A stretch of DNA of 64,000 bases from Solirubrobacter deserti. GTDB lineage: Bacteria > Actinomycetota > Thermoleophilia > Solirubrobacterales > Solirubrobacteraceae. How positions within the stretch are numbered: the first letter of the stretch is position 1; every line of letters begins with the position of its first letter. The DNA is taken from assembly GCF_027587175.1 (NCBI RefSeq), contig NZ_JAPCID010000031.1, forward strand, positions 1-64,000, given 5' to 3'. The translations under genes were made by a program, and so were the position numbers. The notes beneath the pieces are model-generated. The model saw nothing but the letters and a program-made list of their open reading frames with translations, did not search any database and was not told where the DNA came from. Shown here in pieces: positions 1 through 64,000 of the stretch.

Positions 1-17060: not shown

Positions 17061-18577
17061 AACCGCTCCGCCAATCCGGCCGCTTCGAGCGGATGCACGC
17101 GGTACGGGCCCGGCACCTCGCCGCACAGCCGCGGCGTCGGCATCACCTTGCCCGGGTTCGCCAGCCCGGCGGGATCGAACGCGCAGCGCAGGCGCTGGAA
17201 CGCGTCCAGGTCCTCCTCGGCGAACATCTTCGGCATGTGCTTCTTCTTGTCGACGCCGACGCCGTGCTCGCCGGTGATCGACCCGCCCGCGTCCAGGCAG
17301 GCGTCCAGGATGAGGCCCGACAGCTCCTCGGCCTTCTGTGCCTCGCCCTCGACCCGCCCGTCGTAGCACACGAGCGGGTGCAGGTTGCCGTCGCCGGCGT
17401 GGAAGACGTTGGCCACGATCAGCCCGTACTCCTCTCCGAGCTGCTCGATCCGCTCGAGCACCTCCGGCAGCTTGGTGCGCGGGATCACGCCGTCCTGCAC
17501 GAAGTAGTTCGGGGAGATGCGGCCCATGGCCGGGAACGCGGCCTTGCGCGTCTTCCAGAACAGCGCGCGCTCGGCCTCGTCACGCGCCACGCGCACGTCG
17601 TCGGACCCGCATTGCTCGCAGATGCCGACCACCTCGTCGAAGCGCGCCTCGCACTCCTGCACCGAGCCGTCGAGCTCGACCAGCAACGCGGCCGCACGCC
17701 CGACCGGATAGCCCGCGTGCGCCATCTGCTCGGACGCCTCGATCGTGCGCGCGTCCATCATCTCGATCGCGCCTGGCACGACCCCGCCCTGCACGATCCG
17801 CGACACCGCCTCGCCCGCGGCGTGCGTGGAGTCGAAGAACGCCACGAGCGTCTTGACCGTCTCCGGGGACGGCACGACGCGCAGCCAGATCTTCGTCGCC
17901 ACGCCCAGCGTCCCCTCGCTGCCCACGAACGCGCCGAGCAGGTCGTAGCCGGGCGGGTCGAGCTCGTAGCCGCCGATGACCATCATCGTCCCGTCGGCCA
18001 GCACGAGCTCGAGCCCGGTGACGTAGTTGGTCGTGAAGCCGTACTTGAAGCAGTGCGCGCCGCCGGAGTTCTCGGCGACGTTGCCGCCGATCGAGCACAC
18101 GATCTGCGAGGACGGGTCCGGCGGGTAGAAGAACCCCGGCCCGACCGCCGCGCTCACGTTCGCGTTCGTCACGCCCGGCTCGACGCACACGCGCCCGTTG
18201 TCGAGGTCGATCTCGAGGATGCGCTTCATGCGCGTGAGCACGATCAGCACGCCGTTCTCGATCGGCAGCGCGCCGCCGCTGAGCCCGCTGCCCGCGCCGC
18301 GGGCGACCCACGCGACCTGCTCGCGCGCGCACGAGCGCACGATCGCCTGGACCTCCTCGGCGGTGCCCGGCAGCACCGCGCACGCGGGCGTCGCGTGGTA
18401 CTGCAGCAACCCGTCGGACTCGTAGGTGCGCAACTGGTGCTCGGCCGTGTACACCCACTCGTCGCCGACGACCCCGCGCAGCTCGCGCACGAGCCCGGAG
18501 ATGTCCCGCGGCGCCTCGCTCGGCGCGTCCTCGACCCGGGCCGGGCCGACGGGTGAAGCCTCTACACGACCATCCAT
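17057..18577 (-). CDS. glcD: Glycolate oxidase subunit GlcD
   Basis: This flavoprotein oxidises glycolate (and possibly D-lactate) to the 2-oxo acid. It has 506 residues, with an FAD-binding PCMH domain (ACAVLPGTAEEVQAIV, WVARGAGSGLSGGALP, YPPDPSSQIVCSIGGNVAENSGG, GLELVLADG) and a C-terminal FAD-linked oxidase domain ending GEHGVGVDKKKHMPKMF. HAGDGNLHP supplies the conserved active-site histidines. The ATG at 18577 lies inside the 3' end of the permease gene (16-base overlap), and the stop overlaps glcE, so the operon is tightly coupled. D-lactate dehydrogenases look alike; the presence of glcE, glcF and aceB favours glycolate. Confidence 0.93.
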   Translation of the reverse strand: MDGRVEASPVGPARVEDAPSEAPRDISGLVRELRGVVGDEWVYTAEHQLRTYESDGLLQYHATPACAVLPGTAEEVQAIVRSCAREQVAWVARGAGSGLSGGALPIENGVLIVLTRMKRILEIDLDNGRVCVEPGVTNANVSAAVGPGFFYPPDPSSQIVCSIGGNVAENSGGAHCFKYGFTTNYVTGLELVLADGTMMVIGGYELDPPGYDLLGAFVGSEGTLGVATKIWLRVVPSPETVKTLVAFFDSTHAAGEAVSRIVQGGVVPGAIEMMDARTIEASEQMAHAGYPVGRAAALLVELDGSVQECEARFDEVVGICEQCGSDDVRVARDEAERALFWKTRKAAFPAMGRISPNYFVQDGVIPRTKLPEVLERIEQLGEEYGLIVANVFHAGDGNLHPLVCYDGRVEGEAQKAEELSGLILDACLDAGGSITGEHGVGVDKKKHMPKMFAEEDLDAFQRLRCAFDPAGLANPGKVMPTPRLCGEVPGPYRVHPLEAAGLAERF

Positions 18578-20232
18578 GACAACACCGCCGTGGATTGCAG
18601 ATATACGAGCACGCACATGATGAGCAGGAGCGCGAGGCTCCATCCCACCACACGGCGGAAGAGCTCGCCCTCCTCGCCGTCGAGCCCCACCGCCGCCGCG
18701 CCGATCGCGAGGTTCTGGGGCGAGATCATCTTCCCGAGCACGCCGCCGGACGAGTTGGCGGAGGCGAGCAGCGTCGGGTCCAGCCCGGCCTCCTTGGCGG
18801 CCGTCACCTGCAGCACGCCGAACAGCGAGTTGGCCGAGGTGTCCGACCCGGTCACAGCCACGCCGATCCAGCCGATGATCGCGCTCAGGAACGCGAGAAC
18901 ACCGCCCGCGCCCGCGATCCAGTTGCCGATCGACAGCGTCTGCGCGCTCAGGTTCATTACGTAGGCGAGGGCGAGCACCGCCATCACGGTCAGCGTCGCC
19001 CACTTGAGCTGGTTGAGCATGGCGCCGTAGGCCCGCAGCGCCGCGCCCGGCTTGACCTTCAGCACCGCCATGGTGATCAGGCCGCTGACCAGCAGCAGCG
19101 TGCCGGCGGCCGCGAGCCAGCCGAACTTGTACGTGGTGGCGCTCGGCGCCTCACCCTCGGCGGTCTGGATGTCACCGGTTCCCGGCCAGGTGAACTCGGT
19201 CGCGCCCTTGGCCAGGAAGTCCTTGATCGGCCCCCACTGGGCGATCGCGAACACGACGATGATGATCAGGTACGGCGCGTAGGCCTTGACGATGTCGGCG
19301 GTCGAGTCCTTGCCGTGGCCCTCGCGCCGGCGCACCGCGGCCTCGTGCGCCGCGTCGTGCTCAGCCGCGCCCGCCATCGCTGGCCGCCCGCCACCGCCTT
19401 CCTCGACCAGCAGCGGGTCGCCGGGCTGCCACACGCGCAGGAACAGCACCATCGCGCCGACCGACAGCAGCGCGCCGATGATGTCGGTGAGCTCGACGCT
19501 GATGAAGTTCGAGGACACGAACTGTCCGACCGCGAACGTGACGCCGCCGACGAGCGCCGCCGGCCACACCGCGCGTACGCCGCGCCACCCGTCGACCATC
19601 CCGACCAGGATCAGCGGCACGAACAGCGCCAGCAGCGGCGTCTGGCGGCCGACCATCGCGCCCAGGTCCTCCTTCGGGATGTCGGTCAGCTCGGCCAGCG
19701 TCACGATCGGGGTCGCGATCGCGCCGAACGCCACCGGCGCCGTGTTCGCCACCAGCGCGATCGCCGCCGCCTTCATGGGGGAGAAGCCGACCGCGATCAG
19801 CATCACGGCCGTGATCGCCACCGGCGTCCCGAACCCCGCGAGCGCCTCCAGCAGCGCGCCGAAGCAGAACGCGATGATGATCGCCTGGATCCGCTGGTCG
19901 TCGGAGATCGACCCGAAGGACCGCCGCAGCACCGCGAAGTGACCGGTCTCGACGGTCATGTTGTAGATCCAGATCGCGTTCCAGATGATCCAGATGATCG
20001 GGAACAGGCCGAACGCGGCACCCTCGGTCGCGACCGCGACGGTGGTGCCGAACGGCATGCCCCAGACGGCGATCGCGAGGATCATCGCCACCACCAGCGC
20101 GGCCAGGCCCGCGATGTGCGCCTTGAGCTTGAGGCCGCCGAGCAGGACGAACAGCGTCGCGAGCGGGAGCATCGCCACGAGCGCACTGGCCGCCAGCGAG
20201 CCGCCCACCGGGTCCAACACCTGCTTGTACAC
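18562..20232 (-). CDS. L-lactate/glycolate permease family transporter
   Basis: The 556-residue protein has about 13 hydrophobic segments and LctP-family signatures: WIYNMTVETGHF, ALLEALAGFGTPVAIT and the C-terminal GSDTSANSLFGVLQVTAA. These proton symporters (LldP, GlcA) import lactate and glycolate. It is the first gene of the glycolate operon, with a GTG start preceded by GGGAGGAG, so glycolate is the probable substrate. A hydrophilic loop in the middle (about 280-320, DAAHEAAVRRREGHGKDS) is somewhat longer than in E. coli GlcA. LldP and GlcA cannot be told apart from the sequence alone, so no symbol is given. Confidence 0.9.
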   Translation of the reverse strand: MYKQVLDPVGGSLAASALVAMLPLATLFVLLGGLKLKAHIAGLAALVVAMILAIAVWGMPFGTTVAVATEGAAFGLFPIIWIIWNAIWIYNMTVETGHFAVLRRSFGSISDDQRIQAIIIAFCFGALLEALAGFGTPVAITAVMLIAVGFSPMKAAAIALVANTAPVAFGAIATPIVTLAELTDIPKEDLGAMVGRQTPLLALFVPLILVGMVDGWRGVRAVWPAALVGGVTFAVGQFVSSNFISVELTDIIGALLSVGAMVLFLRVWQPGDPLLVEEGGGGRPAMAGAAEHDAAHEAAVRRREGHGKDSTADIVKAYAPYLIIIVVFAIAQWGPIKDFLAKGATEFTWPGTGDIQTAEGEAPSATTYKFGWLAAAGTLLLVSGLITMAVLKVKPGAALRAYGAMLNQLKWATLTVMAVLALAYVMNLSAQTLSIGNWIAGAGGVLAFLSAIIGWIGVAVTGSDTSANSLFGVLQVTAAKEAGLDPTLLASANSSGGVLGKMISPQNLAIGAAAVGLDGEEGELFRRVVGWSLALLLIMCVLVYLQSTAVLSWMVV

Positions 20233-20296
20233 GCCGCCGCTCCTCCCGCGAGTTCCCTGGCGAACGTCCCCCTACCCAGCTCGCGCGGGTGGCACG

Positions 20297-20325
20297 CGCC
20301 CCCGGAGCGCCGGGCTCCGGGGGCG
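20297..20325 (-). terminator. Strong hairpin terminator
   Basis: CGCCCCCGGAG (20297-20307) pairs perfectly with CTCCGGGGGCG (20315-20325) around a 7-base loop. It sits 15 bases beyond the stop codon of the minus-strand peptidase gene (stop at 20340) and upstream of the permease gene on the same strand, so it separates the secreted-protein operon from the glycolate operon. Confidence 0.8.
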
Positions 20326-20339
20326 TGGCCGACACGGAT

Positions 20340-23300
20340 CTACAGCAGCGCGTAGATCGGCTTGACCTTGCGGCGGTCGAGCTGGTTGCGCAGCTCGCCC
20401 GTCCACTGCTCACGGGCGTGCTCGTTGGACGTGCGGACGCCCTTGATCACGAGCGTGACCGTCGTGCGCGTCGTCCGGTAGCTGATCTTCTTGCGGATCG
20501 CCTTGCTCAGGCGGGTCCGCTTGACGGCCAGCTTGAGCTTCGCGCCGTCCTTGCGCTTGACCTGGACCTTGACGTCCCGGTCCGAGCGGGTGGGCTTGCG
20601 AACCGCCGTGCCCGTCCCGGCGGCCTTCGGCGCGACGGTGGCGGCCTTGATTTCGGTCGCCGCCGGCGGCGCCTCGGCGGTCTGCGCCGATGCCGGGGCG
20701 GGCGGCATCGTCGCGCCCTTCGGGTACAGCGCCGCGTTGAGCGCCAGCCGCTCGTCCTGCTCCTTCCAGGAGCGGAAGAACGGGTTGAACCCGATCAGCA
20801 CGGCGCGGCCCTGCCCGGCGGGCGAGTCCACGACGGCCGGCCGGTTGGTCAGCAGCTGGGCGTTCGCCTCCCAGCCGTACTTCTCGTCCGGCGTGCGCTT
20901 GTAGCGGACGACGACCGTGTCGGTCGCCGGGACCGACTCGGTCACGAACACCGAGTTCGTGCTCGAGTCGCGGTAGATCCAGCCGCCGAGGTCGAAGCCC
21001 CAGGCGACCGGGTTGGTGACGTCGAACTGCGCGTCGAACGTCGAGCCCGGCGTGAGCAGGAACTCGAGCGCCGGCAGGTCGTCCTCGGTGATCGTCGCGA
21101 CGTCCGTCGCATCGATGCCGCGGGCGGCGCTCGCGCCGGCGTCGTTGACGCCGATGTAGTTGCCGCCGGCGTTGACCCACTTCTGCAGGTTCTGGCCGGC
21201 CGGCGTCAGCCCGCGGCCCTGCGCCGTCACCGCGATGCTCGAGCCGGGGTTGATGAACGCGGTGAAGCCACCGGTCGTCAACACGTCGTTGGTGAGGTCC
21301 GTCGAGGTGACCGGCACGATCACGCTGTTCGGGAGGCCGAGCTTGACGCCGAGGTCGTGCCGCGCGATGCAGAACGCGCTGGAACCGCAGTAGCGCGTCC
21401 CGTTGCCGGTGTCGATCGGGTTCGACGGGACGCTCGTGCCGCCGGTGTAGAGGCCGATCTTGGGCCGCGTGAGCTGCTTGCGCGGCGCCGGGTAGTCCTG
21501 CAGGCCGGTCACGGGCGTCTCGCGCTTCGCGGCCAGGGTGGCGAGGTCGACGCCGGCGTTGCGCAGCGACTGGCCGTCGACGAACGCCGCGCCGCTGAAG
21601 AACGTCTTCCCGCCGGCCACGAACGACTGCACCGCGCGCGAGACGTTGACGCCCTGGTCGAGGAGGTCGATCGCGAGTGCGAGCCCGCGCGCCGAGTCGG
21701 TGTTGAACGCGTACACGGGCGAGCCGGCGCCGGTTACGGTGCCGTAGTCGGTGGAGAAGATCTCCGACATCTGCACGCCGGGCGACAGCGGCTGCGTGAG
21801 GAAGCCGGAGCCCGCGAGCCCGCGCTGCAGCGGGTACGACCACGTGACGACGTCGTAGTAGTAGTCGTACGGGATGAACGGGTTCTCGCCCAGCAGCGCC
21901 TGGACCCAGTGCTTCATGCCCTGCTCGAGCGGGATGTAGAGCGTCCCCGCGGGGAGCGTCACGCCGTCGACCGTGATCGGCCGGTTGGTGCCCAGCGCGT
22001 CGGCGCCGGGAACCTTGGAGACGTTGCCCGTGCCGTACTCGTGGTAGCCGTTGACGGCGACCGGAGTGTTCAGGCGCCACACGCGCACGCCCGTCTTCTG
22101 CAGCAGGTCGATCATCGCCGCCATGTCGCCCGTGTGCTGATCGGGCTTGAAGAAGTAGCCACAGACCTTGTAGTCGGGGTCGGGCTGCTGCTTGATCTTG
22201 TCGTGCAGCGGGCTGACGAGCTTGTTCGGCTGCAGCTCGCAGCGCTGGCCCTGGCCGACGGCCTCCGACCACTGCTTCACCCAGCCGGACGTGACGCCGA
22301 CCTTGTCCTCGACCGTCGCCTTGATCGTGGTGTCGATCGCGACGTAGTGGTCATAGACCTGCTTGCTGTAGGCCTCGCGGTTGCCCTTCTCGTAGGTCAT
22401 GCCGGCCGCGCCCATGATCAGGGACGGCACGGTGTCGCCGTACTCGGGTGTGAAGAGGTCGTACTGGCTGAAGTTGCGGTACGCGATCGACTGGGCGTTG
22501 AACGCGTCCTGCAGCGCCGGCCCGATCCGGTTCTGGATGAAGTCCAGCGCGAAGTTGGAGATCTCGTGGTGGACGGGATCCTCGTTGGGCGGGAAGAAGT
22601 AGTCGTTCGTCGTCTGGTGGGCGTCGATGAAGAACACGCCCGGGTACTCGTTCATCTGCGGGACGAAGACCCTGTTCTCCTCCTGGTTCTGCGTGCCGAA
22701 GTCGCGGTTGGGGTCAAAGCCCCACGTGGTGAAGCGCTGGACGGCGTCGCGGCCGTCCGGGTTGCGCACGGGCTGCAGGAAGAACGTCAGCTTCTCGAGC
22801 CGGTCCAGGTTCTCGCAGTCCGTGCGCGAGGCCAGCTCGTACGCCTGGCGGGTGATCGACTCGCCCGCGGCCGACTCGCCGCCGTGCGGGGTCGCCGTGA
22901 TCCAGGCGAACGCGGGCTTGTTGACCGCTGCCTCCAGGCCGACCTCCTCGGGGATGGTGCCGGCGCGCACACCGCGCCAGAACGCGGCCTGGCCGTTCGG
23001 CCCGTCGAGCTCGGCGATGTTCTTCGGCGTGCCCAGCACGTAGAAGTAGATTTCGCGCTGGCCGCTCGCGGCCGTACCCACGTGCTTCTTGATGATCCGC
23101 ACGCGCGGGTTGTGGGCGGTTGCCTCGACGAGACGGTCCCAGTAGTCGTAGATGACGCTCGTGAGGTTGCGGCCGATCGGGCCGTTCGCCCCACTGCCGA
23201 AGGCGGGCGCCCCGCCACCGGCGCCGGCGGCGCCCCAGCCCAGCGGCAGCACGGCGTCCTTGTTCGGCCGCTCCGTGAAGTGCTGCTCCCAGGTCGGGAT

Positions 23301-23432
23301 GCTCGTGTCGATGCTGTGCGTCGTGGGACACGTCGCCAGCGGGTCTTCGGCTTGCGCCTGCGCGACGGCCGGGGCGAGCAACGCCGCCGCCGCGACCGCC
23401 AGCGCCGCGCGCCAGGCCTTACGGGCCAACAT
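20340..23432 (-). CDS. Secreted M14-family zinc carboxypeptidase-like protein, large
   Basis: The 1030-residue product has a signal peptide (LARKAWRAALAVAAAALL..AQAQA). The M14 zinc site is visible: HGGE (about 183-186) and a third histidine in FFIDAHQTT (about 268), with RNPDGRD and FDPNRDFG supplying the substrate-binding Asn-Arg region. A later region (RPKIGLYTGG..ITAQGRGLTPAGQNLQKWVNAGGNYIG in outline) resembles a glutamine-amidotransferase-like Rossmann domain, and the C-terminus is strongly basic (VKVQVKRKDGAKLKL). It probably digests peptides or cell-wall material outside the cell. Its ATG overlaps the stop of the beta-helix gene as TGATG, with GGAGG 8 bases upstream. A related protein is encoded divergently at 25972. 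Confidence 0.82.
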   Translation of the reverse strand: MLARKAWRAALAVAAAALLAPAVAQAQAEDPLATCPTTHSIDTSIPTWEQHFTERPNKDAVLPLGWGAAGAGGGAPAFGSGANGPIGRNLTSVIYDYWDRLVEATAHNPRVRIIKKHVGTAASGQREIYFYVLGTPKNIAELDGPNGQAAFWRGVRAGTIPEEVGLEAAVNKPAFAWITATPHGGESAAGESITRQAYELASRTDCENLDRLEKLTFFLQPVRNPDGRDAVQRFTTWGFDPNRDFGTQNQEENRVFVPQMNEYPGVFFIDAHQTTNDYFFPPNEDPVHHEISNFALDFIQNRIGPALQDAFNAQSIAYRNFSQYDLFTPEYGDTVPSLIMGAAGMTYEKGNREAYSKQVYDHYVAIDTTIKATVEDKVGVTSGWVKQWSEAVGQGQRCELQPNKLVSPLHDKIKQQPDPDYKVCGYFFKPDQHTGDMAAMIDLLQKTGVRVWRLNTPVAVNGYHEYGTGNVSKVPGADALGTNRPITVDGVTLPAGTLYIPLEQGMKHWVQALLGENPFIPYDYYYDVVTWSYPLQRGLAGSGFLTQPLSPGVQMSEIFSTDYGTVTGAGSPVYAFNTDSARGLALAIDLLDQGVNVSRAVQSFVAGGKTFFSGAAFVDGQSLRNAGVDLATLAAKRETPVTGLQDYPAPRKQLTRPKIGLYTGGTSVPSNPIDTGNGTRYCGSSAFCIARHDLGVKLGLPNSVIVPVTSTDLTNDVLTTGGFTAFINPGSSIAVTAQGRGLTPAGQNLQKWVNAGGNYIGVNDAGASAARGIDATDVATITEDDLPALEFLLTPGSTFDAQFDVTNPVAWGFDLGGWIYRDSSTNSVFVTESVPATDTVVVRYKRTPDEKYGWEANAQLLTNRPAVVDSPAGQGRAVLIGFNPFFRSWKEQDERLALNAALYPKGATMPPAPASAQTAEAPPAATEIKAATVAPKAAGTGTAVRKPTRSDRDVKVQVKRKDGAKLKLAVKRTRLSKAIRKKISYRTTRTTVTLVIKGVRTSNEHAREQWTGELRNQLDRRKVKPIYALL

Positions 23433-25816
23433 CAGGAGAACCTCCGGGACTCGCTCGCGGAGCGTAGGACGGCGTTGCCGGCGTACTTGGCGCTCACGCT
23501 GAAGGACTGACCCTTGCGGGCGGCCGTCACCGAGCGCGAGAACGTGCAGTTGCGCGACACGTTGACGGCCTGGTTGAGGACCGAGCGGCCGTTGCGCTTG
23601 ATCGTGATCGTGACCTTGCCCGAGCAGGCCTGGGCCTTGGTCACGTTGGCCGGGACCTTGAGCGTGCCGTTGATCGTGCGCTTGGTCTTGCCGCCCCGGA
23701 CGCTCGACTTCTTGACCTTGAGCGTGACGGACGTCGCGAACTTCGCGACCGTGACGTTCACCGTGGCCTGGGCGGTGGAGCCGGCCAGGTCGGTCACCAC
23801 CACGCGCAGCGCCTGGCGACCGACGTCCGCGCCGGTGGGCGTGACCTCGCACGCGTCGAACGGCGCGCTGGTGAGCGTGCACACGCGGCGGTCGCCGAGG
23901 AACAGCTCGACCTGCTTGACGCCGGCGGCCGCGGTCGGCGTGAAAGCGATGCGGGTGCGCGACGAGAGCGTCGCCGGCGCGTTCGCGAACGCGATCGTGG
24001 GCGCGGCCGGACCCGGGTTCGGGTTCGGCGCCGGGCACGTGACCGCGACGGTGGCGGAGGCCGACGCCGTCTGGCCCGCGTTGTCCATCACGACCGCGCT
24101 GTAGGTGCGGGTGCTGTCGCACGCGGCGTCGGCGGGAATCGTCGCCTGCACCGAGTACGGCGCCTGCGTGGCCGTCCCGATGGTCGCGCCGCCGTCGGCG
24201 AAGCGCACGCGCTTGAGCGCGAAGTCGTCCTCACCGGCCGCGGTGAGCGTGATCGTCGTGCCGCGCTGCGCGGAAGCCGGCGCGCTCAGGGCGGCGCCGG
24301 TCGGGCCGCGATCGAGCACCGGGATCGGCGCGGCCAGCACCGGCCAGGCGCCCGACGCGGGGTCGGACTGCGGGCCGCTGCGGTACGGGAAGAAGTCGAC
24401 CGAGTTCGACGTGGCACCGCCGGTCGCGGCCTCGGTCACCGACGTGCCGTTCACGGGGTTCTCCGGCGCGGGCGGGTTGACGGTCTCGACCGGGATGTTC
24501 GCGGCGGGGATGATCGCCGGCGGCGGCGTCACGCGCTCCGTGTGAATGTTGCGCACGCCCCACCAGTTGTTCTCGGCCTTGAGCAGCTGGCCGGCGTCCT
24601 GGAACTCGTTCGCGTTGACGTTGCCCGTGCGCGTCGTCGTGCCGTCGTTGGCCACGTTGAGCGCCCCGAACGAGTTGTCGACGATGTTCGAGCGCGAGAC
24701 GCTGGAGTCGATCACGCGGCCCGTGGCGTCCGTCCACTGCGTGAGGCGGGCGCCGGCGTAGCGCACGCCCGAGCCCAGCACCAGGTTCTGGTTGTTGGTC
24801 GTGCTCGGGTTGAACCGCGCGGGCTGCGGGTTCTGCCCGAAGCTGGCCGGGGTCGTCGTGCTTCGGACCGCCGCGAACTCGCCGTGGACGAGATTCTGCG
24901 AGATCAGCGAGCTGTCGACGGTCGCGTAGGCGCCGGCGGTCACGCGCAGGCCGTCCTGCCCGAACGTCGGGCCGGTGCGGACCTGGCCCGGGTTCGCGCA
25001 CGCGCCGGTGCCGGCGTAGTTGACGCACAGCGTGCGGCCGACGATCTGGCTGGACGTGATCACGCCCCAGTTCGGCACGCCGGAGCTGGTGAACGGCGCG
25101 AAGTCGTTCTGCGCGCCGTCGATCAGGACGCCGATGCGGTTGTACTTGTCGATGCGGGTGCGGTCGATCTCGAGCCTGCGGGAGCCATCCACGGGCGCGA
25201 GCAGCGCGCGCGAGGTCTGGACGATCCCGATGCCGGGCTGCGGGCCGCGCCAGCCGCCGGGCAGCTGGTACGCGTTGTCGCCCTCCGAGGTGACGACGTT
25301 CGTGACGTGGCTGCGCTTGACCGAGCCCTTGGCGTCGACGAACGCGATGCCCGCCTCGACCGCGACGGGGCGGCCGGCCGGGTCGTAGCCGTTGACGGTG
25401 ACGCCCGAGATGTTCGCGGTCAGCGGGCGCGTCGGCGTGCCGACGACCGCGATGATGTCCCCGACGCCGTTGCGGACGTCGGGCGACGGCTCGAGGATGC
25501 TGCCGAAGTTCACGCCCGACGCCTTCGGGCTGATGCTCACCAGGTGGGCGCCCGCGCCTTTGAGCGTCAGGTTGTTCTTCTGGATCGTGACGGCGTTGGT
25601 GCCGGGCGCGCCGTTGCCTTCGACGTACTTGCCCTGGCAGATCACGATCGTGTCACCGTCTGCCGCCGCGTCGACCGCGGCCTGCACCGACGTGAAGCCG
25701 GCGGCCGGGCAGTCGGCCTTGTCGTCGTCGACCGTGAGCGTCGCGGCGGCGAAGGCGCTCTGTGCCGAGCACAGTACCCCCGCGGCGACGAGCACGGGTA
25801 GGAACCCACTCCTCAA
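23432..25816 (-). CDS. Secreted right-handed beta-helix protein with Ig-like repeats
   Basis: The 794-residue protein starts at TTG 25816 (GGAGGG about 8 bases upstream), has a signal peptide ending AFAAA, and opens with TLTVDDDKADCPAAGFTSVQAAVDAAADGDTIVICQGKY. That opening is the classic entry to a parallel beta-helix (pectate-lyase/NosD-like) domain and here fills roughly residues 24-440. Two Ig-like modules follow (GPTGAALSAPASAQRGTTITLTAAGEDDFALKRVRF and IAFTPTAAAGVKQVELFLGDRRVC), then a lysine-rich C-terminal domain. No catalytic residues can be assigned; it may bind or cleave a polysaccharide. It is cotranscribed with the M14 peptidase gene. Confidence 0.78.
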   Translation of the reverse strand: MRSGFLPVLVAAGVLCSAQSAFAAATLTVDDDKADCPAAGFTSVQAAVDAAADGDTIVICQGKYVEGNGAPGTNAVTIQKNNLTLKGAGAHLVSISPKASGVNFGSILEPSPDVRNGVGDIIAVVGTPTRPLTANISGVTVNGYDPAGRPVAVEAGIAFVDAKGSVKRSHVTNVVTSEGDNAYQLPGGWRGPQPGIGIVQTSRALLAPVDGSRRLEIDRTRIDKYNRIGVLIDGAQNDFAPFTSSGVPNWGVITSSQIVGRTLCVNYAGTGACANPGQVRTGPTFGQDGLRVTAGAYATVDSSLISQNLVHGEFAAVRSTTTPASFGQNPQPARFNPSTTNNQNLVLGSGVRYAGARLTQWTDATGRVIDSSVSRSNIVDNSFGALNVANDGTTTRTGNVNANEFQDAGQLLKAENNWWGVRNIHTERVTPPPAIIPAANIPVETVNPPAPENPVNGTSVTEAATGGATSNSVDFFPYRSGPQSDPASGAWPVLAAPIPVLDRGPTGAALSAPASAQRGTTITLTAAGEDDFALKRVRFADGGATIGTATQAPYSVQATIPADAACDSTRTYSAVVMDNAGQTASASATVAVTCPAPNPNPGPAAPTIAFANAPATLSSRTRIAFTPTAAAGVKQVELFLGDRRVCTLTSAPFDACEVTPTGADVGRQALRVVVTDLAGSTAQATVNVTVAKFATSVTLKVKKSSVRGGKTKRTINGTLKVPANVTKAQACSGKVTITIKRNGRSVLNQAVNVSRNCTFSRSVTAARKGQSFSVSAKYAGNAVLRSASESRRFS

Positions 25817-25912
25817 CTAACAGCCCTCCATATCCGTGCGCAGCTCCTCCAACTGCACGTGATGCGACTGGCGGATAATGTCGGACCAGAGCCGATTGCG
25901 CCGGGTTTTCGG

Positions 25913-25930
25913 CGTTGAGGAAGCTCAACG
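25913..25930. promoter_or_regulatory. Short hairpin in the divergent promoter region
   Basis: CGTTGAG (25913-25919) and CTCAACG (25924-25930) pair around GAAG. The element lies in the 155-base gap between two divergently transcribed secreted-protein genes, about 42 bases before the plus-strand start. It may be an operator or a leader hairpin. No known consensus applies. Confidence 0.25.
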
Positions 25931-25971
25931 GGGCCACAAGGTGAGAGGGGCATGTGATGGGGGGAAGGGCA

Positions 25972-28833
25972 ATGCGCCGCGCGCTGGGGTGCGCGCTGGC
26001 GGTGCTGGCGTGCACGGCCGGCGAGGCGGGGGCGCAGATCGTGGCGCCGCCGTGGTGCGGGACGGTGGAGCCGGACGCGGCGGCCGCGCTGCCGGACGGG
26101 ACGCGGGCCGGCGATCCGGCCGGTTCATTTCCGCACATCCCGGCGTACGCGATCGGGTGCACGCTGGACAAGATTGCCGCGGCGTCCAACGGGCGCATGA
26201 AGGTCGAGGAGGTCGGGCGCTCGGTGCAGGGCCGGCCGCTGTATCTGGCCACCATCGATGCGCGTGAGACCGAGGCGCAGCGGACGGCGTCGGACAACTA
26301 CAAGGCCATCCGGGCGACGCAGCTGAGCGACCCGGCGGCGTCGCTGGCGAAGCTGGCGGCCGCGGGCGACGCGGTGAAGGCGCCCGCGCTGTTCCAGGGC
26401 TCCATCCACGGCAACGAGTTCCAGGGCACCGACGCGGTCCTGATGCAGCTCGAGCGGCTGGCGACGACGCCGCGCGGCACCGACCCGGTCGTGGACCGGA
26501 TCCTCGACCACACGATCGTCGGCGCACTCGTGAACATCAACCCGGACGGGCGCGTCGCCGGCACGCGCGCGAACGCCGACGGGTTCGACATGAACCGCGA
26601 CTACCTGATCCAGTCGCAGCCCGAGATGCAGGTCTCCACGCGCGTGATGCGCGAGTGGAGCGCGCCGATCTTCGTCGACCTGCACGGCTACTTCACGCCC
26701 GCGATGCTCGGCGGGCCGACCAAGCCGCACAGCGAGGCGGTCGAGTACGACCTCTTCCTGAAGTGGAACCAGCTGCGGCTGGACCGCACGGAGGCCGCGT
26801 TCAACGCCGCCGGCTTCCAGCTGCAGCGACCGATCAACGACTGGTGCTCGACCGGCCAGCCGCCCGCGAGCGGCGTCTGCCCGAACGGTGAGACGCCCGG
26901 GCCGGACGTGGCGGAGGGGCTCGACGACCAGGCGCCGCACTTCTCCGCCATCTACGGCGAGGTCACGGGCCTGGACGCGTCCACCTTCGAGACGTGCCAG
27001 ACCGAGGCGTGCGGCGGGCGGCTCGGCGCCCGCCGTCAGGGCGAGATCATGATCGACACGACGCTGCGCCACCTGGCCGACGAGCGTGTCGCCCTGTTGC
27101 GGGACACCTTGGAGGTCGCGCGCCGCGGCGTGGCCGGCGCCGCGCGACCGGAGTGCTGTCCGGCGCCGTTCGACACCGACCACAACTGGATGGTCGAGTA
27201 CCCGACCGCGTTCGTGATCCCGGTCGGAGCGGGGCAGCGGTCCGACGCCGAGGCCAACCGGCTCGTGCGCTGGCTGCTCGAGAACCAGGTCGAGGTGCAC
27301 ACGCTGAACGCGGCCGCGTCGTTCGGCGGGCAGACGTTCGCCGCCGGCTCGTACGTGGTGCCGATGAAGCAGGCACGGCGCGGGATGGCGCACACGGCGC
27401 TGTCGGTCGGCACGGACATCTCGGCGCGCATCTCGCGCGTGTACGCGCCGCCGACGGCGTGGAGCCTCGGCTACCTATGGGGCGCGGACACGGTCACGAT
27501 CCCGGCGGGCGCGTCCTTCTCGCCCGCGTCGACGAAGATCACCGCGCCGGTGCCGGCCGGCTCGGGCGTGAGCGGGAGCGGGGAGATGACGGTGCTGACG
27601 GTCAACTCGCCGTCGGCGATCCGGACGCTCAACGCCACGCTCGCGGCGGGCGTGGGCGGGTATCGCACCGGGGACGGGCGCGTCGCGTTCCGCGGCGAGC
27701 CGGACGCGCTGGTGGCGGCCGCGGCGGCGAACGAGGTGCGCCTGGTGCGGGCCACCGCCTCCTCGCTGGGCGCGCTGGAGCAGATCACGCGCGTGCCGCG
27801 GATCGCGGTCATGACGGCCGCGCCCAACCAGGAGACGTGGGCGCTCGAGCGCCTGGGTTACGTGGCCGACGCTGTCGGGACGGCGGCGCTCAACGGTGCC
27901 GTCGATCCGCTGGCGGGCTACGACACGATCTTCAACTCGGGGACGTGGCCGACCGGGACGGCGAACGCGGTCGCGCGCACGCGCCTGTCGGCCTTCTTCG
28001 CTCGTGGCGGCGGCTATGTGGGCGGCGGCACCAGCGCGGGCGCGTTCCTGGCGAGCGCCGGCGAGGTCGCCGGGCTCACGACCGCGAACCGGTCGGGCAA
28101 CGGACGCTCGGGCATCATCAACTGGGTGCGGGCGCCGTTCTCGCCGATCACGGGCGCCTATCCCGCGCGCGACACGGCGATCGTGGACCCGCCGGTGTGG
28201 TTCACGTCGATGCCGTCCTCGTGGGCGGTCGACGGCTCGCTGCCGGAGAGCGACTTCCTGGCCGCGGGGCTGTGGCCGGACGACGCCCAGTCGCTCAGCG
28301 CGCCGGGCTCGGCCGTGATCGCGCACGGGCTCAACACGGCCGGGACCTCGCGCCAGGCCGTGTTCGCCATGAACCCGCTGTACCGGGCGATCCCCGAGCG
28401 TGAGTGGCCGATGCTGGCCGCGGCGCTGAACTGGAGCGCGGCCGGGCCGGACGTCGTGTCCGAGGCGCTGGCCACGGGCGTCGTGAGCGGGACGGTGCCG
28501 GCCACGCTGTCGCTGTCGCTGGGCGCCGCGGCCACGTTCCCGCCGTTCGTGCCGGGGGTCGAGGAGGACTACGAGGCCGGCACGACCGCGAAGGTGATCT
28601 CGACCGCGGGTGACGCGGCGCTGAGCGTGTCGCAGCCGGGGCACATGACCAACGGCGCGTTCACGCTGGCCGAGCCGCTGCGGGTCTCGTTCTCGAAGGC
28701 GGCGTGGACCGGGCCGGTGTCGAACGAGTCGGTGGACGTCACGTTCCGGCAGCGGATCAAGCGGACGGACCCGCTGCGGACGGGGACCTACTCGCGCACG
28801 GTGACGTTCACGTTGTCGACCACCAGTCCGTAG
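25972..28833 (+). CDS. Secreted M14-family peptidase-like protein with amidotransferase-like domain
   Basis: The ATG at 25972, preceded by GGAAGGG, gives 953 residues with a signal peptide (MRRALGCALAVLACTAGEAGA). In-frame GTG 25954 and ATG 25957 are alternative starts. Zinc-site motifs are SIHGNEFQGTD (HxxE at about 145-148) and FVDLHGYF (third His about 237), with NINPDGRVAGTRANADGFDMNRDY in register for the Arg pair. The C-terminal half contains RIAVMTAAPNQETWALERLGY..GGGYVGGGTSAGAFL, resembling a class I glutamine amidotransferase-like fold. It shares this two-part design with the protein at 20340-23432. It is probably an extracellular peptidase. The 3' end overlaps the convergent methyltransferase gene by 46 bases. 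Confidence 0.8.
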   Translation: MRRALGCALAVLACTAGEAGAQIVAPPWCGTVEPDAAAALPDGTRAGDPAGSFPHIPAYAIGCTLDKIAAASNGRMKVEEVGRSVQGRPLYLATIDARETEAQRTASDNYKAIRATQLSDPAASLAKLAAAGDAVKAPALFQGSIHGNEFQGTDAVLMQLERLATTPRGTDPVVDRILDHTIVGALVNINPDGRVAGTRANADGFDMNRDYLIQSQPEMQVSTRVMREWSAPIFVDLHGYFTPAMLGGPTKPHSEAVEYDLFLKWNQLRLDRTEAAFNAAGFQLQRPINDWCSTGQPPASGVCPNGETPGPDVAEGLDDQAPHFSAIYGEVTGLDASTFETCQTEACGGRLGARRQGEIMIDTTLRHLADERVALLRDTLEVARRGVAGAARPECCPAPFDTDHNWMVEYPTAFVIPVGAGQRSDAEANRLVRWLLENQVEVHTLNAAASFGGQTFAAGSYVVPMKQARRGMAHTALSVGTDISARISRVYAPPTAWSLGYLWGADTVTIPAGASFSPASTKITAPVPAGSGVSGSGEMTVLTVNSPSAIRTLNATLAAGVGGYRTGDGRVAFRGEPDALVAAAAANEVRLVRATASSLGALEQITRVPRIAVMTAAPNQETWALERLGYVADAVGTAALNGAVDPLAGYDTIFNSGTWPTGTANAVARTRLSAFFARGGGYVGGGTSAGAFLASAGEVAGLTTANRSGNGRSGIINWVRAPFSPITGAYPARDTAIVDPPVWFTSMPSSWAVDGSLPESDFLAAGLWPDDAQSLSAPGSAVIAHGLNTAGTSRQAVFAMNPLYRAIPEREWPMLAAALNWSAAGPDVVSEALATGVVSGTVPATLSLSLGAAATFPPFVPGVEEDYEAGTTAKVISTAGDAALSVSQPGHMTNGAFTLAEPLRVSFSKAAWTGPVSNESVDVTFRQRIKRTDPLRTGTYSRTVTFTLSTTSP

Positions 28834-29426
28834 AGGGTCGCGGCCACGGCGGTCGCGAGGTTGAGGCTGGAGACGCCGGCGCGCATGGGGATCCGTACCA
28901 GCGCGTCGGCCGAGGCCTTCAGCTCGGGCGACAGGCCGTGGCGCTCGGAGCCGAAGGCGAGGACGGCGTAGCGTGGGACGCGGCGCTCCTCGCCCTCGGG
29001 GTCGATCGCGATCAGCGGGCGGTCGGTGTGCGGCGGGGTGGCGGTTTGCAGGACGGGGAGCGCGAACTGGAGGCCGGCGGCGCCGCGGATCGCGCCCGGC
29101 TGCCACGGGTCGGCGGTGGAGAGCACGGCGGCGGCGTCCGCGGCGGCCGCGACGCGGATGGCGGCGCCGAGGTTGCCGAGGTGACGCGGCTCCTCGAGGT
29201 AGATCACGGGGCCGGAGCGCTGCAGCGCGGCGGCGAGCGCGTACGCGGGACGCCGCGCGACCGTGACGATCTCCTCGCCCGGCTCGATGGGCGGGAGCGT
29301 GAGGTCCGGCGCCAGCAGGGCCCGCATCCGCTCGATCTCGGCCGCGTCGCCGGTCACGCTGACGATCTCGGCGCCGAAGCGCAGCGCGTGCTTGAGCGCG
29401 TGGAAGCCCTCGAGCCGGACGTCCAT
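28788..29426 (-). CDS. TrmH/SpoU-family RNA 2'-O-methyltransferase
   Basis: The 212-residue protein has the three SPOUT motifs of TrmH-like enzymes: a NLGAAIR segment (motif 1), VLAFGSERHGLSPE (motif 2) and VRIPMRAGVSSLNLATAVAATLYG (motif 3). They form the knotted SAM-binding site and catalytic arginine region. Members methylate ribose 2'-OH in tRNA or rRNA. The N-terminal part is short and lacks a clear L30-like substrate-binding domain. It starts one base after the stop of the queuosine-salvage gene on the same strand, linking two RNA-modification functions. The exact RNA target is unknown. Confidence 0.88.
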   Translation of the reverse strand: MDVRLEGFHALKHALRFGAEIVSVTGDAAEIERMRALLAPDLTLPPIEPGEEIVTVARRPAYALAAALQRSGPVIYLEEPRHLGNLGAAIRVAAAADAAAVLSTADPWQPGAIRGAAGLQFALPVLQTATPPHTDRPLIAIDPEGEERRVPRYAVLAFGSERHGLSPELKASADALVRIPMRAGVSSLNLATAVAATLYGLVVDNVNVTVRE

Positions 29427-29427
29427 C

Positions 29428-30309
29428 TCAATAGGCGGTGGTGCGGGCGCGGTGGCGCGGGCGGGCCTTGTAGCGGGCGCCGGCGCCGCGGTTCCAGAGC
29501 GCGTTGTCGACCGCGGTCGCCGTCGTGCTCCCGTGCGCGGCGACGAGCAGCTCGACGGCGTGCAGCGCGCACGCCCGGATCTCGACCTCCTCCGGCGAGT
29601 CGTGCTCGATCAACTGCTCGGCGTCGATGCGGGCCACGAGGTCGTCGTCGAAGCCGAGGATGCCGTCCAGGCGCAGCACGTGGGGGACGAGGTTGTCGGC
29701 GAACAGCGTCAGGCGGTGCAGGTCGCGCCCGTCGGCCAGGCCCTGCAGCGCGAGGTCGGCGGCGGCGATCTGCGCCCGCTTGTAGAGCGGGATCGCCTTA
29801 CCCTTGTAGGGCGAGATGTCGTACCAGGTGGGCCAGGTGGAGAGCTCGGTCGCGAGCTCCTCCGCGGTGCCGGAGCGGGCGAACACGCAGAACGAGTCCC
29901 CGACGCGCTGGCCGAGCTCGCGCAGGCTGCGCTCGAACAGCGCCATCAGCGGGTGGTCGGCGGCCTGGCCGAGCGCCTGGGCGATCTCCTCGCGGGTGAC
30001 GTGCTTGAGCGCCTCGATCGTCCACGGGCCGTGCCCGCGCAGCCCGTTCTCGACGGTTCGGAAGCCGGAGAGCCCGGGCGGCTTGTTGAGCGTCGGAAAC
30101 CAGCCGCTGCCGAAGTTGATGGCGTTGAGCTGGAGGCTGAACGCGGCCCGCAGCTCGTCGTCGGCCTCGCCGTTGAGGTCCGGCGCGGGCGGCGAGACGG
30201 CGGGCAGCTCGCGCGCGTAGTCGGTGATCGCGTCCTCGTGGATGCGCACGTGGGTGGCCTGCTCCGCGACCCATGCGGCCTTGGCGCGGATCTCGTCGGT
30301 CAGCGTCAT
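29428..30309 (-). CDS. Queuosine 5'-phosphate N-glycosylase/hydrolase (Qng1, DUF2419)
   Basis: This family salvages the modified base queuine by cleaving queuosine 5'-monophosphate. The 293-residue product carries its hallmarks: LNAINFGSGWFPTLNKPPGLSG, a SPYKGKAIPLYKRAQI segment, RLTLFADNLVPHVLRLDGIL, and a C-terminus ending in GARYKARPRHRARTTAY. The family is best known in eukaryotes and occurs sporadically in bacteria. It acts in the cytoplasm. The next gene, one base away, encodes a TrmH-like methyltransferase. No queuosine synthesis or tgt gene lies in the window. Family recognition is strong. Confidence 0.87.
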   Translation of the reverse strand: MTLTDEIRAKAAWVAEQATHVRIHEDAITDYARELPAVSPPAPDLNGEADDELRAAFSLQLNAINFGSGWFPTLNKPPGLSGFRTVENGLRGHGPWTIEALKHVTREEIAQALGQAADHPLMALFERSLRELGQRVGDSFCVFARSGTAEELATELSTWPTWYDISPYKGKAIPLYKRAQIAAADLALQGLADGRDLHRLTLFADNLVPHVLRLDGILGFDDDLVARIDAEQLIEHDSPEEVEIRACALHAVELLVAAHGSTTATAVDNALWNRGAGARYKARPRHRARTTAY

Positions 30310-30354
30310 GCCCGGCCGACCCTAGCCGTCCGCGCGGCGGGGTAGCGCCCGGTG

Positions 30355-30828
30355 ATGACAGACCCACGTCACGGAGACCAGCTGGACCGGCCCTACGGCG
30401 ACCAGGAGACCGACTACGTCGTCATCGGCCCCGAAGACCCGGCCACGTTGGCGCAGGCCGACGACCCCGCGATGCAGGCCGTCGAGGAGGCCGGCGGCGG
30501 CCAGGCGGAAGGCTTCGAGCTGGCCGAGCAGCAGTTGATCGAGAACGCCGAGAACGCGCCCGAGCCCGAGCTGGCCGCGGACGGCTTCGACCTCGACGAC
30601 CCCGCCACGGCCGTCGACGAGGACGACGCCGACACGGTGGCCAAGGACCTCTCCGACCTCGAGCGCACCGACGAGGGCACGCTCGCCGCGCCCCGGGACC
30701 GCGAGGCGCTGCGCGCGAGCGCCGAGCCGGGGGAGGCCGACGAGGTGCACTCGTCCGAGGTCACGTTCGACCCGCAGGCGGGCCCCGACGACCCGGGCCA
30801 GGGCCCGGGCATCGAGTTCGAGCGCTGA
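30355..30828 (+). CDS. Small acidic protein with EGFELAE motif
   Basis: The 157-residue protein (ATG 30355; GTG 30352 is equally possible) is highly acidic, with no membrane segment, and is probably largely disordered. Its most ordered stretch is GQAEGFELAEQQLIENAENA near residues 50-69. The same motif occurs in the 84-residue protein at 59165-59419 (SEGFELAEADLIEHAEHG). Beyond this I recognise no family. It lies 36 bases upstream of the PcrA helicase gene and may share its promoter. The function is unknown. Confidence 0.6.
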   Translation: MTDPRHGDQLDRPYGDQETDYVVIGPEDPATLAQADDPAMQAVEEAGGGQAEGFELAEQQLIENAENAPEPELAADGFDLDDPATAVDEDDADTVAKDLSDLERTDEGTLAAPRDREALRASAEPGEADEVHSSEVTFDPQAGPDDPGQGPGIEFER

Positions 30829-30864
30829 GCCGTCCTCGGGGAGCGCTAGCGTCCATGGGACGCC

Positions 30865-33057
30865 GTGCCCGCCGACGCCGCCATCGATCACCTGCTGGAA
30901 GGACTGAACCCGCCGCAGCGGGACGCCGTCACGCACGGCGAGGGGCCGATGCTCATCCTCGCCGGCGCCGGCTCGGGCAAGACGCGCGTGATCACGCACC
31001 GGATCGCGTACCTGCTGCGTACGGGGCAGGCGCGCCCGGGCGAGATCCTCGCGATCACCTTCACCAACAAGGCCGCGGCGGAGATGCGCGAGCGCGTCGA
31101 GCTGCTGGTCGGCCGCGCCACCCGCGCCATGTGGGTGATGACGTTCCACGCCGCGTGTGCCCGCATGCTGCGCGCGCACGCCGACAAGCTCGGCTTCACG
31201 CGCCAGTTCACGATCTACGACTCCGCCGACCAGCGGCGGCTGATGAAGCAGTGCCTGGACAACCGCGGGTACGACACCAAGCGCTACACGCCGCGTGCGA
31301 TGCAGTCCCAGATCAGCCGGGCCAAGAACACGCTGGTCACCGCGGAGCAGTACGCCGAGACCGTCGGCTCGCCGTTCGAGGAGATCGTCGCCGAGATCTA
31401 CGCCGACTACGACCGCGAGCTGTTGCGGATGAACGCGATGGACTTCGACGACATGCTGCTGAACTCGGTGCGGCTGCTGGAGCGCCATCAGGACGTCCGG
31501 GACGCGTACTCCAACCAGTTCCGCTGGGTGATGGTCGACGAGTACCAGGACACCAACAAGGTCCAGTACCGGTGGTTGCAGCTGCTGACGTCCGAGCACC
31601 GCAACCTGGCCGTGGTGGGTGACGACGCGCAGTCGATCTACGGCTTCCGCGCCGCCGACATCCGGAACATCCTCGAGTTCGAGGAGGACTATCCGGACGC
31701 GCACGTCGTCAAGCTCGAGCAGAACTACCGCTCGACGCAGACCATCCTGGACGCCGCGAACGCGCTGATCTCCAACAACCGCGGCCAGATGCCCAAGCAC
31801 CTGTGGACGGACCTCGGGCAGGGAGATCCGGTGCGGGTGCGCGAGATGGCCGACGAGCACGCCGAGGCGCGCTGGGTCACGGCCGAGATCCAGCGGCTCG
31901 TGGACGAGGGCGTGTCGCGCTCGGAGATCGCGGTCTTCTACCGGACCAACGCGCAGTCGCGCGTGCTGGACGAGATGCTCACGCGCGCCGGGGTCGCCTA
32001 CCAGGTGATCGGCGGGCCGAAGTTCTACGAGCGGGCGGAGGTCAAGGACGCGATCGCGTACCTGACGTTCCTCGTGAACCCGCAGGACGCGACCGCCTTC
32101 ACGCGGATCGCGAACTCGCCGCGGCGCGGGATCGGGCAGACGTCGCTGAGCCGCGTGCTCGCGCACGCCAACAACATGGGGATCTCCGTATGGGAGGCGG
32201 CCGAGGGCGAGGTGCCCGGCCTGGCCAAGCCCGCCCGCAACGCGATCGGGCGCTTCATGGACACCATGAACGCGCTCAAGCGCCGCGCGGAGGAGAACGG
32301 CCCGGTCGCGCAGCTGCTGGACGCCGTCCTGCACGAGTCCGGCTACCTGGACGCGCTGCACGCCGAGCGCACGATCGAGGCGCAGGGCCGCGTCGAGAAC
32401 CTGCAGGAGCTGGTGTCCGCCGCCGCCCAGTACGACGTCAACGCCGAGAACGGCAGCCTGGACGAGTTCCTCCAGCAGACGTCGCTGTTCGCCGACTCGG
32501 ACAACCTGCGCGAGGACGAAGGCCTCGTGACGTTGATGACCATGCACAACGCGAAGGGGCTCGAGTTCCCGATCGTGTTCATGATCGGCATGGAGGACGG
32601 CACGTTCCCGCACTCGCGCTCGATCGAGGAATCGAACCTCGAGGAGGAGCGCCGGCTCGCGTACGTCGGCGTCACCCGTGCCATGCGCCAGCTCACGCTC
32701 ACCTACGCGCGGCGGCGCATGGGCTACGGGGGCGGCGGGGCCACGCCGACGATCAAGTCGCGCTTCCTGGACGAGCTCCCGCGCGAGCTGACCGACCAGC
32801 CGGCCCGCATCTCGCGCGGGTTTCCGACGCCGGGCCGCGTCGCGTCCTGGTCGCAGGCCGCGGCGGCCTCCGCGGAGTATTCGGCGGACACGAATGACGC
32901 CCAGCTGTTCAAGGTGGGCGACGACGTCGTCCACGCGCAACTCGGCGACGGCGTCGTGACCGACCTGCAGCCGGGCGGGATCGTCGTCGTGCGCTTCGAG
33001 GGCGAGGGCCGCGACCGGTCGCTGATGGCCGACGTGGCTCCGATCCGCAAGCGCTGA
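30865..33057 (+). CDS. pcrA: ATP-dependent DNA helicase, UvrD/PcrA family
   Basis: This 730-residue superfamily 1 helicase unwinds DNA 3' to 5' in repair and replication restart. Motifs are the Q motif LNPPQRDAV, motif I AGAGSGKT (33-40), Ia AITFTNKAAAEM, II MVDEYQDTN, III VVGDDAQSIYGFRAAD, IV VKLEQNYRST, V TLMTMHNAKGLEFPIV and VI ERRLAYVGVTRA. A short Tudor-like tail (VGDDVVHAQLGDGVVTDLQPGGIVVVRFEG) follows, as in PcrA where it contacts RNA polymerase. The GTG start fits the family N-terminus. Confidence 0.95.
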   Translation: MPADAAIDHLLEGLNPPQRDAVTHGEGPMLILAGAGSGKTRVITHRIAYLLRTGQARPGEILAITFTNKAAAEMRERVELLVGRATRAMWVMTFHAACARMLRAHADKLGFTRQFTIYDSADQRRLMKQCLDNRGYDTKRYTPRAMQSQISRAKNTLVTAEQYAETVGSPFEEIVAEIYADYDRELLRMNAMDFDDMLLNSVRLLERHQDVRDAYSNQFRWVMVDEYQDTNKVQYRWLQLLTSEHRNLAVVGDDAQSIYGFRAADIRNILEFEEDYPDAHVVKLEQNYRSTQTILDAANALISNNRGQMPKHLWTDLGQGDPVRVREMADEHAEARWVTAEIQRLVDEGVSRSEIAVFYRTNAQSRVLDEMLTRAGVAYQVIGGPKFYERAEVKDAIAYLTFLVNPQDATAFTRIANSPRRGIGQTSLSRVLAHANNMGISVWEAAEGEVPGLAKPARNAIGRFMDTMNALKRRAEENGPVAQLLDAVLHESGYLDALHAERTIEAQGRVENLQELVSAAAQYDVNAENGSLDEFLQQTSLFADSDNLREDEGLVTLMTMHNAKGLEFPIVFMIGMEDGTFPHSRSIEESNLEEERRLAYVGVTRAMRQLTLTYARRRMGYGGGGATPTIKSRFLDELPRELTDQPARISRGFPTPGRVASWSQAAAASAEYSADTNDAQLFKVGDDVVHAQLGDGVVTDLQPGGIVVVRFEGEGRDRSLMADVAPIRKR

Positions 33058-33115
33058 AACACACGGGTTACCCGGAGCGACAGCCGCCTTCCCGGCTCAT
33101 AAGGTGCCGGACGTC

Positions 33116-34261
33116 ATGCGCGCCCTGCTGCTCCTCGCCTCGATCGTCGTCCTCGTCGACACGTCGTTCTACGCCGCGATCACGCCGCTGCTGCCGGACC
33201 TGACGGAGGAGTTCGGGCTGTCGAAGACCGGCGCGGGCGTGCTGGCGGCCGCGTACCCGATCGGGACGTTCGTCGGCGGCCTGCCCGGCGGCTACATGGC
33301 CGCTCGCGTGGGCGTGAAGCCGACGGTGCTGGCCGGCCTGGCGCTGATGACGGTCGCCAGCGTCGGCTTCGCGTTCGCGAACACGGTGCTGCTGCTGGAC
33401 CTCGCCCGCTTCGTGCAGGGCGTCGGCGGCGCGGCGTCGTGGGCGGGCGCGATGGCCTGGATCGCGGGCGCGGCGCCGAAGGAGCAGCGCGGCCAGATGA
33501 TCGGCACCGCGATGGGCGCGGCGATCGCGGGCGCGCTCTTCGGCCCGGTGATCGGCGTCGCGGCGGACCTGACGTCGTACGCGCTCGTGTTCTGCACGGT
33601 CGGGGCGGTCGGCGTCGGTCTGATGGTGTGGACGCTGCGGACGCCCGCCGCCAAGCCGCTCGGCGACGGCTCGCTCCGCGGCCTGTTCGGCGCGCTCCGC
33701 AACGGCCAGGTGCGCGTGGGCCTGCTGCTGGTGACGATCCCCGGCCTGCTGTTCGGCACGCTCTCGGTGCTCGGCCCGCTGCGGATGGACGAGCTCGGCG
33801 CGGTCTCGGCCGCGATCGGCGCCACCTGGCTGGTCGCCGCGGGCCTGGAGGCGATCGTCAGCCCGCTCGCGGGCCGCTTCAGCGATCGCCGCGGCCGGAT
33901 CGCCCCGCTGCTCGCCGGCCTGCTCGGGGGCGCGGTTGCGTTCGCGATCCTGCCGTGGCCGGACACGGCGCTGCTGCTCGCGATCGTGATCGTGCTGGGC
34001 TCGCCCGTGATCGGCCTGCTGTGGGCGCCCGCGATGGCGATGCTCTCCGACGGCGCCGACCACGTGGGCCTCGAGCAGGGCCTCGCATTCGGGCTGATGA
34101 ACCTCACGTGGGCGACCGGCCAGAGCATCGGCGACATCGGCGGCGCGCGGCTCGGCGAGTCCGCGGGCGACGAGGTCGCCTACCTCGTGCTCTCCGCGAT
34201 CTGCCTGTTGGCGTTCCTCGTGCTGCGCGCGACTTCGGTCCGGCGACCGGCGCCTGCATGA
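33116..34261 (+). CDS. MFS transporter, efflux type
   Basis: The 381-residue protein has 12 hydrophobic segments and the MFS signature after span 2 (GGYMAARVGVKPT) and a related loop FSDRRGRIAP between spans 8 and 9. The N-terminus VVLVDTSFYAAITPLLPDL and the acidic loop LTEEFGLSKTGAGVLAAAYPIG match multidrug or sugar efflux MFS members. The ATG at 33116 is preferred because AAGG lies about 10 bases upstream; GTG 33104 is in frame. The substrate is unknown. Its stop overlaps the start of the next small membrane protein. Confidence 0.85.
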   Translation: MRALLLLASIVVLVDTSFYAAITPLLPDLTEEFGLSKTGAGVLAAAYPIGTFVGGLPGGYMAARVGVKPTVLAGLALMTVASVGFAFANTVLLLDLARFVQGVGGAASWAGAMAWIAGAAPKEQRGQMIGTAMGAAIAGALFGPVIGVAADLTSYALVFCTVGAVGVGLMVWTLRTPAAKPLGDGSLRGLFGALRNGQVRVGLLLVTIPGLLFGTLSVLGPLRMDELGAVSAAIGATWLVAAGLEAIVSPLAGRFSDRRGRIAPLLAGLLGGAVAFAILPWPDTALLLAIVIVLGSPVIGLLWAPAMAMLSDGADHVGLEQGLAFGLMNLTWATGQSIGDIGGARLGESAGDEVAYLVLSAICLLAFLVLRATSVRRPAPA

Positions 34262-34521
34262 GCAATGCGCTGAGCGGGAATGCTCAGCCCATGGCCAACA
34301 GAACCGAACGCAAGCTCACCGGCAGCGGCGGCCGGTTCATCATGATCGGCGCGCCGCTCGTCGTCATCGGCATCGTCCTCGCGCTCCTGCTCGACCACAA
34401 CTGGGTCGGCATCGGCGTCACGCTCGCCGTCCTGGGCGCGATCCCCACCGTCGTCGGCATCGCGCTGACCCTGTTCGCGGGCGTCAACCGTCACGCGCGC
34501 AAGGACCGCCCCTTCGCGTAG
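34258..34521 (+). CDS. Small two-span membrane protein
   Basis: The ATG at 34258 overlaps the transporter stop (ATGA), giving 87 residues; an internal ATG (MANRTERK) is also possible. Two hydrophobic segments (MIGAPLVVIGIVLALLL and VTLAVLGAIPTVVGIALTLFAGV) are joined by a short HNWVG loop, with basic ends on both sides. No family is recognised. Coupling to the MFS gene suggests a partner or regulatory subunit, which is inference. Confidence 0.6.
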   Translation: MSNALSGNAQPMANRTERKLTGSGGRFIMIGAPLVVIGIVLALLLDHNWVGIGVTLAVLGAIPTVVGIALTLFAGVNRHARKDRPFA

Positions 34522-34543
34522 CGAATCTTGGCGCGATTTGCGG

Positions 34544-34563
34544 CGCGTTTTGGCACAAACGCG
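34544..34563. terminator. Hairpin in a low-GC gap
   Basis: CGCGTTT (34544-34550) pairs perfectly with AAACGCG (34557-34563) around TGGCAC. It lies 23 bases after the small membrane protein stop, in a stretch richer in A/T than the rest, and before the DUF559-like gene. It could terminate the upstream pair or regulate the downstream gene. Confidence 0.4.
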
Positions 34564-34596
34564 TGTTGATCCGTGCCAGCAAGCCGCTTGATCATC

Positions 34597-34646
34597 GGGG
34601 GTGATGAACAAACAGGTCGCGAGAGGACTCGTTCGTACATCACCCC
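34597..34646 (+). repeat. Palindromic element overlapping a gene start, copy 1
   Basis: GGGGTGATG (34598-34606) is the exact inverted complement of CATCACCCC (34638-34646), with further pairing inside (GAAC 34606-34609 with GTTC 34631-34634). The left arm contains the putative Shine-Dalgarno run and the ATG of the DUF559-like gene, so in mRNA a hairpin would bury the start site. The same element, more perfect, stands at 54583-54633. Confidence 0.75.
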
Positions 34647-35473
34647 GGCTCGACCTCGTGTGCCGGGACGAGTTGCACCTGACGCCGAGCGCGATCAGCA
34701 AGCGTGTCGCGCGGGGGACGCTGACGCGCCGCTATCCCGGCGTGTACTCCTACGGGCGCGGCGAGCTGTCCCCCGAAGCCGCGTGGATGGCGGCCGTGCT
34801 CGCCTGCGGTGAGGGCGCGGCGCTGGCTCACCTCTCCCTCGCTGAGCTGTTGCGTCTCTCGCGCTGGCCGGCCGAGGCCCCGCACGTCATCGTCCCGCGC
34901 CGTCACCGCCCGGTCGAAGGCATCACCCTCCATCACTGCCTCGGGCTCGACCCGCGCGACCTCACCGTCATCAACGGCATCCCCGCGACGACCGTCGCCC
35001 GGATGCTCGTGGATCTCGGCGCGACGCACACCGAGCACCAGGTCGCCTACGTCATCAACCAGGCCGCTTTCCGGCGCGTCTTCGACCGCGAGGCCACGCT
35101 GCGCGCGCGGGCCCGCGCGCACGGCCATCCCGGCACCGGCGTCTTGGCCCGCGCCCTCGCCCTCTACGAGTCCGGCAGCGCGGGGACCAAGAGCGCGCTG
35201 GAGGACCGCTTCCTCGAGCTGATGGCGGATCAGCCCGCGCCGCTGGTGAACACGGAGCACCTCGGCTACGAGATCGACTTCCGCTGGGAGCAGCGCAAAC
35301 TCGTCGTGGAGGTCGACGGAAACCACACGCGCCCGAAGGACCGGCGCAGCGACGCCGGTCGTGACCGCACCCTGCGCGCGGCGGGGTACACGGTCGTGCG
35401 GTTCACCGGCCCGGAGCTGCCGACCGCGCCCGCGCGGCTCGCGCCGTTCTTCGCTCAGCGGCCGACCGCGTAA
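34604..35473 (+). CDS. AbiEi-antitoxin-like / DUF559 nuclease-fold protein
   Basis: The ATG at 34604 (GTG 34601 is adjacent) gives 289 residues. The N-terminal half has an AbiEi-like winged-helix region (HLTPSAISKRVARGTLTRRYPGVYSYG). The C-terminal third matches the DUF559/Vsr-like PD-(D/E)xK pattern: SALEDRFLELM, YEIDFRWEQRKLVVEVDGNHTRPKDRRSDAGRDRTLRAAGYTVVRF in outline, with Glu, Asp and the Glu-x-Asp pair in place. No toxin partner (AbiEii) is adjacent. Function is unproven; the nuclease fold is a family-level inference. The first 15 codons lie within a palindromic element. A sister gene is at 63231-64000. Confidence 0.8.
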   Translation: MNKQVARGLVRTSPRLDLVCRDELHLTPSAISKRVARGTLTRRYPGVYSYGRGELSPEAAWMAAVLACGEGAALAHLSLAELLRLSRWPAEAPHVIVPRRHRPVEGITLHHCLGLDPRDLTVINGIPATTVARMLVDLGATHTEHQVAYVINQAAFRRVFDREATLRARARAHGHPGTGVLARALALYESGSAGTKSALEDRFLELMADQPAPLVNTEHLGYEIDFRWEQRKLVVEVDGNHTRPKDRRSDAGRDRTLRAAGYTVVRFTGPELPTAPARLAPFFAQRPTA

Positions 35474-37080
35474 CCCTGCATCCCGCGCGGGTTGGCTCCC
35501 GCGCGCAGCAGCCCGTCGGGGCGGCGCGAGATCGCGGAGAGGCGGCCCTGGGACCAGTCAACCGTGACTTCGACGGCGTGGCCGCGCGCCCCCAGCTCGC
35601 GCACCGTCTCCGCCGGCAGCCGCCCTTCGACGGTGACCGCCTTCAGCGCGACCTCGCGCGGGTGGAAGGAGCTCGGGAAGTGGTCGGTGTGGAACATCGG
35701 CGCGTCGATCGCCGCCTGCAGGTTCAGGCCGAAGACGGCATGGGCCAGGAAAAACTCGAGCGACCACTGGTCCTGCTGGTCGCCGCCGGGCGTGCCGAAC
35801 GCGAGCACGGTGCCGTCGTCGTGGACGGCCAGGCTCGGCGAGAGTGTCGTGCGCGGCCGCGCGCCCGGCCGCAGCGAAGACGGCAGCCCTTCCTCGAGCC
35901 AGAACATCTGCGCGCGCGTGCCGAGCGCGAAGCCGAGGCCGTCGATGCACGGGGAGGACTGGAGCCAGCCGCCGCTCGGCGTCGCGCTGACGAGGTTGCC
36001 GAAGCGGTCCGCGACGTCGAGGTGGCAGGTGTCGCCGCGCGTCGGCTCGGCGTCGCCCACCGCGCCCGTCCGCACGAATGGATAGCGCGGCGACGGACCG
36101 CCCGGCCGCAGCTCACCCGAGGCGTCAGCACCGATCAGTCCCCGGCGCTCGCGCGCGTACTCGTCCGACAGCAGCAGGTCGAGCGGGACCGGCGCGCTGT
36201 CGCCGTACCACGCGTCCCGGTCCGCGAACGCGAGCTTGGCGCCCTCGATCACGCGGTGCACGTGCTCGATGCCCAGGAACGGCCCGAGGTCGCCGTCGAG
36301 CAGCGCGAGCTGCTGCAGGAACACGGGTCCCTGGCCCCACGGGCCGGTCTTGAACACCGTCCAGGCGCCGAAGCGCCGCGCGACCGGCTCCTCGATCGTG
36401 GCCGCGTAGCGCGCGAGGTCGTCACCCGTCAGGAACCCGGCGGCCAGCGACTCCGCCACCCAGCCGCGGTACCAGGCGTCGCGCGCGGCGTCGATGCGCG
36501 CCTCCCGCGACAGGCCCGTGACGCGTGCGAGCCGCTCGTAGGTCTCCGCGAGCATCGGGTTGCGCAGGCGTCCGTCGACCGGCCGCCAGACACGCGCGGA
36601 GACCTCCCAGGACGGATCCATCCGCGCGATCGCGCCCACGATCCCGGGCGTGACCGGGAAGCCGTCGCGCGCGTAGGCGATCGCGAACGCGAGCACGTCC
36701 GCCAACTCCCAGGAGCCGAAGTCCCGCAGCAGCGTGCACCAGGCGTCGAACGCGCCCGGCACGCACGCCGCGTACGGCCCGATGCCCGGCACCAGGCTGA
36801 AGCCGAGCTCGCGGTAGGCGTCGATCGTCGCGGCCCCGGGCGCGGGCCCTTGCCCGCAGACCACGCGCACGCGGGTGCCGTCCCACAGCAGGATCGGCAG
36901 ATCGCCGCCCGGCCCGTTCATGTGGGGCTCGACGACCTGCAGCGCAAATCCGGCGGCGCAGGCGGCGTCGAACGCGTTCCCGCCGCGCTCGAGCACGGCC
37001 ATCCCGGCGGCGCTGGCGAGCCAGTGCGTCGAGGCGACCATCCCGAAGGTGCCGGAGAGCTCGGGCCGTGTGGTGAACAC
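35455..37080 (-). CDS. Gamma-glutamyltransferase family protein
   Basis: This 541-residue Ntn-hydrolase precursor begins VFTTRPELSGTFGMVASTHWLASAAGMAVLERGGNAFDAA, a typical opening, though without any signal peptide. The autoprocessing and catalytic threonine is at about residue 351 in EPTRGDTCHLDVADRFGNLVSATPSGG. FGTPGGDQQDQW contains the glycine pair that stabilises the transition state. Members hydrolyse or transfer gamma-glutamyl groups, classically from glutathione; actinobacteria use other thiols, so the substrate could be different. The GTG at 37080 is 27 bases from the divergent folD start. The 3' end overlaps the convergent DUF559-like gene by 19 bases. Confidence 0.88.
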   Translation of the reverse strand: MFTTRPELSGTFGMVASTHWLASAAGMAVLERGGNAFDAACAAGFALQVVEPHMNGPGGDLPILLWDGTRVRVVCGQGPAPGAATIDAYRELGFSLVPGIGPYAACVPGAFDAWCTLLRDFGSWELADVLAFAIAYARDGFPVTPGIVGAIARMDPSWEVSARVWRPVDGRLRNPMLAETYERLARVTGLSREARIDAARDAWYRGWVAESLAAGFLTGDDLARYAATIEEPVARRFGAWTVFKTGPWGQGPVFLQQLALLDGDLGPFLGIEHVHRVIEGAKLAFADRDAWYGDSAPVPLDLLLSDEYARERRGLIGADASGELRPGGPSPRYPFVRTGAVGDAEPTRGDTCHLDVADRFGNLVSATPSGGWLQSSPCIDGLGFALGTRAQMFWLEEGLPSSLRPGARPRTTLSPSLAVHDDGTVLAFGTPGGDQQDQWSLEFFLAHAVFGLNLQAAIDAPMFHTDHFPSSFHPREVALKAVTVEGRLPAETVRELGARGHAVEVTVDWSQGRLSAISRRPDGLLRAGANPRGMQGYAVGR

Positions 37081-37107
37081 GCGCGAAACGCTAGCCTGGC
37101 GCGGCGA

Positions 37108-37950
37108 ATGACGCTCATCGACGGCAAGGCGATCGCGCAGCAAGTACGCAACGAGGTCCGCGAGCAGGTCGCGGAGTGGGTCGCGGCCGGGCACGACGCT
37201 CCCGGGCTGGCGACGGTCCTGGTCGGCGACGACGCGGCCTCCGCCGTGTACGTCGGCAACAAGCAGAAGGCGTGCGCCGAGGTCGCCATCCAGGGCTTCG
37301 ACCACCGCCTGCCCGTGGACGCGACCGAGGACGACGTCAAGCGGCTCCTGCACGAGCTCAACGCTGACCCGAAGGTCAGCGGCATCCTGCTCCAGCTCCC
37401 GCCGCCCAAGCACCTCGACGGTCCCAAGCTCACGGAGGAGATCGCGCCCGGCAAGGACGTCGACGGCCTCACGCCGATCTCCACCGGCCTGCTGCACAAG
37501 AACCTCCCCGGTCTGCGCCCGTGCACGCCGCTCGGGTGCATGGAGCTGCTCAAGCGCCACGACGTCGACCTCCAGGGCGCCGAAGCCGTCGTCGTCGGCC
37601 GCTCCGACCTCGTCGGCAAGCCGATCAGCGCGCTGCTGCTGCAGGCCAACGCCACCGTCACCACCGCTCACTCGCGCACCCGAGACCTCGACGAGGTCTG
37701 TCGCCGCGCGGACGTCCTGGTCGCCGCGGTCGGCGTCGCGCACCTGATCAAGGGTGACTGGGTCAAGGAGGGCGCCGCCGTGATCGACGTCGGCATGAAC
37801 CGCCTCGACGGCAAGCTCACCGGCGACGTAGAGTTCGACTCCGCCGTCGAGCGCGCCGGGCTGATCACGCCGGTGCCGGGCGGCGTGGGTCCGTTGACCG
37901 TCGCGATGCTGCTCCGGAACACGCTCCAGGCCGCGAAGGATGCGGCGTAG
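37108..37950 (+). CDS. folD: Bifunctional methylenetetrahydrofolate dehydrogenase/cyclohydrolase
   Basis: FolD interconverts 5,10-methylene-, methenyl- and 10-formyl-tetrahydrofolate with NADP. The 280-residue product shows the family motifs: AVYVGNKQKACAEVAI (with the catalytic Lys of YxxxK), ILLQLPPPKHLD, KDVDGLTPIS, PCTPLGCMELL, VVVGRSDLVGKPISALLL and TPVPGGVGPLTVAMLLRNT. The start fits the family N-terminus (MTLIDGKAIAQQVRNEV). It is divergent from the gamma-glutamyltransferase gene and overlaps the next membrane-protein gene by 11 bases. Confidence 0.96.
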   Translation: MTLIDGKAIAQQVRNEVREQVAEWVAAGHDAPGLATVLVGDDAASAVYVGNKQKACAEVAIQGFDHRLPVDATEDDVKRLLHELNADPKVSGILLQLPPPKHLDGPKLTEEIAPGKDVDGLTPISTGLLHKNLPGLRPCTPLGCMELLKRHDVDLQGAEAVVVGRSDLVGKPISALLLQANATVTTAHSRTRDLDEVCRRADVLVAAVGVAHLIKGDWVKEGAAVIDVGMNRLDGKLTGDVEFDSAVERAGLITPVPGGVGPLTVAMLLRNTLQAAKDAA

Positions 37951-38320
37951 CGAGCCGATCGCGGGGCTCGGTGGCGTCGCCCTGATCGTGGCGGCGCTGC
38001 TGCACTGGGGCGAGGATATGGGCGCGGTCCAGGCCGTCGTCCTGATCGGCTTCGGGCTGCTGTTCCTCGCCGTGCCGGTGGTCGCGCTGGCCACCTCCGG
38101 CCCGTCGAAGGCGGTCGGCACCGCCGTGCTGGCGAGCGCGTTCGGCTGGGTCCCGCTGCTGATCGGTCTCGTGCAGCTGGTGTTCGGCGACGGCGGCTGG
38201 GTGACGCCGCTGGCCGCGCTCGTCGGCTGGGTCGGGTCCTGGCTGTCGCTGCGCGACGAGTCCACACCGGGCGCGACCACGCCGGACGTCCCCCGCCGGC
38301 CGGCGCCGGATGTGGTCTAG
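37940..38320 (+). CDS. Small membrane protein with RDESTPG tail, tandem member 1
   Basis: The 126-residue protein has four hydrophobic segments and ends WLSLRDESTPGATTPDVPRRPAPDVV. The same tail (WLSVRDESTPGAAGPDVPRR) ends the third protein of this tandem set. No enzymatic motif is visible. It overlaps folD by 11 bases and the next gene by 11 bases. The function is unknown; a soluble tail after the last membrane span suggests docking to a common partner. Confidence 0.65.
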   Translation: MRRSEPIAGLGGVALIVAALLHWGEDMGAVQAVVLIGFGLLFLAVPVVALATSGPSKAVGTAVLASAFGWVPLLIGLVQLVFGDGGWVTPLAALVGWVGSWLSLRDESTPGATTPDVPRRPAPDVV

Positions 38321-38717
38321 GCTCGCCGCCGCGTTCGGCGGTACCGCGCTGCTGGGCTCGCTCTGGCTCGACTGGTATACGTTCGGCGAATCGACGGGCT
38401 GGACCCACTACGCGCCCGACGAGGAGGGGGGAATCCACGTCCTCGTCGGCGCGGACACGTTGTCCGCCTGGTCGCTGTTCGGCGCGGTCGACATGGTCCT
38501 CGCGCTGATCGCCGGCGCCGCGCTCGTGGCCGCCGTGTGGCCCCGGGTGGCCCGCGTCGTGTGGGCGCTGGGCGTGGTGGCGGTCGTCCTCGTCGGGTTC
38601 CGGGGCGTCGTGCCGCCGCTCGACTGGCTCACTGCGAGCACCGGCGCGTTCGTCGCCCTCGCGGGTGCCGTGATGGTCTTCGCGGGGGCGTGGGCGGCGA
38701 GACGTGAAGTGGTCTAG
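38310..38717 (+). CDS. Small membrane protein, tandem member 2
   Basis: The 135-residue protein begins MWSRLAAAFGGTALLGSLWLDWY, closely matching the start of the following protein (KWSRAFALLGGAALLGSLWLSWY). It has four hydrophobic segments and a short basic end (AARREVV), lacking the RDESTPG tail. The gene overlaps both neighbours; at each junction the ten bases GTGGTCTAGG encode the end of one protein (VV-stop) and the start of the next (WSR). It is a duplicate of unknown function. Confidence 0.65.
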   Translation: MWSRLAAAFGGTALLGSLWLDWYTFGESTGWTHYAPDEEGGIHVLVGADTLSAWSLFGAVDMVLALIAGAALVAAVWPRVARVVWALGVVAVVLVGFRGVVPPLDWLTASTGAFVALAGAVMVFAGAWAARREVV

Positions 38718-39534
38718 GGCATTCGCGCTGCTTGGCGGCGCCGCGCTGCTCGGCTCGCTCTGGCTGTCGTGGTATGAGCGGTTCGAGCGCTCGGACGCGG
38801 CGTTCATCGTCACGCGCGGCGCCAACGACACCGAGTCCGTGTCGCTGCTCGGCATGAGGGAGCTCGACGGCGTGGCGGCATGGTCCGCGTTCACCGCCAC
38901 CGATGTCGTGCTCGCGACCCTCGCGCTGGCGACGCCGGTGATCGCCTGGCGCCGACCGTCTGCGGCGCCGCTGTTCGGGGCGCTCGCGCTCGCCCTCGTC
39001 GTGTTCCGGCTGATCGAGCCGCCGGGCCCGCCGGTCGAGCACACGCTGGCAATAGGCGCCGGCGTCGCGCTCGCGGGCGCGGTCGCCCTGTGCGGCCCGT
39101 ACGCGCGCTACGCGGGCGCGCCACTGCTGATCGCCGCGCTGTGGATGCCGTGGTACGCCGCGGACGTCGAGCCGCCGCCGGACGTCGGCAACCTCGCCGC
39201 GCCGGAGCTCGCGGCCGTTCTGGGCAGCGGGGAGGGCGTCGAACTCGCGCTCTCCACGCCGTGGACGCTGTTCACGCTCACGGCGGTCGGCCTGGCGATC
39301 CTGGCGCTGGCCGCGCTCACGCGCATCCGCCGCGTCGCTCCCACTGCCGGCGCGCTGGCCACCCTGCTCGTCGCGGCGCGGCTCGCCTTCCCGCCCGAGG
39401 CGCTCGAACCCCGCGCGGGTGCCTTCATCGCCCTCGGCGCGGCGCTGCTCGCATGGACCGGCGCCTGGCTCAGCGTCCGTGACGAGTCGACTCCGGGCGC
39501 CGCCGGGCCGGACGTCCCGCGCCGCGCCGCCTAA
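38704..39534 (+). CDS. Membrane protein with RDESTPG tail, tandem member 3
   Basis: The 276-residue protein (GTG start) has about eight hydrophobic segments, roughly twice member 2, with a second internal LLIAALWMPWYAAD unit that echoes the N-terminal SLWLSWY unit. This suggests fusion or internal duplication. It ends GAWLSVRDESTPGAAGPDVPRRAA, the tail shared with member 1. It overlaps member 2 by 14 bases and precedes gatC by 11 bases. No known function. Confidence 0.65.
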   Translation: MKWSRAFALLGGAALLGSLWLSWYERFERSDAAFIVTRGANDTESVSLLGMRELDGVAAWSAFTATDVVLATLALATPVIAWRRPSAAPLFGALALALVVFRLIEPPGPPVEHTLAIGAGVALAGAVALCGPYARYAGAPLLIAALWMPWYAADVEPPPDVGNLAAPELAAVLGSGEGVELALSTPWTLFTLTAVGLAILALAALTRIRRVAPTAGALATLLVAARLAFPPEALEPRAGAFIALGAALLAWTGAWLSVRDESTPGAAGPDVPRRAA

Positions 39535-39545
39535 GATCAGCGGCA

Positions 39546-39833
39546 ATGCTCAGCAGCGACCAGGTTCTCCATGTCGCCCGCCTTGCCCGCCTCGAGCTCA
39601 CCCCCGAGGAGGTCGAGCGCTTCGGCGGCGAACTCTCCAAAGTCCTTGACCACATCGAGCTGATCGGTCAGCTCGAGCTGGAAGACGTCCCGCCGACCTC
39701 GCACGTGATCGACGTCGAGAACGCGCTCCGCGCCGACGAGCCGCGGCCGTCGATGCCGGTCGAGCGCGCGCTCGAGAGCGCTCCGGACGCCGCCGAGGGC
39801 GGCTTCCGCGTCCCGAGCCCAGGCGCCTCATGA
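39546..39833 (+). CDS. gatC: Asp-tRNA(Asn)/Glu-tRNA(Gln) amidotransferase subunit C
   Basis: The 95-residue subunit stabilises the GatA-GatB complex that converts misacylated Glu-tRNA(Gln) and/or Asp-tRNA(Asn) to the amide forms. Family features are LSSDQVLHVARLARLELTPEEVERF at the start, then LSKVLDHIELIGQLELEDVPPTSHV and the C-terminal GGFRVPSP. The stop overlaps gatA as ATGA. Confidence 0.95.
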   Translation: MLSSDQVLHVARLARLELTPEEVERFGGELSKVLDHIELIGQLELEDVPPTSHVIDVENALRADEPRPSMPVERALESAPDAAEGGFRVPSPGAS

Positions 39834-41239
39834 TCGAGCTCACCGCCAAGCAGGCCGCGGACGCGATCCGCTCCGGCGACCTGGACGCGAACGAGTACTT
39901 CGAGTTCTACCGGCAGCGAGCCGCGTCGGACCCGTACAACTCGTACACCTGGGTCGCCGAGAAGGCGCCGGAGATCGACACGCGCAAGCCGTTCGCGGGC
40001 GTGCCGATCGCGATCAAGGACCTCTTCTGCACCGAGGGCATCCCCAGCCAGGCCGGCTCGAAGATCCTCGAGGACTATCGCCCGCCCTACACGGCCACCA
40101 GCGTCGACAGGCTCACGACGCACGCCGGCGGCACGCTGCTGGGCAAGACCAATCAGGACGAGTTCGCCATGGGCTCGTCCACCGAGAACTCGGCCTACGG
40201 GCCCACGCTGAACCCGTGGGACACGAGCCGCGTCCCGGGGGGCAGCAGCGGCGGCTCGGCGGCCGTCGTCGCCGGGGCGACCGCGCCGTGGTCGATCGGC
40301 ACCGACACCGGCGGCTCGATCCGCCAGCCCGCCGCGCTCACCGGCATCGTCGGCCTCAAGCCCACGTACGGTGCGATCTCCCGCTACGGCATGATCGCCT
40401 TCGCGTCGTCGCTGGATCAGGCGGGCCCGTTCACGCGCGACGTCACCGACAGCGCGATGCTGCTGTCCGCGATGGTCGGCGCCGACCCGTGCGACCAGAC
40501 GAGCCTCGGCCTCCCGGAGCCCGTGCGGATCCCGACCGCGAACGACCTCAAGGGCATCCGCCTGGGCGTGCCGGAGGAGCTCGCAGGGGAGGGCATCGAG
40601 GACGGCGTGCTGAAGGCGTTCAACGACACGCTGGAGCTGGCCAAATCGCTGGGCGCGACCGTCGAGACCACGCACCTGCCGCACGCGCCGCACGGCCTCG
40701 CCGCGTACTACCTGATCGCGCCCGCCGAGTGCTCGTCCAACCTCGCGCGCTACGACGGCGTCCGCTACGGCTTCCGCAAGTCGGGCGCCAGCACGCTGAT
40801 CGACATGTACACGCAGACGCGTGAGGCGGGCTTCGGGGCGGAGGTCAAGCGCCGCATCATGCTCGGCACCTACGCGCTGAGCTCGGGCTACTACGACGCC
40901 TACTACGGCCGCGCGCAGAAGGTCCGCACGCTGATCTCGCAGGACTTCAAGAACGCCTGGGACAAGTTCGACTTCATCGTCACCCCGACGGCCCCGGGCG
41001 TCGCGTTCGAGCTCGGCTCCAAGACCGCCGACCCGCTCGCGATGTATCTCAACGACTTCTGCACCGTGCCGATGTCGCTCGCCGGCATCCCCGCGATCTC
41101 GATCCCGAACGGTCTGTCCGAAGGGCTCCCGGTCGGCTTCCAGATCGCCGGCCCGGCGTTCAGCGAGAATCGCATCCTGGACGCGGCGCTCGCGCTCGAG
41201 AAGGCGATCGGATTCGACGCAAGCAAGGCGTACGCATGA
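39830..41239 (+). CDS. gatA: Asp/Glu-tRNA amidotransferase subunit A
   Basis: The 469-residue amidase subunit releases ammonia from glutamine. The Ser-cisSer-Lys triad is recognisable: Lys63 in VPIAIKDLFCTEG, a serine in the VPGGSSGGSAA loop (near 137) and the nucleophile in DTGGSIRQPAA (near 163). The amidase-signature block is complete and the length is normal. It is translationally coupled to gatC and gatB by 4-base overlaps. Confidence 0.96.
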   Translation: MIELTAKQAADAIRSGDLDANEYFEFYRQRAASDPYNSYTWVAEKAPEIDTRKPFAGVPIAIKDLFCTEGIPSQAGSKILEDYRPPYTATSVDRLTTHAGGTLLGKTNQDEFAMGSSTENSAYGPTLNPWDTSRVPGGSSGGSAAVVAGATAPWSIGTDTGGSIRQPAALTGIVGLKPTYGAISRYGMIAFASSLDQAGPFTRDVTDSAMLLSAMVGADPCDQTSLGLPEPVRIPTANDLKGIRLGVPEELAGEGIEDGVLKAFNDTLELAKSLGATVETTHLPHAPHGLAAYYLIAPAECSSNLARYDGVRYGFRKSGASTLIDMYTQTREAGFGAEVKRRIMLGTYALSSGYYDAYYGRAQKVRTLISQDFKNAWDKFDFIVTPTAPGVAFELGSKTADPLAMYLNDFCTVPMSLAGIPAISIPNGLSEGLPVGFQIAGPAFSENRILDAALALEKAIGFDASKAYA

Positions 41240-42663
41240 GCACCGAGTACGAACCCGTCATCGGGCTGGAGATCCACGTCCAGCTCAAGACCCGCACGAA
41301 GATGTTCTGCGGGTGCGAGCTCAGCTTCGGCGAGGAGCCCAACACACGCACCTGCCCGATCTGCCTCGGCCTGCCCGGGACGCTGCCGGTGACCAACGCC
41401 CAGGCCGTCCAGTACGGGATCATGATGGGCCTCGCGCTGGGCTGCGAGATCGCGCCGCGGTCGATCTTCCACCGCAAGAACTACTTCTATCCCGATCTGG
41501 CGAAGGGCTACCAGATCTCCCAGTACGACATCCCCCTGTGCCTGGGCGGGCGGCTGGGCGACGTGCGCATCCACCGCATCCACCTCGAGGAGGACGCGGC
41601 CAAGCTCGTCCACGTCGGCGCGTCGGGCCGCATCCACGGGAGCGAAGCCTCCGTCGTGGACTACAACCGCGGCGGCACGCCGCTCGCGGAGATCGTCACC
41701 GAGCCGGACCTCCGCAGCGCCGAGCAGGCGCGCGACTGGCTGCAGCTGCTGCGCGAGACGCTGCGCCAGCTGGGCGTGAGCGACGTGAACATGGAGGAGG
41801 GGTCGCTGCGCTGCGACGCCAACGTCTCCATCCGCCCCAAGGGCACGCACGCGCTGGGCACCAAGACCGAGCTCAAGAACATGAACTCGTTCCGGTACGT
41901 GATGCAGGGCATCAACGCCGAGATCGCGCGCCAGACCGCCCTGCTGGAGTCCGGCGAGTCCGTCACGCAGGAGACCCTGCACTTCGACCCGGTGTCCGGC
42001 CGCATCTCCTCGCTGCGCAGCAAGGAAGAGGCGCACGACTACCGCTACTTCCCGGAGCCCGACCTCGTCCCGATCGTCCCGACGCCCGAGATGATGGCCG
42101 CCGCCGAGGCCGCCATCCCCGAGCTCCCGGCCGACCGCGAGGCCCGCTACGAGTCCGACTTCGGCATCCCGACCGACACCGCGCACCTGTTCGCGTACGA
42201 GCCCACCTGGGGCACGTACTTCGAGCGCGTCGCGGTCGAGGGCAACCGCGACGCCAAGGCCGCCGCCATCTGGGTCACCGAGCTGCGCACGCGCCTGGGC
42301 GCCGACGCCGACCCGCACAAGTCCGCGGTCGTCCCCGCCCAGCTGGCGGCCCTCGCCGCTCTCGTCGCCGCCAAGAAGGTCACGGCCGGCTCGGCCCGCA
42401 CCGTCCTCGACAAGATGGTCGAGACCGGCGACCACCCGGACCGGATCGCCGAGGCCGAGGGCCTGACCGTCATGGAGGACTCGGGCGAGCTCTCCCAGAT
42501 CGTCGCCAAGGTCATCTCCGAGAACCCGGACGTGGTCGAGAAGGTCCGCGGCGGCAACGCCAAGGCCATGGGCGCGCTCGTCGGCCCGATCATGCGCGAG
42601 ACCAAGGGCCGCGCCGACGGCGGCGAAGTCAACCGCCTCCTGCGCGAGCAGCTCGGCGTCTGA
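41236..42663 (+). CDS. gatB: Asp/Glu-tRNA amidotransferase subunit B
   Basis: The 475-residue subunit binds the misacylated tRNA, phosphorylates the acyl group with ATP and completes transamidation. Signatures are YEPVIGLEIHVQLKTRTKMFCGC, FCGC..CPICLGLPGTLPV zinc-like cysteines, FYPDLAKGYQISQYD and SLRCDANVSIRP. The C-terminal helical and YqeY-like tRNA-binding region ends MRETKGRADGGEVNRLLREQL. Presence of GatCAB implies that glutaminyl-tRNA, and possibly asparaginyl-tRNA, is made indirectly. Confidence 0.96.
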   Translation: MSTEYEPVIGLEIHVQLKTRTKMFCGCELSFGEEPNTRTCPICLGLPGTLPVTNAQAVQYGIMMGLALGCEIAPRSIFHRKNYFYPDLAKGYQISQYDIPLCLGGRLGDVRIHRIHLEEDAAKLVHVGASGRIHGSEASVVDYNRGGTPLAEIVTEPDLRSAEQARDWLQLLRETLRQLGVSDVNMEEGSLRCDANVSIRPKGTHALGTKTELKNMNSFRYVMQGINAEIARQTALLESGESVTQETLHFDPVSGRISSLRSKEEAHDYRYFPEPDLVPIVPTPEMMAAAEAAIPELPADREARYESDFGIPTDTAHLFAYEPTWGTYFERVAVEGNRDAKAAAIWVTELRTRLGADADPHKSAVVPAQLAALAALVAAKKVTAGSARTVLDKMVETGDHPDRIAEAEGLTVMEDSGELSQIVAKVISENPDVVEKVRGGNAKAMGALVGPIMRETKGRADGGEVNRLLREQLGV

Positions 42664-42678
42664 AGCAGCATCGCTGAC

Positions 42679-42703
42679 GGGCCTCGCGCTCAGCGCGAGG
42701 CCC
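42679..42703. terminator. Bidirectional hairpin terminator
   Basis: GGGCCTCGCGC (42679-42689) pairs perfectly with GCGCGAGGCCC (42693-42703) around TCA. It lies between gatB and the convergent minus-strand gene, whose last codons it includes, so it could stop transcription from both sides. Confidence 0.75.
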
Positions 42704-43337
42704 CGGACGGCGAGCGCCGCAGGTGCTCGAGCTCGCCGTTGCGCACGCGGGCGACGAACGCGCGCCCCGCTGCCGGATCAGCGAGGAAGCCCTCGAAGGT
42801 CGCGCCGTCGACCTCGTACCACTCGGACCACTCGACCGCCGAGTGGGAGACCGCGACCGACACGAAGGTCCGCCCCGAGACGCGGTCGCGCTCGAGGGCG
42901 AAGCGCTCTTCCCGGTCGATGCGGACCGCATCCAGCGCTGCCGGATCGACGTGCGCCTGCCGGCGCAGCTGCTCGCGCTCGGACCACCGGCGGACGGCCT
43001 GCTCGCCGAAGAGCGGGTTCTCCCAGCGGCCACCCGTGAGGGCGTCGAGCGTGCGGGTGTGCAGCGCCCAGCCGAGGTTCAGGCCGAACGACGTCTTCGT
43101 CACGGCGGTCAGGAAGTCGGTCGTGGTCCACACGGGCGCGACGAGCAGCACGCATTCGGCGACCGTCGTCCGCACGTGGCCGCTGTTGAACAGGAACTCG
43201 GCGTGCCCGTCGGCTACGTGGGTCTCGTCCCTCCACACGTCGTTCGCGGCGGCCGCCCATGCGGCCACGACCTGTGCATCGGTGACGCCCACGGGCAGCG
43301 ACGACCAGAAGGTGGCCTCGGCCGACGTGAGTGACAT
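42690..43337 (-). CDS. Uncharacterised protein at the end of a two-component operon
   Basis: The 215-residue soluble protein has no signal peptide or membrane span. It is rich in tryptophan (WSSLP, VWRDE, WTTTDF, GWALHTRTL, RRWSERE, EWSEWYE), which suggests a compact globular domain. I recognise no family. The ATG overlaps the stop of the response-regulator gene (TGATG), so it belongs to the kinase-regulator operon and may take part in, or respond to, the same signal. Confidence 0.6.
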   Translation of the reverse strand: MSLTSAEATFWSSLPVGVTDAQVVAAWAAAANDVWRDETHVADGHAEFLFNSGHVRTTVAECVLLVAPVWTTTDFLTAVTKTSFGLNLGWALHTRTLDALTGGRWENPLFGEQAVRRWSEREQLRRQAHVDPAALDAVRIDREERFALERDRVSGRTFVSVAVSHSAVEWSEWYEVDGATFEGFLADPAAGRAFVARVRNGELEHLRRSPSGASR

Positions 43338-43975
43338 CAGGACGCGTCCTGGACGAGCAGCGCGACCTGCACGCGGTTCTCGACCTCCAGCTTCACGAGC
43401 AGCCGCGACACGTGCGCCTTCACGGTCGCGACGCTCATGTGCAGCCGGGACCCGATGTCGGCGTTCGAGCAGCCCAGGCCGACGAGGTCGGCGACCTCGC
43501 GCTCCCGGGCGCTGAGCGTCTCCAGCCGCGTGCGCGCGGTCTCCCGGCGGCCGCCGTCGTCGGCGACGAGCGCGATCAGGCGCCGGGTGACGGCCGGTGA
43601 CAGTGTTCCCTCGCCCGCGTGCACGTGCTCGATCGCGCGCACGATCTCCGGCGGCGGCGTGTCCTTGAGCAGGAATCCGGCCGCGCCCGCCCGCAGCGCC
43701 CGCAGGACCAGCTCGTCGGCGTCGAACGTGGTCAACACGATCACCTCGGGCGGCGAGGGCTGGGCGCGCAGCAGGCGCGTGGCCTCGATGCCGTCGAGCA
43801 GCGGCATGCGGATGTCCATCAGCACGACGTCCGGGTGGTGGCTGTCGACGGCGGCCAGCACGCCGCGGCCGTCGTCGGTCTCGCCGACGACGTCGATCTG
43901 CGGCGCGCCCGCGAGCATCATGCGCAGCCCGCTGCGCACGAGCGCGTCGTCGTCGACGAGCAGGACGCGGATCAC
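43337..43975 (-). CDS. Response regulator, NarL/LuxR family
   Basis: The 212-residue regulator begins at GTG 43975, overlapping the kinase stop (GTGA). The receiver domain has the acidic pocket LLVDDD, phospho-acceptor Asp54 in VLMDIRMP, a Thr in LTTFD and Lys in LLKDT. The C-terminal LuxR helix-turn-helix reads LSAREREVADLVGLGCSNADIGSRLHMSVATVKAHVSRLL. It is probably phosphorylated by the adjacent kinase and then binds DNA, perhaps the 108-base gap in front of the divergent ABC exporter. Confidence 0.93.
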   Translation of the reverse strand: MIRVLLVDDDALVRSGLRMMLAGAPQIDVVGETDDGRGVLAAVDSHHPDVVLMDIRMPLLDGIEATRLLRAQPSPPEVIVLTTFDADELVLRALRAGAAGFLLKDTPPPEIVRAIEHVHAGEGTLSPAVTRRLIALVADDGGRRETARTRLETLSAREREVADLVGLGCSNADIGSRLHMSVATVKAHVSRLLVKLEVENRVQVALLVQDAS

Positions 43976-45138
43976 GTCCACGGCAGCACCGCCCGCAGCA
44001 CGAAGTCGCCGCGCGGATTCGGGCCGCACTCCAGCGAGCCGCCCGCGAGCTCCACCCGCTCGGTCAAGCCGATCAGGCCGCTGCCCCCGGGCGCGGCGGG
44101 CGGCGCGAGGGCCGACTTGCGCGACACGACCTCGACCACCAACGACGAGTCCGACGGTCCCACGGTGACCTCGACGGCGGCCGCGGGGGCGTGCTTGCGC
44201 GCGTTCGTCAGTCCTTCCTGGACGATGCGGTAGGCCGTGCGGCCGACCATCACCTCGCCGCCGGAAGCCTCGACCCGCGAGCGCACGTGCATGCCGGCGG
44301 CGCGCGACTCCTCGATCAGCGCCGGGATCGCGTCCACGGTGGGCTGCGGCGGAGCGGTCACGCCGTCGCCCGTGCGCAGGACGCCGATCACGTGGCGCAG
44401 GTCGCGCAACGCGTCAGTCGCGGTCTGGCGGATCACGCCCGCGGCCTGCTCGATCTCCTCGGGCGTCGCGTCCGGCCGGAACTCCAGTGCCCCGGCGTGG
44501 ACGCTCAGCAGCGACAGGCGGTGCGCCAGCACGTCGTGCATCTCACCGGCGATCCGACGCCGCTCCGTCTCCCGCGCCGCCTCCACGTGCGCGCGCTGCT
44601 CGGCTTCGGCCTTCTCCGCCCGCTCGTGGGCCGTGAGCAGCAGATCACGCTGGGCGCGGGTGAACAGTCCCCACGGCACGACCACGAGCGGGAACAGCAC
44701 CGCGAACGCGAGGTCGATGACCATCGGCAGCTCGGGGTCGTCGAAGACGACCGAGTAGACGATGCCGATCAGGCAGCTCAGGATCACCGAGATCACGATC
44801 TGCCTGCGGGTGCCGCGCAGCGCGAGGTTGAACAGGGCGATCAGCCCGGGGCCGGCGGCCATGGCGGAGAACGCGCCGACCGGCGTCAGCAGCAGAAAGA
44901 CGAGCCACGGACGGCGGCGGCGCCACCACAGCGGGATGAAGCAGAGCACGCCGACGACGAAGTCGAGGTTCACCTGCTGCTCGGTGCGGTAGTGCTCGGT
45001 CCCCCCGAGCGCGACGAGTCCGACGAACGCGCCGACCGCGAGCATCGACGCGTCCACGATCCAGTCGCGCGTCGTGCGCCTGGACGACCCCGACTCGGCC
45101 AGCACGCCGGGAAGCATCGAGAACCGCGGACCGCTCAC
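43972..45138 (-). CDS. Sensor histidine kinase, DesK/NarX-like (HisKA_3)
   Basis: The start chosen (GTG 45138) gives 388 residues. The N-terminal 160 residues hold four to five membrane segments with almost no extracellular loop, as in intramembrane-sensing kinases. A coiled region leads to the HisKA_3 box ETERRRIAGEMHDVLAHRLSLLSVHAGAL with phospho-His201. The ATPase domain follows, with RIVQEGLTNARKHA (N box) and GGSGLIGLTERVELAGGSL (G boxes). It forms a pair with the overlapping regulator. The adjacent divergent ABC-2 exporter suggests that it senses membrane stress or a toxic compound. Confidence 0.9.
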   Translation of the reverse strand: MSGPRFSMLPGVLAESGSSRRTTRDWIVDASMLAVGAFVGLVALGGTEHYRTEQQVNLDFVVGVLCFIPLWWRRRRPWLVFLLLTPVGAFSAMAAGPGLIALFNLALRGTRRQIVISVILSCLIGIVYSVVFDDPELPMVIDLAFAVLFPLVVVPWGLFTRAQRDLLLTAHERAEKAEAEQRAHVEAARETERRRIAGEMHDVLAHRLSLLSVHAGALEFRPDATPEEIEQAAGVIRQTATDALRDLRHVIGVLRTGDGVTAPPQPTVDAIPALIEESRAAGMHVRSRVEASGGEVMVGRTAYRIVQEGLTNARKHAPAAAVEVTVGPSDSSLVVEVVSRKSALAPPAAPGGSGLIGLTERVELAGGSLECGPNPRGDFVLRAVLPWT

Positions 45139-45246
45139 GACCGCAAGCGTACGCCCGCGCGCGGAGCAGCACCCCCTACTGAAGTCGATCCACCCACCGA
45201 CGAGGGACCGATGGCGCACGGACCGCCGCGGCCGATCCTCCGGGCC

Positions 45247-46128
45247 ATGATCGAAGCGACAGGACTGACGAAGCGCCTGGGAGGGCGCACCGTGGTCAGC
45301 GACGTGTCGTTCCGCTGCGAGCCGGGCACCGTCACCGGCTTCCTGGGACCGAACGGCGCCGGCAAGACCACGACGATGCGGATGGTGGTCGGGCTTTCGA
45401 CGCCCGACGCCGGCGCCTCCCGCGTGCTCGACCGCCGCTACCACGACATCCCCAACCCGGGTCGGCACGTCGGCGTGTTGCTCGACGCGTCCGCCCAGCA
45501 CCCCGGCCGCAGCGGCCGCGAGGCGTTGGCCATCAGCGCCCAGATGATGGGCGTGCCGGAGTCCCGCGTGACCGAGCTGCTCGCGCTGGTCGGGCTCGAC
45601 GACAGCGCGGCGAAGAAGCGCGTGCGCCAGTACTCGCTCGGCATGCGCCAGCGCCTCGGGCTCGCGCACGCCCTGCTCGGCGATCCGCAGGTGCTGATCC
45701 TCGACGAGCCCGCCAACGGCCTGGACCCCGAAGGCATCCGCTGGATGCGCGGCCTGCTGCGCGACTTCGCCGACCGCGGCGGCACCGTGTTCCTCTCCAG
45801 CCACCTCCTGAGCGAGGTCGAGGCGGTCGCCGACCGCCTGCTGATCATCGGCCAAGGCAAGATCGTCGCCGACGGCACGCGCGACGAGCTGCTCGCCGGC
45901 ACCGGCGTGCTGGTGCGCGCCACCGACCCGCGCGAGCTCGAGAACGCGCTTCACAGCGCCGGCCTCGCCGCGCAGGCACTCGAGGACGGCGCGTTCGTCG
46001 TCGACGCCGACCCGGAGGCGATCGGCCGCGCCGCGCTCACCGGTGGCGTCGTGCTCACCCACCTGGCGCCCGCCGAGGGCGCCGGGCTCGAGACCCTGTT
46101 CTTCCAGCTCACGGAGACCCCGGCATGA
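45247..46128 (+). CDS. ABC-2 type exporter, ATP-binding subunit (second system)
   Basis: This 293-residue ATPase has Walker A GPNGAGKTT (34-42), signature YSLGMRQRL (129-137) and Walker B VLILDEPANGLDP (149-161). It is clearly paralogous to the ATPase at 1639-2544, sharing the unusual HPGRSGR and GIRWMRGLLRDF segments. The ATG at 45247 matches the family N-terminus. It overlaps the permease gene by 4 bases and faces the histidine-kinase operon. It is likely a drug or lipid exporter induced by the two-component system. Confidence 0.9.
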   Translation: MIEATGLTKRLGGRTVVSDVSFRCEPGTVTGFLGPNGAGKTTTMRMVVGLSTPDAGASRVLDRRYHDIPNPGRHVGVLLDASAQHPGRSGREALAISAQMMGVPESRVTELLALVGLDDSAAKKRVRQYSLGMRQRLGLAHALLGDPQVLILDEPANGLDPEGIRWMRGLLRDFADRGGTVFLSSHLLSEVEAVADRLLIIGQGKIVADGTRDELLAGTGVLVRATDPRELENALHSAGLAAQALEDGAFVVDADPEAIGRAALTGGVVLTHLAPAEGAGLETLFFQLTETPA

Positions 46129-46853
46129 ACCCCGCGATTCCCTTCCCGAAGCTCACGTTCGTCGAACTGCGCAAGATGGTCGACACCCGCGCCGGCTTCT
46201 GGCTGCAGGTCGCGACCGCCGTGATCACCATCGCCGCCGTGGTCCTCGTCGGAATCGTCGGCGAGGACACGGACCGCACGCTGCGCAGCATGCTGTCGGT
46301 GGCCGTCGCGCCCGCGACCATCCTGCTGCCGATCATCGGCATCCTGTTGGTCTCTTCAGAGTGGACGCAGCGCACCGCGCTGATCACATTCACGCTCGTG
46401 CCCAAACGGCTGCGGGTGATCAACGCCAAGGTCGCGGCCGGCCTCGTGCTCGGCGTGATCGTGTTCGCGATCGCCGTCGTGGTCGCGCTCGCCGCGACCG
46501 CCGCGTTCGGTGGCGACTTCGAGCTCGGCGCCGCCGTGTTCGGCCAGACCGCGGTCGTCGTGCTCACCGGCATGCTGATCGGCATCGGCTTCGGCGCGGC
46601 GTTCCTGAGCTCGGCGCCGGCGATCGTCCTCTACTTCGCGCTACCGCTCGCGCTCGGCATCCTCGGTGAGTTCAACTTCTTCGACGACATCGCCGAGTGG
46701 GTGGACACCGGCCGCACGACCACGCCGCTGATGGAGCACGCCGCGTCAGGCACCGAGTGGGCGCAGTTCGCCGTCTCGATGCTCGTGTGGATGGTGCTTC
46801 CCCTGGCGATCGGCATCTACCGGATCACCCGCGGCGAGATTCGCGCCGCTTAA
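46125..46853 (+). CDS. ABC-2 type exporter, permease subunit (second system)
   Basis: The 242-residue protein has six hydrophobic segments and the ABC-2 opening FVELRKMVDTRAGFWLQV. SSEWTQRTALITFTLVPKRLRVINAK after the second span is the equivalent of NEFRHGTI in the first exporter. It is coupled to its ATPase by a 4-base overlap and ends just before a strong bidirectional terminator. The substrate is unknown. Confidence 0.87.
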   Translation: MNPAIPFPKLTFVELRKMVDTRAGFWLQVATAVITIAAVVLVGIVGEDTDRTLRSMLSVAVAPATILLPIIGILLVSSEWTQRTALITFTLVPKRLRVINAKVAAGLVLGVIVFAIAVVVALAATAAFGGDFELGAAVFGQTAVVVLTGMLIGIGFGAAFLSSAPAIVLYFALPLALGILGEFNFFDDIAEWVDTGRTTTPLMEHAASGTEWAQFAVSMLVWMVLPLAIGIYRITRGEIRAA

Positions 46854-46856
46854 ACG

Positions 46857-46895
46857 CGAAAGGACCCGCACGGGAGCTCCGTGCGGGCCCTTTCG
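46857..46895. terminator. Bidirectional terminator between the ABC exporter and rpsD
   Basis: CGAAAGGACCCGCACGG (46857-46873) pairs with CCGTGCGGGCCCTTTCG (46879-46895) with a single A-C mismatch and a 5-base loop. The outer AAAGG and CCTTT parts provide A/T tracts on both strands, so it can serve the convergent permease and rpsD genes. Confidence 0.88.
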
Positions 46896-46906
46896 GCGTT
46901 GCGGTT

Positions 46907-47530
46907 CTAGACGCGCGAGTAGAGCTCGACGATCAGCTGTTCGTTGACGGGCGCGTTGATGTCCATGCGCTCCGGCAGCCGCAGCACCTTGCCCTCCAGC
47001 GCGTCGAAGTCCGTCTGCAGCCAGCCGGCCACCGAGCCGGTGAGCTCCGTCGCCTGCGAGGCGGTCTCGCGGACCTTGTCCTTGACCTTGATGCTCTCGC
47101 CGGGCGAGACCAGGTAGGACGCGATGTCGACCTTCTTGCCGTCCACGAGCACGTGGCCGTGGTTGACGAACTGGCGGGCCTGGGCGCGGGTGCCGGCGAA
47201 GCCGAGCCGGTAGACGACGTTGTCCAGGCGACGCTCCAGGAGGCGCAGCAGCTCCTCGCCGGTCACGCCCTGCGCGCGGTTGGCCTTGTCCACGTAGATG
47301 CGGAACTGCTTCTCGCGCACGCCGTAGTAGCGCTTGGCCGTCTGCTTGGCACGCAGCTGCGTGTAGTAGACGGACTGCTTGCGGCGGCGGTTCGCGCCGT
47401 GCTGGCCGGGCGGGTTGTCGCCGCGGCGCTCGAGCGCCGACTTGCCATTGAGGGCGCGTTCACCCTTCAGGAAGAGCTCTACGCCCTCGCGGCGCGAGAG
47501 CTTTTCAACGGGTCCGGTATAGCGCCCCAT
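46907..47530 (-). CDS. rpsD: 30S ribosomal protein S4
   Basis: The 207-residue protein is an early-assembly 16S rRNA-binding protein. It matches S4: MGRYTGPVEKLSRREGVELFLKGERAL, KSALERRGDNPPGQHG, the S4 domain RRLDNVVYRLGFAGTRAQARQFVNHGHVLVDGKKV, and the C-terminal VNEQLIVELYSR. It lacks the N-terminal zinc cysteines found in some S4 proteins. It stands alone instead of lying in the rpsM-rpsK-rpsD-rpoA operon, with a structured leader upstream (see 47531-47638). Confidence 0.96.
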   Translation of the reverse strand: MGRYTGPVEKLSRREGVELFLKGERALNGKSALERRGDNPPGQHGANRRRKQSVYYTQLRAKQTAKRYYGVREKQFRIYVDKANRAQGVTGEELLRLLERRLDNVVYRLGFAGTRAQARQFVNHGHVLVDGKKVDIASYLVSPGESIKVKDKVRETASQATELTGSVAGWLQTDFDALEGKVLRLPERMDINAPVNEQLIVELYSRV

Positions 47531-47550
47531 GGTCTCCTACAGGTCTCCTA
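47531..47550 (-). promoter_or_regulatory. Duplicated ribosome-binding site of rpsD
   Basis: On the minus strand the nonamer TAGGAGACC occurs twice, directly before the ATG (47531-47539) and again 11 bases further upstream (47542-47550). Both contain AGGAG. The nearer copy is close to the start codon, so the farther one could be the better spaced initiation site or a decoy that takes part in control. Confidence 0.6.
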
Positions 47551-47596
47551 ATGCTGATCGAAAGTCGGCCGCTCAGGGTAGCAACGGGGCCGCGCC

Positions 47597-47638
47597 TGGG
47601 GTCAGGACCCCATACGGGGTCCGAATGGACACTCGTCC
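47597..47638. repeat. Overlapping palindromes in the rpsD leader
   Basis: Four short palindromes overlap: TGGGGTC-AG-GACCCCA (47597-47612), GGACCCC-ATAC-GGGGTCC (47605-47622), GTCC-GAAT-GGAC (47619-47630) and GGAC-ACTC-GTCC (47627-47638). They are mutually exclusive as RNA hairpins. The GGGGTC..GACCCC unit is the same type as the repeat before rtcB (11000-11082). This could be a mobile palindromic element or a regulatory leader of rpsD. Confidence 0.65.
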
Positions 47639-47675
47639 TATTCAGGCGGGGCAATCACTAAAGCATGATGACGAC

Positions 47676-47924
47676 ATGGGTCAGGTCATCACGCTTCCGA
47701 AGCAGAAGCGCTCCAAGGTCGAGATCACCGAGGATCGCCGCCACGCCATTGTCACCGGCCTGTGCGCCCTGGTGTTCCTGCTGGGCTTCTTCATCGCCGG
47801 TCCGGCGCTCGCGATCTACGCCTTCGGCTTCGCCACGACGTCGCACCTCGGCTCGGCCGCGGCCTGCGTCGGCGGCCTGCTCGTGACCTGGGCGATCACG
47901 CGCCAGGCCTACAAGCACATCTAG
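47676..47924 (+). CDS. Small two-span membrane protein
   Basis: The ATG at 47676 gives 82 residues with a basic N-terminus (QVITLPKQKRSKVEITEDRRH) and two hydrophobic segments (IVTGLCALVFLLGFFIAGPALAIYAF in part, and SAAACVGGLLVTWAI). No family is recognised. It is divergent from rpsD, and its stop codon overlaps the convergent GGDEF-EAL gene by 4 bases. The function is unknown. Confidence 0.55.
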   Translation: MGQVITLPKQKRSKVEITEDRRHAIVTGLCALVFLLGFFIAGPALAIYAFGFATTSHLGSAAACVGGLLVTWAITRQAYKHI

Positions 47925-50446
47925 GCGGCCAGCCGGGGCGCCGCCGCTGACGGGCGTCCCAGGAAGTAGCCCTGGCCGAGGCCCGCGTTCATCTCGCGCA
48001 GCGCGGCGAGCTGGGCCGAGGTCTCGATGCCCTCGGCGATGACCTCGAGCTCGAGCGTCTTGGCCAGGTCGACGATCATGCCGACGAAGCTGGACTCGCG
48101 GCGGCCGGAGGTGAGCCCGTCGATGAACGGCTTGGCGATCTTGAGCGTGTCCAGCGGCAGCGAGTGCAGGTAGGACAGCGAGCTGTAGCCCGTGCCGAAG
48201 TCGTCGAGCGCGATCTTGACGCCGAGCGCGCGCAGCTCGTGGAAGCGCTCCACGGACGCGGCGGCCAGCAGCTGGGACTCGGTGATCTCGATCACGAGCT
48301 GCTGCGGGTCGATCCCGGACTCCCTGATGCAAGCGAGGACGTTCTTGACCAGGTCCGGGTCGCGCAGTTCGGCGACGGACAGGTTCACGTGCATGCGCAG
48401 CGGCTCGACGCCCGGCTCGGTCTCGGCGTCCTGCCAGCGGCGCGCCTGCCGGCACGCCTCGCGCAGCACGTAGCGGCCGAGCGGGACGATCAGGCCGGTC
48501 TCCTCGGCCAGCGGCACGAAGTCACCGGGCGGGACGAGCCCGCGGGACGGGTGCTCCCAGCGCACGAGCGCCTCGGCGGCGACGATGCGGCCGGAGTCCA
48601 GCGCGACGATCGGCTGGTACTGGACGATCATCTGCTCGCGCTCGATCGCCTTCGCCAGCTCCTCCTTGAGGTCGTGGCGGCGCAGGATCGCGGCGGCCAT
48701 CTGCGGCTCGAACAGCTCGAAGCGCGCCTTGCCCTTGGACTTGGCCTGGTACATCGCGACGTCGGCGTTGCGGATGAGCTCGTCGCCGTCGCCGCCGGAC
48801 TGGTGCGAGGAGGCGAGGCCGACGGACAGGTGCACCGAGACCAGCTCGGTGCCGGCCTCGACGGGCAGCTCGAACGCCTTCAGGATGCGGCGCGCGACGG
48901 CGCGGCCGTCCACCAGCGGGTCGCCGACGCCCGGGATCATCACGGCGAACTCGTCACCGCCGAGGCGGGCGATCGTGTCCTCGGGGCGCACGCACTCGCG
49001 CATGCGCTTGGCCACGGAGACCAGCAGCGCGTCGCCGACGTGGTGGCCGAGCGAGTCGTTGATCGTCTTGAAGTCGTCGACGTCCACGAACAGCACCGCG
49101 GCCGCGCCGTCGTCGGCGAGCTCCTCACGCACGCGCTCCATGAACAGCGTGCGGTTCGGCAGGTCGGTGAGCGGGTCGTGGTAGGCCTGGTGGTGCAGCT
49201 GCTCCTGCAGCGACTCGAGCTTGTTGACGGCCTGCTCGAGCCGGTCGTACTGGAGCGCGACGGCCGCGTTGTTGGCCAGGGCCTCCAGCAGGCGCAGATC
49301 GTCGGCGCCGAACGAGCGCTCCAGGCCGACGCGGTTGGCGAGCATGATCGTGCCGATCGTGCGCTCCTCGCCCGGGAGCATCGCGATCATCGCGTGCCGG
49401 ATCCCGCGCGACTGCAGGTGCGCGCGCAGGTGCGGCGAGCCGAACGGCGGCGTGAGGCTGATGGCGGGACGGTCGGCGTCGACGAAGCCCGCGAGCTCCT
49501 CGGCGATCGCCTTGTCGGCCGGCTCCATCGAGGTGCGCAGGTCGCCCGGGCCGTGCGTGGTGCGCAGCGGGTCGCCGTCGGAGGTGTGCAGCAGGACCTC
49601 GGCGACGTCGGCGTTGAAGGCCTCCAGGGAGCGGGCGAGCAGCGCCTCGAGCGCTTCGGCGACCTCGGGGGAGCGCGACAGCGTGCGGTTTGCGTCGTAC
49701 AGGAATTCCAGCCGCTCGTGGCGCTGGCGCTCGGAGATGTATGCGCGGTAGACGGCGAAGACGGTCAGCGCGGGGATCAGTAGCACCGGGACGGCGCGCG
49801 GGTCGGTGGCGACCACGAGCGCGGCGGCGATCGCGATGCTGGCGTTGATCAGCGTGACGAGCGCGTCGGTCGCGAACATCTGCGCGAGCATCGACGTGCT
49901 CGGGCGGCCCTCGGCGAACGCCATCGCGACGCCGAGCAGGACGATCGTCAGCGCGCCGGACGCGAGCGTCGCCGCGTACAAGCCGATCCATGTCTCCGGC
50001 TGCATCGCGTCGGCGCCGCCCGCGATCGCGTTCAGGATCGCCGCGGCGAGCGTGGCGGCGAGCGCCAGCTGCGCCAGGTTGAACAGCAGCTTGACGATCT
50101 CCAGGCGGCGGATCAGGCCGAGCACCACCAGGTGGCCGACGAGCGCGCCCATCACGAAGTCGTCGCCGGTCGCGAACACCAGGCCGAACACGAACGGCAG
50201 GTCGGCGAGGGAGAAGGAGTGCGCGCTGCGGCGGAAGCGGACGTGCACGACGCACAGCTCGGCGGCGGCGAACCCGAGCGCGACGGCCCACCACGGCAGG
50301 TGCGGCTCACCGTGCGGGACCGCGTTGTGCGTGACCAGCGCCCAGGCCACCGCGGCGACGACGCTCAGCGCGATCACGTACGTCCAGACCAGCAGTTCGC
50401 GTGGTGAGCGCGGCAGGCGGCGCACCAAGGTCGTCGACTCCTCCAT
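47921..50446 (-). CDS. Membrane GAF-GGDEF-EAL cyclic-di-GMP protein
   Basis: The 841-residue protein could make and break cyclic di-GMP. In order it has about eight N-terminal membrane segments (residues 20-230), a GAF-like domain (about 255-410, with FGADDLRLLEALANNAAVAL at its end), a GGDEF diguanylate cyclase with intact GGDEF at about 496, and an EAL phosphodiesterase with AAEALVRWEHP at about 621 and the conserved ITESQ, DDFGTGYSSLSYL and EVIAEGIET motifs. Both active sites appear complete, so either or both could work. The membrane sensor probably detects an unknown signal. Confidence 0.93.
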   Translation of the reverse strand: MEESTTLVRRLPRSPRELLVWTYVIALSVVAAVAWALVTHNAVPHGEPHLPWWAVALGFAAAELCVVHVRFRRSAHSFSLADLPFVFGLVFATGDDFVMGALVGHLVVLGLIRRLEIVKLLFNLAQLALAATLAAAILNAIAGGADAMQPETWIGLYAATLASGALTIVLLGVAMAFAEGRPSTSMLAQMFATDALVTLINASIAIAAALVVATDPRAVPVLLIPALTVFAVYRAYISERQRHERLEFLYDANRTLSRSPEVAEALEALLARSLEAFNADVAEVLLHTSDGDPLRTTHGPGDLRTSMEPADKAIAEELAGFVDADRPAISLTPPFGSPHLRAHLQSRGIRHAMIAMLPGEERTIGTIMLANRVGLERSFGADDLRLLEALANNAAVALQYDRLEQAVNKLESLQEQLHHQAYHDPLTDLPNRTLFMERVREELADDGAAAVLFVDVDDFKTINDSLGHHVGDALLVSVAKRMRECVRPEDTIARLGGDEFAVMIPGVGDPLVDGRAVARRILKAFELPVEAGTELVSVHLSVGLASSHQSGGDGDELIRNADVAMYQAKSKGKARFELFEPQMAAAILRRHDLKEELAKAIEREQMIVQYQPIVALDSGRIVAAEALVRWEHPSRGLVPPGDFVPLAEETGLIVPLGRYVLREACRQARRWQDAETEPGVEPLRMHVNLSVAELRDPDLVKNVLACIRESGIDPQQLVIEITESQLLAAASVERFHELRALGVKIALDDFGTGYSSLSYLHSLPLDTLKIAKPFIDGLTSGRRESSFVGMIVDLAKTLELEVIAEGIETSAQLAALREMNAGLGQGYFLGRPSAAAPRLAA

Positions 50447-50506
50447 CGTTTCTGTTCATCGGCCGCAGCGCGAGGCTTCTTGACCATGTAGGCGTACGAT
50501 TGGTGG

Positions 50507-50725
50507 ATGGCACGCCTCGTACGGATGGACAAGACGGGACACACCACGCTGGCGGAATGGACCTCCGGTTCGGACGCCGCCGAGGCCGAGGCGCAGCTGC
50601 AAGCCGCGCTTGAGCAGGGGTATTACGCGGTCGTCACCCAGGGCGAGGGTCGCGCCGAGCAGGTCACGGCGCTCCCGCTCGACGCCGATCTGGTCATCCT
50701 GCGCCGCCCGATCGCGGGCGGGTGA
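50507..50725 (+). CDS. Small conserved-type protein of unknown function
   Basis: The 72-residue soluble protein reads MARLVRMDKTGHTTLAEWTS..DAAEAEAQLQAALEQGYYAVVTQ..AEQVTALPLDADLVILRRPIAGG. The pattern strand-helix-strand with the final LPLDADLVILRRPIAGG looks like a compact alpha/beta domain that I associate, without certainty, with small actinobacterial proteins. Its stop overlaps the next gene's GTG (GTGA). The function is unknown. Confidence 0.6.
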   Translation: MARLVRMDKTGHTTLAEWTSGSDAAEAEAQLQAALEQGYYAVVTQGEGRAEQVTALPLDADLVILRRPIAGG

Positions 50726-51345
50726 GCGCCGGGGCCCTCCCCGAGCGGGCGTCAGTTTCCTGGCGCCCACCCATGACGCCGGCGCGCCTACGTTTCTACG
50801 CGCGGGCGTGGACGGTGACGATGATCGCCCAGCTCGTGCCGATGGTCGGCGTGGGCGTGCTGCTGCTGTTCCTGCACCCGGTCGCGGCCGTCGTCGGGCT
50901 GATCCTGGTCGCGCACGCGTGGGCGATCGCGGAGCTGTACGCCAACCGCGGCGCGAAGGTCGTCAAGCCACGGGCGCGCGCGGGGGAGGAACCCGAACGC
51001 GTCGCCCTGGGCCTGCTCGGTGACCTCGTGGGCCACGAGGCGCGCGACCTGCACGCGCGCACCGGCCTGGTCATGGAGCGCGGCGCCTTGGGCGTCTGGC
51101 TCGTGGGCGAGGCGGGCGCACTGCTCGTCCGCGGCCGCCGCGTGCACTGCTGGTGCGTGCGCGTCCCGGAGCGCTCGCTGCCCTCCTGCGACCGCATCGC
51201 CCACCTCCTCCTGGCGTTGCGCGAGGACGAGGAGGGCTTCGCCACCGTGGCCAACCACGCCTTCGCGGGAGCCCGCTGGCGCGTCAGACGGCGCCTGCCC
51301 AAGCGCCAACGCCCCGCCCTGGACGCCGCCCGACGACCGGCGTAG
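50722..51345 (+). CDS. Membrane-anchored protein with C-terminal soluble domain
   Basis: The 207-residue protein (GTG start overlapping the upstream stop; MTPARLRF at 50773 is an alternative) has two hydrophobic segments near the N-terminus (VTMIAQLVPMVGVGVLLLFL and VAAVVGLILVAHAWAIAEL). A soluble domain of about 130 residues follows (VALGLLGDLVGHEARDLHARTGLVMERG..VWLVGEAGALLVRGRRVHCWCVRV). The basic end is RRRLPKRQRP. No family is recognised. It is likely coexpressed with the 72-residue protein upstream. Confidence 0.6.
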   Translation: MSAGALPERASVSWRPPMTPARLRFYARAWTVTMIAQLVPMVGVGVLLLFLHPVAAVVGLILVAHAWAIAELYANRGAKVVKPRARAGEEPERVALGLLGDLVGHEARDLHARTGLVMERGALGVWLVGEAGALLVRGRRVHCWCVRVPERSLPSCDRIAHLLLALREDEEGFATVANHAFAGARWRVRRRLPKRQRPALDAARRPA

Positions 51346-51543
51346 CGGCAAGGTCCCACGGCAGACGCCCGCGGATGGGCCCCCGGCGTGAGGCGCACCC
51401 GGCCACCACGGCAACGGCGCTCCTTCGCCCCGCGCTACCGCGGCGAGGAGGCGAGCCGTTCGACACGGTGGATAGTTCGACCCGTCAAAACTTCAGCCGA
51501 CGGGCCAAGGGAACACCGCCCGCGCGCGGGCACTATTCGGTCC

Positions 51544-51726
51544 ATGCTCAACCCGACCGCGACTGCTTCCGCCACCGCGCTGCCCGTGCGCCGGCTGGCC
51601 CTCGTGCCCACGTCCGGCCGCGGTGACGCCGCCGTGCGCCGCTATCGCCTCGCCCGCCTGCACCTCGAGGACCGCGAGATCGCGCGCGCCGAGCGCGTGG
51701 CGCACCTGAACCGTTCGCACGATTAG
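51544..51726 (+). CDS. Small hypothetical protein
   Basis: A 60-residue frame starts at ATG 51544, is basic and ends HLEDREIARAERVAHLNRSHD with a likely helix. It has no membrane span or recognisable motif. Typical high-GC third-position use and a free upstream gap of about 200 bases make it plausible, but it could be a spurious frame. In that gap the heptamer GTTCGAC is repeated at 51458 and 51475. Confidence 0.4.
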   Translation: MLNPTATASATALPVRRLALVPTSGRGDAAVRRYRLARLHLEDREIARAERVAHLNRSHD

Positions 51727-51760
51727 GTCATCTTCAGCGGGGCGCGTTACATTTGCGCGC

Positions 51761-51949
51761 ATGAACAACAAGTCCGCCTTCGGCTCCGTCGCCCGCAAGG
51801 CGATCGGCTTCCTGGTTCTCGCGTTCGTCGCGATCTTCCTGTTCAACGCCGTGATCGGCGCCGTGGTCGGGTTCATCAAGCTCCTGCTCGCCGTCGGCCT
51901 CGTGATCGTGATGGCCGGCGCCGTGATCTGGGTGCTGCGCAAACTGTGA
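51761..51949 (+). CDS. Small two-span membrane protein
   Basis: The 62-residue protein has a short polar start (MNNKSAFGSVARK) and two hydrophobic segments (AIGFLVLAFVAIFLFNAVIGAV and LLLAVGLVIVMAGAVIWVL), ending with RKL. The TGA stop overlaps the GTG start of the next small membrane protein, so the two are coupled. The function is unknown. Confidence 0.6.
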   Translation: MNNKSAFGSVARKAIGFLVLAFVAIFLFNAVIGAVVGFIKLLLAVGLVIVMAGAVIWVLRKL

Positions 51950-52230
51950 TCTACCTGCTGCTGTGCGCCTGGTTCGGCATCGCGACCGGACTGGTCGGGC
52001 GCGTCCGCGGCTCGTCGTTCTTCATCTGGTTCGTGATCGGCGCCGTGGTGCCGGTCATCGGCCTGGTCATGGCGCTCTTCTACCGGTCTGACCGGGACGA
52101 AGTGCGCCGTCAGTGCCCCACGTGCGGCAAGCTCGTCAAGCTCCACGACCAGATGTGCATGCGGTGCGGGACCGATCTGGACTTCCCGGACTTCGCGGTT
52201 GAGCCGGAATCGGCCGCTGCTCAGCGATAA
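51946..52230 (+). CDS. Small membrane protein with zinc ribbon
   Basis: The 94-residue protein has two membrane segments (residues 1-18 and about 25-45) and a cytoplasmic zinc ribbon CPTCGKLVKLHDQMCMRCGTDLD. The two CxxC pairs are separated by 13 residues. Such ribbons mediate protein or nucleic-acid contacts at the membrane. It is coupled to the upstream 62-residue protein and lies 42 bases before ilvB. No specific function is known. Confidence 0.65.
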   Translation: MIYLLLCAWFGIATGLVGRVRGSSFFIWFVIGAVVPVIGLVMALFYRSDRDEVRRQCPTCGKLVKLHDQMCMRCGTDLDFPDFAVEPESAAAQR

Positions 52231-52272
52231 ACTCGGCTGTCGCCGTCCCCCTCGCGAGTCCCCTGGAAGGAA

Positions 52273-53967
52273 GTGACAGAGCCGATGATGCGTGCTGTCG
52301 ACGCCATCATGGAATGCCTCAAGGCCGAAGGCGTCGACGTCGTATTCGGCTATCCGGGCGGGGCCAACCTGCCGACCTACGACGCGTTCGTCGACGCCGG
52401 CATCCGCCACGTCCTCGTCCGTCATGAGGCCGGCGGCGGCCACGCCGCCGAGGGTTACGCCAAGGCCTCAGGCCGCGTGGGCGTCGTGTTCGCGACGTCC
52501 GGTCCGGGCGCCACGAACATCGTCACGCCGCTCACGGACGCGATGATGGACTCCGTCCCGCTCGTCGCCTTCACCGGCCAGGTCCGCACGGAGCTGCTCG
52601 GCACGGACGGCTTCCAGGAGGCGGACACGTTCGGCATCACGATGCCGATCGTCAAGCACTCGTTCGTCATCCAGCACCCGACGGAGATCCCGCGCGTGGT
52701 GCACGAGGCGTTCCACATCGCTCGCACCGGCCGCCCCGGCCCGGTCCTGATCGACATCCCGCAGGACCTCAGCCGCGCCGAGATCGACTATCAGCCGGTC
52801 GAGGACGTCCACCTGCCCGGCTACCAGCCGACGCTGGACGGCAACTCCAAGCAGATCCGGCTCGCCGCCAAGGCGCTGGCCAACGCACGGCGCCCGGTGC
52901 TCTACGCGGGCGGCGGCGTGATCTCCGCCCAGGCCTCGGAGGAGCTGACCGAGCTCGCCCGCTCCGGGAACTTCCCCGTCACCTGCACGCTGATGGGCCT
53001 CGGCGCGTTCCCGGCGCCCGACCAGCAGTGGCTCGGGATGCTCGGCATGCACGGCACCCGCGCGGCCAACTACGCGATGGACGAGGCGGACCTGATCGTC
53101 GCGATCGGCGCCCGCTTCGACGACCGCATCACGGGCAAGCTGAGCGAGTTCGCCCCGCGTGCCAAGTTCATCCACATCGACATCGATCCGGCCGAGATCT
53201 CCAAGAACGTGCCGGCGCACATCCCGATCGTGGGCGACGCGAAGCGCATCCTGGCCCGTCTCGTGGGCGAGTATCGGGCGCTCGAGCCCGACGCCGCGCG
53301 CCTGACCGGCTGGTGGGAGCGGATCGAGCACTGGCGCTCGCAGCACCCGCTGCGCTACGACGACAGCGCGGACAGCGAGATCAAGCCGCAGTACCTGGTC
53401 GAGGCGCTCTACAAGGCGACCAACGACGGTGACTGCATCCTGTCCAGCGACGTCGGCCAGCACCAGATGTGGGCGGCGCAGTACTTCCACTTCAAGGGCC
53501 CGCGCCGCTGGATCAACTCGGGCGGCCTGGGCACGATGGGCTTCGGCCTGCCGGCCGCGATCGGCGCCGCGATCGCCTGCCCGGACGTGCCGAGCGTCCT
53601 GCTCACGGGTGACGGCTCGTTCCAGATGAACATCCAGGAGCTCGGCACCGCCAAGCAGTTCGACGTCCCGGTCAAGTGCGTGATCATGGACAACGGCTAC
53701 CTGGGCATGGTCCGCCAGTGGCAGGAGCTGTTCTGGGACCGCCGGTACTCCAACGTCGAGATGGGCTCCTACCCGGACTGGGTCAAGCTCGCCGAGGCCT
53801 ACGGCGCGCACGGCGTGCTCCTGCAGGACAAGACCACTCTCGTCGAGGACCTGCGGACCGCGCTCGCCACGCCCGGCCCGGTCGTGGTCGACGTGAAGGT
53901 CACGCGCGAGGAGAACACGTACCCGATGATCGCGCCGGGCGCCGCCGCGCGGGAAATGGTGGGCTGA
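52273..53967 (+). CDS. ilvB: Acetolactate synthase large subunit
   Basis: This thiamine-diphosphate enzyme condenses two pyruvates to acetolactate (or pyruvate with 2-oxobutyrate) in valine, leucine and isoleucine synthesis. The 564-residue chain shows catalytic Glu52 in RHEAGGGHAAEGYA, SGPGATN, the FAD region (GARFDDRITGKLSEFAP) and the ThDP motif GDGSFQMNIQEL..VIMDNGYLG. The start used is GTG 52273, preceded by GGAAGG; ATG 52285 is possible. The small regulatory subunit gene follows 3 bases later. Confidence 0.95.
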   Translation: MTEPMMRAVDAIMECLKAEGVDVVFGYPGGANLPTYDAFVDAGIRHVLVRHEAGGGHAAEGYAKASGRVGVVFATSGPGATNIVTPLTDAMMDSVPLVAFTGQVRTELLGTDGFQEADTFGITMPIVKHSFVIQHPTEIPRVVHEAFHIARTGRPGPVLIDIPQDLSRAEIDYQPVEDVHLPGYQPTLDGNSKQIRLAAKALANARRPVLYAGGGVISAQASEELTELARSGNFPVTCTLMGLGAFPAPDQQWLGMLGMHGTRAANYAMDEADLIVAIGARFDDRITGKLSEFAPRAKFIHIDIDPAEISKNVPAHIPIVGDAKRILARLVGEYRALEPDAARLTGWWERIEHWRSQHPLRYDDSADSEIKPQYLVEALYKATNDGDCILSSDVGQHQMWAAQYFHFKGPRRWINSGGLGTMGFGLPAAIGAAIACPDVPSVLLTGDGSFQMNIQELGTAKQFDVPVKCVIMDNGYLGMVRQWQELFWDRRYSNVEMGSYPDWVKLAEAYGAHGVLLQDKTTLVEDLRTALATPGPVVVDVKVTREENTYPMIAPGAAAREMVG

Positions 53968-53970
53968 GCC

Positions 53971-54528
53971 GTGGGCGAACCCGGAACCAAGGAAGTCCTG
54001 TCGCTCGAGGAGCTCGAGGCGTCCGTCGGCCTGCGCACCGGCCGCAAGCACATCCTCTCGATCCTGGTCGAGAACAAGCCGGGCGTGCTGACCCGCATCG
54101 CCGGCCTGTTCGCGCGGCGGGGCTTCAACATCGACACGCTCGCCGTCGGCCCGACCGACGACCCGACGCTCTCGCGCATCACGCTGACCCTGGACGGCGC
54201 GATGCACCCGATCGACCAGGTGACCAAGCAACTGCACAAGCTGGTCAACGTCATCAAGATCCGCGACCTGGAGCCGACCGAGACGGTCGCGCGCGAGCTC
54301 GCCCTGTTCAAGGTGAGCGCCGACGGCTCCACCCGCGCCGAGGTCATGCAGATGGTCGAGATCTTCCGCGGGAAGATCATCGACGTCTCCAAGCGGTCCG
54401 TGATCATCGAGGTCACGGGCTCGTTCGACAAGATCGAGGCGTTCGAGCGGATGGTCCGGCCCTTCGGCCTGATCGAGATGGCCCGCACCGGCGAGATCGC
54501 CATCAGCCGCGGTCGCGGCGAGACCTGA
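53971..54528 (+). CDS. ilvH: Acetolactate synthase small (regulatory) subunit
   Basis: The 185-residue subunit activates the large subunit and confers feedback inhibition by valine. An ACT domain is visible in HILSILVENKPGVLTRIAGLFARRGFNIDTLAVGPTDDPTLSRIT, followed by the C-terminal domain RELALFKVSADGSTRAEVMQMVEIFRGKIIDVS..GSFDKIEAFERMVRPFGLIEMARTGEIAISRG. An N-terminal extension of about 25 residues precedes the ACT domain. ilvC, the usual next gene, is absent; two hairpins follow. Confidence 0.95.
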   Translation: MGEPGTKEVLSLEELEASVGLRTGRKHILSILVENKPGVLTRIAGLFARRGFNIDTLAVGPTDDPTLSRITLTLDGAMHPIDQVTKQLHKLVNVIKIRDLEPTETVARELALFKVSADGSTRAEVMQMVEIFRGKIIDVSKRSVIIEVTGSFDKIEAFERMVRPFGLIEMARTGEIAISRGRGET

Positions 54529-54542
54529 CCCACGGGTGTGCG

Positions 54543-54573
54543 GGTGGGCGTCCGCGGGTCCGCGGCGCCCACC
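54543..54573 (+). terminator. Terminator hairpin after ilvH
   Basis: GGTGGGCG (54543-54550) pairs perfectly with CGCCCACC (54566-54573), and the inner CCG/CGG bases of the two CCGCGG copies extend the stem. It lies 14 bases beyond the ilvH stop codon. Confidence 0.7.
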
Positions 54574-54582
54574 ACGCGAACC

Positions 54583-54633
54583 GGGGGTGATGAACGAACC
54601 GGTCCTGTGAGGACCGTCTCGTTCATCACCCCC
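54583..54633. repeat. Stand-alone 51-bp palindromic element, copy 2
   Basis: GGGGGTGATGAACGA (54583-54597) is the exact inverted complement of TCGTTCATCACCCCC (54619-54633). Inside, GGTCC (54601-54605) pairs with GGACC (54611-54615). Read on the minus strand it starts GGGGGTG-ATG-AAC and encodes MNETVLTGPVRSSPP, which aligns codon by codon with MNKQVARGLVRTSPR at the start of the DUF559-like gene at 34604. It may be a relic of such a gene or a binding site for its product. Confidence 0.85.
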
Positions 54634-54650
54634 GCCACTTCATAACCTGT

Positions 54651-56090
54651 ATGGCCTTGACGGTCGGCCAACTCACGCCAGGACGCGGACTCGCTGTCGA
54701 CGCCGATGCGCTGCTGCGGCGCGCCGAGCGCGCGATCAAGCGTGCGCGCAAGTCAGGCGAGCCGGTCCTGCTGGGGCTGACGGTGCGCGTCGGGTCGGAA
54801 GTGGACCCGAGCGCGGTTGTCTTCGCATCCCGCGCTGAGGGCGAGGACTGGTTCTGCTTCGAGCAGCCCGACCGTGCGGGTTCCGCGCTGGCGGCGTTGG
54901 GCGTCGTGACGCGGCTGACCGCGAGCGGCCCGTCCCGCTTCAAGCAGGTCTCCGCGGCGTGGCGCGCGCTGGCCGCCGACGCCGTCGCCGACGCGCCGGA
55001 CGGCCCGCCGGGCGCCGGCCTCGTGGCGGTGGGCGGCTTCGCCTTCGCCCCCGATGGCGGCCGCGCGCCGCACTGGGAGGGCTTCTCGGCCGCGGATCTC
55101 GTCGTGCCCGAGGTGTCCCTGGCGCGGCGTGGTGACGACGTCCGCCTCACCGTGGCTGCGCTCGTCGCCCCGGACGATGTGCCGTCCGATCTCGCCGAGC
55201 GCCTGTCGGCCCGGGTGGCTTCGCTGCGCCTCGATCCGCTGCCGATGCTCGATCCGGACCCCGTCGGCAAGTTCCGCGTGGACTCCGTCGCGCCGCCCGA
55301 GCACTACGAGGCCGCCGTCGCCCGCGCCGTCGAACGCATCCGCGCCGGCGCCTTCGAGAAGATCGTCCTGGCGCGCGAGGTCACCGTCCAGGCCCCGACG
55401 CCCCACGACGCCGCTGCCGTCTTCGGCGTCCTGCGCTCCGGTTTCGACTCCTGCTACGTCTTCTGCGCGGGCCGCGGCGACGCCGCCTTCATCGCCGCCT
55501 CACCCGAGCTGCTGGTCCGCCGCGACGGCGCCCGCGCCCAGACCGTTGCCCTGGCCGGCTCCACCCGCCGCTCCGCCGACCCCGCCGTCGACAACCACCT
55601 CGGCGAACAGCTCCTGCGCTCGGTCAAGGACCGCGAGGAGCAGGAGATCGTCGTCCGCCGCATCGCGCAGGCGCTGAAGCCCCACGCGGTCTGGGTCGCG
55701 GCGCCCGACGAGCCGACCGTCATCCGCGTCGCGAACATCCAGCACCTCGCCACGCCGATCCGCGCCCAGCTCGCGCACCCCTTGAGCGCGATCGAGCTCG
55801 CCGCGCTGCTTCACCCGACGCCCGCTGTGGGCGGCGAACCCCATGCCGCCGCGGTGCCCTTGATCCCCGCGCTGGAGGGCCTGGACCGCGGCTGGTACGC
55901 GGGCGCCATCGGGTGGACGGACGCCAACGACGACGGCGAGTTCTGCGTGGCGCTCCGCTGCGCGCTCCTCCGCGGCCACGAAGGGCGCCTGTACGCAGGC
56001 GTCGGCGTGGTCCGCGACTCGGACCCGGCGTCCGAGCTCGCCGAGACCGAGATCAAGCTCGGCGCACTCCTCCCGGTCCTTTCCGGCTAG
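54651..56090 (+). CDS. menF: Isochorismate synthase
   Basis: The enzyme converts chorismate to isochorismate, the first committed menaquinone step. The 479-residue protein has the chorismate-binding fold with the C-terminal signatures FEKIVLAREVTVQA, FIAASPELLVRRDGARAQTVALAGSTRR, LLRSVKDREEQEIVV, HLATPIRAQL, HPTPAVGGEPHAAA and RGWYAGAIGWTDANDDGEFCVALR. Salicylate and siderophore isochorismate synthases share them, but the neighbouring men genes point to menaquinone. It is the first plus-strand gene of the cluster. Confidence 0.92.
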   Translation: MALTVGQLTPGRGLAVDADALLRRAERAIKRARKSGEPVLLGLTVRVGSEVDPSAVVFASRAEGEDWFCFEQPDRAGSALAALGVVTRLTASGPSRFKQVSAAWRALAADAVADAPDGPPGAGLVAVGGFAFAPDGGRAPHWEGFSAADLVVPEVSLARRGDDVRLTVAALVAPDDVPSDLAERLSARVASLRLDPLPMLDPDPVGKFRVDSVAPPEHYEAAVARAVERIRAGAFEKIVLAREVTVQAPTPHDAAAVFGVLRSGFDSCYVFCAGRGDAAFIAASPELLVRRDGARAQTVALAGSTRRSADPAVDNHLGEQLLRSVKDREEQEIVVRRIAQALKPHAVWVAAPDEPTVIRVANIQHLATPIRAQLAHPLSAIELAALLHPTPAVGGEPHAAAVPLIPALEGLDRGWYAGAIGWTDANDDGEFCVALRCALLRGHEGRLYAGVGVVRDSDPASELAETEIKLGALLPVLSG

Positions 56091-56107
56091 CCCGTGATCG
56101 TCGTCTA

Positions 56108-56449
56108 CTAGCGGCCGAGTCGGCGCCTCCAGCGCCTGCCGGAGCGCTTGAGGTTCGTCTCCATCGCCCCGAGCGCGCCCCGGTGCTCGGGCAGCGCGGC
56201 GGCTTCGGCGGCGTCGATCGAGAGCGTGACCTGCCTCAGCGTGATGCGCGCGACCTCCGGCGCGTCGACGAACACACGACCCTTGTCGGTCTTGACGACG
56301 ATGCCGTCGAAGATGTGCTCGCGGGCGTTGTCCTGGACGCGGTGGACGAGGCCGACGCGGACGCCGTCGGAGGTGACGACCGGGACGCCGCGGGGCAGGG
56401 CCTGGTAGCCGATCTGGTGGTCGTCGTCGTCCGGGGCGGCAGCGCTCAC
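56108..56449 (-). CDS. PRC-barrel-like small protein
   Basis: The 113-residue protein (GTG start) contains QALPRGVPVVTSDGVRVGLVHRVQDNAREHIFDGIVVKTDKGRVFVDAPEVARIT, a beta-rich segment resembling PRC-barrel or DUF2171 modules. A strongly basic end follows (RSGRRWRRRLGR). Its place between menF and menD may be incidental. I cannot assign a function; relatives with this fold bind RNA or protein partners. Confidence 0.6.
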   Translation of the reverse strand: MSAAAPDDDDHQIGYQALPRGVPVVTSDGVRVGLVHRVQDNAREHIFDGIVVKTDKGRVFVDAPEVARITLRQVTLSIDAAEAAALPEHRGALGAMETNLKRSGRRWRRRLGR

Positions 56450-56459
56450 GGAGCCAAAG

Positions 56460-56726
56460 CTAGCGGCCCGCGCGCCGCCAGACCTCGACGACTTCGCGGA
56501 CGCTCGCCGTTCGCCAGGAGATGCGGGAGTCCAAGGGCTTGACCTTGAGCTCGAAGCGGTTGCTCTCCAGCTGCTCGAGCTCGAGGACGAGGGCGTGGTA
56601 GCGGCGGCCGCGCTTGTCGATCTCGACGATGTCCCCGGGCGCGATGCCCTTGGAGGTCGTGCGCTTGGTCGAGGGCGCGGAGGGCTCGATCGAGAGCAGG
56701 GAGACCTGGTGGATGTCGGCCGACAC
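56460..56726 (-). CDS. Small unknown protein between men genes
   Basis: The GTG at 56726 gives 88 residues; the frame stays open far upstream but there it merely shadows menD. The core GIAPGDIVEIDKRGRRYHALVLELEQLESNRFELKVKPLDSRISWRTASVREVVEVWRR is beta-rich, like a KOW or SH3-type barrel. It lies 11 bases downstream of menD on the same strand and is probably cotranscribed with it. No family is firmly recognised. Confidence 0.55.
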   Translation of the reverse strand: MSADIHQVSLLSIEPSAPSTKRTTSKGIAPGDIVEIDKRGRRYHALVLELEQLESNRFELKVKPLDSRISWRTASVREVVEVWRRAGR

Positions 56727-56737
56727 GACGGCGAACT

Positions 56738-58462
56738 CTAAGTCGAGGAGCGGACGGACTCCCAGACGCGGCGGTGCAGGTCCACGTTCTCGCTGCGGTC
56801 GGTCCGGACGCTGATGATCGTCGAGCGGTCGGCGACCAAGGCCCGGTCGAGGGCCGAGCGAAACGACTCGACGTCCGCGACAGGCTCCCAGCCGAGCCCG
56901 TACAGCGCGGCGGCGTGGGCGAAGTCGAGCCCGTGCGGCGTCGCGATGTGGTCGACGTACGCGGCGCCCTGCCCGGAGGCCGGGAGGAACTCGAAGATGC
57001 CGCCGCCGTCGTTGTCGATCAGCACGATCACCAACCGCAACCCGAGCCGGGAAGCCGCGAGCAGGCCGCCCACGTCGTGGGCCAGCGCGACGTCGCCGAT
57101 CAGCAGCACGACCGGCCCTGAGGACGCCGCAGCGACACCGAACGCCGTGGAGACCGTCCCGTCGATCCCGTTCGCGCCCCGATTCGACAACACGCGGAAC
57201 GCGTTCGGCCGCGCCGGGAAGAACGTCTCGACGTCCCGCACGGGCATCGACGAGGCCACGACCAGCACGGCTTCGTCCGGGAGCCGCGAGCCCAGCTCGG
57301 CGGACACGCGCGGCTCGTTCAACGCACTTCCCAATGCGCCCGCGATCGCCCCCGCGGCGGCCCGGTCCGCGGCGTGCCAGCGCTCGAACCACGACCGGTC
57401 ACGACGCTTGCGCACGCGCGCCGTCAGCTCGTCGAACGTCACGCGCGGGTTCGCCGCCACGATCGTGCCCACCGACCCGTCCGGGTCCTGCCAGGCGGTT
57501 TCCGCGTCGAAGGAGACCTGCAGCGCGCCGCTCGAAGCCAGCCACGCGCGCAACGGCTTGGACGTCGGCAGATCCCCGACCCGCAACACCAGATCCGGTA
57601 CCACCGACGAACCGAACGCCTCGGAGCGCAGCAGCGCGTCGTAATGCGCGATGGCCGCCGGCCCGCGCCGCGCGCCCGACAGCGGATCGGCCAGCAGCGG
57701 CAGCCCCGCCTTCTCGCAGAACGCCGCCAACGACGCGCCCAACCGCGGATCGCGCTCGGACCGCCCCGCGACGACGACCGCCCGCGACGCCTCGCGCACC
57801 TGCTGCGTCAACGCACCGATCACGTCGTCGGACGCCACCCGCGGCACGGGCGGGCGCGCCACCCACGGCCGCCCGCCCGCACGCCCTTCGACCACCTCCG
57901 TCGCAGGAACCCCGGACGAGCCGTCCGGCACCAGCGGCTCCCGGAACGAGAAGTTCAGGTGCACCGGCCCGGGGCGCCCGTCCAGCGCCGTCCAGAACGC
58001 GCGGCACGCGAGCTGCCGCAGCCAGCGCACCCGCGCCGGGGAGGCGGGAAAGTCGTCGACCTCGAAGAACCACTTGGCGGCAGACCCATACAGCCCGATC
58101 TGGTCGATCGTCTGCCCAGCGCCGATCGCGCGCAGCTCAGGCGGGCGGTCCGCGGTCAACACCAGCAGCGGCACGCGCGCCTCGTACGCCTCGTGCACGG
58201 CGGGCGCGTAGTTCGCGGCCGCCGTCCCTGACGTGCACACCAGGGCGGGCGGCACGCCGGTCGTCTTCGCCAGCCCCAGCGCGAAGAAAGCGCCGCTCCG
58301 CTCATCGAGGTGGGACGTCGAGCGCAGGCGCCCATCCCAGGCAAACGACAAGGTCAAAGGCGTCGAGCGCGACCCCGGCGAGGTGCAGGCGTCGCGCAGC
58401 CCGCAGCGGACGAGCTCGTCCACGAAGGCGCGCAGGCACAGATACGTGTCGGTTCCGGGCAT
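56738..58462 (-). CDS. menD: SEPHCHC synthase MenD
   Basis: This ThDP-dependent enzyme adds succinyl semialdehyde from 2-oxoglutarate to isochorismate. The ATG at 58462 gives 574 residues (MPGTDTYLCLRAFVDELVRCGLRDACTSPGSRSTPL). The catalytic Glu lies in DERSGAFFALGLAK, with TSGTAAANYAPAVHEA and LTADRPPELR nearby. The ThDP-binding stretch is GDVALAHDVGGLL..VIVLIDNDGGGIFEFLP. The start codon overlaps the divergent menH start region, so both promoters must lie within coding DNA. Confidence 0.95.
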   Translation of the reverse strand: MPGTDTYLCLRAFVDELVRCGLRDACTSPGSRSTPLTLSFAWDGRLRSTSHLDERSGAFFALGLAKTTGVPPALVCTSGTAAANYAPAVHEAYEARVPLLVLTADRPPELRAIGAGQTIDQIGLYGSAAKWFFEVDDFPASPARVRWLRQLACRAFWTALDGRPGPVHLNFSFREPLVPDGSSGVPATEVVEGRAGGRPWVARPPVPRVASDDVIGALTQQVREASRAVVVAGRSERDPRLGASLAAFCEKAGLPLLADPLSGARRGPAAIAHYDALLRSEAFGSSVVPDLVLRVGDLPTSKPLRAWLASSGALQVSFDAETAWQDPDGSVGTIVAANPRVTFDELTARVRKRRDRSWFERWHAADRAAAGAIAGALGSALNEPRVSAELGSRLPDEAVLVVASSMPVRDVETFFPARPNAFRVLSNRGANGIDGTVSTAFGVAAASSGPVVLLIGDVALAHDVGGLLAASRLGLRLVIVLIDNDGGGIFEFLPASGQGAAYVDHIATPHGLDFAHAAALYGLGWEPVADVESFRSALDRALVADRSTIISVRTDRSENVDLHRRVWESVRSST

Positions 58463-58463
58463 G

Positions 58464-59204
58464 ATGGAGAAAATGCTGCCGCCGCTCGTCCTGCTGCACG
58501 GCTTCACGCAGACCCGCCAATCCTGGCGGCGCACGGCGACCCAGCTCACCTCACGCTACCGCGTGCTCACGCCGGACCTGCCCGGCCACGGCCAGGCGGC
58601 GCACCGCACGCCGAGCTGCGACGCCGTCACTGCTTACCTGCGCGCGCTCACCCCGAGCACCCCGTTCACGCTCGTCGGCTACAGCATGGGCGGCCGGATC
58701 GCGCTCCACGCCGCGTTCCAGCTCGACCTCGACCGGCTCGTCCTGATCGGCGCCAGCCCGGGCATCGCCGACCCCGCCGAACACGAGCAGCGCCGCCGCG
58801 CCGACGAGGCGCTCGCCGCCAAGATCGAAGAAATCGGCGTCGAGGCGTTCGCCCGCGAGTGGGGGAACCTGCCGCTCTTCGCCGGCCAGCCGGAGCGCGT
58901 AAGGGCCGCCGCCTACGCCGACCGCCTGCGCAACACCCCGCACGGCCTCGCCCAAGCCCTCAGAGGCCTGGGCACGGGCACCATGGAGCCCCTGTGGGAC
59001 CGGCTTCCGCAACTCCAGACGCCCGTCACGCTCATCACGGGCGAGCGCGACGAGAAGTTCCGCGCGCTCGCCGAAGACATGGCGAGGCGGTTACCGAACG
59101 CCGAGCACGTGACGATCCCGAACACCGGCCACGCACCGCAGCTGGAGGATCCAGCCGCGGTGGCTCACCAGTTGGGGTCGCCCTCCTCGTCGGCCTCCGC
59201 GTAG
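58464..59204 (+). CDS. menH: SHCHC synthase MenH (alpha/beta hydrolase)
   Basis: MenH removes pyruvate from SEPHCHC to give SHCHC. Starts at 58461, 58464 or 58473 are all in frame; 58464 gives 246 residues. The protein opens LPPLVLLHGFTQTRQSWR and has PDLPGHGQ, the nucleophile elbow VGYSMGGRIALH, an aspartate in ITGERDEKF and a histidine in PNTGHAPQLEDP, all typical of MenH. Its ATG nearly coincides with that of divergent menD. The 3' end overlaps the convergent small acidic gene by 40 bases. Confidence 0.9.
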   Translation: MEKMLPPLVLLHGFTQTRQSWRRTATQLTSRYRVLTPDLPGHGQAAHRTPSCDAVTAYLRALTPSTPFTLVGYSMGGRIALHAAFQLDLDRLVLIGASPGIADPAEHEQRRRADEALAAKIEEIGVEAFAREWGNLPLFAGQPERVRAAAYADRLRNTPHGLAQALRGLGTGTMEPLWDRLPQLQTPVTLITGERDEKFRALAEDMARRLPNAEHVTIPNTGHAPQLEDPAAVAHQLGSPSSSASA

Positions 59205-59419
59205 TCGTCGCCGTCGAAGTCGTCCTCGAGCAGGTCGTCGAACTGCGCGCCGTCGCGCATGATCGGCTCCGTGCTGTGCTGGTCGCCGTGCTCGGCGTGT
59301 TCGATGAGATCCGCTTCGGCGAGTTCGAAACCCTCGCTCTCGCCCTCACCAGCTTCGATCAGCGGTGCGAGCGCGGGATCGACCGGGTCGTCCGGCGTCT
59401 CAGGCCATTCGCGTGCCAT
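59165..59419 (-). CDS. Small acidic protein with EGFELAE motif
   Basis: The 84-residue protein is strongly acidic (QFDDLLEDDFDGDDYAEADEEGD near the end) and has no membrane span. It contains EGESEGFELAEADLIEHAEHG (about residues 25-45), which matches GQAEGFELAEQQLIENAENA in the protein encoded at 30355-30828. The two are otherwise dissimilar apart from acidity. It lies 21 bases upstream of the menC stop side on the same strand. The function is unknown. Confidence 0.6.
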   Translation of the reverse strand: MAREWPETPDDPVDPALAPLIEAGEGESEGFELAEADLIEHAEHGDQHSTEPIMRDGAQFDDLLEDDFDGDDYAEADEEGDPNW

Positions 59420-59440
59420 GCGGCGAACCCTACAGCCACG

Positions 59441-60424
59441 TCACGCCAGACCGACGGTGCCCGGAACCTCGATGACGCCGTCGCGCGGTGTCAACGCCCC
59501 GGCCGGGGCCAGGGTCGCGAGCCCGCAGGAACGCGTGACGCGTAGCGCGGCCGCGGCGTGCACCGCGGCCGCGATCCCGCGCGGACCGTCGAACGTGGAC
59601 GCGAGATAGACGTCGGCACCGGCCGCTCGCGCCGTCCGGGCGTCGGCCAGCACGCCCGTGATCCCGCCGCGCGTGACCTTCAGACACACCGCGCGGACGC
59701 CGCCGGCGCCGGGAGCGTGCGTCTCGTCCATGGCGATCGGCACGCGCGTGCCGGCCTGCACCTCGCGCAACCCCTCGACGCCGTGCACCGGCTCCTCACA
59801 CAGCTCCAGGCCCACGGGCTCCAGTGAACGCAACGCCGCGAGCGCCACCTCCACGGTTCCCCAGGCCCCGTTCGCGTCGACGCGGATGCCGACCTCGGGC
59901 CCGACCGCGGCGCGCACGGCGGCCAGGCGCCCGGCGTCGTCCCCGATCCCGACCTTGACCTTCACGCACCGGAACCCCGCCCGCGCGGCGGCGGCCGCAG
60001 CCGCGGCGGCGCCGGAGCGGTCCTCGGCGCCGATCGTCGCGTTGACGGGCACGGCGCCGACCGCGCGCGGGTCGATCAGCCGCGCCAAGGGCGTCCCGGT
60101 CCGCCGGGAGGCGTGATCCCAGAGCGCGAGATCCACCGCCGCCAGCGCCTGAGGAAGATCCCGCTCCGCCCGGCAGGCCTCCAGCACGTCGGCCGTCGGC
60201 TCCAGCGAACGCAGCACCGCCGCGTACGCATCCAGAGCGGCCCGCACCGACGCCATCGACACCCCGTCGTAGGGCTCGAGCGGCGCCGCCTCACCCTCGC
60301 CCCAGAGCCCGTCCGGGAAGTCGAGCCGCACGACCAGCACCTCGCGCTCGCGCAACTCGCCCCACGAGGCCCGCAGCGTCGAAGGCAGCGTGAACCGCTC
60401 GGTGCGGACGCTCAGCGCGATCAC
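59441..60424 (-). CDS. menC: o-Succinylbenzoate synthase MenC
   Basis: This enolase-superfamily enzyme dehydrates SHCHC to o-succinylbenzoate. The GTG at 60424 overlaps the menA stop (GTGA) and gives 327 residues. Acid-base and metal residues are recognisable: CVKVKVG (Lys-x-Lys), RVDANGAW (metal Asp), LCEEPVHG (metal Glu), IAMDETH (metal Asp) and VCLKVTRGG (second-face Lys). Dipeptide epimerases look alike, but the men context settles the function. Confidence 0.93.
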   Translation of the reverse strand: MIALSVRTERFTLPSTLRASWGELREREVLVVRLDFPDGLWGEGEAAPLEPYDGVSMASVRAALDAYAAVLRSLEPTADVLEACRAERDLPQALAAVDLALWDHASRRTGTPLARLIDPRAVGAVPVNATIGAEDRSGAAAAAAAAARAGFRCVKVKVGIGDDAGRLAAVRAAVGPEVGIRVDANGAWGTVEVALAALRSLEPVGLELCEEPVHGVEGLREVQAGTRVPIAMDETHAPGAGGVRAVCLKVTRGGITGVLADARTARAAGADVYLASTFDGPRGIAAAVHAAAALRVTRSCGLATLAPAGALTPRDGVIEVPGTVGLA

Positions 60425-61311
60425 TTCGACAACAGCAGCCCCGCCGACAGCAGCACGCAGAACGCGAGCTGCAGCATCCCGGTGCGGGCGAGCGCGCCGT
60501 TCAGCGACGGGCCGTCGACCCGGTTGCGCACGACCCGCACGATCGGCGCCGCGATCGGCAGCGACAGCCACGGCAGCAACAACCAGGGCGTCAGCTGCTC
60601 CCCGCCGAACGCCCACGCCAAGGGAGCGGTGGCGAACGCGAGGTAGACGATGAGCGCGTACGCGACGCGCGCGCGATCACGCCCCAGCCGCACCGCCAGC
60701 GTGCGCTTGCCCGCCCGCCGGTCCGTCTCCAGGTCGCGCACGTTGTTGACCATCAGGATCGCGGTCGCCAGCAACCCGACGGGCACGGCCAGGACGAAGG
60801 CCTCCCACGCCAGCTCCTTGGTCTGCGCGAAGAACGTGCCGGTGACGGCGACGATGCCGAAGAACAGGAACACGAACACCTCGCCCAGGCCCTCGTACCC
60901 GTAGGGCCGAGGCCCGCCCGTGTAGAGCACGCCGGCGAGAATCGACAGCACGCCGACGAGCAGCAGCTCCCAGCCGGACGTCAGGATCAGGTACACGCCC
61001 ACCAGCACCGCCAGGCCGAACGCCACATAGGTCGCGACCAGCACCTGCTTGGGCGGAACGAGCCCGCCGGCGGTGACGCGGACCGGCCCGAGGCGGTCCT
61101 CGGTGTCGGCGCCGCGGCGGGCGTCCGAGTAGTCGTTGCTCAGGTTGGTCCCGATCTGGATGAGCAGCGCGCCGAGCAGCGTCGCGACGAACGTCAGCGG
61201 CCGGAAGGTGCCGAGCGCCGCGGCGTAGGCCGTGCCGACGAACACCGGCGCCGCCGCCGCGGGCAGCGTGCGTGGCCGCGCGGCCATGAACCAGATGTGA
61301 AGGGAACTCAC
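60421..61311 (-). CDS. menA: 1,4-Dihydroxy-2-naphthoate polyprenyltransferase
   Basis: MenA attaches the isoprenoid tail to dihydroxynaphthoate in the membrane. The 296-residue UbiA-family protein has about nine membrane segments and the two Asp-rich motifs: [15 protein letters not shown] (about 57-71) and [23 protein letters not shown] (about 188-210). It opens [24 protein letters not shown], typical of MenA. Four-base overlaps with menB and menC show a coupled menB-menA-menC operon. Confidence 0.94.
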
Positions 61312-62126
61312 GACCGCCGCGGGAACTGGGAGAAGTCCGGCTGGCGCTTGGCCTTGTAGGCCTCGCGGCCCTCCTTGGCCTCGTCGCTGCCGTAAAAGAG
61401 CAAGTTGGCGTCGTGTGCGAGCTGCTGAATCCCGGCCATGCCGTCTTCCTCAGCGTGAAAACTGAGCTTTACGAGGCGCAGGGCGAAGGGGGAGAGGGCG
61501 AGCATCTCGCGGCACCACTTGACCGTCTCGGCCTCGAGCTCGTCGAGCGGGACGACCGTGTTGACGAGCCCCATCTCCAGCGCCTGCTGCGCGTCGTACT
61601 GGCGGCACAGGAACCAGAACTCCTTGGCCTTCTTCGGGCCGACGAGCCGGGAGAGCAGACTGGCTCCGTAACCACCGTCGAAGGAGCCGACCCGCGGGCC
61701 CGTCTGTCCGAACCGCGCGTTGTCGGCGGCGATCGTCAGGTCGCACACCAGGTGCAGGATCTGCCCGCCGCCGATCGCGTAGCCCGCGACCATCGCTACG
61801 ACCGGCTTCGGCAGGCGCCGGATCTGCACGTGCAGGTCGGTCACGTGGAAGCGCCCGACGGCCTTGCCGCCCGGCACGTAGCCCGTGTCCCCGCGCACGC
61901 GCTGGTCGCCGCCCGAGCAGAACGCGAGCGGGCCCTCGCCGGTGAGGATGATCACGCCGACCGACTCGTCCTCACGCGCGACCTCGAGCGCCTGCGAGAT
62001 CTCGATGATCGTCTCCGGGCGGAACGCGTTGCGGACTTCCGGGCGGTTGATGGTGATCTTGGCGATCCCGTCCCCGGACAGCTCGTACCGGATGTCCTGG
62101 TAATCGCCCGCAGAGGTCCAGTTCAC
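61308..62126 (-). CDS. menB: 1,4-Dihydroxy-2-naphthoyl-CoA synthase
   Basis: MenB cyclises o-succinylbenzoyl-CoA by a Dieckmann-type reaction. The 272-residue crotonase-fold protein shows [16 protein letters not shown], the oxyanion region [64 protein letters not shown] in pieces and the C-terminal [19 protein letters not shown], diagnostic of MenB. The GTG start is 30 bases from the divergent menE start. Confidence 0.96.
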
Positions 62127-62156
62127 GGCGGATGACCATAGCTAGTCTCGGCGCTC

Positions 62157-63278
62157 GTGAACGCGATCGAGACGCCGCAGGGGTCGCTGACCTACGACGA
62201 GCTGGCGGAGCGCGCCTCGCGCGTGCGTGTGTCGGCGCCGCGCGTGGCGATCGCGATGCCGCCGTCGCTGGACTTCGCGATCGCGCTGCGCGCGTGCATG
62301 CAGGCGGGCGTGGAAGCGGTGCCGGTGGACCTGCGCGAGCCGGTATGGCGTGTGGCCGATGCCGGGCAGGTCATCACGGAGATAGACCACGGCAGACAGG
62401 AAAAGGGCGCCGGGTTCGGCCTGGTCGTGCACACGAGCGGCACGACCGGCGTGCCCCGGCCGATCCGGCTCTCGCTCTCCCAGATCCAGGCGAACTCGGA
62501 TGCCGTGACCGCCGTGATCGAGCCGGGCCGTTGGCTGTGCCCCTTACCGCTCTCGCACATCGGCGGCCTGATGGTGCTCCTGCGGTCCTGGCTCACGCGC
62601 ACCACCGCCGTGATCGGCCCAGCCGACACGCCCGACGTCACCGTGGCCTCGCTGGTCCCGACGCAGCTCGCGCGCCTGATCCATCAACCGCCGCCGGAGA
62701 CGCTTCGCGACGTGATGCTCGGCGGTGCCCCCGCGGACCCGACGCTGCTCGTCCGCGCGCGTGCCGCCGGTTGGCCCGTCCGCCCGTCTTACGGGCTCAC
62801 GCAGGCGTGCAGCGCGGTCGCGCTCGCGGACATCGGAGACACCGAGACGTCTGGCCGCCCACTGCCCGGGGTGACGATCGACCTGGCGGCGGACGGCGAG
62901 ATCATCGTCTCGGGAGCGTCCGTGGTCGGCGGCACGCACGCCACGGGCGATCTCGGCTCGTGGCTGGACGGCCGGCTCGTGGTCCACGGCCGCAAGGTGG
63001 ACACGATCGTCAGCGGCGGCGAGAACGTCATGCCGCAGGAGGTCGAGGCCGTCCTGCTCTCGCACCCGGCGGTGCTCGAAGCCGCCGTGGTCGGCCGGCC
63101 CGACCCGGAGTGGGGCGAGGCCGTGACCGCGTTCGTGGTCCTGGGCGCGGACGCGCCTGACCTCCGTGAATTCGTGCGGGAGCGCCTGGCGCCGTTCAAA
63201 GTTCCAAAAGGCATTGAGCAAGTCGAGGCGCTACCTCGGAATGCGGCTGGGAAGGTTCTGCGCCGCGAGCTCGCGTAG
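62157..63278 (+). CDS. menE: o-Succinylbenzoate-CoA ligase MenE
   Basis: MenE activates o-succinylbenzoate with ATP and CoA. The 373-residue protein is shorter than E. coli MenE but close to the compact mycobacterial type. Motifs of the AMP-binding family are the P-loop HTSGTTGVPRPI, RPSYGLTQACSAVA (usually YGxTE), TGDLGSWLDGRLVVHGRKVDTIVSGGENVMPQEVE in outline, and the C-terminal Lys in NAAGKVLRREL. The 3' end overlaps the convergent DUF559-like gene by 48 bases. Confidence 0.92.
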   Translation: MNAIETPQGSLTYDELAERASRVRVSAPRVAIAMPPSLDFAIALRACMQAGVEAVPVDLREPVWRVADAGQVITEIDHGRQEKGAGFGLVVHTSGTTGVPRPIRLSLSQIQANSDAVTAVIEPGRWLCPLPLSHIGGLMVLLRSWLTRTTAVIGPADTPDVTVASLVPTQLARLIHQPPPETLRDVMLGGAPADPTLLVRARAAGWPVRPSYGLTQACSAVALADIGDTETSGRPLPGVTIDLAADGEIIVSGASVVGGTHATGDLGSWLDGRLVVHGRKVDTIVSGGENVMPQEVEAVLLSHPAVLEAAVVGRPDPEWGEAVTAFVVLGADAPDLREFVRERLAPFKVPKGIEQVEALPRNAAGKVLRRELA

Positions 63279-64000
63279 GACCTCGTCCGGGCGCGCGAGA
63301 TCCTCTTCGCGGAAGCGCAGCACGACGAACCCGTGCTCGCGCAGGACCGCGTCCTGGATGCGATCGTCGCGCGCGGTCCTCGGCCGGTCGTGGTGATCGC
63401 CGTCGATCTCGACGTTGAGCCCCGGCCATCGGAAGTCGAGCTCGAATCCCAGGAGACGCGTGTTGACAACTGGCTCCGGAAGCCGCGCGCCGCGGATCAG
63501 CTTGAGGAACCGGTCCTCGAGCCCGGAGCGCGTCCCGGCGCTGCCGGCGGCGTGCAGCTCGAGCGCCCGGTCGAGCGTCTTCGTGCGCCGCTTGACCATG
63601 CGCGGGTCGAAGAGCTTGCGGAACGCCGCCTCGTGGATGACGTTCGCGACCTGCTCCGCGTTCAACTCCCGGCTCATGTCGAACAGGACCCGCGGCACGT
63701 TGCACACCGGGATCGCGTCGCGCACCAACGACTCGCCGGGGACGAGCAGGCCGGGCACGATCTCGAAGCCGTCCTGCTTGCGGCGCCGCTTCGGCACGGC
63801 GACCTGGATCGCCGGCTCCTTGAACCGCGAGATCTTCCAGTACTTGCCGCCGCTGAAGCCGGCCAGCGCGGCGCCGTCGCCCGCCGCGTACACCGCGGCA
63901 AGCCATTCGCCCTCGCGCGAGAGGCCCGGGTGCCCGACCGCGTACACGCCCCGGTACAAGGGCCACAACTCGCCGGCCACGACGGCACGCCGCAGTGTTT
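63231..64000 (-). CDS. AbiEi-antitoxin-like / DUF559 nuclease-fold protein, 5' partial
   Basis: The frame stays open to the right window edge (TLRRAVVAGELWPLYRGVYAVG), so the true start lies outside. About 256 residues are visible. The AbiEi-like region GVYAVGHPGLSREGEWLAAVYAAGDGAALAGFSG corresponds to the one in the protein at 34604. The PD-(D/E)xK-like end has SGLEDRFLKLI, FELDFRWPGLNVEIDGDHHD and RIQDAVLREHGFVVLRF, with the same Glu, Asp, Glu-x-Asp and His positions. No partner gene is visible. Nuclease activity is a fold-based inference. Confidence 0.78.
   Translation of the reverse strand, partial: TLRRAVVAGELWPLYRGVYAVGHPGLSREGEWLAAVYAAGDGAALAGFSGGKYWKISRFKEPAIQVAVPKRRRKQDGFEIVPGLLVPGESLVRDAIPVCNVPRVLFDMSRELNAEQVANVIHEAAFRKLFDPRMVKRRTKTLDRALELHAAGSAGTRSGLEDRFLKLIRGARLPEPVVNTRLLGFELDFRWPGLNVEIDGDHHDRPRTARDDRIQDAVLREHGFVVLRFREEDLARPDEVLRELAAQNLPSRIPR

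What the first reader, a model, noticed from the sequence alone, without database searches (positions are those of the whole stretch)
54583..54633. Second, stand-alone copy of the same palindrome after ilvH
The 51-base element has perfect 15-base arms plus an inner 5-base stem. Its minus strand aligns without gaps with the start of the gene at 34604: ATG, AAC, GTC, GGA, GTT, CGT, TCA and CCC codons match at the same positions, and GGGGGTG precedes both. No DUF559 reading continues beyond it. It may be a trans-acting site for the DUF559-like proteins, a relic of a lost gene, or a dispersed palindromic element that seeds gene starts.
Basis: seen in the sequence. Interest (0 to 1): 0.7.

Follow-up and report, generated by a model that had tools for sequence, protein, structure and literature searches.

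The report
Scattered copies of a gene's operator
The hairpin-shaped DNA after ilvH is a real, apparently inserted spare copy of the putative control site at the start of a nearby AbiEi-antitoxin/nuclease fusion gene, and in these soil bacteria several such genes have their own version of the site scattered at the ends of other genes, which looks like an undescribed counterpart of bacterial REP elements.

Summary
The palindrome is real: 25-nt arms at 54582-54606 and 54610-54634, 92% complementary, 3 nt apart. It matches the start of the DUF559 gene at 34604 in 39 of 49 positions (shuffled maximum 32). It belongs to a larger pattern. Across Solirubrobacter, 24 of 42 AbiEi-DUF559 genes carry such a palindrome at their start, against 11 of 617 control genes. 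Arm sequences differ between genes with strong compensatory change, mostly at a constant 49 bp, the length of the published AbiEi operator, 23-3-23 bp (PMC3985639). The protein models as an AbiEi antitoxin fused to a Vsr/I-Bth0305I-like nuclease. Genomes with a given gene also hold stand-alone copies of its palindrome. These sit at gene 3' ends: 31 convergent, 23 tandem, 4 divergent, against 36/178/102 background. Congeners lack them at the same sites. No examined congener has a DUF559 gene after ilvH, so the relic reading is disfavoured there. Best reading: a REP-like dispersed operator tied to an AbiEi-nuclease fusion instead of a RAYT. Association, architecture and presence/absence are shown; that the protein binds or spreads the copies is inferred.

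The parts
54583..54633 (.). stand-alone 49-bp palindrome (core 54584-54632), REP-like copy of the AbiEi-DUF559 operator
   Evidence: absent after ilvH in five congeners
54584..54606 (+). left 23-bp half-site (predicted to bind one AbiEi-like monomer)
   Evidence: arm boundaries; 23-3-23 layout as in PMC3985639, 23-bp repeats in PMC7319586; binding itself is inferred
54610..54632 (-). right 23-bp half-site, inverted, after a 3-bp spacer 54607-54609
   Evidence: (pairs kept by compensatory change over the family)
34598..34646 (+). cognate palindrome overlapping the start codon of the AbiEi-DUF559 gene (putative operator)
34604..35473 (+). AbiEi-type antitoxin fold fused to a Vsr/I-Bth0305I-like nuclease (DUF559); start ATG 34604 (or GTG 34601)
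   Evidence: Pfam DUF559 2.5e-9; AbiEi_4 0.0016, below its cut-off; PADLOC AbiEi 1.1e-21; AF2 pLDDT 92.7; 6Y8Q Z 11.9 and 3R3P Z 12.2
34559..34574 (+). motif ACGCGTGTTGATCCGT shared by leaders of AbiEi-DUF559 genes (probably a common promoter)
   Evidence: a slightly longer pattern has only two exact matches in the genome, both at DUF559 genes
53971..54528 (+). ilvH (acetolactate synthase small subunit)
54543..54573 (.). terminator-like hairpin after ilvH; G001 has a comparable hairpin directly followed by the menF leader, without the palindrome
   Evidence: read from the sequence
54651..56090 (+). menF-like chorismate-binding enzyme; its ATG is 18 nt after the palindrome

Best explanation
The element is a stand-alone, REP-like copy of the operator of an AbiEi-DUF559 fusion protein, of the family whose in-gene copy overlaps the start codon of the gene at window 34604. 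Likely mode of action: the N-terminal two thirds of the protein (an AbiEi antitoxin/autorepressor fold) binds the 49-bp palindrome as two monomers, one per 23-bp inverted half-site; at its own gene this represses transcription. The C-terminal Vsr/homing-endonuclease-like domain is the most plausible agent by which the palindrome is nicked or cut and copied, through repair, into tolerated places, mostly just after stop codons and between convergent genes. Several AbiEi-DUF559 genes in a genome each have their own palindrome family, the sequence diverging while palindromicity and length are kept. Shown: family, architecture, cognate pairing, 3'-end location, presence/absence between congeners. 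Inferred: binding, autorepression, nuclease-driven spread.
For: Palindromes at AbiEi-DUF559 starts 24/42 v 11/617 control starts, Mann-Whitney p 3e-16. 41 palindromes align ungapped at 49 columns; 18/23 pairs show two-sided changes, 85.7% paired v 64.5% shuffled, covariation 0.493 v 0.148 shuffled and at most 0.117 when slid. AbiEi binds 23-3-23 = 49 bp (PMC3985639); Rv2827c also uses 23-bp inverted repeats (PMC7319586). Fold: AbiEi 6Y8Q Z 11.9, Rv2827c Z 8.8, I-Bth0305I Z 12.2, Vsr Z 9.4; E200 D225 E236 D238 H241 D250 invariant in 19 proteins. Cognate pairing: family CGGTCANTTGAC has 7 copies, all in this genome, one at the gene L014 and six elsewhere, none in five congeners; family GGTGCGGTCG occurs only in G000 and G003, each with two gene copies plus stand-alones; unbiased census and own-genome matches above shuffled arms. 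3'-end location, convergent v divergent odds ratio 22, p 1e-11. Missing at orthologous sites in congeners. Start region of the gene 95% identical between species while the rest is 66-83%.
Against: No binding, nicking or movement was measured. Some stand-alone families (GCGTCGAG in G000, GCGGAAC in G003) have no cognate gene found here. In the local-run pairing test the window element itself does not exceed the null (score 10, to L012); its link to the gene rests on the whole-length comparison (39/49). No target-site duplication was seen. The palindrome is intact at its own gene, so this is not classical homing. 18 of 42 AbiEi-DUF559 genes score below 12 for a palindrome. A second class is about 41 bp, not 49. 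Gene calls for the location test come from a home-made codon model, and related copies are not independent.
Confidence: 0.6

Rival explanations
1. The stand-alone palindrome is a bidirectional transcription terminator or 3'-end mRNA-protecting hairpin, recruited from a handy palindrome.
For: Strong hairpin; copies lie at gene 3' ends and between convergent genes, e.g. five stand-alone CGGTCA copies between + and - genes.
Against: Does not explain shared arm sequence with AbiEi-DUF559 starts in the same genome, the fixed 49-bp length, or the copies over start codons; no terminator-like site was reported; ilvH already has its own hairpin at 54543-54573. May be a by-product of location.
Confidence: 0.15
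2. It is a trans operator: the DUF559 protein represses menF (and other neighbours of stand-alone copies) from it.
For: 18 nt upstream of the menF ATG; operator-like architecture.
Against: Only 4 of 58 classified copies lie in divergent gaps, against 102 of 316 background gaps; copies are tied to gene ends rather than gene starts.
Confidence: 0.1
3. It is the relic of a lost AbiEi-DUF559 gene at this site.
For: At another copy (C9:53260) S. taibaiensis has the gene after the orthologous upstream gene.
Against: No DUF559 sequence downstream; five congeners show neither gene nor palindrome after ilvH; the leader motif of the gene family is not found upstream.
Confidence: 0.1
4. Chance palindrome with chance similarity.
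For: Other, weaker inverted repeats exist in the window.
Against: z -8.0; 39/49 v null maximum 32; ten places with a covariance model; controls with the reversed pattern 0.
Confidence: 0.01

Closest known systems
AbiEi-box operator of type IV toxin-antitoxin abiE (S. agalactiae; Rv2827c of M. tuberculosis)
   Same: Two inverted 23-bp half-sites spaced by 3 bp, in the start region of a gene for an AbiEi-fold protein; outer part of the arms most conserved.
   Different: Lies over the start codon; no AbiEii toxin gene beside the window gene (neighbours MFS and gamma-glutamyltranspeptidase); the protein has an extra nuclease domain; stand-alone copies occur away from any AbiEi gene.
REP elements with RAYT transposases (REPtrons)
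   Same: Short extragenic palindromes, lineage-specific families, a cognate protein gene carrying the same palindrome, location in convergent and unidirectional gaps (PMC3733652, PMC2817692).
   Different: No GTAG/CGTC tag recognised; partner is not a tyrosine (HUH) transposase but an AbiEi-Vsr-like fusion; one palindrome over the start codon, not two flanking the gene; low copy number (about 6-25).
Vsr-like homing endonucleases (I-Bth0305I)
   Same: C-terminal domain fold (3R3P Z 12.2).
   Different: The palindrome at the gene is intact, not interrupted by the gene; the binding module is AbiEi-like.
Rickettsial palindromic elements (RPE) and other in-gene palindromes (cited in PMC3733652)
   Same: A palindrome that is part of a coding sequence.
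   Different: Here enriched at the starts of one gene family, with intergenic cognates.

Membership tests
AbiEi antitoxin family (protein) | AbiEi wHTH domain plus C-terminal domain fold | tested here: met
   PADLOC AbiEi 1.1e-21, all 19 members; 6Y8Q Z 11.9 over residues 11-189; Pfam AbiEi_4 in 19/19 at E <= 0.1, window protein below the curated cut-off
abiE type IV toxin-antitoxin system | adjacent AbiEii (DUF1814) toxin | tested here: not met
   neighbours of the window gene are MFS and gamma-glutamyltranspeptidase; so not filed as an abiE toxin-antitoxin system
AbiEi-box operator | two 23-bp inverted half-sites, 3-bp spacer | tested here: met
   arms and 3-nt spacer; 41 palindromes ungapped at 49 columns
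AbiEi-box operator | in the promoter/start region of the AbiEi gene | tested here: met
   for the gene-start copies; not met for the stand-alone copy at 54583, which is away from any AbiEi gene
AbiEi-box operator | bound by the protein with repression | not testable with these tools
   needs EMSA and reporter
REP/RAYT | extragenic palindromic repeat, mainly in convergent and unidirectional gaps | tested here: met
   compare PMC3733652
REP/RAYT | GTAG or CGTC tag at one end | tested here: not met
   palindrome base is GGGGTG/CACCCC and flanks differ between copies, read from the sequences
REP/RAYT | cognate Y1 HUH transposase gene flanked by two inverted REPs | tested here: not met
   cognate gene is AbiEi-DUF559 with one palindrome at its start
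Vsr/DUF559 nucleases | fold and conserved acidic/His residues | tested here: met
   1CW0 Z 9.4, 3R3P Z 12.2; invariant residues
homing endonuclease element | gene interrupts its own target site | tested here: not met
   the palindrome at the gene start is uninterrupted

The most novel reading that the evidence does not exclude
A new class of bacterial mobile palindrome: the operator of an autoregulated AbiEi-nuclease fusion is itself copied around the genome by that protein, so that a regulator's binding site becomes a REP-like selfish element, with several mutually specific protein/palindrome pairs per genome diversifying in parallel.
Probability: 0.4. Interest if true: 0.9.

Novelty: new variant of a known kind. 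Interest (0 to 1): 0.75.

Why it matters
REP elements are linked to one protein family, the RAYTs, and palindromic repeats without a dedicated transposase (CGTC REPs, PMC3733652) are an open question. A second, unrelated protein family with cognate dispersed palindromes would give such orphans a new type of candidate partner. It would also suggest a role for the many AbiEi-DUF559 genes of actinomycetes (13 DUF559 hits in this genome alone), and offers many natural protein/palindrome pairs for reading the DNA-recognition code of the AbiEi wHTH.

Tried and rejected
Rfam: nothing above threshold; two miRNA families at E 0.03-0.6 are hairpin artefacts. Promoter/terminator scan of 54400-54800: nothing. 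The idea that the leader motif marks stand-alone copies: rejected, exact pattern only at two DUF559 genes. A second palindrome after the DUF559 gene at 34604: none seen by eye. NCBIfam: 5 of 19 members match a DUF559 model, the window protein none. Literature: DUF559+palindrom 2 hits, not about such elements by title and abstract; DUF559+AbiEi 0; AbiEi+endonuclease domain+fusion 1, on archaeal evolution by title. The first gene caller (GC3 only) gave some wrong gap types (e.g. L028) and was replaced by a codon model. No fold search limited to parts of the model was run; absences are not used.

Full report
OBSERVATION. The element at 54583-54633, with its outermost pair, is CGGGGGTGATGAACGAACCGGTCCTGTGAGGACCGTCTCGTTCATCACCCCCG: arms 54582-54606 and 54610-54634, 92% complementary, 3 nt apart, folding at -44.6 kcal/mol with z -8.0. 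It lies between ilvH (ALS_ss_C) and a menF-like chorismate-binding enzyme. The start of the gene at 34604 is GGGGTGATGAACAAACAGGTCGCGAGAGGACTCGTTCGTACATCACCCC. The two 49-mers agree at 39 positions (+ strand) or 38 (- strand), against at most 32 in 20,000 shuffled palindromes. The inner stem is 7 bp, not 5, and the plus strand aligns as well as the minus.

FAMILY IN THIS GENOME. The window is contig C1:688301-752300 of a 7.55-Mb, 428-contig genome. Contig lengths identify its congener G004 as Solirubrobacter taibaiensis KCTC 29222, so the genus is taken as Solirubrobacter. A pattern search finds five places, all exactly 47 nt; a covariance model built from them (so the five match by construction) finds ten places in this genome and 24 in S. 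taibaiensis. The four further places besides the gene copy show no DUF559 gene at the palindrome.

ONE PALINDROME PER AbiEi-DUF559 GENE. This genome has 13 DUF559 hits. Several of the other genes start in their OWN palindrome, e.g. GGGTGGTCGACC...GTCGACCACCC, GGGGTGCCCAACG...CGTTGGGCACCCC, CGGTCACTTGACC...GGTCAAGTGACCG. Over seven related genomes, 24 of 42 such genes score 12 or more for a 36-62-nt palindrome in the 160 nt before the wHTH motif, against 11 of 617 control gene starts; two of the 24 best hits (L011, L085) are a terminator-like hairpin upstream, but both genes also carry a GGGGTG-type palindrome. The GTG or ATG start usually lies in the 5' arm. Outside the genus, palindromes sit at starts of DUF559 genes in genomes G022 and G013 (same family) and G110/G078 (another actinomycete family); this was not tested against controls.

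ARCHITECTURE. 41 palindromes (genes and stand-alone) align at 49 columns without a gap. With 23 pairs and a 3-nt centre, 18 pairs show two-sided changes, 85.7% of cells pair (64.5% shuffled) and the covariation score is 0.493 (0.148 shuffled, at most 0.117 when the partner is slid). Caveat: these sequences were chosen for being palindromes of this length, so the percentage paired and the lack of gaps are partly built in; the compensatory change between related families is the informative part. The published AbiEi operator is two 23-bp inverted repeats spaced by 3 bp, outer 11 bp perfect (PMC3985639), and Rv2827c also uses 23-bp repeats (PMC7319586). The total, 49 bp, is the same. The family is recognised by length and symmetry, not by sequence similarity to the AbiEi box, and a second class here (CGGTCA) is about 41 bp, so the length match is striking but not universal.

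PROTEIN. The AlphaFold model of the window protein (pLDDT 92.7) matches AbiEi of S. agalactiae over residues 11-189 (Z 11.9, 170 aligned, rmsd 4.2) and the nuclease domain of I-Bth0305I over 197-288 (Z 12.2, rmsd 2.3), also Vsr (Z 9.4). PADLOC calls it AbiEi at 1.1e-21. E200, D225, E236, D238, H241 and D250 are invariant in 19 proteins. There is no AbiEii beside the window gene, so it is not filed as a toxin-antitoxin pair.

COGNATE STAND-ALONE COPIES. A census of near-perfect palindromes in 864 kb of two genomes, made without reference to the genes, shows that several of the best intergenic ones resemble an AbiEi-DUF559 start of the same genome. In the scoring, seven of 28 stand-alones exceed the shuffled maximum (13) against their own genome's genes: L133 28, L136 23, L153 22, L030 22, L121 19, L043b 19, L027 14; for L133 a gene of G003 scores slightly higher (31), since that family is shared. 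The window element itself scores only 10 there (best local run, to L012), because its inner half is diverged; its tie to 34604 rests. Genome-wide, CGGTCANTTGAC...GTCAANTGACCG has 7 copies, all in this genome, one at the gene L014, none in five congeners; GGTGCGGTCG...CGACCGCACC occurs only in G000 and G003, each with two gene copies and further stand-alone copies; reversed controls are 0.

WHERE THEY LIE. With a codon-model gene caller, stand-alone copies fall in convergent/tandem/divergent gaps 31/23/4, background 36/178/102; convergent v divergent odds ratio 22, p 1e-11. Related copies within a genome are not independent, so p is optimistic. The pattern is that reported for REPs (PMC3733652) and argues against a promoter regulon.

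PRESENCE AND ABSENCE. After ilvH, none of five congeners has the palindrome; G001 keeps the same menF leader (TTCATACCCTGTATGG) directly after its hairpin. At C378:648719 three congeners lack it with both flanks intact; at C200:909888 G001 lacks it. At C9:53260 the genomes differ: this genome has a stand-alone copy, S. taibaiensis has the AbiEi-DUF559 gene, G005 has a different palindrome right after the same stop codon, G001 and G003 have neither. Loss in the others cannot be formally excluded, but several sites with single-genome presence favour gain.

MECHANISM. Inferred: two monomers on two half-sites (as AbiEi), autorepression at the gene, and spread of copies using the nuclease domain. 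Spread is the weakest step: no target duplication was seen, and alternative routes (gene conversion, template switching at hairpins) would look alike. In the in-gene copy the first 43 nt are 95% identical between this genome and S. taibaiensis while the rest is 66-83%, as expected of a DNA site under selection inside a coding region, though the stretch is short.

VERDICT. Real, not a chance palindrome, and not shown to be a relic at this site. It works like a REP element but fails two defining REP/RAYT features (tag, RAYT), and it resembles an AbiEi box but away from any AbiEi promoter. Rated a new variant of a known kind, with a 0.4 chance of being a new class of mobile palindrome.

Noticed in passing
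L171:11040-11640, L159:15700-16260 (S. taibaiensis); related flanks at L020, L024, L025, L139 (this genome): Intergenic inverted repeats of about 500 nt (predicted fold -411 to -430 kcal/mol per 560-600 nt) with an AbiEi-type palindrome near the tip; flanks are shared between copies carrying different palindrome families.
   Followed up: partly
window 34559-34574; leaders of most AbiEi-DUF559 genes: A conserved leader, roughly TTGGCACA..AAACGCGTGTAGATCCGTNACAG, upstream of the palindrome; probably a common promoter.
   Followed up: partly
L272 (G005:C8) v L021 v L117: The same gene end carries different palindromes or the gene itself in different species: a possible insertion hot spot.
   Followed up: partly
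window 63267-63419, minus strand: A second DUF559 gene (L013) in the window; its start lies beyond the window end and its palindrome is weak.
   Followed up: no
L026, L028 (GCGTCGAG) in this genome; L031, L037, L041 (GCGGAAC) in G003: Palindrome families with no cognate AbiEi-DUF559 gene found: gene lost, missed by Pfam, or in an assembly gap.
   Followed up: no
L148:1326-1372 and L151:4983-5021: AACCTAAA...TTTAGGTT palindromes of another kind, probably unrelated repeats.
   Followed up: no
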